Shown: piece by piece, positions 1 to 64,000 of the stretch | How the letters are laid out: every line of letters starts with the position of its first letter | How positions within the stretch are numbered: the first letter of the stretch is position 1 | From: Rhodococcus sp. OK302 | GTDB lineage: Bacteria; Actinomycetota; Actinomycetes; Mycobacteriales; Mycobacteriaceae | Length of the DNA: 64,000 nt | Direction of reading: 5' to 3' | Assembly (NCBI RefSeq): GCF_002245895.1 | Contig: NZ_NPJZ01000001.1 | Span: 4,829,501 to 4,893,500, forward strand | Notes under the pieces: generated by a model | Told to the model about the DNA's origin: nothing | Database searches by the model: none | Seen by the model: only the letters and a program-made list of their open reading frames with translations | Made by a program: the position numbers and the translations under genes

Positions 1-440
1 CGGGAACGGCAGTGCCGGTGGGCTCCTCCGTCAAGGTCGTCACGTCCAAAGGATCACCACCCGTTGATGTTCCCGACGTGAAGGGTATGTCGGAGAACGC
101 CGCCCGCGCCGCCCTCGACAAGGTGGGCATCACCGTCAGCGAAACCCGAACCGTCTTCGACGAAAAAATCGAAGGCGGCAAGATCATCGGCACCGATCCG
201 GCCGTGGGTGCGTCGGTCAGCGCCGGAACATCCGTTGTACTGCTCGTCTCGAATTCCGTGAAAGTACCCAACCTCCTCGGGCGTACCGTCTCCTCGGCGC
301 GCGAAGAACTCACCCGAATCGGTCTCGAACTCACTGTGCGCCAACTGACTCAGAACGACAGTTCCCTCATCGTCAGCCAGAGCGACAAAAACGATCTGGT
401 TGCCAAGGGCGCCAACGTCACCGTCGTCGCGATTCCGTAA
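1..440 (+). CDS. pknL: PASTA-domain Ser/Thr protein kinase, C-terminal end (partial)
   Basis: The frame is open from the left edge, so only the extracellular C-terminus is present. It shows the end of one PASTA repeat, then two full repeats (about residues 20-85 and 86-146), each with the V-P-[DN]-[VL]-x-G entry and a closing beta strand of the form VxVVxIP. PASTA tails on bacterial kinases bind muropeptides or lipid II outside the cell and tune cell-wall synthesis. The kinase domain lies outside the window. The pknL assignment is inferred from the convergent aroG and exoribonuclease genes, the order seen around Rv2176; corynebacterial PknL also carries PASTA repeats. The C-terminus is certain, the paralogue name less so. 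Confidence 0.85.
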   Translation, partial: GTAVPVGSSVKVVTSKGSPPVDVPDVKGMSENAARAALDKVGITVSETRTVFDEKIEGGKIIGTDPAVGASVSAGTSVVLLVSNSVKVPNLLGRTVSSAREELTRIGLELTVRQLTQNDSSLIVSQSDKNDLVAKGANVTVVAIP

Positions 441-464
441 AGACACACACGGGGCAACCGAAAA

Positions 465-494
465 CGCCCCCACTCGAATGAACGAGTGAGGGCG
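465..494. terminator. Bidirectional hairpin between pknL and aroG
   Basis: Twelve-base arms (465-476 and 483-494) with one mismatch enclose a 6-nt loop between two convergent genes. An A-run follows on the + side and a T-run (TTTT) leaves the hairpin on the - strand, so it can stop both transcripts. Confidence 0.75.
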
Positions 495-510
495 CTGCGA
501 CAAAAAATCT

Positions 511-2477
<1,967 letters not shown>

Positions 2478-2483
2478 GTCCGA

Positions 2484-2489
2484 AAACTA
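2484..2489 (-). promoter_or_regulatory. -10 box of the exoribonuclease gene
   Basis: TAGTTT 6 nt before the GTG at 2477, leaderless geometry; it lies just inside the edge of the terminator hairpin of the upstream acyltransferase. Confidence 0.55.
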
Positions 2490-2490
2490 T

Positions 2491-2528
2491 GCCGCACGCG
2501 CTACCTCGAGGGCTAATGCGCGTGCGGC
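2491..2528 (-). terminator. Hairpin after the acyltransferase gene
   Basis: Perfect 11-bp GC-rich arms (2491-2501 and 2518-2528) with a 16-nt loop lie just downstream of the acyltransferase stop at 2544. There is no long T-tract, so efficiency is uncertain. Confidence 0.55.
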
Positions 2529-2543
2529 ACCTGTGGTGAATCT

Positions 2544-3335
2544 CTAACTGGCCCGCGTATCCGGGACCGGCGCCTGATCGGGAGTCGCACCATCTGCATC
2601 AGGGAGGGCGACCAGTTCGACGACGGGTTCAGCCGCCGGGGATGTTTCAGCAGGGCTGCTCGGCTGCTTGTTCTTCAGGCTCGCCGCATAAATGTCGACG
2701 TACTCCTGACCGGAGAGCTTCATCAGCTTGTACATCACCTCGTCGGTGACGGCCCGCTCCACGAAACGGTTGCCGCCCATACCTTCGAACCGCGAGAAAT
2801 CGATGGGCTCACCGACAATGATGGTGACCTTGGCCGGGCGCCACACCTTGGACCCGATGGGATTCATCTTGTCGGTGCCGACCATGGCAACCGGAATCAC
2901 CTTGACGCCGGATTCCAGTGCGAGACGGGCCATTCCGGTCTTTCCCTTGTACAGGCGACCATCGGGAGAGCGTGTGCCCTCCGGATAAATCCCGAGAAGA
3001 CTCCCGGAATTGAGAACCTTCAGTCCGGCATTGAGTGCGTCCTGAGCCGCGTCGGCGCCGGTACGGTCGATCGGGACCTGGCCGACGGCGGTGAAGAACC
3101 ATCGCTGGAAGGCACCCTTGAGTCCGGTACCGGTGAAGTACTCACTCTTGGCCAGGAAAGTGATCCGGCGGTTCGAGCGCAACGGCAGGTAAAACGAGTC
3201 GAGGACAGCCTGATGGTTGCTGGCCAGAATCGCCGCACCCTCAGTGGGAATATTCTCGTGGCCTTTGATCGTCGGACGTCCGAGGACCCACAGAATCGGC
3301 CCCACGAACACATATTTGACGAGCCAATACCACAC
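2544..3335 (-). CDS. 1-acyl-sn-glycerol-3-phosphate acyltransferase family protein (Rv2182c-like)
   Basis: A 263-aa membrane-associated PlsC-type acyltransferase, expected to acylate lysophosphatidic acid or a related glycerolipid. It has the catalytic NHxxxxDS motif (NHQAVLDS, about residue 41), the glycerol-phosphate-binding PEGTRSPDGRLYKGKTG block and the VIPVAMVG strand of the family. The GTG at 3335 is chosen because GGGAGG lies 6 nt upstream and the N-terminus then matches the mycobacterial homologue; an upstream extension in the same frame has no support. About 65 residues of Pro/Ala/Val-rich tail follow the conserved SGQEYVDIYAAS and look lineage-specific. Confidence 0.9.
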   Translation of the reverse strand: MWYWLVKYVFVGPILWVLGRPTIKGHENIPTEGAAILASNHQAVLDSFYLPLRSNRRITFLAKSEYFTGTGLKGAFQRWFFTAVGQVPIDRTGADAAQDALNAGLKVLNSGSLLGIYPEGTRSPDGRLYKGKTGMARLALESGVKVIPVAMVGTDKMNPIGSKVWRPAKVTIIVGEPIDFSRFEGMGGNRFVERAVTDEVMYKLMKLSGQEYVDIYAASLKNKQPSSPAETSPAAEPVVELVALPDADGATPDQAPVPDTRAS

Positions 3336-3443
3336 GGCGTCCCTCCCATTCACAACCCGAATTGCCCTGAGCACGACCTTACTGCGCACCCGTAAGCCCC
3401 GCTACACATGCCCCGGGAGCACCGGCGCGCGAACCGGTACGAC

Positions 3444-4457
3444 TCAGCGGCGGCCAGGCGAAACAGGGCCTGAAACTGCAGATCGTGCCAACGTCGCAGC
3501 CCCCACCATGCCCGCTGCTTCGCCCAACTGGGCGCTCCGAATGCGTGCGAGCGGTCGATGTTTGGCACCGGTCAGCAAATTTGCATACTGCTCACGGGCT
3601 TCGTCGAGAAACAGCGGCGCAGAACTCGCAACGCCGCCGGCAATCACGACAAGATCCGGATCGTAGACATCCCCGACCATGGCCAGACCCACCGCCAGCC
3701 ACCTCGTGAACTCTGCCATCGTCGCTAACGCAATCGGATCTCCGTCGTACGCGGCGTTGGCGATTCGGCGTCCGGTCAACCCGCCCGCATCGATGCCGAC
3801 TTCCCGGGCAAGAACCGTCGACGCGGAGGGATCCGCGGCAAGTAGTTCAATTGCTGTGTCCACCAACGCCGTACCGCTGCAGTACCGCTCCCAACAACCA
3901 CGTTTCCCACAGGCACACGGGCGCCCGTCCGGCACCACCTGTATGTGACCGAGTTCGGGAGCTACGCCATGACTCCCCCGGTACAGCTCACCGTTGACGA
4001 GCAACGCGGCGCCGATACCCGTACCGATTGCCACCATCACGACGTTGCGGTGGCCGGAAGCCGCACCGAACCGATGTTCCGCGTACGCCGCGGCATTGGC
4101 GTCGTGCTCGAGGACCACGGGAAGACCCAGTCGTGCACTCAGGTCACTACCTACCGGCGCATCGACCCACGGCAGGTGCGGAGCAAAACGCACAGCAGTG
4201 CGATCCAAAGTAATGAACCCGGCAACAGCCAAACCGACCGCGGCAACGTCATGCCTGCCGACCAATTCGCGAACCACCCGGTCCAAGGCATTCTCGAGTG
4301 ACCTGGCCGACTGCGGCGTCGGAGCTTGCGCTGTATCGAGCACTTGGCCGTCCACATCCACCACCGAGGCACGGATGCTGGTGCCGCCCACATCGATTCC
4401 GATGGTCAAGAAATCGGTAGTCGAGAAATCCGCAGTCGAGCCATGACGCCCGTTCAT
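3444..4457 (-). CDS. ROK-family sugar kinase (glucokinase-like)
   Basis: A 337-aa ROK protein. It has the N-terminal phosphate-binding IGIDVGGTSIRA motif, a substrate-site ELGH, and the zinc motif CACGKRGCWERYCSG that defines the ROK signature. Family members phosphorylate glucose or other hexoses in the cytoplasm; there is no N-terminal HTH, so this is a kinase rather than a ROK repressor. The ATG at 4457 has GGAGAG 8 nt upstream and is preferred over a GTG 17 codons earlier. Substrate specificity cannot be read from the sequence. It follows the ArsA-like operon on the same strand but is separated from it by 93 bases. Confidence 0.85.
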   Translation of the reverse strand: MNGRHGSTADFSTTDFLTIGIDVGGTSIRASVVDVDGQVLDTAQAPTPQSARSLENALDRVVRELVGRHDVAAVGLAVAGFITLDRTAVRFAPHLPWVDAPVGSDLSARLGLPVVLEHDANAAAYAEHRFGAASGHRNVVMVAIGTGIGAALLVNGELYRGSHGVAPELGHIQVVPDGRPCACGKRGCWERYCSGTALVDTAIELLAADPSASTVLAREVGIDAGGLTGRRIANAAYDGDPIALATMAEFTRWLAVGLAMVGDVYDPDLVVIAGGVASSAPLFLDEAREQYANLLTGAKHRPLARIRSAQLGEAAGMVGAATLARSAVSGPVSPGRR

Positions 4458-4550
4458 CGCAGCCACTCTCCGCACTCCATCATCACGCATTCTGACGATT
4501 GTGCCCACAGAAAGCCGTCAGTACCAGCGGTCCGACGAAACAGCACCCAC

Positions 4551-4955
4551 TCAGGGTTTGACGGTCACCGTAATCGGCACGAAGGCAGACGCGCGAGGTT
4601 CGGCCTTGGCAGAATCATCGGCCGCCGAGGCTCCACCGCCCGGACCACTGTCGGGCCCGTTGTGTCCGCCCAGGAACTCGTCGAGAAGCTCGCGGAGTAG
4701 CGCCAAGAGGACTGCCGCCTGCCCAGCGAGAAAGGCCAGAAGTTCATGGTGCTCACCCCGTACCAGCGCCGCGATCGCGCAGACCGGGCACCAACTGCAC
4801 CCACCGAACGCGGGCAACTCCGCCGGGTTCTGTCCGTCTTCGGGCCCGGACGCACGGCCTTCGGCCAGTTGCGCCAGCATCGGTTCCACGCGCGCCAAGA
4901 CGGAATCGGCCAACACACGAAATTCTGCGAGGAGCCGAGTGTGGTCTTCGTTCAT
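4551..4955 (-). CDS. Small CxxCxxC protein coupled to an ArsA-like ATPase
   Basis: I do not recognise a named function. The 134-aa product begins with a helical segment, then has Cys53, Cys56 and Cys59 in a CSWCPVC cluster, a hydrophobic helix (about 62-95) and a disordered Gly/Ala-rich acidic tail. The cysteine triplet suggests metal or Fe-S binding. Its ATG overlaps the stop of the upstream ATPase gene as ATGA, so it is probably translated by re-initiation and made in step with the ATPase. It occupies the Rv2183c position of the conserved block. The real start is the ATG at 4955 rather than an in-frame GTG three codons earlier. Confidence 0.75.
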   Translation of the reverse strand: MNEDHTRLLAEFRVLADSVLARVEPMLAQLAEGRASGPEDGQNPAELPAFGGCSWCPVCAIAALVRGEHHELLAFLAGQAAVLLALLRELLDEFLGGHNGPDSGPGGGASAADDSAKAEPRASAFVPITVTVKP

Positions 4956-6202
4956 ACGGGCCACACCGCGGGATCCGGTACAAATCGAATAATCAGGTCG
5001 GTTCCGTCCAGCTCAGCCCCACTGACGACGCAACGACGCAATACCGACGCCAATCTCACTCTCCGCCGCACCCCGTCCGCTCCCACCAGCACATCGTCCT
5101 CCACCCGGCCCAACGACAACGACGACGGATCGACAAGCGGAAGGTGCATCCGCATCGCGTAGACCGAATCCACTCCCGTACCCGACTCCAGCGTCACCGT
5201 CACGAGCTCGGTAAGGCTTTGCGGTTCCGGAACGGACCCCTCGTCGATTGCCGGCGCCGCACCCTCGAGTGCGGCCGCAATGTCGCCCAGAGCCGCCAAC
5301 CCTACCGGTTCGGTATCGGTCTGTTCGACAACCTCGACTGGGACGGCCCCCGCGGCCAGGCGCAGCGAGTCGACACACGAGCGTTGCGCATCACGGCGGT
5401 TGGCCAGCCACCGAGTTGCTCCATCGGACGTCGAACTGCGGTCCGACACCGAATCGAATTGCGGCACAATTCCATTGACGACAATTCGCTGAACCTGCAC
5501 ACCCGAGAGCGCCAAACCCGACAGCGTGCGACGCGTCGAAAGGACAGCACTCGACTCGGCTGACGTCACCAGGTGAACGGTGGTGTTGGAGCGATCCGCG
5601 AGAAATCCCGAAATCTGGTCGACCGTCGATACGACGCGCTCGATCACCGACACCAGCAGGATCAAACGCACGTCGTTCGCCGCGACGGCAGACAAGCGTC
5701 GATGGCGCGGCCACACCCGCTCGAGGTACTCGGACACCATCGCCGGAGCCCCGAAGACACGCAAAGCTTCAGTCGCCGCGGGACAATCCACGATCACGAC
5801 GTCGTACTCACCACTCGATGCCATCCGAACGACTTCGGCGATCGCCAAGATGTCTGCAATGCCGAGCGAACCCGTCAGCTCCTCGGGTTCCAGAGTGTCG
5901 AACGTCGACCCATGTTCGTGGGCGCCCGCGGCGTCCAGCAACACCGACAGGCCACGAAATTTGTCCTCGACAAGAGTCAACATGTCGAGTTGCCAGACAT
6001 CCAGCCCGCCGAGGAGTGGAGTCACCTCGCGTGGAACCGGGATCGCCAGCACATCCGCCAGGGAATGTGCCCGATCGATCGACATCAGCAGAACCTTCGA
6101 TCCCGCAGACGCAGCCGCAAGCGCGGCCGCAGATGCGAGTGTCGTGGCCCCGCTACCTCCCTTACCGGTGAACAGCTGGATACGGGTTCGCGCGCCGTTC
6201 AG
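4952..6202 (-). CDS. ArsA/MinD-like P-loop ATPase (Rv2184c-like), probable CTG start
   Basis: A cytoplasmic deviant-Walker-A ATPase of the ArsA/Get3/MinD superfamily. The P-loop TGKGGSGATT keeps the signature Lys of the KGG element but has Ala where the second Lys (GK[ST]) is usual. A switch/Walker-B strand, VVIVDCPAATEAL, follows in the middle of the protein. The first ATG in frame (6085) lies after the P-loop and would delete it. Between the last upstream in-frame stop and that ATG there is no ATG, GTG or TTG; the best candidate is a CTG at 6202 that overlaps the TGA of the preceding SRPBCC gene. The product is then about 416 aa. Its stop overlaps the next gene (ATGA). Alternatives are another rare start codon or a sequencing error in this stretch. 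Confidence 0.75.
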   Translation of the reverse strand: MNGARTRIQLFTGKGGSGATTLASAAALAAASAGSKVLLMSIDRAHSLADVLAIPVPREVTPLLGGLDVWQLDMLTLVEDKFRGLSVLLDAAGAHEHGSTFDTLEPEELTGSLGIADILAIAEVVRMASSGEYDVVIVDCPAATEALRVFGAPAMVSEYLERVWPRHRRLSAVAANDVRLILLVSVIERVVSTVDQISGFLADRSNTTVHLVTSAESSAVLSTRRTLSGLALSGVQVQRIVVNGIVPQFDSVSDRSSTSDGATRWLANRRDAQRSCVDSLRLAAGAVPVEVVEQTDTEPVGLAALGDIAAALEGAAPAIDEGSVPEPQSLTELVTVTLESGTGVDSVYAMRMHLPLVDPSSLSLGRVEDDVLVGADGVRRRVRLASVLRRCVVSGAELDGTDLIIRFVPDPAVWPV

Positions 6203-6636
6203 CCCTCGACTCGCTTCTTCAGTTCCTTCAACGCGGTATCGGTGATGATCTTCTCGGCCTTACGTTTGAACAGCCCGATCATAGGAATGGTCAAGTCGAC
6301 GGTCAGCTCATACGTCACGGACGTCGTACCGTCGGCTTCGGAAAACAGAGTGTACGAGCCGAACTGAGATTTCTGAATCTCGCCGGACAGTAACTCCCAG
6401 CTCACCGACATTCCGTCGGGTGCCCAGTTGTACTGCAATTCGTACGTGTCCTTGACCATGCCCGCATCCAGAACGAAGCGCACCCGATCTGCGCGCCCAC
6501 TGGCACCGACGGCCGTAACCTCGACGGACTTGGCCGCCGCGACCCACGCGGGATACGCCTCGAAATCGGCGATCACACCCATCACGGCGTCGGCCGGAGC
6601 GTCGATGCTGATCAACCCCTTGGTTTTCTCGGCCAT
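6199..6636 (-). CDS. SRPBCC (START-like) family protein, Rv2185c type
   Basis: A 145-aa polyketide-cyclase/START-like fold protein. The N-terminal pattern (IDAPADAVMGVIADFEAYPAW) and the alternating strands after it are characteristic of SRPBCC proteins, which enclose a hydrophobic ligand cavity. Ligand and reaction are unknown. It matches the mycobacterial protein called TB16.3. The ATG at 6636 has GGAAGAG about 7 nt upstream. It is the first gene of a tightly packed set with the ATPase and the cysteine protein, suggesting a shared process. Confidence 0.85.
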   Translation of the reverse strand: MAEKTKGLISIDAPADAVMGVIADFEAYPAWVAAAKSVEVTAVGASGRADRVRFVLDAGMVKDTYELQYNWAPDGMSVSWELLSGEIQKSQFGSYTLFSEADGTTSVTYELTVDLTIPMIGLFKRKAEKIITDTALKELKKRVEG

Positions 6637-6681
6637 ACGACTACTCTTCCTTCCTCGAGATTCGACTGCACCGACCGGACG

Positions 6682-7068
6682 TCAGGCCGGCGACACGCCT
6701 GCCGGACGTCCGGCTTCCAATTCACGCTTGATAGCAAAGGCCATCACCTTGCCGTCGACACGACGTTTGCGGTTCATCCCGGCCAGATCGAGTCCGGCCA
6801 GACCGGATGGCGACACACCGACCGGTTCGGCATGAAGGAAGTAATGGACGATCGCTCCGTCCATCACCGGTTCGAGCCACACCTCCATTGTGCCCACGAG
6901 CTGGCCCGACACACCCCAACGGAAGCCTGCGGGTCCGCGATCCTCACGGACCTCGAGCTCGAGATCTCGCCACCAACGACGCCATTGCGCGCGCGAAGAC
7001 AACAGTTCGGCGACGCGCTCGGGCGGTGCCGCGATAAATGTCTGGTCTGCGACCTGAATGCTGCTCAC
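6682..7068 (-). CDS. SRPBCC-like conserved protein, Rv2186c position
   Basis: A 128-aa protein with an SRPBCC-like opening (ADQTFIAAPPERVAELLSSRAQWRRWW) followed by alternating beta strands (FRWGVSGQLVGTMEVWLEP, AIVHYFLHAEP). It ends in a basic helix. No catalytic residues are evident. The start is uncertain: the GTG at 7068 gives a product close in length to the mycobacterial homologue, while in-frame GTGs at 7083-7113 would add up to 15 residues. It lies 45 bp upstream of the other SRPBCC gene and is probably the first gene of the same operon, divergent from fadD15. Confidence 0.75.
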   Translation of the reverse strand: MSSIQVADQTFIAAPPERVAELLSSRAQWRRWWRDLELEVREDRGPAGFRWGVSGQLVGTMEVWLEPVMDGAIVHYFLHAEPVGVSPSGLAGLDLAGMNRKRRVDGKVMAFAIKRELEAGRPAGVSPA

Positions 7069-7229
7069 GGGAGTTAGCTTCACATATTGCACCGACGCGT
7101 TGACCACGGGCACCAGACCGTTACCAACCGGTCATGATGTTAACCCGGCCACAACCAGGCCGGACGTGCGACTACAGTAATGAGCGTCAGACCCTACTCG
7201 TCAGTATTTCGCAGTGTCGGAGGTATTTC

Positions 7230-9041
7230 GTGCCTGAATACAGCGCACCCCAGACGTTCACGATTCCCGAGGATGCCTCCGCGGTCGACTCGGTGTTCGC
7301 CTTCGCGAAGACAAAGCCGGCGGCAATCGTCTACAAGCGCAAGGTCGGATCCTCTTGGGTCGACGTCACTGCAGGCGAGTTCGCCGCGCAGGTGACCGCA
7401 GTCGCCAAGGGCTTCATCGCCATCGGAGTCAAGCAGGGCGATCGCGTCGGACTGATGTCCGCGACTCGCTACGAATGGCCGCTGATCGACTACGCCATCT
7501 GGGCAGCCGGCGGCGTCACGGTCCCGATCTACGAAACCTCCGCTGCCGAGCAGGTCCGCTGGATCCTCGAGGATTCCGAAGCGATCGATCTCATCGTCGA
7601 AAACGACACCCACGCCGCCACAGTCCAGGACGTGGCCGCGGCAGCGCCGGCGCTGCGCACGGTCTATCAGATCGACGCTCCAGCAGGCGGACGCAGCGCC
7701 ATCGACGAACTGACTGCCTTGGGCGCCGGCATTTCCGACGAGGACGTGCAGGCCCGCGTCGACGCACTGAAGTCCTCCGATCCCGCAACCCTGATCTACA
7801 CGTCCGGCACCACCGGTCGCCCCAAGGGCTGCCAGCTGACACACTCCAACCTCATCGCCGAGTCGAAGGGCATCCAAGCGTCCAACCTCGGCGAACTCTT
7901 GCGGACCCCAGGCGTCCGCTCACTGATGTTCCTGCCCTTGGCTCACGTCCTCGCTCGCGCCGTCAGCATCGCGTCCTTCGATTCCGGTGCAGCACTGGGA
8001 CACACCAGCGACATCCCGAACCTCGTACCTACCTTCGGTGAATTCAAACCGGACTTCATCCTCTCGGTACCCCGCGTGTTCGAGAAGGTCTACAACAGCG
8101 CCCGCGCAAAAGCCCACGGTGACGGCAAGGGCAAAATCTTCGATGCGGCAGCTGATACGGCAATCGCTTGGAGCGAGGCACAAGACAGTGGCGGCCCCGG
8201 CATTGTCCTCAAGCTCAAGCACGCCCTGTTCGACAAGCTCGTCTACTCCAAGCTACGCGCCGCACTCGGCGGGCAGTGCCAGTTGGCTATCTCAGGCGGC
8301 GCCCCGCTGGGCGCCCGCCTCGGCCACTTCTTCCGCGGCATCGGCATCACGATCTACGAGGGCTACGGCCTCACCGAAACCACAGCAGCCTTCGCAGTCA
8401 ACACGATCGGTGCCCAGAAGGTCGGATCCGTCGGAAAGCCGTTGGCCGGCAACTCCGTTCGCATCGCTGACGACGGTGAAATCCTGCTATCCGGCCCCGT
8501 GGTCTTCACCGAATACTGGCGCAACGAGAAGGCGACCGCCGAGTCCATCAAAGACGGCTGGTTCCACACCGGAGACCTCGGTACCGTCGACAACGAGGGC
8601 TTCATCACGATCACCGGTCGCAAGAAGGAAATCATCGTCACCGCCGGCGGAAAGAACGTCTCCCCCGCGCAGCTCGAAGATTCGCTTCGCGCACACCCTC
8701 TCATCAGTCAGGCAATTGTGGTCGGCGACCAGAAGCCGTTCATCGGTGCACTCATCACCATCGACGCCGAAGCGCTTCCGGCGTGGAACGAGCGCAACAA
8801 CAAGGCCGCCGGCACCACGGCAGCCGACCTCGTGACCGACGGCGAACTCGTCGGCGAAATACAGGACGCGATCGACGAAACCAACAAACTCGTCTCACAC
8901 GCCGAAGCGATCAAGAAGTTCAAGATCCTCCCGGTCGACTTCTCCGAGGACACAGGCGAACTCACACCCACGATGAAGCTCAAGCGCAATGTCGTGCACG
9001 CTTCGTTCGCCGCTGAAATCGACATGATCTACGCGAAGTAG
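7230..9041 (+). CDS. fadD15: Long-chain fatty acid-CoA ligase (FadD15-like)
   Basis: A 603-aa ANL-superfamily enzyme that activates long-chain fatty acids to acyl-CoA through an acyl-adenylate. Motifs in order are the AMP-binding [11 protein letters not shown] (about residues 190-200), GYGLTET (about 377), the [10 protein letters not shown] and GRKKEII hinge (about 462), and the GGKNVSP C-terminal lysine region. The GTG at 7230 is chosen because GGAGG sits 6 nt upstream and [10 protein letters not shown] matches the family N-terminus; an extra 32 residues upstream in frame are not conserved. It is divergent from the SRPBCC genes and convergent with pimB', as in mycobacteria. Confidence 0.93.
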
Positions 9042-9052
9042 AACCGCTCGAG

Positions 9053-9100
9053 ACAATTGTGGCCGCCGCACCTGTTCACAGGTGCGGCGGCCACAATTGT
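9053..9100. terminator. Bidirectional terminator between fadD15 and pimB'
   Basis: A perfect 22-bp palindrome (arms 9053-9074 and 9079-9100) with a 4-nt loop sits between convergent genes. Both outer ends carry ACAATTGT, giving AT-rich bases at the foot of the stem on either strand. Confidence 0.9.
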
Positions 9101-9113
9101 TTGTCGGACCTAC

Positions 9114-10241
9114 TCAGCCCAGTAGCTTCTGCAATTTCAAAGCGAGTGTGTCCCACTTCCATTCGGCACCAACCCAGTCGCGGCCGGCAGCGCCCATGGC
9201 GGCTGCCCGATCCCGATCGGAGAGCACCTCGATCACCGAAGCCGCGACGTCGGCAACCGATGTTCCGTCAACGACGAGCCCGGTCTTGTTCTGCTGCACC
9301 GTTTCCGGAGCACCGCCGCTACGACCCGCGATAACCGGGACGCCGGAAGCAGACGCCTCCAGATACACGATCCCCAAACCTTCGACGTCGAGGCCAGCGC
9401 CCCGGGTGCGACACGGCATCGCAAAGACATCGGCAATCGTGTGGTGCGCTGCCAACTCAGCTGCCGGAACGGTGCCGGTGAAGACAACGTGGTCGTCCAT
9501 CCCCGTCTTGCGGACAAGTTCCCGAAGACGATCTTCGTAGGGTCCGCCGCCCACGATCACGAGAACCGCACCGTCGATACTCTTCCGAATAGCCGGAAGC
9601 GCCTTGATCAACATGTCCTGACCCTTGCGGGGAACCAACCTCGACAGACACAGGATCGTCGGCCGATCCCCCAACCCGTAGCGATTGCGCAACTCGGACC
9701 GCGCCGCCGAATCCGGATGAAACACAGTCGTATCCACGCCGGAAGGCAAATGCTCCAACGCCGCCTGAGCACCGAACGCCGAGGCGAATCTTCCGCGCGT
9801 GTACTTGCTGACAAACGTCACGGTGTCCGTGTGATCACCGATCGCCCGCAACGACTGCCTCGCCCCGGGAATCATCGACCAGCCGACCTCGTGCCCGTGA
9901 GTGCTCGCGATAACCCGAGACGCACCGGCGCGGCGAACTACGGGTGCCAGCAACGCAAGTGGAGCAGCGGCACCGAACCACACCGACTCGCAGTCATGTT
10001 TCTCGACCAGCTTCGCAGCGCGTCTGGCCACAAACGGTGTCGGGATCATCAACGTCGTGGGATGCCTGACAACCTCGAAAGGTTGAGCGGCATCGAACTT
10101 CTTGTGCGAATCTCCGCGCCACCGCGGCGCATAGACAACCAACTTGTCTGCCGGAAGATGCTTCGCGAAAGTGTGAAGGTACGACTGGATCCCGCCCGGC
10201 CTGGGCGGAAAATCATTGGTCACCAAAAGGGTCCGGCGCAT
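9114..10241 (-). CDS. pimB: GDP-mannose-dependent phosphatidylinositol mannoside mannosyltransferase
   Basis: A GT-B fold glycosyltransferase (GT4, 375 aa) matching mycobacterial PimB' (Rv2188c). That enzyme adds the second mannose to phosphatidylinositol monomannoside at the cytoplasmic membrane face. Visible motifs are the N-terminal TNDFPPRPGGIQSYL acceptor loop, SGVDTTVFHPD, SRLVPRKGQD and the nucleotide-sugar EGLGIVYLEASASGVPV block with its E-x7-E pair. The ATG at 10241 is preferred: TACGGT lies 6 nt upstream, giving leaderless geometry. This gene supplies the PIM/LAM glycolipid pathway and supports a mycolate-type cell envelope. Confidence 0.92.
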   Translation of the reverse strand: MRRTLLVTNDFPPRPGGIQSYLHTFAKHLPADKLVVYAPRWRGDSHKKFDAAQPFEVVRHPTTLMIPTPFVARRAAKLVEKHDCESVWFGAAAPLALLAPVVRRAGASRVIASTHGHEVGWSMIPGARQSLRAIGDHTDTVTFVSKYTRGRFASAFGAQAALEHLPSGVDTTVFHPDSAARSELRNRYGLGDRPTILCLSRLVPRKGQDMLIKALPAIRKSIDGAVLVIVGGGPYEDRLRELVRKTGMDDHVVFTGTVPAAELAAHHTIADVFAMPCRTRGAGLDVEGLGIVYLEASASGVPVIAGRSGGAPETVQQNKTGLVVDGTSVADVAASVIEVLSDRDRAAAMGAAGRDWVGAEWKWDTLALKLQKLLG

Positions 10242-10247
10242 CCGTCC

Positions 10248-10253
10248 ACCGTA
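10248..10253 (-). promoter_or_regulatory. -10 box of pimB'
   Basis: TACGGT 6 nt before the ATG at 10241 and no conventional leader. Confidence 0.5.
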
Positions 10254-10274
10254 AAGCACGCACCCTGCTCGGAC

Positions 10275-11642
10275 TCAGCCCAGCCTACGATGCAGCCAAT
10301 CCACCCAGCCCTCGCGCAGTTCATCCATCCCGATGCCCACTACCTCATGGATACGACGATCGATCTCCGTCTGCGTCGAAGGTCCTACGGCCAAGGCGCG
10401 AAAAAGCTCCGTCAAATCCGTCTCACCGAATCGTTCGGCGATATAGGTATTGATCGACCACGCAGACTCGTAGGCAAGGGAACTCACGACCGGCACTCCA
10501 CCGAACTTCGAATCATCGGGAAACTGCATGGGCGTTTCGCCGGCACGCACTGCCGCAGCCAGAGTCGGCGCAATCTCGCTCAACGCCCGGCCGGATTTAC
10601 GATTGCCCGCGTACTCCGCATAACCTTCGAGAACCCACATGGGCGACCCGTCGCGCGTGCGAGAACGTGCCGCGATATGCATCATTTCGTGACGCAGGAC
10701 CGCGCGTCGGGTAATCGGTGTCAGACGTGAGGCAGCAGCGGGTGAGAACACGATGCGCTGGCCACTGACCTCACTGGCGCCGCTGCTGACTGCATCCGCA
10801 ACCGACACTGCTGCAATCGACGACCCGTCGTGATGCGAGCCGACCAACGCCGTGAACTCCTCCGGCGAACCAGCCACCATCACGACAGCCCGCTCGGACC
10901 ATCCGTCGCCCCACAATTGCGTCGTGTTGGCGACTGCCTCCTCCAGATCCCCCGCCAGCGCGTCGACAAATGCTTGCTGACCCGGGTGCCCGACGACTAT
11001 TGAATCCTCATCGGAGTTGGTCGCCACCGCCAGCGGACCGAAGTCCCACGGCCCATGCCATGAGCCGACCGACAAGTCGGGTCCGGCAGTAGCGACGGAA
11101 TCGATGATCGATCCGTCAGCGAACACGAACCAGTCTCCATCACGCTCTGCAAAGGTCATCACCACCGATTTGTTCGTCGGCAGCACATCCACATCGCTGA
11201 GCGCGTAACCGAAAACGACCGGCGCGGTCCAGAGCGTGACGTCGCCGCTCGGAGCTCCGGTTCGAGTGCCTTCGGTGAGAGTCCCCGGAGAGATCTGGTA
11301 ATTCCAGTCCGAGAATCGCAAAGCCCGCGCCGCAGTTGCACGCCTTATCTCGGCTTCGAGAACCCCCGGCGAAGCAGCTTTGTCGACGAACCGAGCGAGA
11401 GCCGTCGGATCCTCGGACATCTGAGCCTTCGCCCACGAATCGAGGAGACCCTGAACCGCGACGACACGAACCGCATCCTGTTCCTTGCTCGCCCGTTCGG
11501 ACGAACTCGTGGAATCCGTCAAGAAAACGGTGAGCGCCAAAACGACCACCACAGCACAACCGAGCGCGATGAGAGCCGGATACTCCCAACGACGCTGCCT
11601 TTTCGACTCTGCTACCGGAGCGGTCATGTGGTCAGTCGACAC
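10275..11642 (-). CDS. Membrane-anchored gluzincin-like protein (Rv2189c position)
   Basis: A 455-aa protein with a basic N-terminus, one membrane segment (about residues 22-41) and a large extracytoplasmic part. Residues 318-322 are HEMMH, an HExxH zinc site, and Glu339 in WVLEGYAEY fits the third ligand of peptidase-MA-like gluzincins. It therefore looks like an active surface metallopeptidase, though no substrate is known. Mycobacterial annotations usually call this position a conserved hypothetical. The GTG at 11642 has TACACT 7 nt upstream, supporting a leaderless start. It lies between pimB' and the ripC-like hydrolase gene, so a cell-envelope role is plausible. Confidence 0.8.
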   Translation of the reverse strand: MSTDHMTAPVAESKRQRRWEYPALIALGCAVVVVLALTVFLTDSTSSSERASKEQDAVRVVAVQGLLDSWAKAQMSEDPTALARFVDKAASPGVLEAEIRRATAARALRFSDWNYQISPGTLTEGTRTGAPSGDVTLWTAPVVFGYALSDVDVLPTNKSVVMTFAERDGDWFVFADGSIIDSVATAGPDLSVGSWHGPWDFGPLAVATNSDEDSIVVGHPGQQAFVDALAGDLEEAVANTTQLWGDGWSERAVVMVAGSPEEFTALVGSHHDGSSIAAVSVADAVSSGASEVSGQRIVFSPAAASRLTPITRRAVLRHEMMHIAARSRTRDGSPMWVLEGYAEYAGNRKSGRALSEIAPTLAAAVRAGETPMQFPDDSKFGGVPVVSSLAYESAWSINTYIAERFGETDLTELFRALAVGPSTQTEIDRRIHEVVGIGMDELREGWVDWLHRRLG

Positions 11643-11649
11643 GGTGCCG

Positions 11650-11655
11650 AGTGTA
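11650..11655 (-). promoter_or_regulatory. -10 box of the gluzincin-like gene
   Basis: TACACT 7 nt before the GTG at 11642, leaderless geometry. Confidence 0.5.
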
Positions 11656-11710
11656 GGAGACGCAACGGTCTCCTATTCCAATGCCCGGGTCACACGTGGT
11701 GAAATGCCGC

Positions 11711-12763
11711 TCAATAGCGACGTGCGGTGGAGAATTGCATGCCCGCCATCGACTGCACCTTTACCGGAACACCGAATGTCGAGGCATGGAGAATGTTCCC
11801 GTCGCCCGCATAGATTCCGACGTGCGAATTGTCGCTGTAGAACGTCACGATATCGCCGGGCTGTAGCTGATCACGCGAAATGGGTGTGCCACCCTCTGCC
11901 TGCGCCTGGCTCGACCGCGGCAGGGTCTTCCCGACCTGCTTGTAGGACCACACGACAAGTCCGGAGCAGTCGAACTCATTGGGTCCGGTAGCTCCCCAAA
12001 CATAGGGATCACCGATTCGGGTCAGTCCGGCCTGGAGTGCTGCAGTGCCCGACCCGGGCGTCAAGTTAGCCAGAATTTTGCTAGCGTCGACTCCGGGAGG
12101 GAAGGTTGTCCCACTCAACTGCACACGTTCGGACTCCGTCAGATTGTCGAAGGCCTTGGTAACCTCGGCAACCTGCGCCTGAAGCTCACTTTGCTTCCGC
12201 TGCAGATCGTCACTGAGCGCCTTCGCCTGGTCGGCCGCCGTCCGCGCTTCATCCGCCGACTGCTTCGAGGATTCCGCGGCCCGGCGAGCGTCGACAGTAG
12301 CGTCGTTGAACTGACGGACCTGCACGGCCGCATCATTGGAGATGACGTCGAGTGCCGACATCTGATCGAGCAACTGCTGCGGAGAATCACTAACCATCAA
12401 CGCAAAAAGGCGATTGGTCCGCGCACCCTGATAGTTCGCCGTCGCAATACGATTCACAGCCGGCGCAACCTCGGAAACCCGTACGTTTGCCGCGTCGTAT
12501 CGCTCCTGATCCGTCGTGAAGCGCGCATCGGCATCGAGGCGCAACGCTTCTTTTGCATCCAAATCAATCTGTGCGTTGTGCAATGCCTCGTTGGTCTGTT
12601 CGGACACCCGGGCAAGTTCCCCAAGTTTCTCGAGCGCCTCGGTGGGGTTGCTGATCACCGGATCGGCAGTCGCCGGCAACGCCGGCAACGCGACGAGCCC
12701 AATAGCCAACGCACTTACCGTCAGCGCAGTACGGACCCGACTGAACTTCTTCGATGAAACCAC
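11711..12763 (-). CDS. ripC: Secreted NlpC/P60 peptidoglycan hydrolase with coiled coil (RipC-like)
   Basis: A 350-aa D,L-endopeptidase. A signal peptide (about residues 12-33, hydrophobic and ending ALPATA) is followed by a long Ala/Glu/Gln/Arg-rich coiled coil (about 40-215) and a C-terminal NlpC/P60 domain. The catalytic Cys is in EFDCSGLVVWSYKQ and the His in SHVGIYAG, with DILxxAST-like NILHAS further on. In RipC-type proteins the coiled coil couples to FtsEX and regulates cleavage of stem peptides. The start is the GTG at 12763, with GGAGAG 8 nt upstream; the TTG three codons earlier overlaps that ribosome site. It is the Rv2190c position. Confidence 0.9.
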   Translation of the reverse strand: MVSSKKFSRVRTALTVSALAIGLVALPALPATADPVISNPTEALEKLGELARVSEQTNEALHNAQIDLDAKEALRLDADARFTTDQERYDAANVRVSEVAPAVNRIATANYQGARTNRLFALMVSDSPQQLLDQMSALDVISNDAAVQVRQFNDATVDARRAAESSKQSADEARTAADQAKALSDDLQRKQSELQAQVAEVTKAFDNLTESERVQLSGTTFPPGVDASKILANLTPGSGTAALQAGLTRIGDPYVWGATGPNEFDCSGLVVWSYKQVGKTLPRSSQAQAEGGTPISRDQLQPGDIVTFYSDNSHVGIYAGDGNILHASTFGVPVKVQSMAGMQFSTARRY

Positions 12764-13073
12764 GGAACGCAACTCTCCGTCTCACTCTTACGACCCCACC
12801 AGAGTTGGCCGGATCTGTTAGCTGGATGTCAACTACTCACACTACCTGTAGACGGCGTCTAATGTCACGATCAGGTTACGGAACGGCATACGTTTACGCC
12901 TACCCACCAGTAGCTATATCGCCATGAAGTACTGGGCGAAATGACCTGAAACACACAAATGTGGGCCTCGAATCTCGTGATTCGAGGCCCACATTTGTCA
13001 AAGCTGTGGAGCTACCCCTATCGGCGGCGGATCGAACAGGACTTCGCGAGAAGCCGTCGATCAGTCACACGGA
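12764..13073. other. Intergenic region between two NlpC/P60 genes
   Basis: No gene is seen. The left part (12764-12950) must hold the ripC promoter and 5' leader. The right part holds the terminator hairpin at 12955-12998 and a short 3' UTR of the second hydrolase. Confidence 0.6.
12955..12998 (-). terminator. Terminator of the riboswitch-controlled NlpC/P60 gene
   Basis: Perfect 19-bp arms (12955-12973 and 12980-12998) with a 6-nt loop, placed about 75 nt after the gene's stop at 13074. Confidence 0.85.
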
Positions 13074-13649
13074 TCAGAAGCGGCGAGCGCCGTCGTACGG
13101 CATCGACGACACGGGAGCCACCTTCACGGGCTGACCTGCGGTCGATGCATGGATGACATTGCCGTTGCCGGCGTAGATGCCCGAGTGCGATCCGCCGTAG
13201 AACGAAATCACGTCGCCGACGCGAAGGTCGGACTGCGCAACCGCGATACCGGCAGCGGCCTGGTCGTAGCTCGTACGCGGGATGTTGAGACCGGCCTGCT
13301 TGTACGCCCACTGGATGAGGCCGGAGCAATCGAATGCGTCCGGACCCGCTGCGCCGTACACGTACGGGGAGCCCAGCTTGCTCTCTGCGGCGCGAACAGC
13401 CTGCTCACCAATGGTGGAGATGGGAGCGGCCGGTGCAGCCTGCGTGAGGGGCGCAAGTGAACCCGTGTCAGTGACACCGGGAATTACCGGAAGTGCGGGG
13501 ATCGAAACATCCGGGATGTCGAAGGTTCCGACGCCGGGGATGGTGATGGGGGCTGCCGAGGCGGGTGCAGCGGTGGTAGCGAATGCTCCGGCTGCCAGTG
13601 CGCCTGCGACTACCAAAGTCGCCGAACGCTTGAAACTATGTGACGCCAC
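13074..13649 (-). CDS. Secreted NlpC/P60 peptidoglycan endopeptidase under c-di-AMP riboswitch
   Basis: A 191-aa secreted hydrolase: Sec signal peptide (about 1-32, ending ASA), a short Pro/Val-rich linker and an NlpC/P60 domain. Catalytic Cys is in DAFDCSGLIQWAYKQ; His is in HSGIYAG, followed by NVIHAS. It lacks the coiled coil of its neighbour and so resembles the short RipB/RipD class, with all catalytic residues intact. The likely start is the GTG at 13649 with ATGGAG about 12 nt upstream. A ydaO-type riboswitch directly upstream (13680-13838) shows that expression responds to c-di-AMP, tying wall hydrolysis to turgor or wall stress. Confidence 0.9.
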   Translation of the reverse strand: MASHSFKRSATLVVAGALAAGAFATTAAPASAAPITIPGVGTFDIPDVSIPALPVIPGVTDTGSLAPLTQAAPAAPISTIGEQAVRAAESKLGSPYVYGAAGPDAFDCSGLIQWAYKQAGLNIPRTSYDQAAAGIAVAQSDLRVGDVISFYGGSHSGIYAGNGNVIHASTAGQPVKVAPVSSMPYDGARRF

Positions 13650-13679
13650 TTTAAGAGGTGCTCCATTTCTTCCATTCGT

Positions 13680-13838
13680 CCGCCGACCGAGTTAGCTGAC
13701 GGGTTCGGGCTGGGAAGATCAGCCCTACCCGCGTGGTCTACAGCGATCGAGCGTGCTGCACCCCAGGCGGGATTCACCCCAGTGGAAACTTGGGTTCCCG
13801 GTTCGGGTTCCTCGCGGAGATCCCGATTAGGCGGTTCC
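13680..13838 (-). ncRNA. c-di-AMP riboswitch (ydaO-yuaA class)
   Basis: Read on the - strand the leader shows the conserved ydaO blocks in order: CGCCTAATC, GGGAACCCAA, GGGGTGAATCC, GGGTAGGGC and the highly conserved CCGAACCCGTCAGCTAAC, closing with GGCGG that pairs with the 5' ACCGCC to form P1. The class binds c-di-AMP and usually turns expression off. In actinobacteria it precedes cell-wall hydrolase and Rpf genes; here it stands 30 nt before an NlpC/P60 gene. Boundaries are accurate to a few bases; the expression-platform mechanism is not obvious. Confidence 0.94.
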
Positions 13839-13888
13839 TGACGATGCCGGTCCGTCTTGGTCCGGCAAGACTTCGTTAGGTCTCAGGA

Positions 13889-13917
13889 AGGTTACGAAAT
13901 GATCGCGGCGATGTCGA
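13889..13917 (-). promoter_or_regulatory. Promoter for the riboswitch transcript
   Basis: On the - strand, TCGACA (13912-13917) and TAACCT (13889-13894) are separated by 17 bp. This would start transcription near 13881, about 40 nt before the riboswitch core. Confidence 0.6.
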
Positions 13918-14373
13918 CCGCGCCGCGCCTTTCATGCTCGATTCGTCCGATTCCGCGCCTTCTCGCGCTCGTTACGCCAATACGATCACAGCAGGATAAC
14001 GATTAGTTTGGTTTGCCAACCGTCGCCGACGGGTTTCCGTCGAACGCGATCCACGGCCCAAGTCACCAGCGGGCACCCCGCCCCAGATCAGAAGTACTTA
14101 CGTACCGGTAGGACCTTTCCGTCGATGCAAGATCACGAACTGGCATCGCGTCACCTACTTCGACCCGCAGAGCGTGCCGAACCGGATCAGCACCTGCGAT
14201 GTCCGATCCAAAATTCAGGCAAACTGTGACGCTCGTCTCTCTTGCGTCATTCAGCGCGAAATGACTGGTGCCTCAACGAGAGTTACCCAGCCTCCGAACG
14301 TCCCGAAATCCACGCCGAAGGTCCCTCTCCAGCCCGACAAAACCTGTCGGACTCTCCCTCTACTGTCTGCTCT
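13918..14373. other. Gene-free region upstream of the exonuclease gene
   Basis: About 450 bases without a convincing coding frame on either strand; short frames present lack start signals and family similarity. It separates the divergent riboswitch transcript from the exonuclease promoter. Nothing else recognisable is seen apart from the -10 box at 14361. Confidence 0.55.
14361..14366 (+). promoter_or_regulatory. -10 box of the exonuclease/GIY-YIG gene
   Basis: TACTGT 7 nt before the GTG at 14374; no Shine-Dalgarno, so the transcript is probably leaderless. Confidence 0.55.
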
Positions 14374-16152
14374 GTGAGTCCTGCCTCCGCCGAAGCTTTT
14401 CCCGCCGCCTCTGAACTCAGCCCACACAACGGGCGTCAGTTGTCGTTCGACGAACTGGACACACCGCTCAGTGAGACCACGTTCGTCGTCGTCGACCTCG
14501 AAACAACGGGCGGCAGTGCGGATCAAGATTCGATCACCGAAATCGGCGCCGTCAAGATTCGCGGTGGACAAGTGCTCGGCGAGATGGCAACGCTGATAGA
14601 TCCCGGACGATCGATCCCGCCCTACATCGTCGAACTGACCGGAATCACGGACGCAATGCTGATCAATGCTCCCCGGATCGATCGAGTTCTGCCCGCATTT
14701 CTCGAATTCGCCGAGGGTGCCGTCCTCGTGGCTCACAACGCCCCGTTCGACATCGGATTCCTCAAAGCCGCAGCGTCACGCACCAACCGCCCGTGGCCGG
14801 CCTTCCGGGTCCTCTGCACGGTCAAACTCGCCCGGCGGGTCCTCACCCGGGACGAAGCACCCTCGGTGAAGCTCTCCGCGCTCGCGCATCTCTTCCAAGT
14901 CAGCACCCAGCCGACGCACCGTGCCCTCGACGACGCCCGGGCAACCGTCGACGTCCTCCACGGATTGATCGACCGCGTCGGCAACCAGGGCGTCCACAGT
15001 TACAGCGAACTGATCGACTATCTGCCCAATATCTCGTCGCATCAGCGGGCAAAGCGATCCTTTGCGACCGACCTCCCCCGAAGTCCGGGTGTGTATCTCT
15101 TTCGCGGCCCGTCCGACGAAGCTCTATACATCGGGACTGCGGTAGATCTGCGCCGCCGGGTCCGCACCTACTTCACCGGCTCCGAAACCCGCGGCCGTAT
15201 GAAGGAGATGGTGGCCTTGGCCACCCGCGTCGATCACGTCGAGTGTTCCCACGCTCTCGAGGCCGGCGTACGCGAGCTACGCCTCCTCGCTGCACATGCT
15301 CCCCCGTATAACCGGCGCTCGAAGTTCCCCAAACGCGGTTGGTGGATCACCCTCACGGACGAGGCCTTTCCGAGGCTGTCCGTCGCCCGCACCCCAACTC
15401 CCCATTGTGTGGGACCGTTCAGCTCGCGTGCCACCGCGCTCGATGTGGCGGAGACCGTCGCTGAGTTCACCGGTTTGCGCACCTGCACCAAACGGTTACC
15501 CCGAGGTGCCGTCCACGGACCTGCCTGCCCCGCACGCGAGGTAGGTTCCTGTCCGGCAAGTCCCCCAGCCGGAAGCGCTGTCGCTACCGACATCACGGAA
15601 GAGCAGTACGCGTCCACCACAGACGAGGTTCGCACATTTCTGCTGGGCCACCACGACCGTCCCTTGCAACGGATGAAGGACCGAATCGAAAGATTGTCTG
15701 CCGACGCCCACTTCGAGACTGCGGCCCGACTTCGAGATCGAACTGCCGCAGTTGCCGTCGCACTGCAACGGACCCAGCGACTCGCCGCCGTCGCCGCAAT
15801 AGATCAGTTGGTTCTGGCCCACCCCGCTCCCGAGGGAGGCTGGGAATTGGCAGTGATACGAGCGGGCCGACTCGCCTCCGCAGGGCTCGCTCGACGAGGT
15901 ACCCATCCCATGCCGGTAGTCGACGCCCTCGTCGCTTCAGCAGAAACGGTGCTACCCGACGACGCTCCCCTCCGCGGCGCACCCCCGGAAGAACTCGGTT
16001 TGATCGTCCGTTGGCTCGGCTCCGACGGCATCCGAATCGTCTCGGCCACATCGGGATACGCGGAGCCTGCGATGGGCGCCGGGCGCTGGGCGGACTGGTG
16101 CCAACTCGCCAAGGCCGGAGCCCAATCCGAGCCACGGCGAGACCCACTGTGA
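14374..16152 (+). CDS. DEDDh exonuclease fused to GIY-YIG (UvrC/Cho-like) nuclease
   Basis: A 592-aa two-nuclease protein of the Rv2191 type. The N-terminal third is a DnaQ/epsilon-like 3'-5' exonuclease: DLETTG (ExoI), HNAPFDIGFL (ExoII) and HRALDDAR (ExoIII). A GIY-YIG domain follows at about residues 235-320 (PGVYLFRG, LYIGTAVDLRRRV). The rest resembles the UvrC middle region without the C-terminal endonuclease and HhH parts. A role in DNA repair incision plus end trimming is inferred from the domains. The GTG at 14374 is chosen because of the leaderless -10 box and because upstream codons are unconserved. Confidence 0.9.
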   Translation: MSPASAEAFPAASELSPHNGRQLSFDELDTPLSETTFVVVDLETTGGSADQDSITEIGAVKIRGGQVLGEMATLIDPGRSIPPYIVELTGITDAMLINAPRIDRVLPAFLEFAEGAVLVAHNAPFDIGFLKAAASRTNRPWPAFRVLCTVKLARRVLTRDEAPSVKLSALAHLFQVSTQPTHRALDDARATVDVLHGLIDRVGNQGVHSYSELIDYLPNISSHQRAKRSFATDLPRSPGVYLFRGPSDEALYIGTAVDLRRRVRTYFTGSETRGRMKEMVALATRVDHVECSHALEAGVRELRLLAAHAPPYNRRSKFPKRGWWITLTDEAFPRLSVARTPTPHCVGPFSSRATALDVAETVAEFTGLRTCTKRLPRGAVHGPACPAREVGSCPASPPAGSAVATDITEEQYASTTDEVRTFLLGHHDRPLQRMKDRIERLSADAHFETAARLRDRTAAVAVALQRTQRLAAVAAIDQLVLAHPAPEGGWELAVIRAGRLASAGLARRGTHPMPVVDALVASAETVLPDDAPLRGAPPEELGLIVRWLGSDGIRIVSATSGYAEPAMGAGRWADWCQLAKAGAQSEPRRDPL

Positions 16153-16243
16153 TCCGCCGGTCCGGCAACTGATCGTGAGGACATAAGCTCGATCCAGCTT
16201 TACCGGAGTTCACGCTGTACCGGAGTTCAATCAGAGGAGAGAC

Positions 16244-16519
16244 ATGATCAACGCCATCGTCATGATTCACGCCGAATCCGCACGGATCCCGGAGACAGCA
16301 CAGGCCGTCGCCGATATCCCCGGCGTCAGCGAGGTGTACTCCTGTGCAGGTGATATCGACCTGATTGCGGTGGTCAAAGTGCGGGACCACGCTCAGATCG
16401 CAGACGTCGTCACCGGTGGCATCAACAAGGTTCACGGAGTGACGAAGACCGCCACCCACATTGCGTTCCAGTCCTTCTCCAGCGCTGACGTCGAGGCTGG
16501 TTTCTCCCTCGGCGAATGA
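16244..16519 (+). CDS. Stand-alone Lrp/AsnC ligand-binding (RAM) domain protein
   Basis: A 91-aa protein that is only the C-terminal effector domain of Lrp/AsnC regulators, without a DNA-binding domain. The beta-alpha-beta pattern runs from INAIVMIHAES through VSEVYSCAGDIDLIAVVKVRD to VTKTATHIAFQSF. Such RAM proteins form decamers or dodecamers that bind amino acids and may modulate full-length Lrp proteins. The ATG at 16244 has a strong AGAGGAGAG 4 nt upstream. It lies beside trpD, convergent with it, so a link to amino acid metabolism is possible but unproven. Confidence 0.9.
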   Translation: MINAIVMIHAESARIPETAQAVADIPGVSEVYSCAGDIDLIAVVKVRDHAQIADVVTGGINKVHGVTKTATHIAFQSFSSADVEAGFSLGE

Positions 16520-16539
16520 CCGTCAAGCCCGGCTGATCG

Positions 16540-17631
16540 TCAGGCGCCTTCGGTCAACGCCACCGTGAGCGACGCCCACCGGCGCAACAACTCCGCGGCC
16601 GCGCCACTGTCGATTGCGGTGGCGGCCGATGCCATACCGGCCGCAATCGCGCCTTCCAGGTCGTCACCGACGCCGTTGAAGGCTGCGATGGCGGCACCGG
16701 CGTTGAGTAGCACTGCGTCTCGGACCGGTCCGGCCTCACCCGACAGCAGGGTTCTCGCCGCGGCCGCATTCACGTCTGCGTCACCTCCCCGCAACTGATC
16801 CAAGGGAACGCGCGCGATGCCGAGGTCGCGCGGGTCCAACGTTGCGATTCTGACCTTGCCGTCGGCAACAACGTAGACCGTCGACGTAGTCGACGTGGTC
16901 AACTCGTCCAATCCGTCGTCACCGCGCACCACCAATGCCGAATTACCGCGCTGCGCAAGCACTCCCGCAACCACTGAAATCAGCTTCGGAAACGCACACC
17001 CGATCAATCCCGCACGCGGACGTGCCGGGTTGGTCAGCGGACCCAGCACATTGAATGCCGTCGGGATTCCGATTTCCTTACGCGGAGCCGCGGCAAATCG
17101 CAGGGCCGGATGGAATACGGGTGCGAAGCAGAATCCGATGCCTACCTCGTCGACGCAACGCGCCACTTGCTCCGGGCCCAAGTTGATTCGCACGCCCAAT
17201 GCCTCGAGCACGTCGGCACCACCACTCTTGGACGACGCCGCACGGTTACCGTGCTTGACGACGCGAATTCCCGATGCTGCCACCACAATTGAGGCCATTG
17301 TCGAGATGTTGACCGTGTTGGAGCGGTCGCCTCCCGTCCCCACGATGTCGACGACGTCGGAATCCACGGGCACGGCTTTGGAATGTTCGAGCATGGCGTC
17401 GGCGAGGCCCTGCAACTCGGCAGGCGTCTCGCCCTTCATCTTCAGACCCACACCGAACGCAGCGATCTGCGCGGAACTCGCGTTGTCGGACATGATCTCG
17501 CGCATCGCCCAACGAGAGTCGTCCAACGAAAGATCGTGCCCGTCGGTGAGTAACCCGAGAATCATCGGCCAGGACCGCACCACGGCACTCGAATCGGCGT
17601 TCACAGCGTTGGATGCGTCGGTGCCGGCCAT
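16540..17631 (-). CDS. trpD: Anthranilate phosphoribosyltransferase
   Basis: Transfers the phosphoribosyl group of PRPP to anthranilate, the second committed step of tryptophan biosynthesis. The 363-aa product has the PRPP-binding [14 protein letters not shown] motif, the [21 protein letters not shown] block, and the conserved [12 protein letters not shown] and [10 protein letters not shown] segments. The ATG at 17631 has AAGGGGA 9 nt upstream. It is a stand-alone gene here, apart from other trp genes, as in mycobacteria. Confidence 0.96.
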
Positions 17632-17748
17632 GTACTTCGGTCCCCTTGTGAGTCGTGCTGGATCTGACCATCGCAGCCTAGTCAGTGCTGTGCCGGGTCC
17701 TTGAAGTTGGCCCGGTCACAGAAACACGCAGCCTGCCCCGAAACTCGG

Positions 17749-18204
17749 TTACCTGACGGCGGCGGGCTGAAGCGCGTCCCAACCCGCGACGGAGCCGCCC
17801 AGTCGCTGAGCCAATGCAGCCATCCTCGACCGTTCTTGGGAACAGTGAAGTGCATCGAGCATCTGGGTTCGCTCGAAGAGAACCCGCATCAGTCCGACTC
17901 CTTGCGCCTGAACGTCGAACTCCCTCGGAAGGCCGCGCCGGTAGCCGTCCCGGATGACGAACGCTTCCGCCTCCGCCACTGCGGCCTCCGGCAGATCCAG
18001 ATGGTGCCGAAGTACAGCTTCCCGCTCCGACTCCCATCGCGGCTCCTCAGCGCTCGCCCGCGCCAAAACAGTCGAGCATGCTTCGACGTCGTCGAAACCC
18101 GCGGCGACGATCTCGAGATCGGGCCGTGACGGATCGAGTGGTGCCGAATCTTTTCTGCTGAAAATTCTCAGGAACCAAGGTCTACTCTGGTGCGTAGCTG
18201 CCAT
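17749..18204 (-). CDS. Conserved hypothetical protein between trpD and ctaE
   Basis: I do not recognise a function. The 151-aa soluble protein has a basic N-terminus ([10 protein letters not shown]) and is then mostly acidic alpha-helix with many Glu, Ala and Arg; there is no signal peptide, membrane segment or obvious catalytic motif. The ATG at 18204 has TATGCT 6 nt upstream, supporting the start and a leaderless mRNA. It is divergent from ctaE, sharing a 130-bp promoter region. Codon use matches the neighbours. Confidence 0.75.
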
Positions 18205-18210
18205 TGCGCC

Positions 18211-18216
18211 AGCATA
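18211..18216 (-). promoter_or_regulatory. -10 box of the hypothetical gene upstream of ctaE
   Basis: TATGCT 6 nt before the ATG at 18204, leaderless geometry. Confidence 0.5.
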
Positions 18217-18332
18217 TTCACAGACGCTCCACCAGCGCGTACGCAGTCCGAATCCGTGATCTCGGGCCTAGCGACGCGCCGATGGTGGACCCGAGTGGCC
18301 GTGTCTTACGACGAAGCGTCATACTTCTGTCT

Positions 18333-18947
18333 GTGACGAGCGCAGTAGGGACTTCAGGATCGGCAATCACCCAACGCGTGCACTCGCTGAACCGGCCAAA
18401 TATGGTCAGCGTTGGCACCATCGTGTGGTTGTCCAGTGAGCTCATGTTTTTCGCAGGGCTCTTCGCCATGTACTTCGTGGCACGTGCACAGGCGCCGGTA
18501 GGACACTGGCCGCCGGAGCCGACCGAATTGAACCTGTATTTGGCTGTACCAGTGACGTTGGTGCTTATTGCATCTTCGTTCACGTGCCAAATGGGTGTCT
18601 TCGCGGCTGAGCGTGGCGATGTCTTCGGACTTCGCCGTTGGTACACCATCACCTTGATCATGGGGGCGTTCTTCGTCGCCGGTCAGGGTTACGAGTACTA
18701 CCACCTCGTGCATTCCGGCACCACGATCTCGAGCAGCGTTTACGGCTCGGTGTTCTACATGACCACCGGCTTCCACGGTATGCACGTCATCGGCGGTCTT
18801 ATCGCCTTCGTTTTCTTGATCGCACGTACCCGGGTCAGCAAATTTACGCCGGCTCAGGCAACAGCAGCGATCGTTGTTTCGTATTACTGGCATTTCGTGG
18901 ACATCGTGTGGATCGCGCTGTTCGCCACGATTTATTTCATCCGTTAA
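18333..18947 (+). CDS. ctaE: Cytochrome c oxidase subunit III (aa3 type)
   Basis: A 204-aa membrane subunit of the aa3 oxidase with five predicted membrane helices. The sequence [21 protein letters not shown] carries the conserved glutamate region, and [11 protein letters not shown] closes the protein, as in other COX III proteins. The start is the GTG at 18333 (VTSAVGTSG), which aligns with the mycobacterial protein; a longer frame reaching back to 18204 overlaps the divergent gene and is not conserved. A CATACT box lies 7 nt upstream. It leads the ctaE-qcrCAB operon of the bcc-aa3 supercomplex. Confidence 0.95.
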
Positions 18948-19010
18948 TCAGCTGAACGCCACAGGCAGCCCCTGACGTCCAGTCCGTCCCGACATACCAA
19001 AGGGATACAG

Positions 19011-19862
19011 ATGAGTTCATCCCCCCCTCCCACATCCGATACCACAGCGAATGCCGCGAAGACGCGTCGCCAGCGGAAAATCCGCCGGCGCGTCACCGGA
19101 GCGCTCGTACTGATGATGGGATTGATCAGCGCCGGCTTCCTTGCCTCCGCCCTGACACCCGCTCCGCAGGTTGCTACCGCCAGCGACGACACTGCCGCTC
19201 TCATTCGAGAGGGCAAGCAGTTGTACGACACGTCGTGCATCACTTGCCACGGCGCCAACCTTCAGGGTGTCGAGGACCGCGGTCCCAGCCTGATCGGCGT
19301 CGGCGAGGCAGCCGTGTACTTCCAGGTTTCGACCGGACGCATGCCTGCAGCGCGCAACGAAGCCCAGGCTTCGCGTAAGGACCCCAAGTTCGACGCTGCA
19401 CAGACCGACGCTCTGGGTGCATTCATCCAGGCAAACGGTGGCGGCCCGACGCTCATTCGTGACGAGAACGGCGAAATCGCTCAGTCCTCGCTGCGTGGTG
19501 GCGACATCGGCCGAGGCAGCGAGCTCTTCCGGCTCAACTGCGCGTCCTGCCATAACTTCACCGGTCGCGGTGGCGCATTGTCTTCGGGCAAGTACGCACC
19601 GGTCCTGGACCCGGCGAACGAGCAGCAGATTTATGCCGCTATGGTCACCGGTCCCCAGAACATGCCGAAGTTCTCCGATCGTCAGCTGACGGTCGAAGAA
19701 AAGAAAGACATCATCGCGTACGTGAAGTCCTCCGGTGAGGCCAAGAACCCCGGCGGTTACGGTCTCGGCGGCGTCGGTCCGGCCTCTGAAGGTCTCTTCA
19801 TGTGGGCTGCCGGAATCATCGCTGTCGTTGGTGCAGCATTGTGGATCGGAGCAAGGTCATGA
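19011..19862 (+). CDS. qcrC: Diheme cytochrome c subunit of the bcc complex
   Basis: A 283-aa membrane-anchored diheme cytochrome that passes electrons from the bc1 core directly to the CuA site of the aa3 oxidase. Two CxxCH heme sites are visible, SCITCHG and NCASCHN. Hydrophobic segments at the N-terminus (about 32-50) and C-terminus (about 262-280) anchor both ends. The ATG at 19011 has AAAGGGA 6 nt upstream. Its stop overlaps the qcrA start (ATGA). Actinobacteria lack soluble cytochrome c, and this diheme protein substitutes for it. Confidence 0.97.
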
Positions 19863-21001
19863 GCGACGCTGGCCAGCAGGGCGGCGATACGCCAAAGAAG
19901 TACACGGATGAGGAGCTCGACGCGATGTCTCGCGACGAGTTGGTCACCCTGGGTACCAATCTCGATGGCGTAGACATCGCCTTCCGCCGTAACCGTTGGT
20001 CGGTCGAAGGCACCAAGGCTGAGAAGCGCGCCGAGCGGAACGTTGCGTTCTGGTTCGGCCTCGCCGGTGTTTCGGCTATCGCTTTCATCGGAATTTACCT
20101 GTTCTGGCCCTGGCAGTACGCCGGTGCCGGTGACGCGGACTACGGCAAGTACAGCCTGTACACCCCGTTGATCGGCCTCACCATGGGTCTCGCGATCCTC
20201 GGTGTCGGTATCGGCGCGGTGCAGTTCACCAAGAAGTTCATCCCCGAAGAGGTGTCCATTCAGGACCGCCACGACGGTGGATCCTCCGAGGTCGATCGCC
20301 GTACTCTTGTCGCTCAGCTCGGCGAGTCCTTGGAATCGTCGACCATTCCCCGTCGCAAGGCCATCAAGCGCAGCTTGATGTTCGGTGGCGGTGCGCTCGG
20401 CGTCATGATGATCATGCCTCTCGGTGGACTCATCAAGAACCCGTGGGCCAAGGGCGACGACTCGCCGTTGTGGGTGTCCGGATGGACCCCCAACTACAAG
20501 GGCGAGACCATCTACCTCCGTCGTGACACCGGTCGCCCCGAGGACATCGTTCTCGTGCGTCCGGAAGATCTCGACGCCGGATCCATGGAAACGGTCTTCC
20601 CGTTCCGTGAATCCGATCGTGGTGACGACCATGCGCTGCTCGCAGCACTGCGCGGCATCCGCAACGCGGTCATGCTGATCCGCCTGCGCACGGAAGACGC
20701 CCAGCGTGTCACCAAGCGCAAGGGTCAGGAGAGCTTCAACTACGGCGATTACTTCGCGTACTCGAAGATCTGCACCCACCTGGGTTGCCCCACCTCGCTC
20801 TACGAACAGCAGAGCAACCGTATTCTGTGCCCCTGCCACCAGTCGCAGTTCGATGCACTGCAGTACGGCAAGCCGATCTTCGGTCCCGCTGCTCGCGCAC
20901 TTCCGCAGTTGCCTATTACAGTGAACGAAGAGGGCTTCCTGGTCGCCGATGGTGACTTCATCGAAGCACTCGGCCCGGCATTTTGGGAGCGTCGACCGTG
21001 A
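19859..21001 (+). CDS. qcrA: Ubiquinol/menaquinol-cytochrome c reductase Rieske Fe-S subunit
   Basis: A 380-aa Rieske protein of the actinobacterial three-helix type: about 180 N-terminal residues with three membrane segments, then a C-terminal 2Fe-2S domain. The cluster ligands are in [11 protein letters not shown] and CPCHQSQFD. The start is the ATG at 19859, which overlaps the qcrC stop; 19 codons of open frame upstream are inside qcrC and are not used. Its stop overlaps the qcrB start (GTGA), so all three reductase genes are translationally coupled. Confidence 0.97.
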
Positions 21002-22665
21002 CCACAACCACCACAAAACCATCCAAGATTGCGGCAGCCGCAGCTGGTCAAGCAGAGGCAGTGGATTCCCGCTACCACCTTGCAGCAGGCATGCGCCGGC
21101 AGATCAACAAGGTCTTCCCGACGCACTGGTCCTTCATGCTCGGCGAGATCGCGCTCTACAGCTTCGTGATCCTGCTGATCTCCGGCGTGTTCCTGACGCT
21201 GTTCTTCGATCCGTCGATGGCACACGTCGTTTACCAGGGTGCATACCAGCCGCTTCGCGGTGTGACCATGTCACGCGCTTACGAGACCACCCTGAACATC
21301 TCGTTCGAGGTTCGCGGCGGTCTCTTCGTTCGCCAGATTCACCACTGGGCAGCATTGATGTTCGCTGCCTCGATCGTCGTGCACCTCGCTCGCATCTTCT
21401 TCACCGGCGCATTCCGTCGTCCGCGTGAAGCGAACTGGGTCATCGGCTGCTTGCTGCTCGTCCTGGCGATGTTCGAAGGCTTCTTCGGCTACACCATCCC
21501 CGATGACCTTCTTTCCGGTACCGGCCTCCGCGCCGCGTTCGGTGGCATCACGATGAGTATTCCGGTCGTGGGTACCTGGATGCACTGGATGATCTTCGAC
21601 GGCGATTTCCCCGGCGATCTCATCATCCCGCGCCTTTACGTTGCACACGTGCTGCTGTTCCCGGGCATCATCTTGGCTTTGATCGCCGGCCACCTCGCGT
21701 TGGTCTGGTACCAGAAGCACACGCAGTTCCCCGGCCCCGGACGCACGGAAGAGAACGTCGTCGGCGTTCGCATTCTCCCGGTCTTCGCAATGAAGGGTGG
21801 CGCGTTCTTCGCCATCACCTTCGGTATTCTCGCGCTGCTGGGTGGTCTGTTCCAGATCAACCCGGTGTGGAATATCGGCCCGTACAACCCATCTCAGGTC
21901 TCGGCTGGTTCCCAGCCCGATATCTACATGATGTGGACGGACGGCCTTGCTCGACTGTGGCCTGCGTGGGAGATCTACCTGTTCGACCGCTACACGATCC
22001 CCGCAGTGTTTGCCGTTGCCCTCATCATGGGTCTCGTCTTCGGTCTGCTGTTCGCGTACCCGTGGATCGAAAAGCGCCTTACCGGCGACGATGCGCACCA
22101 CAACATCCTGCAACGTCCCCGCGACGTACCGGTGCGTACCGCTATCGGCGCAATGGCAATCACGTTCTACGTTGTCCTGACGGTGTCCTGCATCAACGAC
22201 ATCATCGCGTACCACCTGCATATCTCGTTGAACGCAATGACGTGGATGGGCCGTATCGGCATGGTCATCCTTCCGCCCATCGCATACTTCGTGACGTACC
22301 GGTTCTGCATCGGCCTGCAGCGCAGTGACCGTGCAGTCCTCGAGCACGGCATCGAGACCGGCATCATCAAGCGGATGCCGAACGGCCAGTACATCGAAAT
22401 CCACCAGCCGCTCGGACCCGTCGACGATCACGGACACCCGATCCCCCTCGAGTACCAGGGTGCAGCTGTTCCGAAGAAGATGAACAAGCTCGGCCTGGCC
22501 GGCAAGCCCGGCTCCGGTAGCTTGACCAAGGCTGACCCGGTGGAAGAGAGCCAAGCTCTCGAAGCCGCGGACCATGCGGCCGAGCACGAGCAGCTTCAGA
22601 TTCTGCTCGACTACCAGAACCGCACGCACGGCAAGACAGACGGTTCCAGTGGAGAACTCCACTAG
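20998..22665 (+). CDS. qcrB: Menaquinol-cytochrome c reductase cytochrome b subunit
   Basis: A 555-aa cytochrome b with eight or nine membrane helices. Heme-ligating His pairs lie in [18 protein letters not shown] and in [22 protein letters not shown]-terminal extension of about 120 residues, rich in charged residues, follows the last helix, typical of actinobacterial QcrB. The GTG at 20998 overlaps the qcrA stop. QcrB forms the quinol oxidation (Qp) site targeted by Q203-type inhibitors in mycobacteria. The operon ends at the hairpin 22681-22720. Confidence 0.97.
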
Positions 22666-22680
22666 AACTTGAGCAACAAG

Positions 22681-22720
22681 CAATGAGGCCCCGCACCGAT
22701 TTCGGTGCGGGGCCTCATTG
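22681..22720. terminator. Terminator after qcrB
   Basis: Perfect 19-bp arms (22681-22699 and 22702-22720) around a very short centre lie between the convergent qcrB and a hypothetical gene on the - strand; probably bidirectional. Confidence 0.88.
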
Positions 22721-22735
22721 CGTTGTCTTCATCCA

Positions 22736-23263
22736 TCACATCTGGATTGCCCACATGTAGACCCGTCTCCCCTGGTCCACTGCTGGGTTCCACACACCTC
22801 GCAGAAAACCCTGACCGGTCATCGGAGACTCACACGACGTCAAGATCGACGACGGTACCGGACGATATTCCGACGGTATCCGACCAAAATCATGGACTAC
22901 GGCGGGCCCGCAGGACGTCAAACCAGCCTCAGCGCGAAGTTCCTCGGCTCGGGCACGCGAGGTTGATTCGATGACCAGGTACGCGCTCGAGTCGGGGAAG
23001 GAACTGTAGTACTTGGTGTACAAGATCGTGTCGGCCTCGCTCAGATGTAAGCCGAGGTTGGATGCCAGCGACTCCGCAGCCTTCTCGGCTGATCGCGCGT
23101 TCATCCAACGGTAGAGTGGCGGGCCGCCGAACCCGAGGGCCAGCGCTCCGACAAGAACGGCAGCGCAGATCCACAGTCGCCTGGACCGTTTCGGGAACCG
23201 AGTCACAGTTCCAGGAACCGAGTCGTTGCCCGTACCAACCTCAGACCTCGAACACCGTCGCAT
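22736..23263 (-). CDS. Hypothetical single-span membrane protein (Rv2197c position)
   Basis: Function not recognised. Up to 175 aa, with a basic stretch (RFPKRSRRLW) followed by one membrane helix (about residues 32-50) and an outside domain of about 120 residues. That domain holds two cysteines that could form a disulfide. It sits beside qcrB as Rv2197c does in mycobacteria, but I cannot show homology. The start is uncertain: the ATG at 23263 overlaps the end of the preceding monooxygenase gene by 23 nt, while a GTG at 23206 would start just before the basic stretch. Neither has a clear ribosome site. Confidence 0.65.
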   Translation of the reverse strand: MRRCSRSEVGTGNDSVPGTVTRFPKRSRRLWICAAVLVGALALGFGGPPLYRWMNARSAEKAAESLASNLGLHLSEADTILYTKYYSSFPDSSAYLVIESTSRARAEELRAEAGLTSCGPAVVHDFGRIPSEYRPVPSSILTSCESPMTGQGFLRGVWNPAVDQGRRVYMWAIQM

Positions 23264-23537
23264 AGTGCTCTACGGTCGGGAATGGGCTGTAGAACCTGTG
23301 GAGGAGCTCTCGCCAACGTTCGTAGCCCTCGGACTGCCTGAAGCCCTCTGTGTGCGCCTCGAGGCTCTCCCACTCCACGAGCAACAGGTACTGCTCCGGC
23401 GATTCCAGGCAATGAGAGAGACGCAGTCGAATGAATCCTGGTACCGCCGCAATGATTCCCTTGGCCGTGTCGAAGGCTGCCTCGAACTCCGCAGAAAGTT
23501 TCGGATCAACCTGCAAGAGTGCGTGTTCAAGGATCAT
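23241..23537 (-). CDS. Antibiotic biosynthesis monooxygenase (ABM)-domain protein
   Basis: A 98-aa ferredoxin-like dimeric alpha-beta protein. The pattern ILEHALLQVDPKLSAEFEAAFDTAKGIIAAVPGF, then QYLLLVEWESLEAHTEGFRQSEGYERWRELLHRFY, is typical of the ABM family, which includes cofactor-free monooxygenases and heme-degrading IsdG-like enzymes. No specific reaction can be assigned. The ATG at 23537 fits the domain boundary; the frame continues about 50 codons upstream, but that part covers the ctaF terminator and is not conserved. It is tightly linked to the membrane protein downstream. Confidence 0.82.
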   Translation of the reverse strand: MILEHALLQVDPKLSAEFEAAFDTAKGIIAAVPGFIRLRLSHCLESPEQYLLLVEWESLEAHTEGFRQSEGYERWRELLHRFYSPFPTVEHYATVFEV

Positions 23538-23591
23538 TCCAGAAGTGTGACATATGCCGAACCCGCGCTCCCCCATTCGGCGACAAGCAAA

Positions 23592-23626
23592 AGAGGCGCC
23601 GAACCCGTAAGGGGTTCGGCGCCTCT
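23592..23626 (-). terminator. Terminator after ctaF
   Basis: Perfect 15-bp arms (23592-23606 and 23612-23626) with a 5-nt loop, 17 nt after the ctaF stop. Confidence 0.85.
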
Positions 23627-23643
23627 GAAGAGTGCGGGTGACG

Positions 23644-24060
23644 CTAGTGCTTTTCTGGTCCAACGTGGTACTCGAACACGAGGCCTGCACACGCTGCGAT
23701 GATGCAGATGACTCCGACCGCGATCATCCAAGGCTGGAAGAACGCCAGCGAGACGGCTGCGATGGCGGCAGCAGCAGCCAACAGGATAGGCCAGAAGCTA
23801 CCGGGGCTGAAGAAGCCCAGCTCTCCCGAACCATCCGAGATTTCAGCGTCGTCATAGTCTTCCGGACGCGTGTCCAGTCGACGAGCGACAAAGCGGAAAT
23901 AGGTTCCCACGATGAGTGTCAGTCCTGCGGACAGGACGATGGCCGTGAGTCCGGCCCATTCGATTCCTGTACGAGAGAGCGCGGTGAACACTCCATAGAT
24001 GATCGCGACGAGAATGAAGAAAACCGTCAGGATCTCGAAGAGCTTGGCTTCGATCTTCAT
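23644..24060 (-). CDS. ctaF: Cytochrome c oxidase subunit IV, actinobacterial type
   Basis: A 138-aa four-helix membrane protein of the aa3 oxidase, equivalent to Rv2199c. Helices lie at about residues 8-28, 36-56, 90-108 and 110-130, with a charged loop ([24 protein letters not shown]) between the pairs that is the most conserved part of this family. The ATG at 24060 has AAGGACAAG in its leader. It lies 39 nt after ctaC on the same strand and is cotranscribed with it. Confidence 0.95.
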
Positions 24061-24099
24061 ATCAGCACTTGTCCTTGTTCAGTGAAGAGGCTGGCCGGC

Positions 24100-25158
24100 T
24101 CAGTTGCCTGCAGTAGCGACGGTTGCCTGACGGTACTCGCGGTCGGTGTTGAACGGCGTGGTCGACGTTGCCACCGGCGACTGACCGATTGCCGACAATG
24201 CCTCAGCGGTGCTCAGACCGCCCTTACCCTCAGCGTCGCCCTTGCGCAGTTCGATGTACTTCGCGAAGTCTGCCGGCGAAACCGCACGGACCTCGAAGTT
24301 CATCATTGCGTGGAAGGTGCCACACATTTCGGCACAACGCCCGACAAATGCGCCTTCCTTCTCGATCTCACTGATCTGGAAGATGTTGTCGGAGTGGTTC
24401 TGCTTCGGGTTCGGCATAACGTCACGCTTGAACAGGAACTCGGGAACCCAGAACGCGTGAATCACGTCGGAGGATGCAAGTTCGAACTGAATGCGCTTGC
24501 CGGTCGGCAGAACCAGGATCGGAATTTCGGAACTGGATCCGACGGTCTCGATCTTGTCGTAGTGCAGGTAACTCAGATCCTGCACGCTGTTGCCATGGAT
24601 GGGTCCGGGAACCTCTTCGCCGTGAGCGTTCACGGTCGAGCCCTCAGCCTTGGATGCTTCCTCGGCCTCGGCATCGATGCCGTTGTACTTGGCAGTTCCG
24701 TCGCCCAGCTCGATTGAGCGGTAGCCGAACTTCCAGTTCCACTGGAATGCCGTGACGTCGACGACGACGTCAGGGTTTTCCGTCCTCTCCAGAACCTTGT
24801 TCTGGACGATGACGGTGAAGTAGAAGAGAACCGCGATGATCACGAAGGGAACTGCCGTGTAACCGAGTTCGAGGGGCACGTTGTATGCCGTCTGACGCGG
24901 GAACTCAGGCGAGTCCTTCTTCTTGCGGTGGAAGATGACGGCCCAGAAGACCAATCCCCACACCAGAACACCCATGACGAGGGCGGCTACTACCGACCAC
25001 GTCCACAGCTCTCGCATGCTCTTCGCCTCAGGAGTAATGCCCGAGGGCCACCCGAAACGGAGCACTTCATTGTCGATGGAGCAACCCGACAGCAGCAAGG
25101 CAGCAATGCCCAAAGTTACTGCCAGCCCCGCTCGCCGAAGGATCCGACCTTGCGCCAC
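24100..25158 (-). CDS. ctaC: Cytochrome c oxidase subunit II (lipoprotein)
   Basis: A 352-aa subunit that carries the dinuclear CuA centre receiving electrons from QcrC. The signal peptide ends in the lipobox LLLSGC, so the mature protein is lipidated. Two membrane helices follow (about 50-72 and 95-115), then the cupredoxin domain with the CuA ligand motif CAEMCGTFHAMM and an upstream HAFWVPEF His. A stretch of about 35 residues (IDAEAEEASKAEGSTVNAHGEEVPG) is an insertion typical of actinobacterial CtaC. The GTG at 25158 has AGGAAGG 7 nt upstream. Confidence 0.95.
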   Translation of the reverse strand: MAQGRILRRAGLAVTLGIAALLLSGCSIDNEVLRFGWPSGITPEAKSMRELWTWSVVAALVMGVLVWGLVFWAVIFHRKKKDSPEFPRQTAYNVPLELGYTAVPFVIIAVLFYFTVIVQNKVLERTENPDVVVDVTAFQWNWKFGYRSIELGDGTAKYNGIDAEAEEASKAEGSTVNAHGEEVPGPIHGNSVQDLSYLHYDKIETVGSSSEIPILVLPTGKRIQFELASSDVIHAFWVPEFLFKRDVMPNPKQNHSDNIFQISEIEKEGAFVGRCAEMCGTFHAMMNFEVRAVSPADFAKYIELRKGDAEGKGGLSTAEALSAIGQSPVATSTTPFNTDREYRQATVATAGN

Positions 25159-25485
25159 GTTCACGCCTTCCTGATCGCCACAAAATTCAACTAGGGCACC
25201 TCGAAGGGAAGGCCCAATTACTACGCAGCGTAGACCAAAGGTGGGCGGTATCCATCCCCGGGTCCTCGGCCGTGTCGCGTCGGACGTCACACAAATCTCT
25301 CAGGCGCAGCTCAGGAACTGGTCAGCCGTCGCAAGCGACCTACATCACTGCAATTCGATCGGTCACGATCGGCACAGCCTCGGATCTGCGGCATACTTTC
25401 GGGAAGAGTTCGTTGACCTCTCCCGGACGCGTGTTGTCCGGGAGCCTTCTGCAATAAAAAATTCTGAATCGAGGAACCGGACACT
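25159..25485. other. Divergent promoter region of ctaC and asnB
   Basis: About 330 bases without a gene. Near the asnB end, 25420-25444 forms a hairpin with perfect 9-bp arms and a 7-nt loop, preceded by TTGACC. It lies in the probable asnB leader and could be an operator or mRNA structure. No riboswitch class was recognised. Confidence 0.55.
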
Positions 25486-27411
25486 GTGTGTGGACTGCTC
25501 GGGCTACTGACATCTGGCGGAACCAGCGACGACGCCGTCGCTCAGGTCGACCAGGCGATGCACTGCCTGCGTCACCGTGGACCCGACGAACATGGGACAT
25601 GGCATGACGACCACCTCGTCTTCGGTTTCAATCGCCTGTCGATCATCGACATCGAACACTCGCATCAGCCGTTGCGGTGGGGGCCGCCGGAAAATCCTGA
25701 GCGCTATGCGCTGACGTTCAACGGCGAGATCTACAACTACCTGGAGATCCGGGCCGAGCTCGCCAAGGAACACGACGCCAAGTTCTTCACCGAGGGCGAC
25801 TCCGAGTCCATCGTCGCGGCGTTCCACTATTGGGGCGAGGCCGCAGTCCAACGACTGCGCGGCATGTTCGCATTCGCTATCTGGGACACCGAGACGCGTG
25901 AGCTGTTCATCGCTCGAGATCAGTTCGGCATCAAGCCGTTGTTCATCGCGACCGGACCCGGCGGCACTGCTTTCGGCAGCGAGAAGAAGAGCCTCCTCGA
26001 GCTGACGGACTTGATCGGAATCGGCACGGAATTGGATCCGCGTGCGATCGAGCACTACACGGTCCTGCAGTACGTTCCGGAACCGGAGACGCTCCACAAG
26101 GAGATCCGCCGTCTCGAATCCGGCTGTTTCGCGCGGGTCCGTCCCGGCGAGAAGCCACAGATCACGCGGTACTTCACACCCAAGTTTCCGGCTAAGCCGT
26201 TCGCTCCGGGGACGGAGAAGGCGCGGTACAAGGAAATTGCCGACGCCCTCGAAGACTCCGTCGCAAAGCACATGCGCGCCGACGTCACCGTCGGATCATT
26301 CCTCTCCGGCGGTATCGACTCCACGGCTATCGCCGCGCTGGCAATCCGCCACAATCCGAACCTGATCACCTTCACGACGGGTTTCGAGCGTGACGGCTAC
26401 TCCGAGGTCGACGTCGCAGCCGAGTCGGCCGAGGCCATCGGCGCCCGGCATGTGGTCAAGGTGGTCTCCCCCGCCGAGTTTGCCGCCGCCATCCCCGAAA
26501 TCGTCTGGTACCTCGACGATCCGGTCGCGGATCCGGCCTTGATCCCGCTGTGGTTCATCGCGAAGGAAGCCCGCAAGCACGTCAAGGTCGTGTTGTCCGG
26601 CGAAGGCGCGGACGAACTGTTCGGCGGCTACACGATCTATCGTGAACCGTTGTCCCTCAAGCCTTTCGAGTACCTTCCGCAGGGACTACGTCGAGCGGCC
26701 GGAAAGCTCTCCGAGCGCATCCCCGACGGCACTCGCGGCAAGAGCCTGCTCAACCGCGGATCATTGACGCTGGAAGAGCGGTACTACGGCAACGCCCGTA
26801 GCTTCAACGACGCTCAACTCCGGGCCGTTTTGCGTGACTTCCGCCCCGAGTGGACACACCAGGACGTGACAGCGCCGATCTACGCTCAGTCTCGCGATTG
26901 GGATCCGGTGGCGCGTATGCAGCACCTGGACCTGTTCACGTGGCTGCGCGGCGACATCCTCGTCAAGGCCGACAAGATGACCATGGCAAACTCTCTCGAG
27001 TTGCGTGTCCCGTTCCTCGATTCCGAGGTCTTCGACGTCGCGTCGCGGGTACCGCTGGATCAGAAGATCACCAAGGACACCACGAAGTACGCGCTACGTC
27101 AGGCGCTCGAAGGCATTGTCCCGCATCATGTTCTGCATCGAGCCAAGCTCGGATTCCCGGTTCCGCTTCGCCACTGGTTGCGCGGAACGGAACTCTTCGA
27201 CTGGGCGCACCTGCAGATCGAAGAATCGGGCACCGACCACATCTTCGACAAGGCCGCGGTCGCAAAGATGCTCAATGACCACCGCGCCGGCGTCTCCGAT
27301 CACAGTCGCCGGTTGTGGACTGTGCTGACCTTCATGGTCTGGCACGGAATCTTCGTGGAGAAGCGCATCGTTCCGCAGATCCAGGAACCGGTGTATCCGG
27401 TCAATATCTAA
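25486..27411 (+). CDS. asnB: Glutamine-hydrolysing asparagine synthetase family protein
   Basis: A 641-aa class-II glutamine amidotransferase. It starts GTG-Cys, so Cys2 becomes the N-terminal nucleophile, followed by RHRGPDEHGTW and FNGEIYNYLEIR of the glutaminase domain. The synthetase half has the ATP pyrophosphatase loop SGGIDSTAIAALA and the SGEGADELFGGY motif. The Rv2201 homologue is essential in mycobacteria and the family also amidates cell-wall peptides (LtsA), so amidation of a meso-DAP residue is an alternative role. GAGGA precedes the start. A long palindrome at 27421 ends it. Confidence 0.9.
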   Translation: MCGLLGLLTSGGTSDDAVAQVDQAMHCLRHRGPDEHGTWHDDHLVFGFNRLSIIDIEHSHQPLRWGPPENPERYALTFNGEIYNYLEIRAELAKEHDAKFFTEGDSESIVAAFHYWGEAAVQRLRGMFAFAIWDTETRELFIARDQFGIKPLFIATGPGGTAFGSEKKSLLELTDLIGIGTELDPRAIEHYTVLQYVPEPETLHKEIRRLESGCFARVRPGEKPQITRYFTPKFPAKPFAPGTEKARYKEIADALEDSVAKHMRADVTVGSFLSGGIDSTAIAALAIRHNPNLITFTTGFERDGYSEVDVAAESAEAIGARHVVKVVSPAEFAAAIPEIVWYLDDPVADPALIPLWFIAKEARKHVKVVLSGEGADELFGGYTIYREPLSLKPFEYLPQGLRRAAGKLSERIPDGTRGKSLLNRGSLTLEERYYGNARSFNDAQLRAVLRDFRPEWTHQDVTAPIYAQSRDWDPVARMQHLDLFTWLRGDILVKADKMTMANSLELRVPFLDSEVFDVASRVPLDQKITKDTTKYALRQALEGIVPHHVLHRAKLGFPVPLRHWLRGTELFDWAHLQIEESGTDHIFDKAAVAKMLNDHRAGVSDHSRRLWTVLTFMVWHGIFVEKRIVPQIQEPVYPVNI

Positions 27412-27420
27412 AAGACCTCA

Positions 27421-27470
27421 CGTAATGAACAAGCCCGGCTCACCTGTGTGAGCCGGGCTTGTTCATTACG
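27421..27470. terminator. Bidirectional terminator between asnB and adoK
   Basis: Perfect 22-bp palindrome (arms 27421-27442 and 27449-27470) with a 6-nt loop between convergent genes. Confidence 0.9.
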
Positions 27471-27481
27471 ATGAGGATCGA

Positions 27482-28495
<1,014 letters not shown>

Positions 28496-28562
28496 TCACG
28501 GTACCGCGCTCGGTACGCGTATCGGCACATACGGATTCCGTACGTACGGTTCGCCGCAGACG

Positions 28563-28597
28563 ACTGACGCGGAACCGATTACCGGTTCCGCGTCAGT
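28563..28597 (-). terminator. Hairpin after the Fe-S carrier gene
   Basis: Perfect 15-bp arms (28563-28577 and 28583-28597) with a 5-nt loop, about 30 nt after the stop at 28629. Confidence 0.8.
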
Positions 28598-28628
28598 TGT
28601 GTGCGTCTTAAGTTGTGATCGACTTAAC

Positions 28629-28979
28629 TCAGTTGAACGAGTCGCCGCAGGCGCACGAGCCCGTTGCGTTGGGATTGTCGATCGAGAAGCCCTGCTGCTC
28701 GATGGTGTCGAGGAAGTCGATGGATGCACCTTCGACGTACGGTGCGCTCATCCGGTCGACAACCAGGTTGACGCCGTCGAAGTTGACGGTGAGGTCACCG
28801 TCAAGGGTGCGGTCGTCGAAGAACAGCTGGTACTTCAGTCCGGCACAGCCGCCCGGCTGCACTGCGATACGCAGCGCGAGGTCGTCGCGACCTTCCTGAT
28901 CGAAGAGTGCCTTCGCCTTGGCGGATGCGGTCTCGGTCATCTTGACGCCGTGGGTGGCGGTCTCGTTCTGCACAGTCAT
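28629..28979 (-). CDS. erpA: A-type iron-sulfur cluster carrier (HesB/IscA/ErpA family)
   Basis: A 116-aa scaffold that delivers Fe-S clusters to apoproteins. The three ligand cysteines are Cys45 (GGCAGLKY), Cys109 and Cys111 (GSCACGDSF), with family spacing. The ATG at 28979 has AGGGAGAG 3 nt upstream. It is the Rv2204c position. Fe-S targets close by include the lipoyl synthase, with two 4Fe-4S clusters, and the Rieske protein. The symbol follows common actinobacterial usage; the IscA-versus-ErpA distinction is not decided by the sequence. Confidence 0.92.
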   Translation of the reverse strand: MTVQNETATHGVKMTETASAKAKALFDQEGRDDLALRIAVQPGGCAGLKYQLFFDDRTLDGDLTVNFDGVNLVVDRMSAPYVEGASIDFLDTIEQQGFSIDNPNATGSCACGDSFN

Positions 28980-29121
28980 GGGCTCTCCCTAATATTCGTA
29001 CCAACCCGTGAACGCTTCAACGGTACGCCGCTGCCGACTTATTCCCGCCAGTTCTTACCGTGTGCGATTCGCCTTCATCCTAGCTGTTCCAGCTCAGTCG
29101 GCAACGACACGTCGACTGTGC

Positions 29122-30231
29122 TCACGTGGTGCGCCAGATGTTCCAGTCGCGCGCGGTCCGTTCCGCTAGTCCACGCAGGTTCGCCCTGGCATCTGTCATG
29201 GCCTTCTCGATCGATCCGGCGAACGCCGCCACCGATTCGGCGCGAACTATCCCGAACGACGTGTAGTCGGCTTCCGTCAGTTCGGCCTGGCCGGCTAGCA
29301 CCAGCGTCGGGACGCCGTACAACGCACCTGCAGCGGCCACGGAGGTCACCAGCTTTCCGTGCAGCGACTGGTGGTCGAATTTGCCTTCACCGGTGACAAC
29401 GAGGTCGGCGGACTTCAGGAGTTCCGCTTGACCCGTACGTTCCGCGACGACGTCGGCACCGGATCGTCGCACCGCGCCCAGGGCGAACAGAGCGGCACCG
29501 ATTCCGCCCGCTGCACCCGCGCCCGGCATGGTCGAGACTTTCGTTCCGCCGGCTTTCTCCAGCTCAGACAACCATTTCGTGTTCCGCTGTTCGAGTATCC
29601 CGACGGCACTGCTGTCAGCGCCTTTCTGTGGCCCGAACACGGCCGCAGCACCGCGGGGCCCGAGCAGCACGTGCTCCACGTCGGTGGCGGCCACCAGCTC
29701 GACGTCGCGAAGTGCGTCGCGCGCACTCACCAATCCACCCAATGCGTCGACGAGGCCACGACCACCGTCGGTGCAACAACTCCCACCGAGGCCGACGACG
29801 ATGGTGGTTGCGCCCGCTTCGAGTGCTGCGGCAATGAGTTCACCGACTCCGCGACTGTGCGCGAGAAGCGAACTCTCCCGCGTCGGCGGTCCGTCGAGCA
29901 GAGCCAGTCCGCACGCCTGCGCCGATTCGATGTACGCGGCCTCAGCATCTCCGATGTACGCGGCATCAGCATCTCCGATGTGCGCATCCTCAGGGTCCAG
30001 GAGCCACCGTGCGTCGACGCTACGTGTGAGCGGGCCGGAGACTCGTGCGTTTCGGACCTCCCCACCGGTTGAAGAGAGCACATCGACAAACCCGGGTCCA
30101 CCATCCGACTGCGGCGCCCCGATTACCTCGTCATCCGGTCGCGCCCGTCGCCAACCATCGACAATGACCTGCGTGGCCTGAACTGCAGTCAGGGTGTCAC
30201 CGAAAGAGTCAGGAGCAACGATTACCCGCAT
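29122..30231 (-). CDS. Glycerate kinase (GarK/GlxK family) with tandem repeat
   Basis: A 369-aa kinase converting glycerate to a phosphoglycerate. It has the N-terminal IVAPDSFGDTLTA motif, the glycine-rich GLGGSCCTDGGRG loop, and GEGKFDHQS near the C-terminus. Around residues 83-98 an 8-aa unit (HIGDADAA / YIGDAEAA) is repeated; the coding DNA holds imperfect 24-bp repeats at about 29928-29995, giving a slippage-prone insertion in a surface loop. The ATG at 30231 has TACAAT 6 nt upstream, a near-consensus leaderless promoter. This is the Rv2205c position. Confidence 0.9.
   Translation of the reverse strand: MRVIVAPDSFGDTLTAVQATQVIVDGWRRARPDDEVIGAPQSDGGPGFVDVLSSTGGEVRNARVSGPLTRSVDARWLLDPEDAHIGDADAAYIGDAEAAYIESAQACGLALLDGPPTRESSLLAHSRGVGELIAAALEAGATTIVVGLGGSCCTDGGRGLVDALGGLVSARDALRDVELVAATDVEHVLLGPRGAAAVFGPQKGADSSAVGILEQRNTKWLSELEKAGGTKVSTMPGAGAAGGIGAALFALGAVRRSGADVVAERTGQAELLKSADLVVTGEGKFDHQSLHGKLVTSVAAAGALYGVPTLVLAGQAELTEADYTSFGIVRAESVAAFAGSIEKAMTDARANLRGLAERTARDWNIWRTT
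29928..29995. repeat. Imperfect 24-bp tandem repeats inside the glycerate kinase gene
   Basis: The unit CATCTCCGATGTACGCGGC with small variations occurs about three times. It encodes repeated I-G-D-A-[DE]-A-A-Y, is in frame, and does not disrupt the kinase. Confidence 0.8.
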
Positions 30232-30237
30232 ATCCGG

Positions 30238-30243
30238 ATTGTA
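30238..30243 (-). promoter_or_regulatory. -10 box of the glycerate kinase gene
   Basis: TACAAT 6 nt before the ATG at 30231; the best match to the sigma-A consensus among the leaderless starts here. Confidence 0.65.
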
Positions 30244-30320
30244 GGAGCCCAGAATGTCATCGATGTTTCACGATCTGCGGAAATACCGAGGTCGGTTTCC
30301 CAGAGCAGGCAGTTATCCAA

Positions 30321-30326
30321 TAGCCT
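30321..30326 (+). promoter_or_regulatory. -10 box of the DUF3043 gene
   Basis: TAGCCT 6 nt before the GTG at 30333. A GGAGG lies between it and the GTG but is too close to act as a ribosome site for that start. Confidence 0.5.
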
Positions 30327-30332
30327 GGAGGT

Positions 30333-30989
30333 GTGAAATTGCTACGCCGCGGTGACTCAGACAACTCCGACAAACATGACGTCGAGGTCACTGGGGCATC
30401 CTCCGCCTCCGAAGAGACACCCATCGAGCAGGTGGGCAAGGGTCGCCCCACACCCAAGCGTCGCGACGCCGAAGCCAAGAAGCGTGGACCTGTCGCGCCC
30501 GCACCTCTGACGGCCAAGGAAGCCCGCGCACGCCGAAAAGCGACGCGCGGATCCAAGGCAGATCGCAAAATCGAAGCTGCCGAGCGTCGTGCGTCCTCAG
30601 CGGACCGCCGCGCCCGCATGCTCGCCGGCGAGGACAAGTACCTTCTCCCCCGCGACAAGGGACCCGTTCGCGCCTACGTCCGCGATTTCATCGATGCCCG
30701 CCGTAACCTGCTCGGCCTCTTCATGCCGATGGCGTTGATACTGATCATGGTCACATTCGCCCTCCCCGGGCTCAGTGCCGTCGTCACACTCGCGATGTTC
30801 GTCATGATGCTGTTCATGGTCGGTGAAGGTGTCTGGCTCGGACGCATGATCAACAATCGCGTCGCAGAGCGCTTCCCCGACAGCACCGACGGCGGATTCA
30901 AGCTCGGTTGGTACGCGTTTGTCCGCGCAACTCAGATTCGTAAGCTTCGCGCCCCGAAGCCCCGTGTGGGACCCGGCGACGCAATCTGA
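30333..30989 (+). CDS. DUF3043 membrane protein (Rv2206 type)
   Basis: A 218-aa protein of unknown function. The N-terminal half is highly charged (KGRPTPKRRDAEAKKRGP, then an Ala/Arg/Lys-rich helix to about residue 105). Two membrane helices follow at about 125-143 and 147-165, with a conserved C-terminal tail including GRMINNRVAERFPD. This layout is characteristic of DUF3043, found across Mycobacteriales beside cobU or glycerate kinase. It is followed within 2 bases by cobU. The start is a GTG. Confidence 0.88.
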   Translation: MKLLRRGDSDNSDKHDVEVTGASSASEETPIEQVGKGRPTPKRRDAEAKKRGPVAPAPLTAKEARARRKATRGSKADRKIEAAERRASSADRRARMLAGEDKYLLPRDKGPVRAYVRDFIDARRNLLGLFMPMALILIMVTFALPGLSAVVTLAMFVMMLFMVGEGVWLGRMINNRVAERFPDSTDGGFKLGWYAFVRATQIRKLRAPKPRVGPGDAI

Positions 30990-30991
30990 GC

Positions 30992-31561
30992 GTGTCGAAC
31001 CCTCACAGAACACTCGTCCTCGGCGGCGCGCGGTCAGGTAAATCCGCGCACGCCGAGGCTTTGTTTTCTCCCGGCGCGCCGGTTCGCTACGTCGCCACAG
31101 CTCGGCGCGACAGCACGGACGTCGACTGGGAAAGCCGTATCGATCAGCACCGAGTCCGTCGGCCGTCACATTGGTCGACGGTCGAGACCGATGCGTCCGG
31201 AGACCTCGCGATTCAACTCGAACGCGAAAATTCCGCAGCGACGCTCGTTGACGATCTCGGTACCTGGCTCACCGGCGAGTTCGATCGACACAACGCCTGG
31301 GAATCGCCGCGAGGCACCATCACCCCAGCCGTGGATGCACTGATCAACAGCGTCCAGAACTACTGCGGATCCCTGGTCCTGGTCAGCCCGGAAGTCGGCC
31401 TGGCCGTCATTCCGGAAACCCGCTCCGGACGGTTGTTCCGCGACGAGATCGGCACACTCAATGCGCGCCTCGCAGCAATCTGCGATCGCGTCGTACTGGT
31501 TGTCGCCGGCCTACCGCTTGTCTTGAAAGATACTGCTGCACAACCGGAAGGCACGAAGTGA
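30992..31561 (+). CDS. cobU: Adenosylcobinamide kinase / adenosylcobinamide-phosphate guanylyltransferase
   Basis: A 189-aa bifunctional enzyme that phosphorylates adenosylcobinamide and then attaches GMP, in late cobalamin assembly and corrinoid salvage. The P-loop GGARSGKS is at residues 11-18, the guanylylated His is in [13 protein letters not shown], and the [11 protein letters not shown] strand is conserved. The GTG at 30992 follows the DUF3043 stop by 2 nt. Its stop overlaps the cobT start (GTGA), showing a coupled cobU-cobT-cobS operon. Confidence 0.93.
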
Positions 31562-32742
31562 GCACCGAAGCCAACCCCGCTGAAAACACCGAGCCCGACG
31601 CGGCCGGAAACACCGAGCCCGACGCGGCCGGAAACACCGAGCCCGACGCGGCCGGAAACACCGAGGCCGACGCGGCCGTGTTCGAACCGGTGACTCCTCC
31701 GGATCGCGACGTACGCGCGCAGGCCGACGCTCGCCAACTCGACCTCACCAAGCCGGCCGGTTCACTCGGACGCTTGGAAACCTTGGCCGGCTGGGCGGCT
31801 GCCTGCCAGGGCGTCTGTCCCCCACATGCTTTCGCTCGCCCGCGCGTCGTTGTCTTTGCCGGTGACCACGGGATCGCCCGAAACGGTGTGTCCGCCTACC
31901 CGCCTGAGGTGACCGCACAGATGGTCGCGAACTTCCTCGGCGGCGGCGCGGCCGTCAACGTCCTCGCCGAGGTCGCGGGAGCCACCGTTCGCGTCGTCGA
32001 CATCGCCGTGGAAGTTGATACCGACCCGGCTGTCTCGAACCACAAGGTGCGCCGCTCTTCCGGTTCCATCGACCGCGAAGACGCTCTGACGCACGAGGAA
32101 ACTTTGCAGGCCATCGCTGCCGGCCGCGCTATCGCCGATGAGGAAATCGACGGCGGCGCTGATCTTCTCATCGCCGGCGACATGGGCATCGGCAACACGA
32201 CGCCGGCTACCGTCCTGATCGCAGCATTGACGGACAGCGAACCCGTCGCAGTCGTCGGACGCGGCACGGGTATCGATGATGCCGCGTGGATCCGTAAGAC
32301 GGCGGCGATCCGTGACGCACTCCGCCGCGCCCGCCCTCATGTTCGCGATACCGTCGCACTGCTTCGTACCGCGTCCGGCGCAGACCTCGCAGCGATGGCG
32401 GGCTTCCTGGCTCAGGCCGCTTCTCGGCGCACTCCGGTCATCCTCGACGGTGTTGTTGTCACCGCGGCCGCAATGGTGGCCGACGAGTTGGCATTCGGCG
32501 CTCGTGAGTGGTGGGTTGCCGGGCATCGTTCCACCGAACCTGCGCATACGATCGCTCTGACCCGCATGGGGATGACGCCGATCGTCGAATTCGACATGCG
32601 CCTCGGCGAAGGCTCGGGCGCAGTGACGGCGCTTCCGATCCTCCAGGGCGCAGTGGCAATTCTCGCGAAGATGGCAACGTTCAGCGAAGCCGGCGTCAGC
32701 ACCGAAGGTAGCAAGCCTGCCGAGACAGACACGGCGGACTGA
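31558..32742 (+). CDS. cobT: Nicotinate-nucleotide-dimethylbenzimidazole phosphoribosyltransferase with repeat N-terminus
   Basis: A 394-aa enzyme that makes alpha-ribazole 5'-phosphate, the lower-ligand precursor of cobalamin. Conserved blocks are [44 protein letters not shown] and the catalytic-Glu end block [12 protein letters not shown]. The N-terminal 45 residues are not part of the fold: they are an acidic repeat, GNTEPDAA in about four copies, coded by a 24-bp tandem array. The GTG at 31558 overlaps the cobU stop, so the repeat is translated. The core begins near [13 protein letters not shown]. Confidence 0.93.
31584..31679. repeat. Four 24-bp tandem repeats at the 5' end of cobT
   Basis: Units beginning AAACACCGAGCCCGACGCGG recur every 24 bp; three are almost identical and the fourth has CCC changed to GCC. 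The period is a multiple of three, so copy-number change keeps the frame. Confidence 0.93.
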
Positions 32743-32744
32743 CC

Positions 32745-33512
32745 GTGGCCGGCGCGCTTTCCGGTGTGCCGCTGGCATTTTCGTGGCTGACAGTACTTCC
32801 GGTACGTGGTCCGTCGGATATCGACCGCGCTGCCGGCCGACGCGCCATTGCAGCGGCGCCGCTCACGGGCATGGCGCTCGGCGTACTTGCCGTCGCCGTT
32901 CTGTGGGGCACGACGAGTATCGGCCTCAACCCGTATCTCGCCGGCTTGCTGACAGTGGGCGCACTGGCACTGGGAACCCGCGGCATGCACGTCGACGGCC
33001 TCTGCGACACCGTCGACGGACTCGGTTGCTACGGTCCGCCTGAGCGCGCACGTGAGGTCATGCACAGCGGCGGCGCCGGACCCTTCGGAGTTGCGGCGTT
33101 GTTCATAGTGCTCGGCCTACAAGCACTTTCGTTCGGAACCTTTGCCGCCGCCGACTCCCCTACCCACTGGGCGGCGGTGGCCGTTGCCGTCGCGGCGGGA
33201 CGTGTGGCCGTCGTCTTTGCTTGTCGCCGAGGGATTCCCGCATCGAGTTCCACCGGATTCGGTGCGCTGGTTGCCGATTCACAGCCGCTGTGGGTTGGCA
33301 TCGTCTGGTCGGCCCCGCTGATTGCGGCGTCGGCATTCGCAGCGGATCGCTGGTGGCTCGGGCCGATAGTCACGACGCTGACACTGCTGATCAGCATTGT
33401 CTGCGTGCGTCATTGCGTCCGCAGATTCGGTGGGCTCAACGGCGACGTACTCGGCTTTGCCCTGGAACTGAGCGTGACGATCACTGCCGTCGGCCTGACA
33501 CTCGGCATCTGA
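32745..33512 (+). CDS. cobS: Adenosylcobinamide-GDP ribazoletransferase (cobalamin synthase)
   Basis: A 255-aa integral membrane enzyme that joins adenosylcobinamide-GDP to alpha-ribazole, giving adenosylcobalamin (phosphate). It has the N-terminal FSWLTVLPV pattern, the conserved metal-binding HVDGLCDTVDGLG, a second RAREVMHSGGAGPFGV block and RFGGLNGDVLGFALE near the C-terminus, with about six membrane helices between. The GTG at 32745 follows the cobT stop by 2 nt. A hairpin after the stop ends the cob operon. Confidence 0.94.
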   Translation: MAGALSGVPLAFSWLTVLPVRGPSDIDRAAGRRAIAAAPLTGMALGVLAVAVLWGTTSIGLNPYLAGLLTVGALALGTRGMHVDGLCDTVDGLGCYGPPERAREVMHSGGAGPFGVAALFIVLGLQALSFGTFAAADSPTHWAAVAVAVAAGRVAVVFACRRGIPASSSTGFGALVADSQPLWVGIVWSAPLIAASAFAADRWWLGPIVTTLTLLISIVCVRHCVRRFGGLNGDVLGFALELSVTITAVGLTLGI

Positions 33513-33517
33513 GCAAA

Positions 33518-33545
33518 GAAGGCCCCGCCAGACGGCGAGGCCTTC
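33518..33545. terminator. Bidirectional terminator between cobS and ilvE
   Basis: Twelve-base arms (33518-33529 and 33534-33545) with one mismatch and a 4-nt loop lie between convergent genes. Confidence 0.78.
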
Positions 33546-33560
33546 TCCGGTCGAAGAGTT

Positions 33561-34664
33561 TCAGTGAAGCTTGGTCATCCATCCATGGGTATCTGCGAAG
33601 GTTCCACGCTGAATTCCCGTGAGGGTGTCGCGCAGCGCCATGGTGACCTCACCGGGTTCGCCGTCGGCGATGGTGAATTCACCTTCGGCTGACTTGACCC
33701 GGCCGACCGGCGTGATGACTGCCGCAGTGCCGCAAGCGAATACCTCGGTGATCTCACCGCTCTTGCACTTGGTGCGCCACTCGTCGGTGCTGATCTTGCG
33801 CTCTTCGACCGCGAAGCCGGAATCGGCAGCAAGTGTCAGCAGTGAGTTGCGGGTGATGCCGGGCAACAACGAACCCGACAACGACGGCGTGACGAGGCGG
33901 GCGTCGGGGCCGGAACCGAAAACGAAGAACAGGTTCATGCCACCCATCTCCTCGACATAGGTGCGCTCGATGGCGTCGAGCCACACCACCTGGTCGCAAC
34001 CTTCGTCGGCGGCCTGAGCCTGAGCAAGAAGTGAAGCCGCGTAGTTGCCGGCAAACTTCGCAGCGCCCGTTCCACCCGGTGCAGCGCGCACATACTCGGT
34101 GGACAACCACACGCTGACCGGCTTGACGCCACGCGGGAAATACGCACCGGCGGGCGAAGCGATCAGAAGGTAGCGGTACTCGTCGGCGGGACGAACCCCC
34201 AGCCCGGCCTCGGTGGAGAACATGAACGGACGCAAGTACAGAGCATCTTCTCCGCCGGCAGCCGGAACCCAGTCGAGGTCGACGTCGACCAACTCGGTGA
34301 TGGAGTCCACGAACATCTGCGTCGGCAACTCAGGCATCGCCAGTCGACGAGCCGAAGCCGCGAAACGCTCGGCGTTGGCTTCGACGCGGAACGAGCTGAT
34401 CTCGCCGCTCGGCTGGCGGTACGCCTTGAGTCCTTCGAAAATGGCCTGGCCGTAGTGCAAAACCATCGCAGCGGGATCAAGGGTGATGCTTCCGTACGGC
34501 AACACCTGAGCGTTGTGCCATCCCTTTCCGGCCACATAGTCGATCGAGACCATGTGATCGGTGAAGTGCCGCCCGAAGCCGGGCGCCGCCAAAATGTCGC
34601 GGCGCTCGGCGTCGGACTTCGGGGACGAGCTCTGGACACGAACGAAATCGGCGGCACCTGTCAT
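33561..34664 (-). CDS. ilvE: Branched-chain amino acid aminotransferase
   Basis: A 367-aa fold-IV PLP enzyme that makes or degrades Leu, Ile and Val from their 2-oxo acids. Family markers are [14 protein letters not shown], the putative PLP lysine in [26 protein letters not shown], and the C-terminal [15 protein letters not shown]. The ATG at 34664 has TAGGAT 7 nt upstream. A frame extending 26 codons further overlaps the gcvT 3' end and is not used. It lies 32 nt after gcvT but has its own promoter. Confidence 0.95.
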
Positions 34665-34671
34665 GGCCGCA

Positions 34672-34677
34672 ATCCTA
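34672..34677 (-). promoter_or_regulatory. -10 box of ilvE
   Basis: TAGGAT 7 nt before the ATG at 34664, in the short gap after gcvT. Confidence 0.55.
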
Positions 34678-34696
34678 TCGAACGCACCCAGTGCGG

Positions 34697-35797
34697 TTAC
34701 TTGGTGCTGGTCTCGACGAACGGAGGCGACACGACAACACAACGCAGAGCGCGCCCGCGGACGTCGACTGCGAGCTCGTCACCCGCAGCAATGCCGACGC
34801 CGGAATCGAGGAGCGCCAACGCAATTCCGACCTTCAGCGTCGGCGAGAACGTGCCCGACGTGGTCTCGCCGACGGCCTCGCCGTCACGCAGAACGCTCAG
34901 TCCCGCGCGCAGTACACCACGATCAAGTGCCTTGAGTCCCCACAATTTGCGAGCCGGACCGGCAGCCTTCTCGTCGGTCAACGATTCCTTGCCCCAGAAA
35001 GTGGGCTTCTTCCAGCCGATAGCCCAACCAGTCCGCGCTTCGAGCGGCGAGATTTCGAGCGACAGCTCGTGTCCGTGGAGCGGGTAGCCCATCTCGGTGC
35101 GCAGCGTGTCGCGAGCACCCAGACCCGCAGCCTGACCGCCCTGCGCTTGAACTACCTCGAGCAGCGCACGAAAGAGCGGTTCACTGTCAGCCCAACGCGG
35201 CAGAAGTTCGTATCCGACCTCACCGGTGTACCCACTGCGGCACACGCGAACGGGGACACCGTTCCACTCCGCATCCTCGAATGCCATGTACTCGATCTCG
35301 GTGGGCAAGCCGAGTACGGTGAGGACGTCGGCCGACTTGGGCCCCTGTACCGCCATGACACCGTATTCACGGTGCTGATCCTCGACAGTTATCCCCTCCG
35401 GCGCAACGGCAACCAAAGCAGCGACGACGTCGGCTGTGTTTGCCGCATTCGGCACGAGGAAGATCTCATCGTCGCTGACGTAATAGACGATCAGGTCATC
35501 GATGACACCACCGGACTCGTTGCAGCACAACGTGTATTGAGCCTTGCCCGGACCGATCTTGCCCAAATCGTTGGTCAGCGCCGAGTTCACGAACTCCGCA
35601 GCGCCAACTCCCCGCACGACGGCCTTGCCGAGGTGACTGACATCGAAGAGTCCGACATTCTCACGGACAGAAGTGTGTTCGGCAACGACGCCGGCGTACG
35701 ACACCGGCATCTGCCAACCGCCGAATGATGCGAATGTCGCACCCAGTTCGACATGTACGGCGTGGATCGGGCCCTGCAACAGGAGTTCGTCGGTCAT
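34697..35797 (-). CDS. gcvT: Aminomethyltransferase, glycine cleavage system T protein
   Basis: A 366-aa folate enzyme that releases ammonia from the aminomethyl group on H protein and forms 5,10-methylene-tetrahydrofolate. Family features are [20 protein letters not shown] at the N-terminus, [24 protein letters not shown] and [19 protein letters not shown]. Other gcv genes are not adjacent. The ATG at 35797 has TAGATT 7 nt upstream, so the mRNA is probably leaderless; upstream in-frame codons reach into the pepA promoter region and are rejected. GcvH needs lipoate, which lipB and lipA about 6 kb away provide. Confidence 0.95.
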
Positions 35798-35804
35798 AGT
35801 CCAC

Positions 35805-35810
35805 AATCTA
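35805..35810 (-). promoter_or_regulatory. -10 box of gcvT
   Basis: TAGATT 7 nt before the ATG at 35797, leaderless geometry. Confidence 0.55.
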
Positions 35811-35942
35811 TCGGACTTCGAGGCCCGAAACATGCTCGCAACCGAGGCAGAGAACAGGCCGGCAAACGTCGCTGGGCCTAACATCAACTAAGGCATCCGC
35901 TCGTACCGGACGCATCGAACACTCACCCCTGCAGGAGATATC

Positions 35943-37460
35943 TTGAGTACTCGCACAGCCCGATCCCTGGGCCCCGACCTGGTTCTCGCCGCAAAACTCG
36001 GCAAGCGCGCCGACGTATTGGTGGTCGGTCTCACATCGGGTCCCGACGGTCCCGAACTCGCACTCAGCGAAGGCATCGTCGACGAGGACGTTCTCGCCGA
36101 GGTACTCGACAGCCTCATTGCTGTCGGTGCCACCGGTAAGTCCGAGCAGCTCACGCGCATCCCCGCACCGAGCGACCTGCCCGTCGTCAGCGTCCTCGCC
36201 GTCGGCCTGGGTTCGGCAGACAAGCTCAGTAGTGAGCAGATCCGCAAGTCGGCCGGCGCCGCAGCGCGTTCACTGTCCGGCATCGACACCGCAGCCACAA
36301 CGCTGTCGGTTCTCGATCTCGGCGCTGCAGTCGAAGGGTTTGCCCTCGGCGCGTACACCTTCACCGAGTTCAAATCCTCGAAGACCGCTCCCGGACCCGA
36401 CGCTCAGCCCCTCGCCCGCGTCGAACTTCTTGTGCCGGCTCCGCGCGCCAAGGAAACCAAAGCAACGCTGGCACGTTCGGCTGCCATCGCCGAAGCAGTC
36501 GCCACCGCACGTGAATTCGTCAACACTCCCCCCAGCCACCTGTACCCCGCCGAGTTCGCGGACCGCGCCAAGGCCCTCGGCATCGAAGCCGGCCTGACGG
36601 TTCAGATTCTCGACGAGAAAGCACTGGCCAAGGGCGGCTACGGCGGAATCCTCGGCGTCGGCAAGGGCTCGTCGCGTCAGCCGCGCCTGGTCCGGATGGA
36701 ATACGCGTCCAAGAAGCGCGGGGCACGCAAGGTCGCACTGGTCGGCAAGGGCATCACCTTCGACACCGGCGGAATCTCCATCAAGCCGGCCGCGGGCATG
36801 GAGAACATGACCTCCGACATGGGCGGCGCTGCAGCCGTCATCGCGACCGTCGTGCTCGCCGCCAAGCTCGGCCTGCCCGTCAACGTCGTGGCCTACATTC
36901 CGATGGCCGAGAACATGCCGTCCTCCACCGCGCAGCGCCCGGGCGACGTTCTCACCCAGTACGGCGGAATCACCATCGAGGTCATCAACACCGATGCCGA
37001 GGGTCGTTTGGTCCTCGCCGACGCCATGGTTCGCGCCGGCGAAGACAACCCCGACTACATGATCGACACCGCAACCCTGACCGGTGCGCAGATGGTTGCC
37101 CTGGGCAACCGCACACCAGGCGTCATGGGCACGGACGAGTTCCGCGATCGCGTCGCCACCATCTCGCAGAGCGTCGGCGAAAACGGGTGGGCGATGCCGC
37201 TGCCCGAGGAACTGCGCGCCGATCTCGATTCCAAGGTTGCCGACATGGCCAACGTCACCCCGCACCGTTGGGGAGGCATGCTCGCGGCAGCGCACTACCT
37301 CAAGGAATTTGTCCCTGAGGGCGTGCAGTGGGCTCACATCGACGTCGCCGGCCCGGCCTACAACACCTCAGGCCCCTGGGGTTACACCGGTAAGGGCGGC
37401 ACCGGAGTTCCGGTCCGCACCATGATCTCGGTGCTCGAGGACATTTCGGTCAACGGCTAA
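35943..37460 (+). CDS. pepA: Leucyl aminopeptidase (M17)
   Basis: A 505-aa two-zinc aminopeptidase of the M17 family (mycobacterial pepB, Rv2213), a cytosolic hexamer that removes N-terminal residues from peptides. The C-terminal catalytic domain has [23 protein letters not shown] with its metal-binding Lys and Asp, [15 protein letters not shown], and the signature NTDAEGRL. The start is a TTG at 35943 with AGGAG 6 nt upstream; no ATG or GTG fits the family N-terminus. The gene ends at a dispersed palindrome that serves as terminator. Confidence 0.94.
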
Positions 37461-37466
37461 TCCCTT

Positions 37467-37516
37467 GTGCTGTGCGCCTTTGTTGACCACCCGCGGTTAA
37501 CAAAGGCGCACAGCAC
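37467..37516. terminator. Terminator palindrome, copy 1 of a dispersed family
   Basis: Perfect 18-bp arms (37467-37484 and 37499-37516), extendable inward by four pairs, lie between convergent pepA and a small gene. The core GCTGTGCGCCTTT is shared with the palindrome at 42825-42868. Confidence 0.88.
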
Positions 37517-37518
37517 GT

Positions 37519-37869
37519 CTAGCTTCCGTCCCGTAGTTCGTGCTCCCGAGCGCGCTTGCGTTGGATTCGTTGACGCTCGTCGTAATCGCGCATCCGCTGC
37601 GGATACCTCGTCTTCCGGACGTCGTAGACGGGGATCTTCAAATCCTCACCGAGTTTGCGGGCACCACGTTCGCCGCCCACGCGTCGACGCGTCCATTCGC
37701 CGTACTTGTCGACGAGAACAACCGTCACTTCGGTCACCGCAGTTTCCGGTTCCACGAAGGCTTCGACTCCTTCATGCGAGTGTGCCCAGTTGGCCAGATG
37801 TTCTGCGTCACCCTGCGCAGCGAGTTGCCCCGCACTCGGTTGACGTTTGAATCGATCGAACAATCCCAC
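37519..37869 (-). CDS. Conserved actinobacterial hypothetical protein, 116 aa
   Basis: Function not known; similar small proteins in Mycobacteriales are sometimes labelled oxidoreductase without evidence. The N-terminus VGLFDRFKRQPSAGQ resembles a family opening, followed by a compact alpha/beta part (VTEVTVVLVDKYGEWTRRRVGG). The very basic C-terminal helix (DYDERQRIQRKRAREHELRDGS) could bind nucleic acid. There is no catalytic motif or membrane segment. The GTG at 37869 is clear: AGGAGG lies 7 nt upstream. It is convergent with pepA. Confidence 0.82.
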   Translation of the reverse strand: MGLFDRFKRQPSAGQLAAQGDAEHLANWAHSHEGVEAFVEPETAVTEVTVVLVDKYGEWTRRRVGGERGARKLGEDLKIPVYDVRKTRYPQRMRDYDERQRIQRKRAREHELRDGS

Positions 37870-38230
37870 GCGCGGACCTCCTCGGTACCGAGACCGCGGA
37901 GTGACCCCGGCCATATGTCAAGTTTGCCAGGACAGAGGAACCAGTCCGACGAACGACATACCGTTTGGTCCCATTCGAGCGTTACATTCAGCTTGTGCAC
38001 GCATACCTACTCGCCGGTAGCGACACACCGAAAACGGGCGGCATCCCCCTCAGCGGACGCGCCCGGCGTATCAATGGAAAGATGAACGACGGTGACGCCG
38101 CGCCTGCGCGTCGACATCGGCAAAATAGCGACAAGTAGCCGCATGGTGCGCGCAACTCGAGCACAATGCATTACGACCACAAGTCGACAAATTAAACAAC
38201 CCGAACACAACTGTCGAGGAGTCAAAAGAC
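37870..38230. other. Divergent promoter region before dlaT
   Basis: About 360 bases between the small hypothetical gene and dlaT. It must hold both promoters. It contains a possible 47-codon leaderless frame at 37995-38138 (listed separately) and a dlaT leader; no other structure was recognised. Confidence 0.5.
37995..38138 (+). CDS. Possible leaderless small protein upstream of dlaT
   Basis: A 47-codon frame beginning GTG-CAC ([10 protein letters not shown]) and ending in TAG. Its only support is TACATT (37983-37988) exactly 6 nt before the GTG, the geometry of verified-looking leaderless genes in this window. The product is Gly/Arg-rich and basic, with third-position GC of about 66%, lower than the neighbouring genes. 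It may instead be a dlaT leader with a chance frame. Confidence 0.3.
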
Positions 38231-39952
38231 ATGGCCTTCTCCGTCCAGATGCCAGCCCTAGGTGAGAGCGTCACCGAGGGAACTGTCACACGGTGGCTCA
38301 AGCAGGAAGGAGACACAGTCGAAGTTGACGAACCCTTGCTCGAAGTCTCCACGGACAAGGTCGACACCGAGATTCCGTCTCCAGTCGCCGGCGTCCTGAC
38401 CAAGATCGTCGCGCAGGAAGACGACACCGTGGATATCGGTGGCGAACTCGCCGTAATCGGTGAAGCCGGCGATGCTCCCGCTGCTCCGGCACCCGCCGCA
38501 GAAGAAGCGCCCGCCGCAGCAACACCGGTGGAAACGCCAGCGCCCGTGGCAGCAGCTCCCGCACCGGCAGCACCGGCAGCACCCAGCGGTTCTGCCGAAG
38601 GCACCTCCGTGACGATGCCCGCCCTCGGCGAATCCGTCACCGAAGGAACCGTCACACGTTGGCTCAAGGCTGTCGGCGACGAAGTTGCTGTCGACGAGCC
38701 GCTGCTCGAGGTCTCGACCGACAAGGTCGACACCGAGATCCCGTCGCCTGTCGCCGGTTTCCTTCTCGAGATCAGCGCTGCTGAAGACGACACCGTCGAG
38801 ATCGGTGGCCAGTTGGCTGTCATCGGATCCGGCGCTCCCGCCGCAGCAGCAGCTCCCGCGCCCGCTCCGGCAGCTCCGGCTCCCGCAGCACCCGTAGCAG
38901 CTCCGGCTCCCGCAGCACCGAAGCCCGCACCGGCAGCACCCGCAGCACCGGCTCCCAAGCCTGCTGCTCCCGCCGCCGCACCGGCAGCTCCCGCAGCTAC
39001 CGGCGACAACAGCCCGTACGTCACTCCGCTTGTCCGCAAGCTGGCCAAGGACAACGGCGTCGATCTCGCTACCGTGACCGGCACCGGCGTCGGTGGACGC
39101 ATCCGCAAGCAGGATGTTCTCGCTGCAGCCGAGGCCAAGAAGGCTCCGGTTGCCGCAGCAGCTCCCGTCGCAGCAGCATCTGCACCCGCAGCTGCTACAT
39201 CTGCCGGCGTCCGCCCCGAACTGGCTCACCTGCGTGGAACCACGCAGAAGGCCAACCGGATCCGCCAGATCACGGCCACCAAGACCCGTGAATCGCTCCA
39301 GACGACAGCGCAGCTCACGCAGACCTTCGAGGTGGATGTCACCAAGATCGTCGCACTGCGTGCCCGCGCCAAGGCCGGCTTCATCGAGCGTGAAGGCGTC
39401 AACCTGACGTTCCTCCCGTTCTTTGCCAAGGCAGTTGTCGAGGCTCTGAAGTCGCACCCCAACATCAACGCCAGCTACGACGAGGCCGCGAAGCAGATCA
39501 CGTACTACGACGCCGAGCACCTGGGCATCGCAGTCGACACCGATCAGGGCTTGCTGTCCCCCGTCATCCACAATGCGGGTGACCTCGGTCTTGCCGGTAT
39601 CGCACGCGCAATCGCGGACATCGCCAAGCGCGCACGTTCCGGTGGCCTGAAGCCTGACGAGTTGTCGGGTGGAACGTTCACGATCACCAACATCGGCAGC
39701 CAGGGCGCACTCTTCGACACTCCGATCCTCGTACCGCCGCAGGCGGCTATGCTCGGAACCGGAGCGATCGTCAAGCGCCCGATGGTCGTCACCGACGAGA
39801 ACGGCAACGAGTCGATCGGCGTGCGGTCCATGATCTACTTGCCGCTCACCTACGATCATCGTTTGGTGGACGGCGCGGACGCCGGTCGCTTCCTCACCAC
39901 TGTGAAGCAGCGACTGGAAGAGGCTTCGTTCGAAGCCGATCTGGGCCTGTAA
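38231..39952 (+). CDS. dlaT: Dihydrolipoamide acyltransferase (E2), two lipoyl domains
   Basis: A 573-aa E2 core. Two lipoyl domains have lipoylated lysines in STDKVDTE at Lys43 and Lys165. Long Ala/Pro-rich linkers follow, then a peripheral-subunit-binding domain ([17 protein letters not shown], about 257-295) and the trimeric catalytic domain ending in the active-site [12 protein letters not shown]. In mycobacteria the homologue (Rv2215) serves pyruvate dehydrogenase and the peroxidase system with Lpd and AhpCD; older annotations call it SucB. GAGGAG lies 9 nt before the ATG. lipB and lipA, which modify it, follow downstream. Confidence 0.94.
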
Positions 39953-39968
39953 CCACATAGTTTCCCAG

Positions 39969-40012
39969 CAGGGGCGCCATCTCCACCCGGAGGCGGCGCC
40001 CCTGTTGTTTTC
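39969..40012 (+). terminator. Rho-independent terminator after dlaT
   Basis: Ten-base arms (39969-39978 and 39995-40004) followed by TTGTTTTCT, the most conventional T-tailed terminator in the window. Confidence 0.85.
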
Positions 40013-40072
40013 TCGACTTGTTGTCCGACGTTGTTGTCCGTGAGACAACCTCATCGAAGGAGGCACTGCGGA

Positions 40073-40960
40073 ATGCGAGTAGTCATCGCCGGTTCGTCCG
40101 GTCTGATCGGAACGGCATTGGTGTCGTCTTTGCGCTCCGACAACCACGACGTGGTGCGTCTGGTGCGTCGGCCGACAACAGGCCCCGACGAGTCCCGCTG
40201 GGATCCGAATCGAGACCGCCTGGATACGTCCGTCCTACGTGGCGCTGATGCCGTCGTCAATCTGTGTGGAGTCGGGATCGGCGACAAGCGGTGGTCCGGT
40301 TCGTACAAGCAGGAAATCCGCGACAGTCGCATCAGCACGACGGACTTTCTGTCTGAAGCTGTCGCGAGCGCGCGCATTCCGGTGCTCGCCAACGCGAGCG
40401 CGGTCGGCTACTACGGCGACACCGGCGACCGCATTGTCGACGAGGAATCGCCCGCGGGTACCGATTTTCTGGCTACGACGTGCCGCGATTGGGAACTTGC
40501 CACGGAACCTGCCCGCAAGAGCGGGACGCGAGTGGTCAATCTGCGCTCGGGCGTCGTGATGTCGCCGCACGGCGGGATGCTCAGCCGCCTGCGCCGAATC
40601 TACTCATTGGGCCTGGGCGGCAGGCTCGGCAACGGTCGTCAGTACATGCCGTGGATCTCCCTCGAAGACGAATGCGATGCAATCAAGTTCGCCCTCACTC
40701 ATCCGACCCTCTCGGGTCCGGTCAATCTGACCGGGCCGGCACCGGTGACGAATGCACAGTTCAACGGCGCGATGTCGCGGATCATGCACCGTCCGGCGCC
40801 GTGGATCGTGCCAGGCTTCGCGCTCGAGGCATTGATCGGCGAATTCGCGAAGAATGGAATTCTCGGTGGCCAGCGGGCCATACCGTCTGCACTCGAAAAT
40901 GCGGGATTCACCTTCCACCACAATACAATCGGTGAAGCGCTGGCGGCCGCGATCCATTGA
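40073..40960 (+). CDS. TIGR01777-family NAD-dependent epimerase/SDR protein (Rv2216 type)
   Basis: A 295-aa extended short-chain dehydrogenase. The N-terminal [17 protein letters not shown] is the GxxGxxG dinucleotide motif, and [11 protein letters not shown] supplies the YxxxK-region equivalent of this family, which often lacks the full catalytic set. The substrate is unknown. The C-terminal domain (DUF1731-like, from about residue 245) is present, including [16 protein letters not shown]. The ATG at 40073 has AAGGAGG about 10 nt upstream. It is the usual neighbour between dlaT and lipB in Mycobacteriales. Confidence 0.9.
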
Positions 40961-40975
40961 GATAACGTTCGGGCG

Positions 40976-40981
40976 TAATCT
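40976..40981 (+). promoter_or_regulatory. -10 box of lipB
   Basis: TAATCT 8 nt before the ATG at 40990; no Shine-Dalgarno. Confidence 0.45.
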
Positions 40982-40989
40982 CTAGTGCC

Positions 40990-41751
40990 ATGAGCAGCGC
41001 TGCCGTCTCCGCCCGATTGTCGCAACTCCCGATCACCGTCGAACGTCTCGGATTGATCGACTACACGGTCGCGTGGGACCGCCAACGTGAGCTGGCCACA
41101 GCACGTGCCGGCAACATCGGCCAGGACACTCTGCTGCTGCTCGAACACCCGCCGGTGTACACGGCAGGTCGGCGCACCGAACCCGAAGATCGCCCCGTCG
41201 ACGGCACCCCGGTCATCGACGTCGATCGCGGCGGAAAAATCACGTGGCACGGCCCCGGCCAACTGGTCGGCTACCCGATCGTGAAACTCGCCGAACCCAT
41301 CGACGTCGTGCGATACGTCCGCCGCCTCGAAGAGGCCTTGATCGTGGTCTGTACCGACCTGGGACTGACGTGTGGACGAATTGACGGTCGCTCGGGCGTC
41401 TGGCTGCCGGCAGAGTTGTCGGGCGGGCAGTGGAAGCCGGAACGCAAGGTCTCCGCAATCGGTGTCCGTGTCCAACAGGGCGTCGCTCTGCACGGCTTCG
41501 CCTTGAACTGCGATTCGGTCCTGACCGGCTTCGACAACATCATTCCGTGCGGTATCCGTGACGCGGGCGTGACGACGCTGTCCCAGGAACTCGGGCGTGA
41601 CGTCACCGTCGACGAGGTCACGCCGGCAGTCACCGAAGCAGTTATCGCCGCACTCGACGGCAGCCTGCCCGTCAGCCAGCGGGACATCGAGCGCGTCACG
41701 TTCGAAACTGCCCCCGCTACGCCGACTTTTACTACCGTTCAGTACAGCTGA
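40990..41751 (+). CDS. lipB: Octanoyl-[acyl-carrier-protein]:protein N-octanoyltransferase
   Basis: A 253-aa enzyme that moves octanoyl from ACP to lipoyl-domain lysines of E2 and GcvH proteins. The Cys/Lys dyad is visible: Lys153 in RKVSAIGVR and Cys187 in [13 protein letters not shown]. The substrate-binding [11 protein letters not shown] is also present. The ATG at 40990 matches the family start. It is the first step of the lipB-lipA pathway, with acceptor proteins DlaT (upstream) and GcvH (outside the window). Confidence 0.95.
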
Positions 41752-41789
41752 GGGCCTTCCCCGGAACGGCCGACAAGAGCGCGCGGGCG

Positions 41790-41795
41790 TACCAT
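41790..41795 (+). promoter_or_regulatory. -10 box of lipA
   Basis: TACCAT 7 nt before the GTG at 41803, leaderless geometry. Confidence 0.55.
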
Positions 41796-41802
41796 CATTC
41801 CC

Positions 41803-42813
41803 GTGACTATCGCCCCAGAAGGACGTAAGCTGCTCCGCCTCGAGATCCGAAACGCGGAAACGCCCATCGAACGCAAACCGAACTGGATCAAGACCCGAGC
41901 AAAGATGGGCCCCGAATACTCGGAGCTCAAGGGCCTGGTCAAGCGTGAAGGTTTGCACACCGTCTGTGAGGAGGCGGGCTGCCCCAACATCTACGAATGC
42001 TGGGAAGACCGCGAAGCCACCTTCCTGATCGGTGGCGAACAGTGCACCCGCCGCTGCGATTTCTGCCAGATCGACACCGGCAAGCCCGACCCCCTCGATC
42101 GTGACGAACCCCGTCGCGTCGCGGAAAGCGTTCAGGCAATGGGACTTCGGTACTCCACCATTACCGGCGTCGCACGCGACGACCTCCCCGACGGCGGCGC
42201 CTGGCTTTACGCCGAGACTGTCCGCAAGATCCACGAACTCAACCCGGGCACCGGCGTCGAGAACCTGATCCCGGACTTCAACGGCAAGCCTGAACTTCTC
42301 GACGAGGTCTTCGCCTCCCGCCCCGAGGTTCTCGCCCACAACCTCGAGACCGTGCCGCGTATCTTCAAGCGCATCCGTCCGGCATTCCGGTACCAGCGCA
42401 GCCTCGACGTCATCACCGCCGCCCGTGATTACGGATTGGTCACCAAGTCCAACCTGATCCTCGGCATGGGTGAGACTCCCGAAGAGGTCACCGAAGCGAT
42501 GGCTGATCTGCACGCCGCCGGTTGCGACATCCTCACCATCACCCAATACCTGCGTCCCTCTCCCCGGCACCATCCCGTCGAGCGGTGGGTCAAGCCGGAA
42601 GAATTTGTCGAGCACTCCAAGGCTGCCGAGGAAATGGGCTTCGCCGGCGTCATGGCCGGTCCGTTGGTCCGTTCGTCGTACCGGGCAGGACGTCTGTACG
42701 CGCAGGCCATGGCTCATCACGGACGCGAATTGCCCGAAGCCCAGCGTCACCTCACCGAGGGCGGCGAGGCTTCGCAGGAAGCCAGCTCACTGATGGCACG
42801 CCTGAATCGCTGA
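41803..42813 (+). CDS. lipA: Lipoyl synthase (radical SAM)
   Basis: A 336-aa radical SAM enzyme that inserts two sulfurs into protein-bound octanoyl. Cys55, Cys60 and Cys66 ([12 protein letters not shown]) bind the auxiliary 4Fe-4S cluster that is consumed as sulfur donor. Cys81, Cys85 and Cys88 (CTRRCDFC) bind the SAM cluster. RSSYRAG near the C-terminus supplies the serine ligand. The start is the GTG at 41803 with a -10 box 7 nt upstream. Transcription probably ends in the palindrome at 42825. Confidence 0.97.
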
Positions 42814-42824
42814 TCTCCATTTTG

Positions 42825-42868
42825 CTGTGCGCCTTTATTAACCGCGGGCGGTTAGTAAAGGCGCACAG
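42825..42868. terminator. Terminator palindrome, copy 2 of a dispersed family
   Basis: Arms of 21 bases (42825-42845 and 42848-42868) with one G-U pair. The outer 13 bases are identical to the element at 37467-37516. It follows lipA and precedes the promoter of the DUF4191 gene. Confidence 0.87.
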
Positions 42869-42877
42869 TGATGGACG

Positions 42878-42883
42878 TATCCT
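42878..42883 (+). promoter_or_regulatory. -10 box of the DUF4191 gene
   Basis: TATCCT 6 nt before the ATG at 42890, leaderless geometry. Confidence 0.6.
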
Positions 42884-42889
42884 GGTTAC

Positions 42890-43660
42890 ATGGCGAACGG
42901 CAGCAAATCCGGCAGCAGTAAATCAGGCAAGGGCAAACCCACCAAAGAAGCAAAGGCTGCAGCGAAGGCTGCTCGCAAGCAGGCTTCCAAGGAACGCAGG
43001 ACCCAGCTCTGGCAGGCATTCCAGATGCAGCGCAAGGACGACAAGCTCCTTCTGCCGCTGATGATCGGTGCCCTCGTGGGCGCTGGTCTGGTGTTCTTCC
43101 TGGTCGGCCTCATCTGGGGTCTTCAGTGGTTCTTGCTGCCGATCGGCATCGTGCTCGGCATTCTCGGCGCCTTCATCATCTTCGGTCGACGCGTCCAGAA
43201 GTCCGTGTACAAGAAGGCCGAAGGTCAGGCCGGTGCTGCTGCGTGGGCTCTGGACAACATGCAGGGCGCGTGGCGCGTGACCAACGCTGTCGCTGGAACC
43301 ACACAGTTGGATGCTGTTCACCGCGTCGTCGGACGTCCGGGCGTCATTCTGGTTGCCGAAGGTTCCCCCCAGCGCGTCAAGGCTCTCCTCGCGCAGGAAA
43401 AGAAGAAGACGGCCCGCCTCATCGGCGACACCCCGATCTACGACATCATCGTCGGCAACGACGAAGGTCAGGTTCCGCTGTCCCAGCTGCAGCGCTACAT
43501 GACCAAGCTTCCGCGCAACATCGACACCAAGCGCATGGACAACATCGAAGGCCGCCTCGCAGCTTTGAGCGCACGCGGCGGCGGTGCAGCGATGCCGAAG
43601 GGCCCGATGCCCGGCGGCGCAAAGATGAAGGGCATGCAGCGCACGATCCGTCGACGCTGA
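42890..43660 (+). CDS. DUF4191 membrane protein (Rv2219 type)
   Basis: A 256-aa protein of unknown function. It has a Lys/Ser/Ala-rich basic N-terminus (about 1-45), two close membrane helices (about 60-80 and 84-102), then a cytoplasmic domain. That domain has VVGRPGVILVAEGSPQRVKALLAQEKKKTARL and a basic Met/Gly-rich tail. The family is restricted to Actinobacteria and sits beside lipA. Start ATG at 42890, with a promoter box 6 nt upstream. No enzymatic motif is visible. Confidence 0.9.
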   Translation: MANGSKSGSSKSGKGKPTKEAKAAAKAARKQASKERRTQLWQAFQMQRKDDKLLLPLMIGALVGAGLVFFLVGLIWGLQWFLLPIGIVLGILGAFIIFGRRVQKSVYKKAEGQAGAAAWALDNMQGAWRVTNAVAGTTQLDAVHRVVGRPGVILVAEGSPQRVKALLAQEKKKTARLIGDTPIYDIIVGNDEGQVPLSQLQRYMTKLPRNIDTKRMDNIEGRLAALSARGGGAAMPKGPMPGGAKMKGMQRTIRRR

Positions 43661-43673
43661 CATACCTTGCATA

Positions 43674-43714
43674 AAAGAAAGACCCGGGTCCGCTGCGGAC
43701 CCGGGTCTTTCTTT
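43674..43714. terminator. Bidirectional terminator between DUF4191 and RDD genes
   Basis: Perfect 20-base arms (43674-43693 and 43695-43714) flanked by AAAGAAA and TTTCTTT, so each strand ends the hairpin in a T-rich run; lies between convergent genes. Confidence 0.92.
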
Positions 43715-43727
43715 GTAGTTGTGGAGG

Positions 43728-44201
43728 TCAGCGAGAGCGGACCAGCAAGGTACCCGTCGCACGATCCTGCATTCCGCGTCCGTCGATGTCCGTGATGGTC
43801 GCCGGAATCACGAAGACGAGCAGAGCCTGGCGAGCGAGGGCGCGCACTAGTCCGACCCGGATGGGCCCTTCGATTCGCGCCACCTGAAGGCCCACGACGA
43901 ACTGGCCCGGCGTGAAGTTGAATAGGCCGACGGTGACGACGCCTACCGCGAACCACACCATCAGCGTGATGGTCGACGTCTTGCCGTCGAAGAAGTCGCC
44001 GGTAATCAGAGTGGCGACACCGACGGCCATCAGCCAATCGATCATGAGTGCAGCCAAGCGTCGCCCCGAGCCGACCAGCGATCCCGGCCCCTCCTGCGGA
44101 AAGCCGAGCAACTCGCCGCGGTAGACCTGCTCGCGACCGTCAGTGTTCTTCGGCAAAGCTGCTTCGGGCCCAGAGAGCCAAGATCCGGTGATACGTGCCA
44201 T
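43728..44201 (-). CDS. RDD-family membrane protein
   Basis: A 157-aa protein with an RDD domain. The conserved Arg is in SGRRLAALMIDWL and the Asp in MIDW at the first helix; two further helices follow (about 75-95 and 120-138), plus the TPGQFVVGLQV motif. RDD proteins are associated with transport, including sodium/proton exchange, but the role here is unknown. The ATG at 44201 has TATCCT 7 nt upstream. Its position next to glnA is conserved in mycobacteria. Confidence 0.9.
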   Translation of the reverse strand: MARITGSWLSGPEAALPKNTDGREQVYRGELLGFPQEGPGSLVGSGRRLAALMIDWLMAVGVATLITGDFFDGKTSTITLMVWFAVGVVTVGLFNFTPGQFVVGLQVARIEGPIRVGLVRALARQALLVFVIPATITDIDGRGMQDRATGTLLVRSR

Positions 44202-44208
44202 GCTGTCC

Positions 44209-44214
44209 AGGATA
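44209..44214 (-). promoter_or_regulatory. -10 box of the RDD gene
   Basis: TATCCT 7 nt before the ATG at 44201, leaderless geometry. Confidence 0.6.
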
Positions 44215-44302
44215 GGCGTCGTAGCACCGTAGTCCAGATTGCCGGGTTTTAGCTGTGTAGCTGGTCACATGGATTTCGCAAAACCCCAGGACATTACGAC
44301 GC

Positions 44303-44318
44303 GTAACACTGGCGAAAC
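44303..44318 (+). promoter_or_regulatory. GlnR-type nitrogen control box upstream of glnA
   Basis: GTAAC-N6-GAAAC matches the actinobacterial GlnR consensus gTnAc-N6-GaAAc exactly. It ends 6 nt before a TTGACG -35-like hexamer (44325-44330), where an OmpR-type activator would bind. A weaker GTCAC at 44264 may be part of a second site. Confidence 0.65.
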
Positions 44319-44415
44319 AAAGGGTTGACGAGCGGGCAACACCAGCTCCCTACCGTCAGGCTCGACGGATACACATTTTCATACACTTGGTTGAAGCGAC
44401 TTAAGGAGCACGAGC

Positions 44416-45852
44416 GTGGCATTTACCACGGCCGAAGAGGTCATCAAGTACATCGCGGACGAGAACATCGAGTACGTCGACATTCGCTTCAGCGACTTGC
44501 CGGGCGTGCAGCAGCACTTCTCCATCCCTGCGTTTGCTTTCAACCAGGACGTCTTCGAGGACGGCCTCGCGTTCGACGGTTCCTCCGTCCGCGGCTTCCA
44601 GTCGATCCACGAGTCCGACATGATGTTGCTTCCTGACGTCACCACGGCTCAGCTCGATCCTTTCCGCAAGGCGAAGACGCTCAACATCAACTTCTTCGTC
44701 CACGATCCGTTCACCCGTGAGTCCTACAGCCGCGACCCGCGCAACGTTGCCCGTAAGGCCGAGGAGTACTTGCTCAGCACCGGTATCGCGGACACCGCAT
44801 TCTTCGGCGCCGAGGCCGAGTTCTACATCTTCGACTCGGTTCGTTACGACTCCGGCATGAACTCCGCTTTCTACGAGCTGGATTCCGTCTCCGGCTCCTG
44901 GAACACCGGCGCCGAGACCAACGCCGACGGCTCCCCCAACCTCGGTTACAAGGTTCGCGCCAAGGGCGGCTACTTCCCCGTCGCTCCGTACGACCACTAC
45001 GTGGACCTGCGCGACGAAATCTCCACCAACCTGACCAATGCGGGCTTCGAGCTCGAGCGCGGCCACCACGAGGTCGGCACCGGCGGTCAGCAGGAGATCA
45101 ACTACAAGTTCAACACCCTGCTCGCAGCCGCCGACGATCTTCAGCTGTTCAAGTACATCGTCAAGAACACCTGCTGGAAGCATGGCAAGTCCGCCACCTT
45201 CATGCCGAAGCCGCTCTTCGGTGACAACGGCTCGGGCATGCACGTCCACCAGTCCCTGTGGAAGGACGGCAAGCCCCTCTTCCACGACGAGTCCGGCTAC
45301 GCAGGCCTCTCGGACATGGCGCGTCACTACATCGGCGGCATTCTGCACCACGCCCCGTCGCTGTTGGCGTTCACCAACCCGACCGTCAACTCGTACCACC
45401 GTTTGGTGCCGGGCTACGAAGCTCCCATCAACCTCGTGTACAGCCAGCGCAACCGCTCGGCAGCTGTCCGTATCCCGATCACGGGCAACAACCCGAAGGC
45501 CAAGCGCATCGAGTTCCGCGCACCTGATGCTTCCGGTAACCCGTACCTGAACTTCGCTGCACAGATGATGGCCGGCTTGGACGGCATCAAGAACAAGATC
45601 GAGCCGATGGCTCCGGTCGACAAGGACCTCTACGAGCTTCCGCCGGAGGAGGCTCGCAACATCCCGCAGGCTCCGACCAACCTCGAGACCGTCATCAACA
45701 ACCTCGAGCGCGATCACGAGTACCTCACCGAGGGTGGCGTCTTCACCTCCGACCTGATCGAGACCTGGATCGCCATCAAGCGTGAGCAGGAAATCGCTCC
45801 TGTGAACCTGCGCCCGCACCCGTACGAGTTCGAGCTCTACTACGACGTGTGA
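44416..45852 (+). CDS. glnA: Glutamine synthetase type I (beta)
   Basis: A 478-aa dodecameric enzyme making glutamine from glutamate, ammonia and ATP, the major nitrogen entry point. Motifs include [16 protein letters not shown], the metal-site [10 protein letters not shown], the ATP-binding [21 protein letters not shown] (in two parts), and the adenylylation site Tyr in [10 protein letters not shown], so activity is probably controlled by GlnE. The GTG at 44416 has AAGGAG 7 nt upstream. A GlnR-type box lies about 100 bp before the start. Confidence 0.97.
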
Positions 45853-45889
45853 TCCGCAGCCTGACGTAAGTCAGACATAGCGTCTCCAA

Positions 45890-45923
45890 GTCCACCCGTT
45901 CCGCATCTGCGGGGCGGGTGGAC
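45890..45923 (+). terminator. Terminator after glnA
   Basis: Perfect 9-bp arms (45890-45898 and 45915-45923) with a GC-rich inner loop that can pair further, 37 nt after the stop. Confidence 0.7.
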
Positions 45924-46009
45924 TCGTCTCTGCCCCGCCGCATATGCCCGGAGGTCTCGACCTTCGGGCGTGAATTCCGCTGCGGTCGCGCGACTTCTTA
46001 CGAGTCCTT

Positions 46010-46015
46010 TACGAT
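46010..46015 (+). promoter_or_regulatory. -10 box of the CPBP protease gene
   Basis: TACGAT 6 nt before the GTG at 46022, leaderless geometry. Confidence 0.55.
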
Positions 46016-46021
46016 CTGACC

Positions 46022-46861
46022 GTGAACAACGAAATTCCCGAAAAGTCCAATTTCTGGAGCAAGCCCACCGTGTGGAAGCTACTCCTGCTGATCCTCGCCT
46101 ACCTCGCCTTCTATCTTGCTGTCGGGCAAGTGGTCTCGCGCGTTTTTGCCGATCAGATCGACACGGACAACGTAGTCGGGAGCGCCTCCAGCGTCATCTT
46201 CGGCCTCGCATTGCCCATCGGGATCGGCGGTATCGCGCTACTGATTTTCACGGCCAAAATGGGGTGGTTGCGTAGTGTCTTCGGCCCTCAACCTATTCGG
46301 GGAAAGCGCTGGATGTGGATCGGCCCGATTCTCGTCGTCGCCGCCATCGTCGCGCATCTGAGCGGAACCGACTGGAGCTCGTGGTCTGCCGGCGAGATCC
46401 TCTCGCTACTCGCACTCGGTGCGTGCGTCGGCCTCGCAGAGGAACTGATGACCCGCGGTTTAGCAGTGAAAATGCTGCGTGACGCCCGCCATACCGAACG
46501 ATTCGTCGCGGTCGTGTCGTCACTGCTCTTTGCACTCATGCACATGACCAACCTCCTCTCCGGAATGGAAGCATCAACCGTCCTCTTCACCGTCGTTTAC
46601 ACATTCGGATTCGGAATGTGCATGTACCTGACCATGCGAGTGACGGGCACGATTTGGGCCGCAATCGTGTTGCACGGCCTCACCGACCCCACGACGATCC
46701 TCTCGACCGGCGGACTCGACACTTCCGTGACGGAGACGGCCAGTGGAGCCACCGCCATCGCCACCCTCGTCACCGTCTTGTTGGTCATCTTCGGCGTCGT
46801 CGCAATCTTCCTCATCCGAGGCCGAACCAGCGCGGATCAGCCGGCGACAGCCACAGCTTGA
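46022..46861 (+). CDS. CPBP family intramembrane glutamic endopeptidase
   Basis: A 279-aa polytopic membrane protein, about eight helices, of the CAAX-prenyl-protease/bacteriocin-processing (Abi) family. Active-site motifs are present: EExxxR (AEELMTRGLA), FxxxH (LFALMHM) and HxxxD-like LHGLTD. It should be proteolytically competent in the membrane; the substrate is unknown, and self-immunity to peptides is one known role of the family. The start is a GTG at 46022, with TACGAT 6 nt upstream. It is a single-gene unit ended by the hairpin at 46895. Confidence 0.9.
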   Translation: MNNEIPEKSNFWSKPTVWKLLLLILAYLAFYLAVGQVVSRVFADQIDTDNVVGSASSVIFGLALPIGIGGIALLIFTAKMGWLRSVFGPQPIRGKRWMWIGPILVVAAIVAHLSGTDWSSWSAGEILSLLALGACVGLAEELMTRGLAVKMLRDARHTERFVAVVSSLLFALMHMTNLLSGMEASTVLFTVVYTFGFGMCMYLTMRVTGTIWAAIVLHGLTDPTTILSTGGLDTSVTETASGATAIATLVTVLLVIFGVVAIFLIRGRTSADQPATATA

Positions 46862-46894
46862 CTGACACCTCCAGATCAATAGGCTTCCGAACAC

Positions 46895-46940
46895 AATTGG
46901 GGCCGTCAGCACCAAACGGTGCCGACGGCTCCAATTTTGC
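46895..46940 (+). terminator. Terminator after the CPBP gene
   Basis: Nineteen-base arms (46895-46913 and 46918-46936), one mismatch and one G-U pair, 4-nt loop, followed by a short T-rich end. The remaining bases to 47140 contain only the leader of the next gene. Confidence 0.75.
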
Positions 46941-47140
46941 TAACACGGCGAGAACGCCCGAGCCAGGTGGGCCACATTCGGACGACGGTTTCGGACCGTC
47001 CGGTATGCCCTGTCGGACCAACCTGATAGTACTTACGACACGAAACGGACAACCGCCACACAATGGCGGATCCGTGACACGCCAACCCGTGATCGATCGA
47101 CGCAAGAGTTCACGGTCAATCACTCGACGTAAGGAAATCC

Positions 47141-47932
47141 ATGACAACACCGGCTGGATGGCACCCAGACCCCGAAGGCTCCGGACAACTGCGGTGGTGG
47201 GACGGACAACAGTGGACGGCCGCACTTCAGCCGCCCCCGACGGGTCCGACGGGTCCGACGGGTCCGACGGGTCCGACACCATACGAACACGTGTCGGACC
47301 CGCAGTCCGACCCGGAGTCCGGTAAACCCACACGCAAAAAGTGGCCGTGGATCGCCGGCGGCGTCGTGGTGCTCCTCGTCATTATCGGTGTGGCGACTTC
47401 CATCAATAAATCTTCTGATGTTGCATCGAGCGGCCAGCCGACCACGACACAGTCCACTGCGGCAGTGAAGGCTCCGGTCACAACGAAGGCGACAACGTCG
47501 ACTCAGGCCCCGTCGCCGTCGCCGGCTCCGGTGGCACCTGTCGAAACAGTGACGTTGGCACCCACTACGACGACCACTGTTAAAGCCACTACGACTAAAC
47601 CCACTACGACGACCACCGCACCGGCCAGGCCGGAGCCCGGAATGACGGGTGGGCAGAGGAACGCTGTACGAGCGGCGAAAAGCTATCTCGAATTCACAGC
47701 CTTCTCACGACAGGGCCTAATCGAGCAGCTGGAGTACGAGGACTACTCGACTGCGGACGCAACTTTCGCTGTGGACTCCGTTGCGCCTGATTGGAATGAG
47801 CAGGCCGCAAAGGCTGCCGCGAACTACCTCGACTTTTCTGCCTTCTCACGACAGGGCCTGATTGAGCAGCTGGAGTACGAGGGCTACACCACCGCACAGG
47901 CACAGTACGGAGTCGAACAGACCGGCATCTAG
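47141..47932 (+). CDS. DUF2510 / Ltp-repeat membrane-anchored surface protein
   Basis: A 263-aa mosaic protein. Residues 1-28 form a DUF2510 domain (PAGWHPDPEGSGQLRWWDGQQWT), followed by a GPT tripeptide repeat, one membrane helix (about 70-88) and a Thr/Pro-rich linker. Two tandem copies of the Ltp (host cell surface-exposed lipoprotein, PF07553-type) motif lie at the C-terminus, each with AFSRQGLIEQLEYEGYxTAxAxxAV. Ltp domains occur in phage superinfection-exclusion proteins and in actinobacterial surface proteins; the role here is unknown. AAGGAAA lies 4 nt before the ATG. Confidence 0.88.
   Translation: MTTPAGWHPDPEGSGQLRWWDGQQWTAALQPPPTGPTGPTGPTGPTPYEHVSDPQSDPESGKPTRKKWPWIAGGVVVLLVIIGVATSINKSSDVASSGQPTTTQSTAAVKAPVTTKATTSTQAPSPSPAPVAPVETVTLAPTTTTTVKATTTKPTTTTTAPARPEPGMTGGQRNAVRAAKSYLEFTAFSRQGLIEQLEYEDYSTADATFAVDSVAPDWNEQAAKAAANYLDFSAFSRQGLIEQLEYEGYTTAQAQYGVEQTGI
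47238..47275. repeat. 9-bp tandem repeat coding for Gly-Pro-Thr
   Basis: About four exact copies of GACGGGTCC encode GPT repeats in the surface protein, between the DUF2510 domain and the membrane helix. Confidence 0.9.
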
Positions 47933-48067
47933 CGTCCCGCACGTGGTTTCGGACCCAGTCGAATTGGCTATTCCCAGTGCGTTGGCCACCAATGTCGGTG
48001 TCGCACGTTCACTCTCGTTCCTGCATTCGCAAGTGTTCAAGGTATAGCCAGCCACGGAAGGTCGGAC

Positions 48068-49564
48068 ATGACCACTGAGAATGCGCCGGACACCACTTCT
48101 GCCGATGACGAGTGCGTGGACTGTGGTTACGAACCAGAACTGAAGCGAACTCTTGGTCCTTTCCAGGTGTTCGCAGTTTCTTTTGCATTCATCTCCGTGG
48201 CGGTCGGCATCTTCGCCACGTATGACAACGTCCTCACCAGTGCCGGCCCCGTGGGCATCTGGCTGTGGATATTGGCGGCGATCGGCCAGGCACTGGTGGC
48301 GCTGGTCGTCGCTCAGTTCGCTGCTCGCATCGCGCTCAGCGGGTCCTCGTACCAATGGGCCTCGCGGCTGGCGAGCCCGAAGATCGGCTGGCTGTTCGGC
48401 TGGCTGACCTTCTGGTACCTGGCGATCGCGGTAGTCGCGTTGGATAACGCGTTGGCCAGCCAGGCGTTCATGCCGCTGATAGGGATGCAGGAAAATGAGA
48501 GCACCGCTCGGCTGATCACGGTAGTCATTCTCGTTGTTCAGGCGGTGCTGGTGATCGCCTCGACGCGACTGCTCGGCCTGATCACCTCCAGCGCGGTGGG
48601 GATCGAATTGGCCATCGTGGTGGTGCTGGTCATTGCATTGGCCGTAGTCATGGTGTTCACGGGCAGCGGTGATCTCGGCAACCTCACTTCGCGCGGGATC
48701 ACCGTCGATTCCCCGAACTATTTTGCCATTGGCGGCGGGTTGATGGCCGGCATGATCATGGGGCTCACAACGCTGGTCGGATTCGACTCTGCTGCGAATC
48801 TCGCTGAGGAAGCCAAGGATCCATTTCGCAGCGTCCCCCGGGCGATCGTGGCCTCGGTCGTCGCGGCGGGAGTCTTGGGGCTGATTTTCTTGATCGCGCT
48901 TACGATCGCGATCAAGGATGTCCCGGTGGTAAGCAACAGCGGCTCACCGGTGGCCGCGATCATCCGCAGTCAGCTCGGGCCTGTCGTAGAACGAATCCTT
49001 TTGGCGGGCCTGGCATTCGCGATGTTCGGCGCCGGGATGGTGGTGATGGCGGCGTGCTCGCGGCAGGTCTTCGCGATGGCGCGTGACGAGCGGTTCCCCG
49101 CGCACCGGTTGATGCGACGAGTCAATCCCAAGACACAGACCCCGGTTCCGGCGACGATCCTGATCCTTGCAGTCGGGGTTGTCCTGATGATCGCGCTGCC
49201 CGGTTCAGCGCTGCTGCAATTGATCATCGGCTCAACGCTCTTGCCGGCAATCATCTACGGGGCGATCGTGATCCTGTACTTGGCCGTGCGAAAACGATTG
49301 CAACACAAAGCGGGTGGCTTCAGCTTGGGCCGATTCGAATTGCCGGTCGCCGTCGCCGCATTGATGTGGGTGGTGTTCGTGGTGTTTGTCCTTGTGACAC
49401 CCGGGGATGCGTCCGTTCCTGTCTTGATCGTCGGCGGTCTGATCGTCGCCGGCGGAATCTATTTCGCGTACATGATGATCTTCAATCGCACGGTGCTCGA
49501 CACCGAACCGGGTGATGTCGACGAATTCGCTGCTGCACCGGCGATTCCCGAGACCACGGAATGA
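48068..49564 (+). CDS. APC-superfamily amino acid/amine permease
   Basis: A 498-aa transporter with about 12 membrane helices. The N-terminal LKRTLGPFQVFAVSFAFIS and the helix-6 region LTTLVGFDSAANLAEEAKDPFRSVPRAI carry the APC signature. It is closest in pattern to the amine/choline or GABA-type permeases, so the substrate is probably an amino acid or amine. GGAAGG lies 6 nt before the ATG. Its stop overlaps the FAD oxidase start (ATGA), so uptake and oxidation are coupled in one operon with the GMC enzyme. Confidence 0.9.
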   Translation: MTTENAPDTTSADDECVDCGYEPELKRTLGPFQVFAVSFAFISVAVGIFATYDNVLTSAGPVGIWLWILAAIGQALVALVVAQFAARIALSGSSYQWASRLASPKIGWLFGWLTFWYLAIAVVALDNALASQAFMPLIGMQENESTARLITVVILVVQAVLVIASTRLLGLITSSAVGIELAIVVVLVIALAVVMVFTGSGDLGNLTSRGITVDSPNYFAIGGGLMAGMIMGLTTLVGFDSAANLAEEAKDPFRSVPRAIVASVVAAGVLGLIFLIALTIAIKDVPVVSNSGSPVAAIIRSQLGPVVERILLAGLAFAMFGAGMVVMAACSRQVFAMARDERFPAHRLMRRVNPKTQTPVPATILILAVGVVLMIALPGSALLQLIIGSTLLPAIIYGAIVILYLAVRKRLQHKAGGFSLGRFELPVAVAALMWVVFVVFVLVTPGDASVPVLIVGGLIVAGGIYFAYMMIFNRTVLDTEPGDVDEFAAAPAIPETTE

Positions 49565-50943
49565 GTACCACCACAGACCGACCAGGAGAGTTGACCGGCC
49601 GCGTCGTCCGTCCGGCCGACTCCGACTACCCCGATGCACGCGACTGCTGGAATCTGCTCTTCAATCACAATCCGAGGGTGATCGTGTTCGCGCGGGAAAC
49701 CCAGGACGTGGTCAACGCGGTGGACTGGGCGCGGCAGAATCAGGTTCAGATTCGGGTACGCAGCGGTGGCCATTGCCTCGAGGGATGGTCGTCTGTCGAT
49801 GACGGGATCGTGATCGACGTCAGCGAAATGAAGTCGGCGACAATCGACATGGAATCGAATACCGCTACCGTCGGCGCGGGAATCAACCAGACGGAAGCCG
49901 TAGCCCTGCTCGGCAACGTTGGCTTCGCCGCGCCGACCGGCACCGAAGGAACCGTCAGCTTGGGCGGCGCGACCCTGGGCGGCGGCTTCGGACTCCTCAC
50001 CCGCAACTTCGGCATGGCCTGTGACAATTTGGTTGCGGCCGAGGTCGTCGTCACGTCAAACGTCGACGGGGCCAAGACAATCGTCGTCGACGAGGAGAAC
50101 CACTCAGACCTGCTCTGGGCGCTTCGCGGCGCCGGTAACGGCAACTTCGGGATCGTTACTTCGTTGACCTATACGATTCACCCCCTGGCGCAGACCGTCT
50201 ACGTCACGGCGAGGTGGCCAGGTCTGGGTCACCTCCCGTGGGTCTTCGAGGCTTGGCAGCACTGCGCCCCGTTCACCGACAACCGCCTGACTAGCCAACT
50301 CGAGATACACCACGACGAGATCCTGCTGGTCGGTGTCCTGGCATCCGGGTCGGAAGCCGAAGCGATCCGGATGCTGGAGCCGATCCTGTCAATCGGAAAT
50401 CCTGACGTCTCGACGACCAACGCGAGTTGGGTTGACACCTACGCGGGATTCCAGATTCCGACCCCCGACGAACCTGCGAACTGGAAGTTCTTCTCGCAGT
50501 TCGTCTCCCGCCAATTCCCCATTGAAGCGATCAACCTGATCTGCGGGTTCATGTCAACGGCTCCCTCGACGGATTGCAACTACTTCACCAATGCTCTCCG
50601 CGGAGCCGTCATCGGCAGTGAGCCTTCCGGCGGCTCAGCTTTTGCCCATCGCAACGCGCTGTTCTACGCCGAACCGGGAGCGGGCTGGGGCACCCGGGGT
50701 GGGACACGGGCACCGGAAGATCCACTCACTGCGAAGTGCCAGGCTTGGATTGCCGAATTCAGCCAAGCGCTGGCGCCCTACGCCGATGGCGCCTACACCA
50801 ACGTGCCCAACGCCGACGTGGCTGACTGGCAGACCGCCTACTGGGGGTCCAACGTCGACCGACTACGCACAATCAAGGCGAAGTACGACCACGACAACGT
50901 ATTTCACTTCGAGCAGAGCATTCCACCGGCCCCGTCCCGGTGA
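49561..50943 (+). CDS. FAD-linked oxidase, berberine-bridge-enzyme type
   Basis: A 460-aa PCMH-fold flavoenzyme. RSGGHCLEGWS contains the His that forms the 8-alpha covalent FAD bond in this family, and GATLGGGFGLLTRNFGMACDNL is the FAD-binding glycine loop. The C-terminal YDHDNVFHFEQSIPP is the berberine-bridge (BBE) tail. The second, cysteinyl, FAD link of bicovalent members is not evident. The substrate is unknown: members oxidise sugars, alcohols or alkaloid-like amines. It is translationally coupled to the permease upstream. Confidence 0.9.
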   Translation: MSTTTDRPGELTGRVVRPADSDYPDARDCWNLLFNHNPRVIVFARETQDVVNAVDWARQNQVQIRVRSGGHCLEGWSSVDDGIVIDVSEMKSATIDMESNTATVGAGINQTEAVALLGNVGFAAPTGTEGTVSLGGATLGGGFGLLTRNFGMACDNLVAAEVVVTSNVDGAKTIVVDEENHSDLLWALRGAGNGNFGIVTSLTYTIHPLAQTVYVTARWPGLGHLPWVFEAWQHCAPFTDNRLTSQLEIHHDEILLVGVLASGSEAEAIRMLEPILSIGNPDVSTTNASWVDTYAGFQIPTPDEPANWKFFSQFVSRQFPIEAINLICGFMSTAPSTDCNYFTNALRGAVIGSEPSGGSAFAHRNALFYAEPGAGWGTRGGTRAPEDPLTAKCQAWIAEFSQALAPYADGAYTNVPNADVADWQTAYWGSNVDRLRTIKAKYDHDNVFHFEQSIPPAPSR

Positions 50944-51045
50944 CTGGAAGGAATCTCGGAACTGACCCGCGCGAGCAGTTTGATTCGTACTGTTACCGAG
51001 TCGAACAAATTCACCTGATACGCGCGTGGTCGAACGGGAGTGGCA

Positions 51046-52539
51046 ATGGAGATGGATGTGATCGTCGTTGGCGGCGGTACAAGCGGCGCAGTATTGGCTG
51101 CACGACTCTCCGAAGACCCGGGCCGACGCGTACTGCTCCTCGAGCAAGGCCCGGACGACGCAGCTTACGACGATACCGTTCTACAACCGTCTGCGGCGGG
51201 AAACGTCTGGGCCGGAACCCCTTTCACTCAAGGGTTCCCGATGCGAGCGAAGGGTGAAGCTACAGTCCCCATGGTGCGCGGGCGCGTCTTGGGCGGGACT
51301 TCAGCCGTGAACTATCTCGCAACGATGCGCGGCCAGCCTGCCGATTACGACGCGTGGGCCGCCAGTGGGCTCGACGGTTGGAGCTGGGCGGACATCCTCG
51401 CGACCTTTCGAGCGATGGAGAACGACCTGGACTGCGGTGCGTCGGAGCTTCACGGCGCGGACGGTCCGCTCGTCGTACGACGCTCCACCGCCGAGCAACA
51501 GACCGAATCCCAGCGGGCCTTCCTTTCCGGACTCCGCGAAATCGACGTGCCGTGGGTTGACGACGTCAACGACCCTGAGCAGCTCCCGGGCGTCGGAATC
51601 TTCCCGTTGACGGTGTCCGCGGACGGCGCCGAGCGGCTGACTGTGAGTCGGGCGTACCTGACCGGTGAGGTGCGGTCGCGACCGAACCTCACGGTAGAGA
51701 CGGGTGTCACGGTGAACCGGGTGGTCGTCGAGGACGGACGGGCAACGCACGTCATCACCGCCGACGGCCGGAAACTCTCTGCCCGCGAGATCATCGTCAG
51801 CTGTGGAGCCACTGGTTCACCGGCGCTGCTGCAGCGGTCGGGAATCGGCCCGAAGGACCTGTTGGAGCGCCTCGGCATCCCGGTCGTCGCCGACAGTCCG
51901 GGAGTCGGGGCGAACCTACAGGACCACCTCGGCGTCCCCTTGGTTTATCACCATCCGGGCGGCAGTCCGCTGCGCGGTGGCCCGGTCCAACCGGTGTGGG
52001 TTGGCCGAACCCCTCAGTCGGACACCATCGACTTCCACGTCCTGAACCTGCCGATCGGCGAACCGACGGCCGACGGCGCGCATTTCTCGATCGTCCCGTT
52101 CCTCTTCGATGTCGGCGGGCGCGGACAGGTTCGAATCTCCTCCACCGAACCCGACGCCGAACCGGAGGTGTCGATGCCGGAGCTGACGCCGCGAGACGTC
52201 GAACGCCTCGACTGGGTCCTGGGCCGCATCGCCGCTTTCGAATCAACAGGCCCGTTCGCCCAACTCGGCGCCACCAGAATCCAGCCGACAACGGACCTGA
52301 CCTCCACAGGTGCCGCCGCCGGATTGATCAACAGCGGCCAGATCAGCTACGCGCATCTGGGCGGCACCTGTGCAATGGGCGCAGATGGTGACCCGACCGC
52401 CGTTCTGGACGCGCGCTGCCGGGTACGCGGGGTCCACGGCCTGCGGGTCGTGGACGCCTCCGCGATGCCGGTGTTGCCGGCGGGAAACACCTATCTCGGC
52501 TGCGTGATGATGGCAGAACGCGCCGCGAAACTGATCTGA
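51046..52539 (+). CDS. GMC-family FAD oxidoreductase
   Basis: A 497-aa glucose-methanol-choline family dehydrogenase or oxidase. The N-terminal DVIVVGGGTSGAVLAARLSED is the FAD dinucleotide fold, GRVLGGTSAVN is GMC signature 1, and GATGSPALLQRSGIG is signature 2. The catalytic His lies in SYAHLGGTCAMG near the C-terminus. Choline, alcohols or polyols are typical substrates. Start: ATG at 51046 with GGGAG 5 nt upstream. A 102-nt gap follows the BBE-type oxidase, in the same direction, and the three genes likely form one catabolic unit. Confidence 0.9.
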   Translation: MEMDVIVVGGGTSGAVLAARLSEDPGRRVLLLEQGPDDAAYDDTVLQPSAAGNVWAGTPFTQGFPMRAKGEATVPMVRGRVLGGTSAVNYLATMRGQPADYDAWAASGLDGWSWADILATFRAMENDLDCGASELHGADGPLVVRRSTAEQQTESQRAFLSGLREIDVPWVDDVNDPEQLPGVGIFPLTVSADGAERLTVSRAYLTGEVRSRPNLTVETGVTVNRVVVEDGRATHVITADGRKLSAREIIVSCGATGSPALLQRSGIGPKDLLERLGIPVVADSPGVGANLQDHLGVPLVYHHPGGSPLRGGPVQPVWVGRTPQSDTIDFHVLNLPIGEPTADGAHFSIVPFLFDVGGRGQVRISSTEPDAEPEVSMPELTPRDVERLDWVLGRIAAFESTGPFAQLGATRIQPTTDLTSTGAAAGLINSGQISYAHLGGTCAMGADGDPTAVLDARCRVRGVHGLRVVDASAMPVLPAGNTYLGCVMMAERAAKLI

Positions 52540-52597
52540 ACGGGAGGAGCGCGGGAGTGAGGTTCTCGGGATATTCGGCCGCTACCGTGCAGGTCGT

Positions 52598-52730
52598 CTA
52601 GTCGAGAAGAATGGCATCAGCAAGCTCAGGTGCCAGTCCCTTCGACTGTGTGTCGACGTACTTGGCACCAGTCTGTGCAGCAGCGGTCTTCTCCGCTTCT
52701 GCTGCCGACCGCCAGAGCGGTTGTATGGTG
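52598..52730 (-). pseudogene. Possible gene remnant between GMC gene and katG
   Basis: The - strand frame ending at 52598 reads ...AAAQTGAKYVDTQSKG...LADAILLD, which looks like the C-terminal end of an SGNH-hydrolase-type protein. There is no start, ribosome site or upstream domain. If real it is a decayed fragment; chance similarity is the alternative. The rest of 52540-52791 holds nothing recognisable. Confidence 0.2.
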
Positions 52731-52791
52731 CTCACGCAGCTGGACGGGCCGCTTGTGCGTTTTACGCATCCCTGCGGTCCGTGATGCCCAC

Positions 52792-55161
<2,370 letters not shown>

Positions 55162-55203
55162 TTACCGAAGGTGATCGGGGAAGCTCCGTGCACGCCCCAC
55201 CCG

Positions 55204-55662
55204 TCACTCCACCCGATAGGTGTCGCTACGCGCAGGATCAACCAGACGGCGCATCATTCTGTACGCGTGGTCCGGATCGGTGGTGGGCGGAACCATCTTC
55301 AAGGCGAGTCTGCAACCGAGGATGTCTTCGAAGATCATCAAATCCGACGGCTGGCCGGGGTACGGTCCCCGAACTTCGAGCCCGTCGCCCTCATCGATAC
55401 GCCGTTGCTCGCTGCTGATCGTGTTCCAGTCGAATGCAACTCGTGCGATCGGCCCGAGCCGCAACGAGAGGGCGGATATCAAATCGTGGAGCTCCGACGT
55501 GACATTGGAAGTCCACGGAAACCATGCACCGTCAACCGCTGATTGCACGGCGCCCTGACCACGAAGAAGAAATCGTGGTGTTCGGGTGGGAGATGGGAAG
55601 GGTTGTCCCACGTGCGGTGGCGGCGTCTCCCTCGCGAAGTCGAGTGTGATTGCGTGCGCCAT
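55204..55662 (-). CDS. DUF5994-like actinobacterial protein
   Basis: Function unknown. The 152-aa soluble protein has a pattern I associate with DUF5994: a Pro-rich N-terminus, then VDGAWFPWTSNVTSELHDLISALSLRLGPIARVAFDWNTI and a conserved Asp/Tyr-rich C-terminal helix (DPDHAYRMMRRLVD). No membrane segment or signal peptide is present. The ATG at 55662 has GAGGAA 7 nt upstream. These proteins are common in multiple copies in Rhodococcus and Mycobacterium. It lies upstream of katG in the same direction but about 190 bp away. Confidence 0.7.
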   Translation of the reverse strand: MAHAITLDFARETPPPHVGQPFPSPTRTPRFLLRGQGAVQSAVDGAWFPWTSNVTSELHDLISALSLRLGPIARVAFDWNTISSEQRRIDEGDGLEVRGPYPGQPSDLMIFEDILGCRLALKMVPPTTDPDHAYRMMRRLVDPARSDTYRVE

Positions 55663-55776
55663 GACAGACGTTCCTCAGTGAAGTGTTCGTGGGACCGTCA
55701 GGCAAATACGCCGGATCGTGAGACCCATATGTCCACGCTACGCCGTTGCGGTCCGCCCGGATGCGATCCCTGCTGC

Positions 55777-56172
55777 TCAGGACTCGACCGTGACAACCAC
55801 TCCGGTGTCGCCGTACGGAAATGACCCTTTGCCGATGTGCCCCAAAGTGTTGAAGAATCTCGAGATCGGGACCATCACGCCATATTTCGCTTTGACCTTT
55901 CTCTGAATCTCGTCGAATTCCGGGCCCGCAGCAACCAATTGCGCGGTACCGGAGACGGTCACTGCACCGGAAACCACTTTTCCGCGGTTGGTGCACGGAG
56001 CAATCGTCACGCGAGGATCGTTCCGTAACCGCTTGGCCTTGCCGGACCTCGACGACGTCCAGAATCCGATGCGGCCGTCGGACAGCGGCACAACCCAGGT
56101 AGGTGTCGCGACGCCGTCGCCGCTCTTGCGGAAGGTGCTGACCGAGATGGTTTTCTCTTCTCCGAGTGACAT
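55777..56172 (-). CDS. PPOX-class (F420-dependent type) split-barrel oxidoreductase
   Basis: A 131-aa flavin/deazaflavin-binding split barrel. The order STFRKSGDGVATPTWVVPL, GRIGFWTSSRSGKAKRLRNDPRVTIAPCTNRGKV, then a Phe/Gly-rich end is that of PPOX-class F420-dependent enzymes, where the KxxRLRxDPRVTxAPCxxRG block contacts the cofactor phosphate. The reaction is unknown. Start uncertain: the ATG at 56172 fits the fold boundary, while a GTG at 56220 would add 16 residues. It lies divergent from the phosphate transporter, 57 to 105 bp away. Confidence 0.82.
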   Translation of the reverse strand: MSLGEEKTISVSTFRKSGDGVATPTWVVPLSDGRIGFWTSSRSGKAKRLRNDPRVTIAPCTNRGKVVSGAVTVSGTAQLVAAGPEFDEIQRKVKAKYGVMVPISRFFNTLGHIGKGSFPYGDTGVVVTVES

Positions 56173-56277
56173 GGACTGAGCGTATTCCTTCACACCCGAG
56201 GTGACCACGCGAAATTTCACGGAACAAGCCTGCTTGACGTCGGTTTACCGGCCGTCCCTGAGGGACAGTCAGTAATC

Positions 56278-57465
56278 GTGAATGCGGAACTGATCGTTCT
56301 ACTCGTCGTCGTCGTAACCGCACTGGGATTCGACTTCACTAACGGTTTCCATGACACCGGTAACGCCATGGCCACATCGATTGCGACAGGTGCACTGCGC
56401 CCCAAAGTTGCGGTAGCACTATCCGCTTCTTTGAATCTGGTCGGAGCATTCCTTTCCGTCGAAGTGGCCGCCACTGTGGCCAAGGGCGTCGTGAATCTTG
56501 GAAACGTGGGCGGTCAAGCACTGCTCACCATCGTCTTTGCCGGCCTGGTGGGCGGCATCATCTGGAATCTGGCAACGTGGTTGCTGGGCATCCCGTCAAG
56601 CTCCTCACATGCGTTGTTCGGCGGCCTGATCGGCGCCGCAATCGCATCTCTCGGAATGAGCGGCGTCGCCTGGAGCGGAGTCCTCAGCAAGGTCGTCATC
56701 CCCGCGCTACTCGCCCCCGTCGTCGCCGGCATTGTTGCGACGGCCGGAACCTGGTTGATTTATCGCATTACTTCGAAAGTTCATGAAGAAACCAAGGAAA
56801 AAGGCTTCCGCTTCGGCCAAATCGGCTCTGCATCACTGGTTTCCCTCGCACACGGCACCAACGACGCCCAGAAGACTATGGGCGTCATCTTCTTGGCTCT
56901 CGTCGCCCACGGCACGATCTCAGCGGATGCCGACATGCCGTTCTGGGTCAAGTTGGCCTGCGCGCTGGCCATCGCGGCCGGTACCTATCTGGGCGGTTGG
57001 CGCGTCATCCGCACCCTCGGCAAAGGACTCGTCGAAATTGCCGCACCGCAAGGAATGGCGGCCGAAGCATCCTCAGCCGCAATCATTCTCACCTCCAGTC
57101 ACCTCGGACTCCCTCTCTCCACCACCCATGTGGCGACTGGTTCCATCATGGGCAGCGGCGTCGGACGTAAGGGTGCCGAAGTTCGTTGGGGCGTCGCCAG
57201 GCGCATGGCACTCGCCTGGCTGATCACTCTGCCGTCGGCTGCACTCGTCGGCGCCTCGTGCTGGGGTTTGGCGAACATCGTCGGCGGACTGCCCGGCGTG
57301 CTGGTGGTCTTCGCTGTACTCATCGCCCTGTCCACGTGGATGTATCTACGTTCGCGCAAGAATCCCGTCGATCCCGGCAACGTCAACGCCGATTGGGACG
57401 GTGGCCTGGTCCCCACGGAAGTTCCCGGACCTGACCCTCGGATCACCACCGATATGAAAGCCTGA
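56278..57465 (+). CDS. PiT-family inorganic phosphate transporter
   Basis: A 395-aa low-affinity phosphate/proton symporter with about ten membrane helices. Both halves carry the PiT signature: GFDFTNGFHDTGNAMATSI near the N-terminus and SLAHGTNDAQKTMGVIF in the middle. The start is a GTG at 56278, with AGGGA about 12 nt upstream. A two-helix small protein follows 13 bp later and a DUF3349 protein after that, all in the same direction, suggesting a short operon. Confidence 0.93.
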   Translation: MNAELIVLLVVVVTALGFDFTNGFHDTGNAMATSIATGALRPKVAVALSASLNLVGAFLSVEVAATVAKGVVNLGNVGGQALLTIVFAGLVGGIIWNLATWLLGIPSSSSHALFGGLIGAAIASLGMSGVAWSGVLSKVVIPALLAPVVAGIVATAGTWLIYRITSKVHEETKEKGFRFGQIGSASLVSLAHGTNDAQKTMGVIFLALVAHGTISADADMPFWVKLACALAIAAGTYLGGWRVIRTLGKGLVEIAAPQGMAAEASSAAIILTSSHLGLPLSTTHVATGSIMGSGVGRKGAEVRWGVARRMALAWLITLPSAALVGASCWGLANIVGGLPGVLVVFAVLIALSTWMYLRSRKNPVDPGNVNADWDGGLVPTEVPGPDPRITTDMKA

Positions 57466-57478
57466 GAATGGAATCGAC

Positions 57479-57754
57479 ATGGATGTCTTGAAGAACACCG
57501 CCGACTCGCTCTGGCAGGTCATGCTTGTCGGTCTGCTCCTCGGCGCCGGACTTCCGGCGATCTTCGCCTTCGGACTACGGGCTCTCGATTCGAAATCTCA
57601 CAGCGCCGACGGTTCGATTGCCTCGACGCGCAGCCGCCTCGCCGTTACTGCTGCCGTTACCTGCTTCGCGGTGGTCCTCATCGCGATCGTCACGGGAATC
57701 CTTTTCATCATGAAGGGATTTTTGAGTCACACGTTCGGTATCGAGATCTTCTGA
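57479..57754 (+). CDS. Small two-helix membrane protein downstream of PiT
   Basis: A 91-aa protein with membrane helices at about residues 12-35 and 54-80 joined by a polar loop (RALDSKSHSADGSIASTRSR). No catalytic residues are seen and I do not recognise a family. It begins 13 nt after the PiT stop, and similar small proteins stand next to PiT genes in related genomes as far as I recall, so it may be an accessory subunit. The ATG at 57479 has ATGGAA 5 nt upstream as a weak ribosome site. Confidence 0.75.
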   Translation: MDVLKNTADSLWQVMLVGLLLGAGLPAIFAFGLRALDSKSHSADGSIASTRSRLAVTAAVTCFAVVLIAIVTGILFIMKGFLSHTFGIEIF

Positions 57755-57796
57755 ACGGCCGCGTCCGCCTTCCATAATGAAAGGACCTACAAAACA

Positions 57797-58138
57797 GTGA
57801 TGGCACCGTCTTCGTCGTTGGCCCAGTCGATACTCGAGTGGCTGCAAGCCGGCTACCCCGAGGGAATTCCACCAAAAGATCGAATCCCGCTGGTCGCGCT
57901 ACTTCGCAGAAAACTTACCGACGCACAGGTACGTGAAATCGCGATCGGTGCCGCGCTTGCCGAACTGAGTGACGAGACCAGTAATCAAATTATCTCGACT
58001 GAAGAAATCAGTGCTCAGATCGCCGATGTGACAAGCAAAAGCGCCTCTGACAGTGACATCGCACGTGTGGCAGCAGTGCTCGCCGCGGCTGGATGGCCAC
58101 TCTCTGATCTCGACTCCGACCGAGGTTCGGAGTCCTGA
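57797..58138 (+). CDS. DUF3349 family protein
   Basis: A 113-aa small helical protein. The pattern ILEWLQAGYPEGIPPKDRIPLVALLRRKLTDAQVREI is the DUF3349 signature; the C-terminal part ends VAAVLAAAGWPLSDLD, another conserved block. These are small acidic proteins of unknown function in Mycobacteriales; one mycobacterial member has a solved helical structure. AAAGGA lies 12 nt before the GTG (57797), with an in-frame ATG directly after it. It is third in the run behind the phosphate transporter. Confidence 0.85.
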   Translation: MMAPSSSLAQSILEWLQAGYPEGIPPKDRIPLVALLRRKLTDAQVREIAIGAALAELSDETSNQIISTEEISAQIADVTSKSASDSDIARVAAVLAAAGWPLSDLDSDRGSES

Positions 58139-58289
58139 TAGTTCGCCGAACACCCCACTCCTTCAGTAACGAAGCCGTAACGGATCGGTCGACGACGTTG
58201 CGTACCACTTAGTGTTTTGAAGAATTCCGCGCCTCGGGGGGCACGGACAGGAATTCTGCAATCGATCACCAAGGGGCGGAGTGACGAAT

Positions 58290-59282
58290 ATGCGATTTGT
58301 CCGACACGGATATAAACCTGCCAGGCGACGGTGGTTCGGAACAGCGGTGGCCGCCTTGGCGTTTCCCCTGGCGATCGGCCTTATCGGCCCGTCAATCGCC
58401 ACCGCAACCCCGATGCGAACCGCTCAATCAGGCGGATACGAAGAGGCCTTTGTCGACTCAACGATGGGTCCGATCAAGGTACAAATTCAATGGGCATCAC
58501 GCGGCGGCAATGCCGCGCTGTATTTGCTCGACGGCCTACGCGCCCGAAACGATCGCAATGCCTGGAGTTTCGAGACCAACGCCTTCGATCTGTTCCGCGA
58601 CGACAACATCACCCTGGTGATGCCGGTCGGTGGCCAATCGAGTTTCTACTCCGATTGGTACTCCACCAGTAGCCTCAACCGACAACCAACCACGTACAAA
58701 TGGGAAACCTTCCTGACCGAAGAATTGCCCGCCTATCTCGAAACCCGCGGAGTCTCCCGGACCAACAACGGTGTCCTCGGCCTGTCGATGGGCGGCAGCG
58801 CAGCACTGACGTTGGCCGCCTATCACCGCGATCAGTTCAAGTTCGCAGGATCGTTCTCCGGATACCTCAACATCTCCGCACCCGGAATGCGTGAAGCAAT
58901 CCGCGTCGCGATGATCAGCGCCGGGTCATTCAACGTCGACGCTATGTGGGGACCGCCGTGGAGTTCGGCTTGGTTGCGCAACGACCCCTTCGTTTTTGCA
59001 CCTGAACTGCGAGGGCTTTCGCTGTACGTCTCCGCGGCCAGTGGCTTGCCGGGAGAATTCGACAAACCTCGATCACCCGTCGACTTCGTGAACACGGGCA
59101 GCGCCATCGGCCTCGAAGCACTAGCACTGATGAATACACGCGCATTCCAGTTTCGATTGAACTCCCTCGGAATCCCAGCCACCTACAGCTTCCCGTCGAA
59201 CGGAACACATTCGTGGCCGTACTGGGGATCGGAACTCGGGAAATCACGGGGACAAATCCTCGAGGCCTTGAACGCCAGGTAG
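58290..59282 (+). CDS. Secreted mycolyltransferase / Ag85-type esterase
   Basis: A 330-aa exported alpha/beta hydrolase of the antigen 85 family. The N-terminal signal peptide (basic, then AVAALAFPLAIGLIG, ending ATA) precedes LLDGLRARNDRNAW and a GLSMGG nucleophile elbow with catalytic Ser. The His is in GTHSWPYW and an acidic residue in the GEFD region completes the triad. Ag85 enzymes move mycolates between trehalose esters and arabinogalactan, so this also supports a mycolate-bearing host. GGAG lies 8 nt before the ATG at 58290; a GTG three codons earlier is an alternative. Confidence 0.88.
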   Translation: MRFVRHGYKPARRRWFGTAVAALAFPLAIGLIGPSIATATPMRTAQSGGYEEAFVDSTMGPIKVQIQWASRGGNAALYLLDGLRARNDRNAWSFETNAFDLFRDDNITLVMPVGGQSSFYSDWYSTSSLNRQPTTYKWETFLTEELPAYLETRGVSRTNNGVLGLSMGGSAALTLAAYHRDQFKFAGSFSGYLNISAPGMREAIRVAMISAGSFNVDAMWGPPWSSAWLRNDPFVFAPELRGLSLYVSAASGLPGEFDKPRSPVDFVNTGSAIGLEALALMNTRAFQFRLNSLGIPATYSFPSNGTHSWPYWGSELGKSRGQILEALNAR

Positions 59283-59344
59283 ATCGCTTCCACATCTGCA
59301 GAATCTTCACCCTTGGACAGCTGAATCTCCGCCCATCCTTGCCC

Positions 59345-59372
59345 TTGACTCGAATGGATGTTCGAGTATAAT
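59345..59372 (+). promoter_or_regulatory. Strong promoter of the DUF222/HNH gene
   Basis: TTGACT (59345-59350) and a perfect TATAAT (59367-59372) are separated by 16 bp, the best promoter in the window. The LexA box overlaps the spacer. Confidence 0.8.
59350..59365 (+). promoter_or_regulatory. LexA (SOS) box between -35 and -10
   Basis: TCGAATGGATGTTCGA matches the mycobacterial SOS consensus TCGAAC-N4-GTTCGA with one mismatch. The inverted repeat extends to ACTCGAA/TTCGAGT. Its position would let LexA block RNA polymerase directly. Confidence 0.82.
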
Positions 59373-59395
59373 TGGGGGCAAGGATGGGGGATCCG

Positions 59396-60778
59396 ATGAG
59401 CGTCAATACCGTAGTTGCCGATGTTGTGGCTGGTTCTGCTGTGAATGTGCGCGGCAGGCTGTGGAGGTTACGGCCGTGCGACGTGCGGGACGTCGCAGTC
59501 AGTGTGTCAGCGGAAATCCTTCGGCTGGAAGCGATTCGGGTTGCCGCGGTCGACGAGTTGGCGCTTCATCCGGACGAGCCGGTGCTGTGTTACCGCGGCG
59601 TCGGCCGCTGGCTGGCCGCGAACACGATGCTGCAGAACGCGGCCGGAAACAAGATCGCTGCCCTCGGGGTGGCCTTACGGGCATTCCCCGCTATCGCGGC
59701 CCAGTTCGATGCCGGTGACCTCACCGTCGACCATGCCGCGCTGATCACCGCATTCTGCGAATCCCCACCGAAAGGGATGCCGGACCGCGCCCTGCCGCAC
59801 TGCATCAAAACCCTGCTCGCCGCAGCCTCCGGAGTGGAGGCGACCACCACGAAACTGCGGTACGCCATCGCGGTGTTGGAGCGGATCTTCGAATCCGAAG
59901 ACATCCCGCCTGGGGAAGACGACGACCGCAACGAACTACGCATCGCGCCGACGTTGAACGGTCGAGTGGTCATCAAAGGTGAGTTCGATGCGTTGACCGG
60001 CGAAATGCTCTTGTCGGCGTTGTCGGGGTTGTCGATGCCCACCCCCGCGGCAGACGGAACACCCGATGCTCGGTCCGCTGCCAAGCGGACGGCGGATGCG
60101 TTGACGGAGTTGATTCGACGGTATCTCGACAATGCTGCGACGGGGGTGGACGGTGGTCAGCGTCCGCATGTGAATGTGCATGTGACGGCGAAAGATCTTG
60201 CGGAGCATCGGGACTGCGCGAGCACGCGCACTGCATCGTCGAGCTCGGCTTCGCCCGATGACGAGACTGACGTCGAGGATGCACCGGTGTGGGGTTTCGA
60301 CGACCTCGACGACTTCGACGATCTTGATGTCGGGCACATGCCGTGGATGGGCCCGTTGAGCATCACCCGCACCCGGATGTTGGCGTGCGATTGCATGCTC
60401 TCGACGGTGCTCCTCGACGAACACGGCGCCCCGCTCGATGTGAGTCCGTTGAAGCGGTTGGTGTCGGCGGCGCAGCGGACGGCGTTGATCGCCCGAGACA
60501 AGGGATGTGCGTTCCCCTCCTGTGATGCGGTGCCGGCGTGGTGCGACGCGCACCATATTCTGCCGTGGTCGAAGGGTGGGTTGACGGTGATGGACAACCT
60601 CACCCTGCTCTGCCGAGCGCATCACACACTGATTCACCGCAAGGCCGGATTCGCGGGGCAGTGGGAAATCAAGATGGGGTCGGATCGCAGGCCGTGGTTT
60701 GTTCCGCTGGCGGGGATCGATCCGCAGCAGCGGCCGCGACGTTCGACAGCGCATCAGGGTCCGGTGCTGCGCACGTGA
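59396..60778 (+). CDS. DUF222 / HNH endonuclease (13E12-repeat family)
   Basis: A 460-aa protein. The N-terminal DUF222 region (from about residue 35 to 300) ends in an acidic variable stretch with DDLDDFDDLD. A C-terminal HNH nuclease follows, with the Cys/His core CAFPSC...WCDAHHILPWSKGG and LCRAHHTLIHR. This is the 13E12-repeat family, multi-copy in mycobacteria, with members reported to be DNA-damage induced through LexA. Start: the ATG at 59396 with GGGGG 5 nt upstream; in-frame ATG 59384 and TTG 59372 are alternatives. The strong promoter and SOS box predict induction by DNA damage. Confidence 0.9.
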   Translation: MSVNTVVADVVAGSAVNVRGRLWRLRPCDVRDVAVSVSAEILRLEAIRVAAVDELALHPDEPVLCYRGVGRWLAANTMLQNAAGNKIAALGVALRAFPAIAAQFDAGDLTVDHAALITAFCESPPKGMPDRALPHCIKTLLAAASGVEATTTKLRYAIAVLERIFESEDIPPGEDDDRNELRIAPTLNGRVVIKGEFDALTGEMLLSALSGLSMPTPAADGTPDARSAAKRTADALTELIRRYLDNAATGVDGGQRPHVNVHVTAKDLAEHRDCASTRTASSSSASPDDETDVEDAPVWGFDDLDDFDDLDVGHMPWMGPLSITRTRMLACDCMLSTVLLDEHGAPLDVSPLKRLVSAAQRTALIARDKGCAFPSCDAVPAWCDAHHILPWSKGGLTVMDNLTLLCRAHHTLIHRKAGFAGQWEIKMGSDRRPWFVPLAGIDPQQRPRRSTAHQGPVLRT

Positions 60779-60809
60779 GAGTTGTTGCACCACAAATGCA
60801 GACGTGTCA

Positions 60810-60842
60810 GGCTTCGCATCAGATTCTCGCCGATGCGAAGCC
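60810..60842. terminator. Hairpin between the HNH gene and the VOC gene
   Basis: Perfect 11-bp arms (60810-60820 and 60832-60842) with an 11-nt loop between convergent genes; no T-tract. Confidence 0.6.
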
Positions 60843-60852
60843 CAGACGTGTG

Positions 60853-60887
60853 GCTACTGCACTGCCAGCTACTGCATTGCCAGCTAC
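60853..60887. repeat. 15-bp tandem repeat, 2.3 copies
   Basis: GCTACTGCAYTGCCA occurs twice (60853-60867, 60868-60882) plus GCTAC, in the short region between the HNH and VOC genes, outside any coding frame. Confidence 0.85.
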
Positions 60888-60904
60888 GCGATCGACTTAC
60901 ACCA

Positions 60905-61297
60905 TCAGAGCGCAGCAAACAGGTCGACAGTATTACCGTCCGGATCGAGAAGCACGGCGTAACGCTGACCCCACACGGCGTCGAATGGTTCCTTGTGGCC
61001 AGGGAACTCAGCCGTGATACGCGCGTAAGCCTCGTCCACGGCGTCGGGGGTACCGAAGTCAAAAGCCAACGCCACCGGATGACGGCCGTCGGTGACTACG
61101 AAGTCCGGATCGAAACTGGCGATTGTGGCGAGTGCATCCCACGCCAGGCGCAAGCCGTTATCGAAGGTGAATTCGACATGCGGCGCGTCGGACGGAGTCT
61201 CGGGAATGTCGAGTCCCACACTCCGATAGAACGCGAGTGAACGATCGAGGTCGTTGGTGACGATTCCGACGAGGTCGAGTCGCGGTGACACAGACAC
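60905..61297 (-). CDS. VOC-superfamily (glyoxalase-like) protein
   Basis: A 130-aa vicinal-oxygen-chelate fold protein with two beta-alpha-beta-beta-beta units: PRLDLVGIVTNDLDRSLAFYRSVGLDIP, then HPVALAFDFGTPDAVDEAYARI and YAVLLDPDGNTVDLFA. It resembles bleomycin-resistance/dioxygenase-like proteins; substrate unknown. The GTG at 61297 has AGGAG about 9 nt upstream; a longer open frame runs into the divergent regulator gene and is rejected. It is divergent from an AraC-type regulator 57 bp away, which probably controls it. Confidence 0.85.
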   Translation of the reverse strand: MSVSPRLDLVGIVTNDLDRSLAFYRSVGLDIPETPSDAPHVEFTFDNGLRLAWDALATIASFDPDFVVTDGRHPVALAFDFGTPDAVDEAYARITAEFPGHKEPFDAVWGQRYAVLLDPDGNTVDLFAAL

Positions 61298-61354
61298 GGT
61301 AATTTCTCCTGCTTCGGTTCGAGAAGTATTCGGCCGGTGTGTGACGATAAATCC

Positions 61355-62134
61355 ATGACCGCCACAGACACCTTCAACTCCGACGGTAGTCGCGCGGCCG
61401 GGGCGGGTCTTGAACAAACCGGCCATGGCTATGCCGAGCGGCCCGTCGAAGGCGGCACGGAGTGGTTTAACTGTCTGTGGAAGAGCACGAGCACACACCA
61501 ATCCGGCGATGCCCCCCAGCGAATCATCCCGGACCTGTGCGCTGATTTCATCGTCGACAGCACCGGCAAGTCCTGGCTGGTCGGGCCGGCGACAACAGCA
61601 GATCTTGTGACGATCACGCCCGGTGCAACCCTGTGGGGAATTCGGATCAATCCGCCCGCGTTGCGTTCGATCCTCGGAACCGAAGCAGAATCGGTGCAGG
61701 ATTCCAAGATCGCGTTCGGTGATGTGCTGCCGTCACGAACGTCCCGAATTCTTGCCGACGCTCTCCGTCAAGAACGAGTTGATACACCACTACTCGAAAG
61801 CCTGTGGCCAGGACTGCGCATCGACACAGTTGCACTGCAAGGGTTTGTCGCGCTTACCAATTCGCCAAATATCAGGATTCACGAGATCGCCAGTGACCTC
61901 GGAGTTTCCGCACGGCATTTCCGGCGTACCCTCTCAAATTCGGTAGGGCTGTCCCCCAAAATGATTCAGAAGGTTCAGCGTATGCAGAATGTTCTCACCC
62001 TGGGCCGCCGCGAAAACACCTCGCTCGCAACCCTCGCAGCACGCACTGGATATGCCGACCAGGCCCACCTCTCCCGCGATGTCCAGGCGCTGGCCGGTAT
62101 TACCCCGACACGACTCCTTCGCGATCATGGCTAG
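61355..62134 (+). CDS. AraC-family transcriptional regulator
   Basis: A 259-aa regulator. The N-terminal part (about 1-140) resembles the DUF6597-like domain of AraC proteins, with RIIPDLCADFIV and GIRINPPALRSILG. The C-terminal tandem HTH has IRIHEIASDLGVSARHFRRTLSNSVGLSPKMIQKVQRMQ and LATLAARTGYADQAHLSRDVQALAGITP. It is divergent from the VOC gene across 57 bp, the usual arrangement for an autoregulator and its target. The ATG at 61355 has no strong ribosome site, but GACGAT lies 6 nt upstream. The effector is unknown. Confidence 0.88.
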   Translation: MTATDTFNSDGSRAAGAGLEQTGHGYAERPVEGGTEWFNCLWKSTSTHQSGDAPQRIIPDLCADFIVDSTGKSWLVGPATTADLVTITPGATLWGIRINPPALRSILGTEAESVQDSKIAFGDVLPSRTSRILADALRQERVDTPLLESLWPGLRIDTVALQGFVALTNSPNIRIHEIASDLGVSARHFRRTLSNSVGLSPKMIQKVQRMQNVLTLGRRENTSLATLAARTGYADQAHLSRDVQALAGITPTRLLRDHG

Positions 62135-62140
62135 CGGAGC

Positions 62141-63250
62141 TCAGTCCAGCTCGTCGAACCGTGGAATCAGATACTCGGACACCCATTTTGCCTCTTCGAT
62201 GAGTGGCCAACCAGCGAGAATCAATGCCGTGAGACCGGTTCGTGCGCGAAGCGTTCGTACCGAATCGGTGATCGAGTCCGGATCACCAACGTAGTAGACC
62301 GCCGAAGAACCGGTTCCGAAAATGTCGAGAGGTGACCACGCCGTGATTCCGGCGTAGAGCCCGTCACCGACATACAGGTCTTCGGGTTCCGGCAGCTTCC
62401 CGGCTGCGATGGTGTCGACCCAACCCTGACGCTGCGCGTCGCGAGCTGTGAACGTCTTCAGATCCTGCTCTCCTTGCGTGCGTCGACGCACCGCGTTGTC
62501 GAGAACGTGTGTGATCTGGTCGATACCGGTCTTCTCGAACAGCGAACGGAACCGTTCGAGCGCTTCCGCTTTCGTGGGCCGAACGATGACACCGGTGAGC
62601 GCACCGAAGTCCGTGAATTCTCGTCCTGCGTTTTCGGCAGCACCGCGCGCCGCAGTAAATTTATCCTCGATGAACGATGTCTCGCGGAGCATCGCAAGAT
62701 AGGTGTCGAGCACCTTGCCTGAATTGGCCAGTCCTGCGGGCGAATCACCGGTTCCCCACAGTGGAACCCGGTGACCGACTGGTGCATCGATCCGCAGCGG
62801 CGTGTTCGGGAAGTTCGACTCGGTACCCTCGGCGTAAATGCGGCGGAAGTCAGCCCAGTACTGCTCGCCTAATTCGTATCGCCGATCATGCTCGACGTTC
62901 ATGTCGTACTTCGTGAGGATGTTCTCGCGTCCGTTGACCGAGTTGATCATCAAGCGTCCGCCACTGAAAGCGTCGAAGGTGAGCGCCTTTTCGGCAAGCA
63001 ATCGCGCCGGTGTCATGTTCGCGTAGACAGCCACCAGGAACTTCATTCGCGTTGTATGCGCGGCGGCCCAGGTCGCCGAGATGAAGGGGTCGTTGGGCCA
63101 GGTGGCAACCAGCGCGCCTTCGAATCCGCCGTCGTCGATCGTTTTCGCCAACTCGATTTGCCTCGCCCCGTCCACCGGGTAAAGACCATTCGGGGTCCAC
63201 GGGTAGTCGCCGTCGGCTTGCGTGAGGTACCAGAAAGTCTTGACACTCAT
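62141..63250 (-). CDS. LLM-class flavin-dependent monooxygenase (SsuD-like)
   Basis: A 369-aa TIM-barrel bacterial-luciferase-like protein. The start (TFWYLTQADGDYPWTP), the ARLLAEKALTFDAFSGGRLMINSVNG region and YVGDPDSITDSVRTL near the end resemble FMNH2-dependent alkanesulfonate monooxygenases (SsuD). It would take reduced flavin from a partner reductase. Its ATG overlaps the thiM stop (ATGA), so it is coupled to hydroxyethylthiazole kinase, and it runs convergent to the AraC gene with 6 bp between them. The substrate may be a sulfonate or sulfur compound linked to thiazole metabolism, but that is inference. Confidence 0.88.
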   Translation of the reverse strand: MSVKTFWYLTQADGDYPWTPNGLYPVDGARQIELAKTIDDGGFEGALVATWPNDPFISATWAAAHTTRMKFLVAVYANMTPARLLAEKALTFDAFSGGRLMINSVNGRENILTKYDMNVEHDRRYELGEQYWADFRRIYAEGTESNFPNTPLRIDAPVGHRVPLWGTGDSPAGLANSGKVLDTYLAMLRETSFIEDKFTAARGAAENAGREFTDFGALTGVIVRPTKAEALERFRSLFEKTGIDQITHVLDNAVRRRTQGEQDLKTFTARDAQRQGWVDTIAAGKLPEPEDLYVGDGLYAGITAWSPLDIFGTGSSAVYYVGDPDSITDSVRTLRARTGLTALILAGWPLIEEAKWVSEYLIPRFDELD

Positions 63251-64000
63251 CAGTTTTGCGCTCCAATCGGCAATTCGAAGGATTCGACGCGTGCATGCGT
63301 CCGGATGCTATCGGCGTCGACGGTATAGAGAGCGTCGAGGTAAGCGACGGCAAACGATCCCGGACCGGTCGAGTTCTTTTCGGCGATTTCGGATGCGACC
63401 GCAACGTGAGTGTGCGCAGCAACGAGGCCTTCGAGTGCCGTTGGTGTCACTGCCAGATAAGCGGCAACAAGCCCACCCAATGAGCAACCCGTGCTCGTCA
63501 CGCGAGGAAGCAGTGCGCTACCACCTGACACACGCACACCACTCACGATTCCTTCGCTGTCGCGGCCCACGATGTAATCGACAGGCCCCGAGGCAGATAC
63601 GGCGTCGGAATGGTTCAACAGAGCGATAGCCGCAGGAACAGCGTCGACGGAATCCGATGCGCTGTCGACACCACGCGTATCACCGCCGAGACCTGCGAGC
63701 GCAATGATCTCCGACGCATTGCCTCGAATTGCAGTTGAGCGGAATCGAAGCAGGTCCACGGCAATCTCACTGCGCCAAGGTAATCCGCCGACCCCGACCG
63801 GGTCGAGAACCCAGGGAGTGTCGGACTTCTGCGCGGCCTCCGCAGCTACTCGGAATGCAGCGGCGGTCGCGTCGTCGGGGGTCCCGAGATTGACGAGCAC
63901 TCCCCCAGCGACGGCTGCAAAACCTGCGGCTTCGTGCACGTTGTCGATATGCGCGTTGCTCGCGCCGGCGGCAAGCAGGACGTTGGTAAGAAAATTGGCC
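63250..64000 (-). CDS. thiM: Hydroxyethylthiazole kinase (partial, N-terminus off the right edge)
   Basis: A ribokinase-like kinase that phosphorylates 4-methyl-5-(2-hydroxyethyl)thiazole for thiamine salvage. About 250 residues are present. They include the NVLLAAGAS substrate region near the right edge, DPVGVGGLPWR, RGNASEII and VTSTGCSLGG, the anion-hole loop with its catalytic cysteine. The start codon lies outside the window. Its stop overlaps the start of the LLM monooxygenase gene. Thiamine regulation cannot be judged because the leader is not in view. Confidence 0.92.
   Translation of the reverse strand, partial: ANFLTNVLLAAGASNAHIDNVHEAAGFAAVAGGVLVNLGTPDDATAAAFRVAAEAAQKSDTPWVLDPVGVGGLPWRSEIAVDLLRFRSTAIRGNASEIIALAGLGGDTRGVDSASDSVDAVPAAIALLNHSDAVSASGPVDYIVGRDSEGIVSGVRVSGGSALLPRVTSTGCSLGGLVAAYLAVTPTALEGLVAAHTHVAVASEIAEKNSTGPGSFAVAYLDALYTVDADSIRTHARVESFELPIGAQN

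Follow-up and report, generated by a model that had tools for sequence, protein, structure and literature searches.

A conserved CTG overlapping an SRPBCC stop codon as the probable coupled start of a Get3/ArsA-type ATPase gene in Rhodococcus and its relatives

The gene for a Get3/ArsA-type ATPase in Rhodococcus sp. OK302 appears to begin at a conserved CUG that shares bases with the stop codon ending the preceding SRPBCC gene and that would act as a coupling start; comparison of orthologous sequences leads us to give this reading a probability of roughly four in five. The window, the whole stretch of DNA that was analyzed, comprises 64,000 nucleotides, at 4829501–4893500 of its contig, and the features that bear on the argument are these:

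6682–7113, minus strand: second, divergent SRPBCC-like gene, farther upstream (PF10604, 20.4 bits, below the cut-off of 27.4)
6199–6636, minus strand: upstream partner, an SRPBCC/polyketide-cyclase-like protein of 145 amino acids, last codon GGC and then TGA (PF10604, 50.3 bits against a cut-off of 27.4)
6199–6202, minus strand: CTGA overlap, in which the CTG at 6202–6200 (proposed ATPase start) and the SRPBCC stop TGA at 6201–6199 have two bases in common (from the sequence)
4952–6202, minus strand: Get3/ArsA-type ATPase gene, encoding 416 residues when read from the CTG, its C-terminus an HSP20-like (alpha-crystallin-type) domain; stop TGA at 4954–4952
6140–6166, minus strand: altered deviant Walker A loop GKGGSGATT, residues 13–21, with Lys14 retained and the P-loop Lys19 replaced by Ala (from the translation)
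6083–6085, minus strand: first ATG, and first standard start, in the ATPase frame, Met40 (from the open reading frame list)
4982–5167, minus strand: HSP20-like domain of the ATPase, residues 346–407 (PF17886)
4952–4955, minus strand: ATGA in which the ATPase stop overlaps the start of the next gene, a coupling junction of the usual kind and an internal contrast to the CTGA
4551–4955, minus strand: gene for a small downstream protein with a CSWCPVC motif, ATGA-coupled to the ATPase (from the open reading frame list)

The CTG is built from the last C of the final SRPBCC codon and the TG of the stop TGA, and upstream of it the ATPase frame continues for 19 codons without a stop. ATG, GTG and TTG are all absent between the upstream stop and the P-loop of this frame in the window, as the original prediction had said; it was also right in its coordinates for the CTG at 6202 overlapping the preceding TGA, in placing the first ATG at 6085, after the loop (residue 40), and in reading the second lysine of the loop as replaced by alanine (Ala19 of GKGGSGATT). 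Downstream, the longest open reading frame of the CSWCPVC gene (from a GTG at 4964) probably begins three codons too early, and a Pfam scan of this small protein returned no match at E 0.1. A ROK-family glucokinase-like gene lies beyond the ATPase run, at 3444–4508 on the minus strand.

Orthologues were drawn from a genus search, with a match in 28 of 28 genomes (in one genome the match covered just the final part of the gene), and from a family search, with a match at E 1e-25 or better in 155 of the 201 genomes drawn. The loci compared came from 100 of the 140 family genomes that gave a match and belong to other genera, together with 80 named loci, and removal of 29 duplicates reduced 207 loci to 178 distinct SRPBCC–ATPase loci. 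Left out before counting were a locus with only the last part of the gene (L028), a second gene piece from the genome of L027 (L029) and a paralogue (L030). Changes were counted on a tree of 192 rows, 10 of them outgroup, built with IQ-TREE in quick mode under LG+G4 with the nine loop residues omitted, a tree that carries long-branch warnings.

An in-frame CTGA is present at 160 of the 178 loci, and in 23 of the 25 genera represented by loci from the genome search; the other junctions comprise 2 with GTGA, 9 in which the ATPase lies in the SRPBCC frame and 7 in which it lies in the third frame. CTGA is already found in two of the three rows of the deepest family branch on the tree. The complete lack of ATG, GTG and TTG between the upstream stop and the loop recurs in 67 of the 160 CTGA loci, as in the window. 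Alignment of orthologues had been set beforehand as the check on the original prediction, and in it the loop region is retained along with the CTG; orthologues that begin after the loop and lack it were not seen. A separate SRPBCC search contributed nine further loci that are kept outside the 178 (four CTGA, five GTGA): CTGA stands at the junction in genus g19 (2 genomes) and in genus g9 (2 genomes), and GTGA at the SRPBCC–ATPase junction in all five g4 genomes. In the five ATPase relatives from g4 (L139, L141–L144) the P-loop motif was not found, a glycine-rich remnant standing in its place; the ATPase gene nonetheless persists there, with GTGA replacing CTGA.

The spacing between the CTG and the loop is far more labile than the frame that joins them. 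The distance takes 20 values in the 160 CTGA loci, from 8 to 51 codons, and changed no fewer than 44 times along the tree, and its restriction to whole codons is conditional, these rows having been picked for CTGA; the unconditional figure is 9 changes in the frame of the ATPase relative to the SRPBCC stop over 177 rows. Roughly two in three unconstrained indels would shift the frame, and a start below the linker would place no constraint on them; a frame that is mostly kept favors initiation at the CTG. Differences within the linker itself, counted over 32 disjoint pairs, fall 30, 28 and 47 at codon positions 1, 2 and 3, which is a mild coding signature.

The base that completes the CTG is also held. 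Immediately before the SRPBCC stop, 169 of the 178 loci have C and the remaining 9 have G, and the tree requires 4 changes at this position; in the same rows the position preceding the ATPase stop changed 30 times. Among the 160 CTGA rows the last SRPBCC codon is GGC in 138, GAC, CGC and TCC in 5 each, GCC in 4 and AGC in 3, so that its amino acid has changed 12 times and its third base not once, a zero that is conditional on the choice of these rows for CTGA; the 32 other fourfold columns scored show between 10 and 48 changes each. In 152 of the 160 (last codon GGC, CGC, GCC or TCC), A, G or T in place of the C would be synonymous and would create a standard start. At the following junction 123 of 133 loci have ATGA or GTGA and 8 have CTGA (the 133 being those of the 178 whose ATPase TGA precedes an open −1 frame of at least 60 codons), and the preference for C is therefore specific to the ATPase gene. 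Part of the bias is nonetheless compositional, because C is the commonest base before TGA in the window genome (91 of 153 gene-like open reading frames ending in TGA). SRPBCC genes for which an adjoining ATPase was not found (L132, L135, L137 and L140) end in C, C, C and G, and these four genomes are too few to serve as a control.

As a rough guide to background, the window and 20 stretches of 20 kb from the same genome hold 17 in-frame NTGA junctions (8 GTGA, 6 ATGA and 3 CTGA), by a crude gene filter that missed the SRPBCC–ATPase pair itself; at each of these three CTGA junctions a standard start follows after 1, 2 or 8 codons. Apart from the SRPBCC–ATPase junction, the window itself contains two in-frame CTGA junctions, at 1986–1989 and at 30986; standard starts follow them after 8 and 2 codons, and both look accidental. 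For the CTG of the ATPase gene, chance was rejected on its recurrence in frame at orthologous loci. Sequencing error, a concern raised at the outset, was set aside as well, for independent assemblies carry the identical CTG, and a restored ATG or GTG start was not seen. An RNA element at the junction was likewise rejected: in 40 of the 160 CTGA rows RNAalifold gave no stable consensus fold there, with energies of −0.52, −0.23 and −0.23 in junction windows and 0.00, 0.00 and −0.09 in gene-body windows.

The 18 loci without the in-frame CTGA are of several kinds. GTG directly follows an in-frame TGA in six of them (L006–L010, of which L008 is a Rhodococcus erythropolis contig, and L084) and an in-frame TAG in L114, while L091 and L129 have a GTGA overlap; L093 and L099 have other starts, and L107 has a CTG that does not overlap. 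In L085–L089 the CTG is kept in the ATPase frame and the SRPBCC stop lies farther on; a shifted SRPBCC end (GGCTGAGTGA) displaces the stop and lengthens the overlap, and in L086 the in-frame CTG is the sole NTG codon before the loop. For L169 the stop finder went wrong and assigned a TAA that lies past the loop; an in-frame CTG stands 16 codons before the loop there. Setting aside L085–L089, L107 and L169 leaves 11 loci without CTG, and 9 of these have a GTG that overlaps or directly follows the stop. L084–L089, L091 and L129 all belong to genus g29, probably Mycobacterium, because the closest named proteins to L085 come from Mycolicibacterium. Taken together, the kept frame, the frozen base and the replacement GTG favor the initiation at an overlapping CTG that had been predicted for the window.

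Outside the family a class-level search of 118 genomes gave a match in 63, from which 30 loci were taken, 7 of them family members. In 21 of the 23 outside the family the seventh codon ahead of the loop is GTG or ATG, and in one of these, L256, it shares one base with the SRPBCC stop. At that codon L250 and L265 (family f9) have a CTG and no ATG, GTG or TTG; it precedes an intact P-loop and lies two bases after the TAG that ends the SRPBCC gene, and it may be a separate, independent instance of a CTG start for this gene.

It might be supposed that translation begins farther down, either at ATG 6085 or from some non-standard codon near the loop such as the ATC at codon −5, and that the CTG is a by-product of GGC followed by TGA. 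ATG 6085 is indeed the first standard start, some database records are correspondingly short (P0018 and P0035), and GGC is the commonest glycine codon in the gene set (973 of 1665). This alternative is nevertheless improbable. Initiation at 6085 would cost the modeled protein its strand 1, P-loop and helix 1 along with part of strand 2, in a region that is aligned in all 30 sequences of alignment A1, which on the model makes the short form implausible; codon −5 varies by species (ATC, GTC, GTG, CTG, TTG and ATT); and indels between the TGA and a lower start need not keep the frame, yet mostly do, with 44 length changes against 9 frame changes.

A programmed −1 shift of frame where the SRPBCC gene ends, yielding an SRPBCC–ATPase fusion in which the CTG is only read through, would equally explain the frame kept between junction and loop, and the ATPase frame is open for more than 50 codons upstream of the CTG in 118 of the 160 loci. 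Against such a fusion, the ATPase frame is closed near the CTG in three loci, by a stop one codon upstream in L080 and L083 and seven codons upstream in L092, and no repeated slippery motif is seen, the last codon being any of six (GGC, AGC, GAC, CGC, GCC or TCC) and the preceding codons varying. The GTG at or directly after the stop in nine of the 11 loci that lack CTG also speaks against a fusion, and in the six where it follows an in-frame TGA it is inexplicable by a −1 shift; we consider the fusion quite improbable. That the ATPase gene is untranslated or decaying in the window clade, as the coincidence of an odd start and a missing P-loop lysine in the window strain might suggest, is very improbable indeed, given an open frame of 416 codons, 95–96% protein identity to two related species, 1498, 555 and 4741 differences at codon positions 1, 2 and 3 over the first 200 codons from the loop (119 related CTGA pairs), and Asp43, Asp139 and Asn243 kept in all three Ala19 rows.

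A counterpoint to the CTG start comes from within the CTGA loci: in 48 of the 160, an ATG, GTG or TTG follows the CTG and lies over three codons ahead of the loop; that lower codon could be the actual start there. In genus g30 an ATG directly follows the CTG in 5 loci. In Mycobacterium smegmatis reporters, moreover, CTG was a very poor leadered start, making up 0.03% of the selected pool and not enriched even with a Shine-Dalgarno sequence, and it was ineffective as a leaderless start (PMC4633059). These reporters may be taken as evidence against easy use of CUG, or as a hint that this CUG is used only when coupled.

The junction probably works by coupling. A ribosome ending at the SRPBCC TGA would slip back by one base and restart on the CUG, a weak start codon that initiator tRNA would read, and initiation of the ATPase would then depend on termination just upstream. 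Selection would hold the CUG since a low dose of ATPase, strictly coupled to that of its SRPBCC partner, is wanted. Shine-Dalgarno sequence upstream of the CTG is sparse, the best exact match being 3 bases in 129 of the 160 loci and 4 in 28, with none in 3, and a junction with so little of it suits reinitiation better than fresh initiation; the persistence of the C, in turn, suggests selection for low, coupled output. A bolder version, which we offer tentatively and regard as somewhat doubtful, is that the CUG is a coupling-only start, ignored in fresh initiation and used by ribosomes that have just terminated one base away; the C would be kept because the other bases give stronger, standard starts, fixing a low ratio of ATPase to SRPBCC and barring independent synthesis of the ATPase. 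CTG is poor in mycobacterial reporters yet is the apparent start of a conserved gene across most of the same family, and this makes it testable whether start-codon rules are looser for ribosomes that have just terminated than for fresh initiation. It also raises the question of whether start strength is under selection to set subunit ratios.

The protein read from the CTG is predicted to have a Get3/ArsA fold with an HSP20-like domain. In a Pfam scan residues 7–312 match ArsA_ATPase (PF02374, 126.1 bits against a curated cut-off of 24.3) and the C-terminus, residues 346–407, matches PF17886 (44.5 bits against 22.5); the TIGR00345 score, 115.7 bits, is under its cut-off of 135. By sequence, the relatives with solved structures are ArsA and Get3. 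An AlphaFold model based on a 30-row alignment (pLDDT 82.2, pTM 0.82) places secondary elements at E7–13, H19–32 and E37–41, and its best Foldseek match is TRC40 3zq6, at a probability of 1.00 and a TM-score of 0.80 by target length or 0.60 by query length. A genome scan gave the nearest named relatives as Rhodococcus sp. IEGM 1379 (96% identity in this protein) and ARC_M6 (95%). Rv2184c is presumed to be the M. tuberculosis orthologue, in a presumably syntenic region.

Both lysines of GKGGxGK[ST] are found in 136 of the 178 rows; the GKGGSGATT of the window departs from this pattern. Position 19 has switched between Lys and another residue at least 5 times on the tree and position 14 at least 4 times, and because all 10 outgroup rows carry both lysines these changes are read mostly as losses. 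In the window clade Lys was replaced by Thr in the common ancestor of 10 Rhodococcus rows and then by Ala in 3, and the lysine was lost separately in other lineages; position 19 is also Thr, Ala or Val among orthologues. The original prediction had linked the start problem to the altered P-loop, and this link was rejected: 124 of the 160 CTGA rows have both lysines, and CTGA already occurs on the deepest family branch, whereas the lysine went missing in the Rhodococcus ancestor, apparently as a later event, and separately elsewhere. The CTG start and the P-loop change look independent. Judged from its residues, the window ATPase probably has weak or modified nucleotide binding, and the site is likely changed rather than absent, because the three Ala19 rows keep Lys14 in addition to Asp43, Asp139 and Asn243. 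Repeated replacement of this lysine marks out a family of Get3 type that may, more than once, have come to do without ATP turnover.

The start also matters for annotation, since the ATP-binding loop drops out of records that overlook the CTG. It had been anticipated that automatic calling would truncate the ATPase, and this is borne out in part: the NCBI records P0018 (379 amino acids) and P0035 (349 amino acids), whose sequences were read, are short and lack the P-loop, as does the JGI record P0006 (373 amino acids), judged by its length only. On the other side, P0002 (NCBI and others, 95% identical) starts exactly at the CTG, with 416 amino acids beginning MNGARTRIQLF. P0002 and P0020 have Met where the DNA of the same contigs (L003 and L023) has CTG, and P0003 and P0025 start at the CTG by comparison with near relatives (L005 and L031). 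The CTG gene start is thus already known to an annotation pipeline; in the open-licence PMC literature on CTG/CUG starts and actinobacteria, no description of it was found.

Several known systems resemble parts of this locus. BagA and BagB (PDB 6bs3, ‘bacterial Get3-like A and B’) are Get3-like ATPases of the same bacterial family, and their profiles match the window ATPase weakly (NCBIfam NF053621, 47 bits; NF053622, 45 bits), although it falls far under their cut-offs of 521 and 400 bits; two further ATPase matches elsewhere in the window genome, at 28–29% identity, may be the BagA/BagB pair. Closer in architecture is Get3d, described from Arabidopsis and Nostoc as a Get3 with a C-terminal alpha-crystallin domain (PMC10248533; PDB 8elf, 8egk), which shares with the window ATPase a Get3/ArsA core followed by an HSP20-like C-terminal domain. 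The Nostoc protein, NosGet3d, is reported there to have the P-loop Lys replaced by Arg and a degenerate active site (PMC10248533). The window ATPase differs in being actinobacterial, in adjoining an SRPBCC gene and in the Thr, Ala or Val also seen at position 19 in its orthologues. Get3d proteins also match its model, but NosGet3d ranks fourth in Foldseek, behind TRC40 in first place, and the window ATPase is not filed here as a Get3d member.

For the junction itself the nearest comparison is with the RTGA (ATGA or GTGA) coupling overlaps described in mycobacteria (PMC4633059). These share with the CTGA a four-base overlap of stop and start in the −1 frame, from which coupled translation is expected, and the junction of the ATPase with the next gene in the window is itself such an ATGA. 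The difference lies in the first base of the start, which is C rather than A or G in the window and across most of the family, so that a standard start (ATG or GTG) is not found there; the same study reports a ‘paucity of CTG start codons’ in M. smegmatis (PMC4633059). The CTGA start is, then, a known type of arrangement in a new variant and not a new kind of system.
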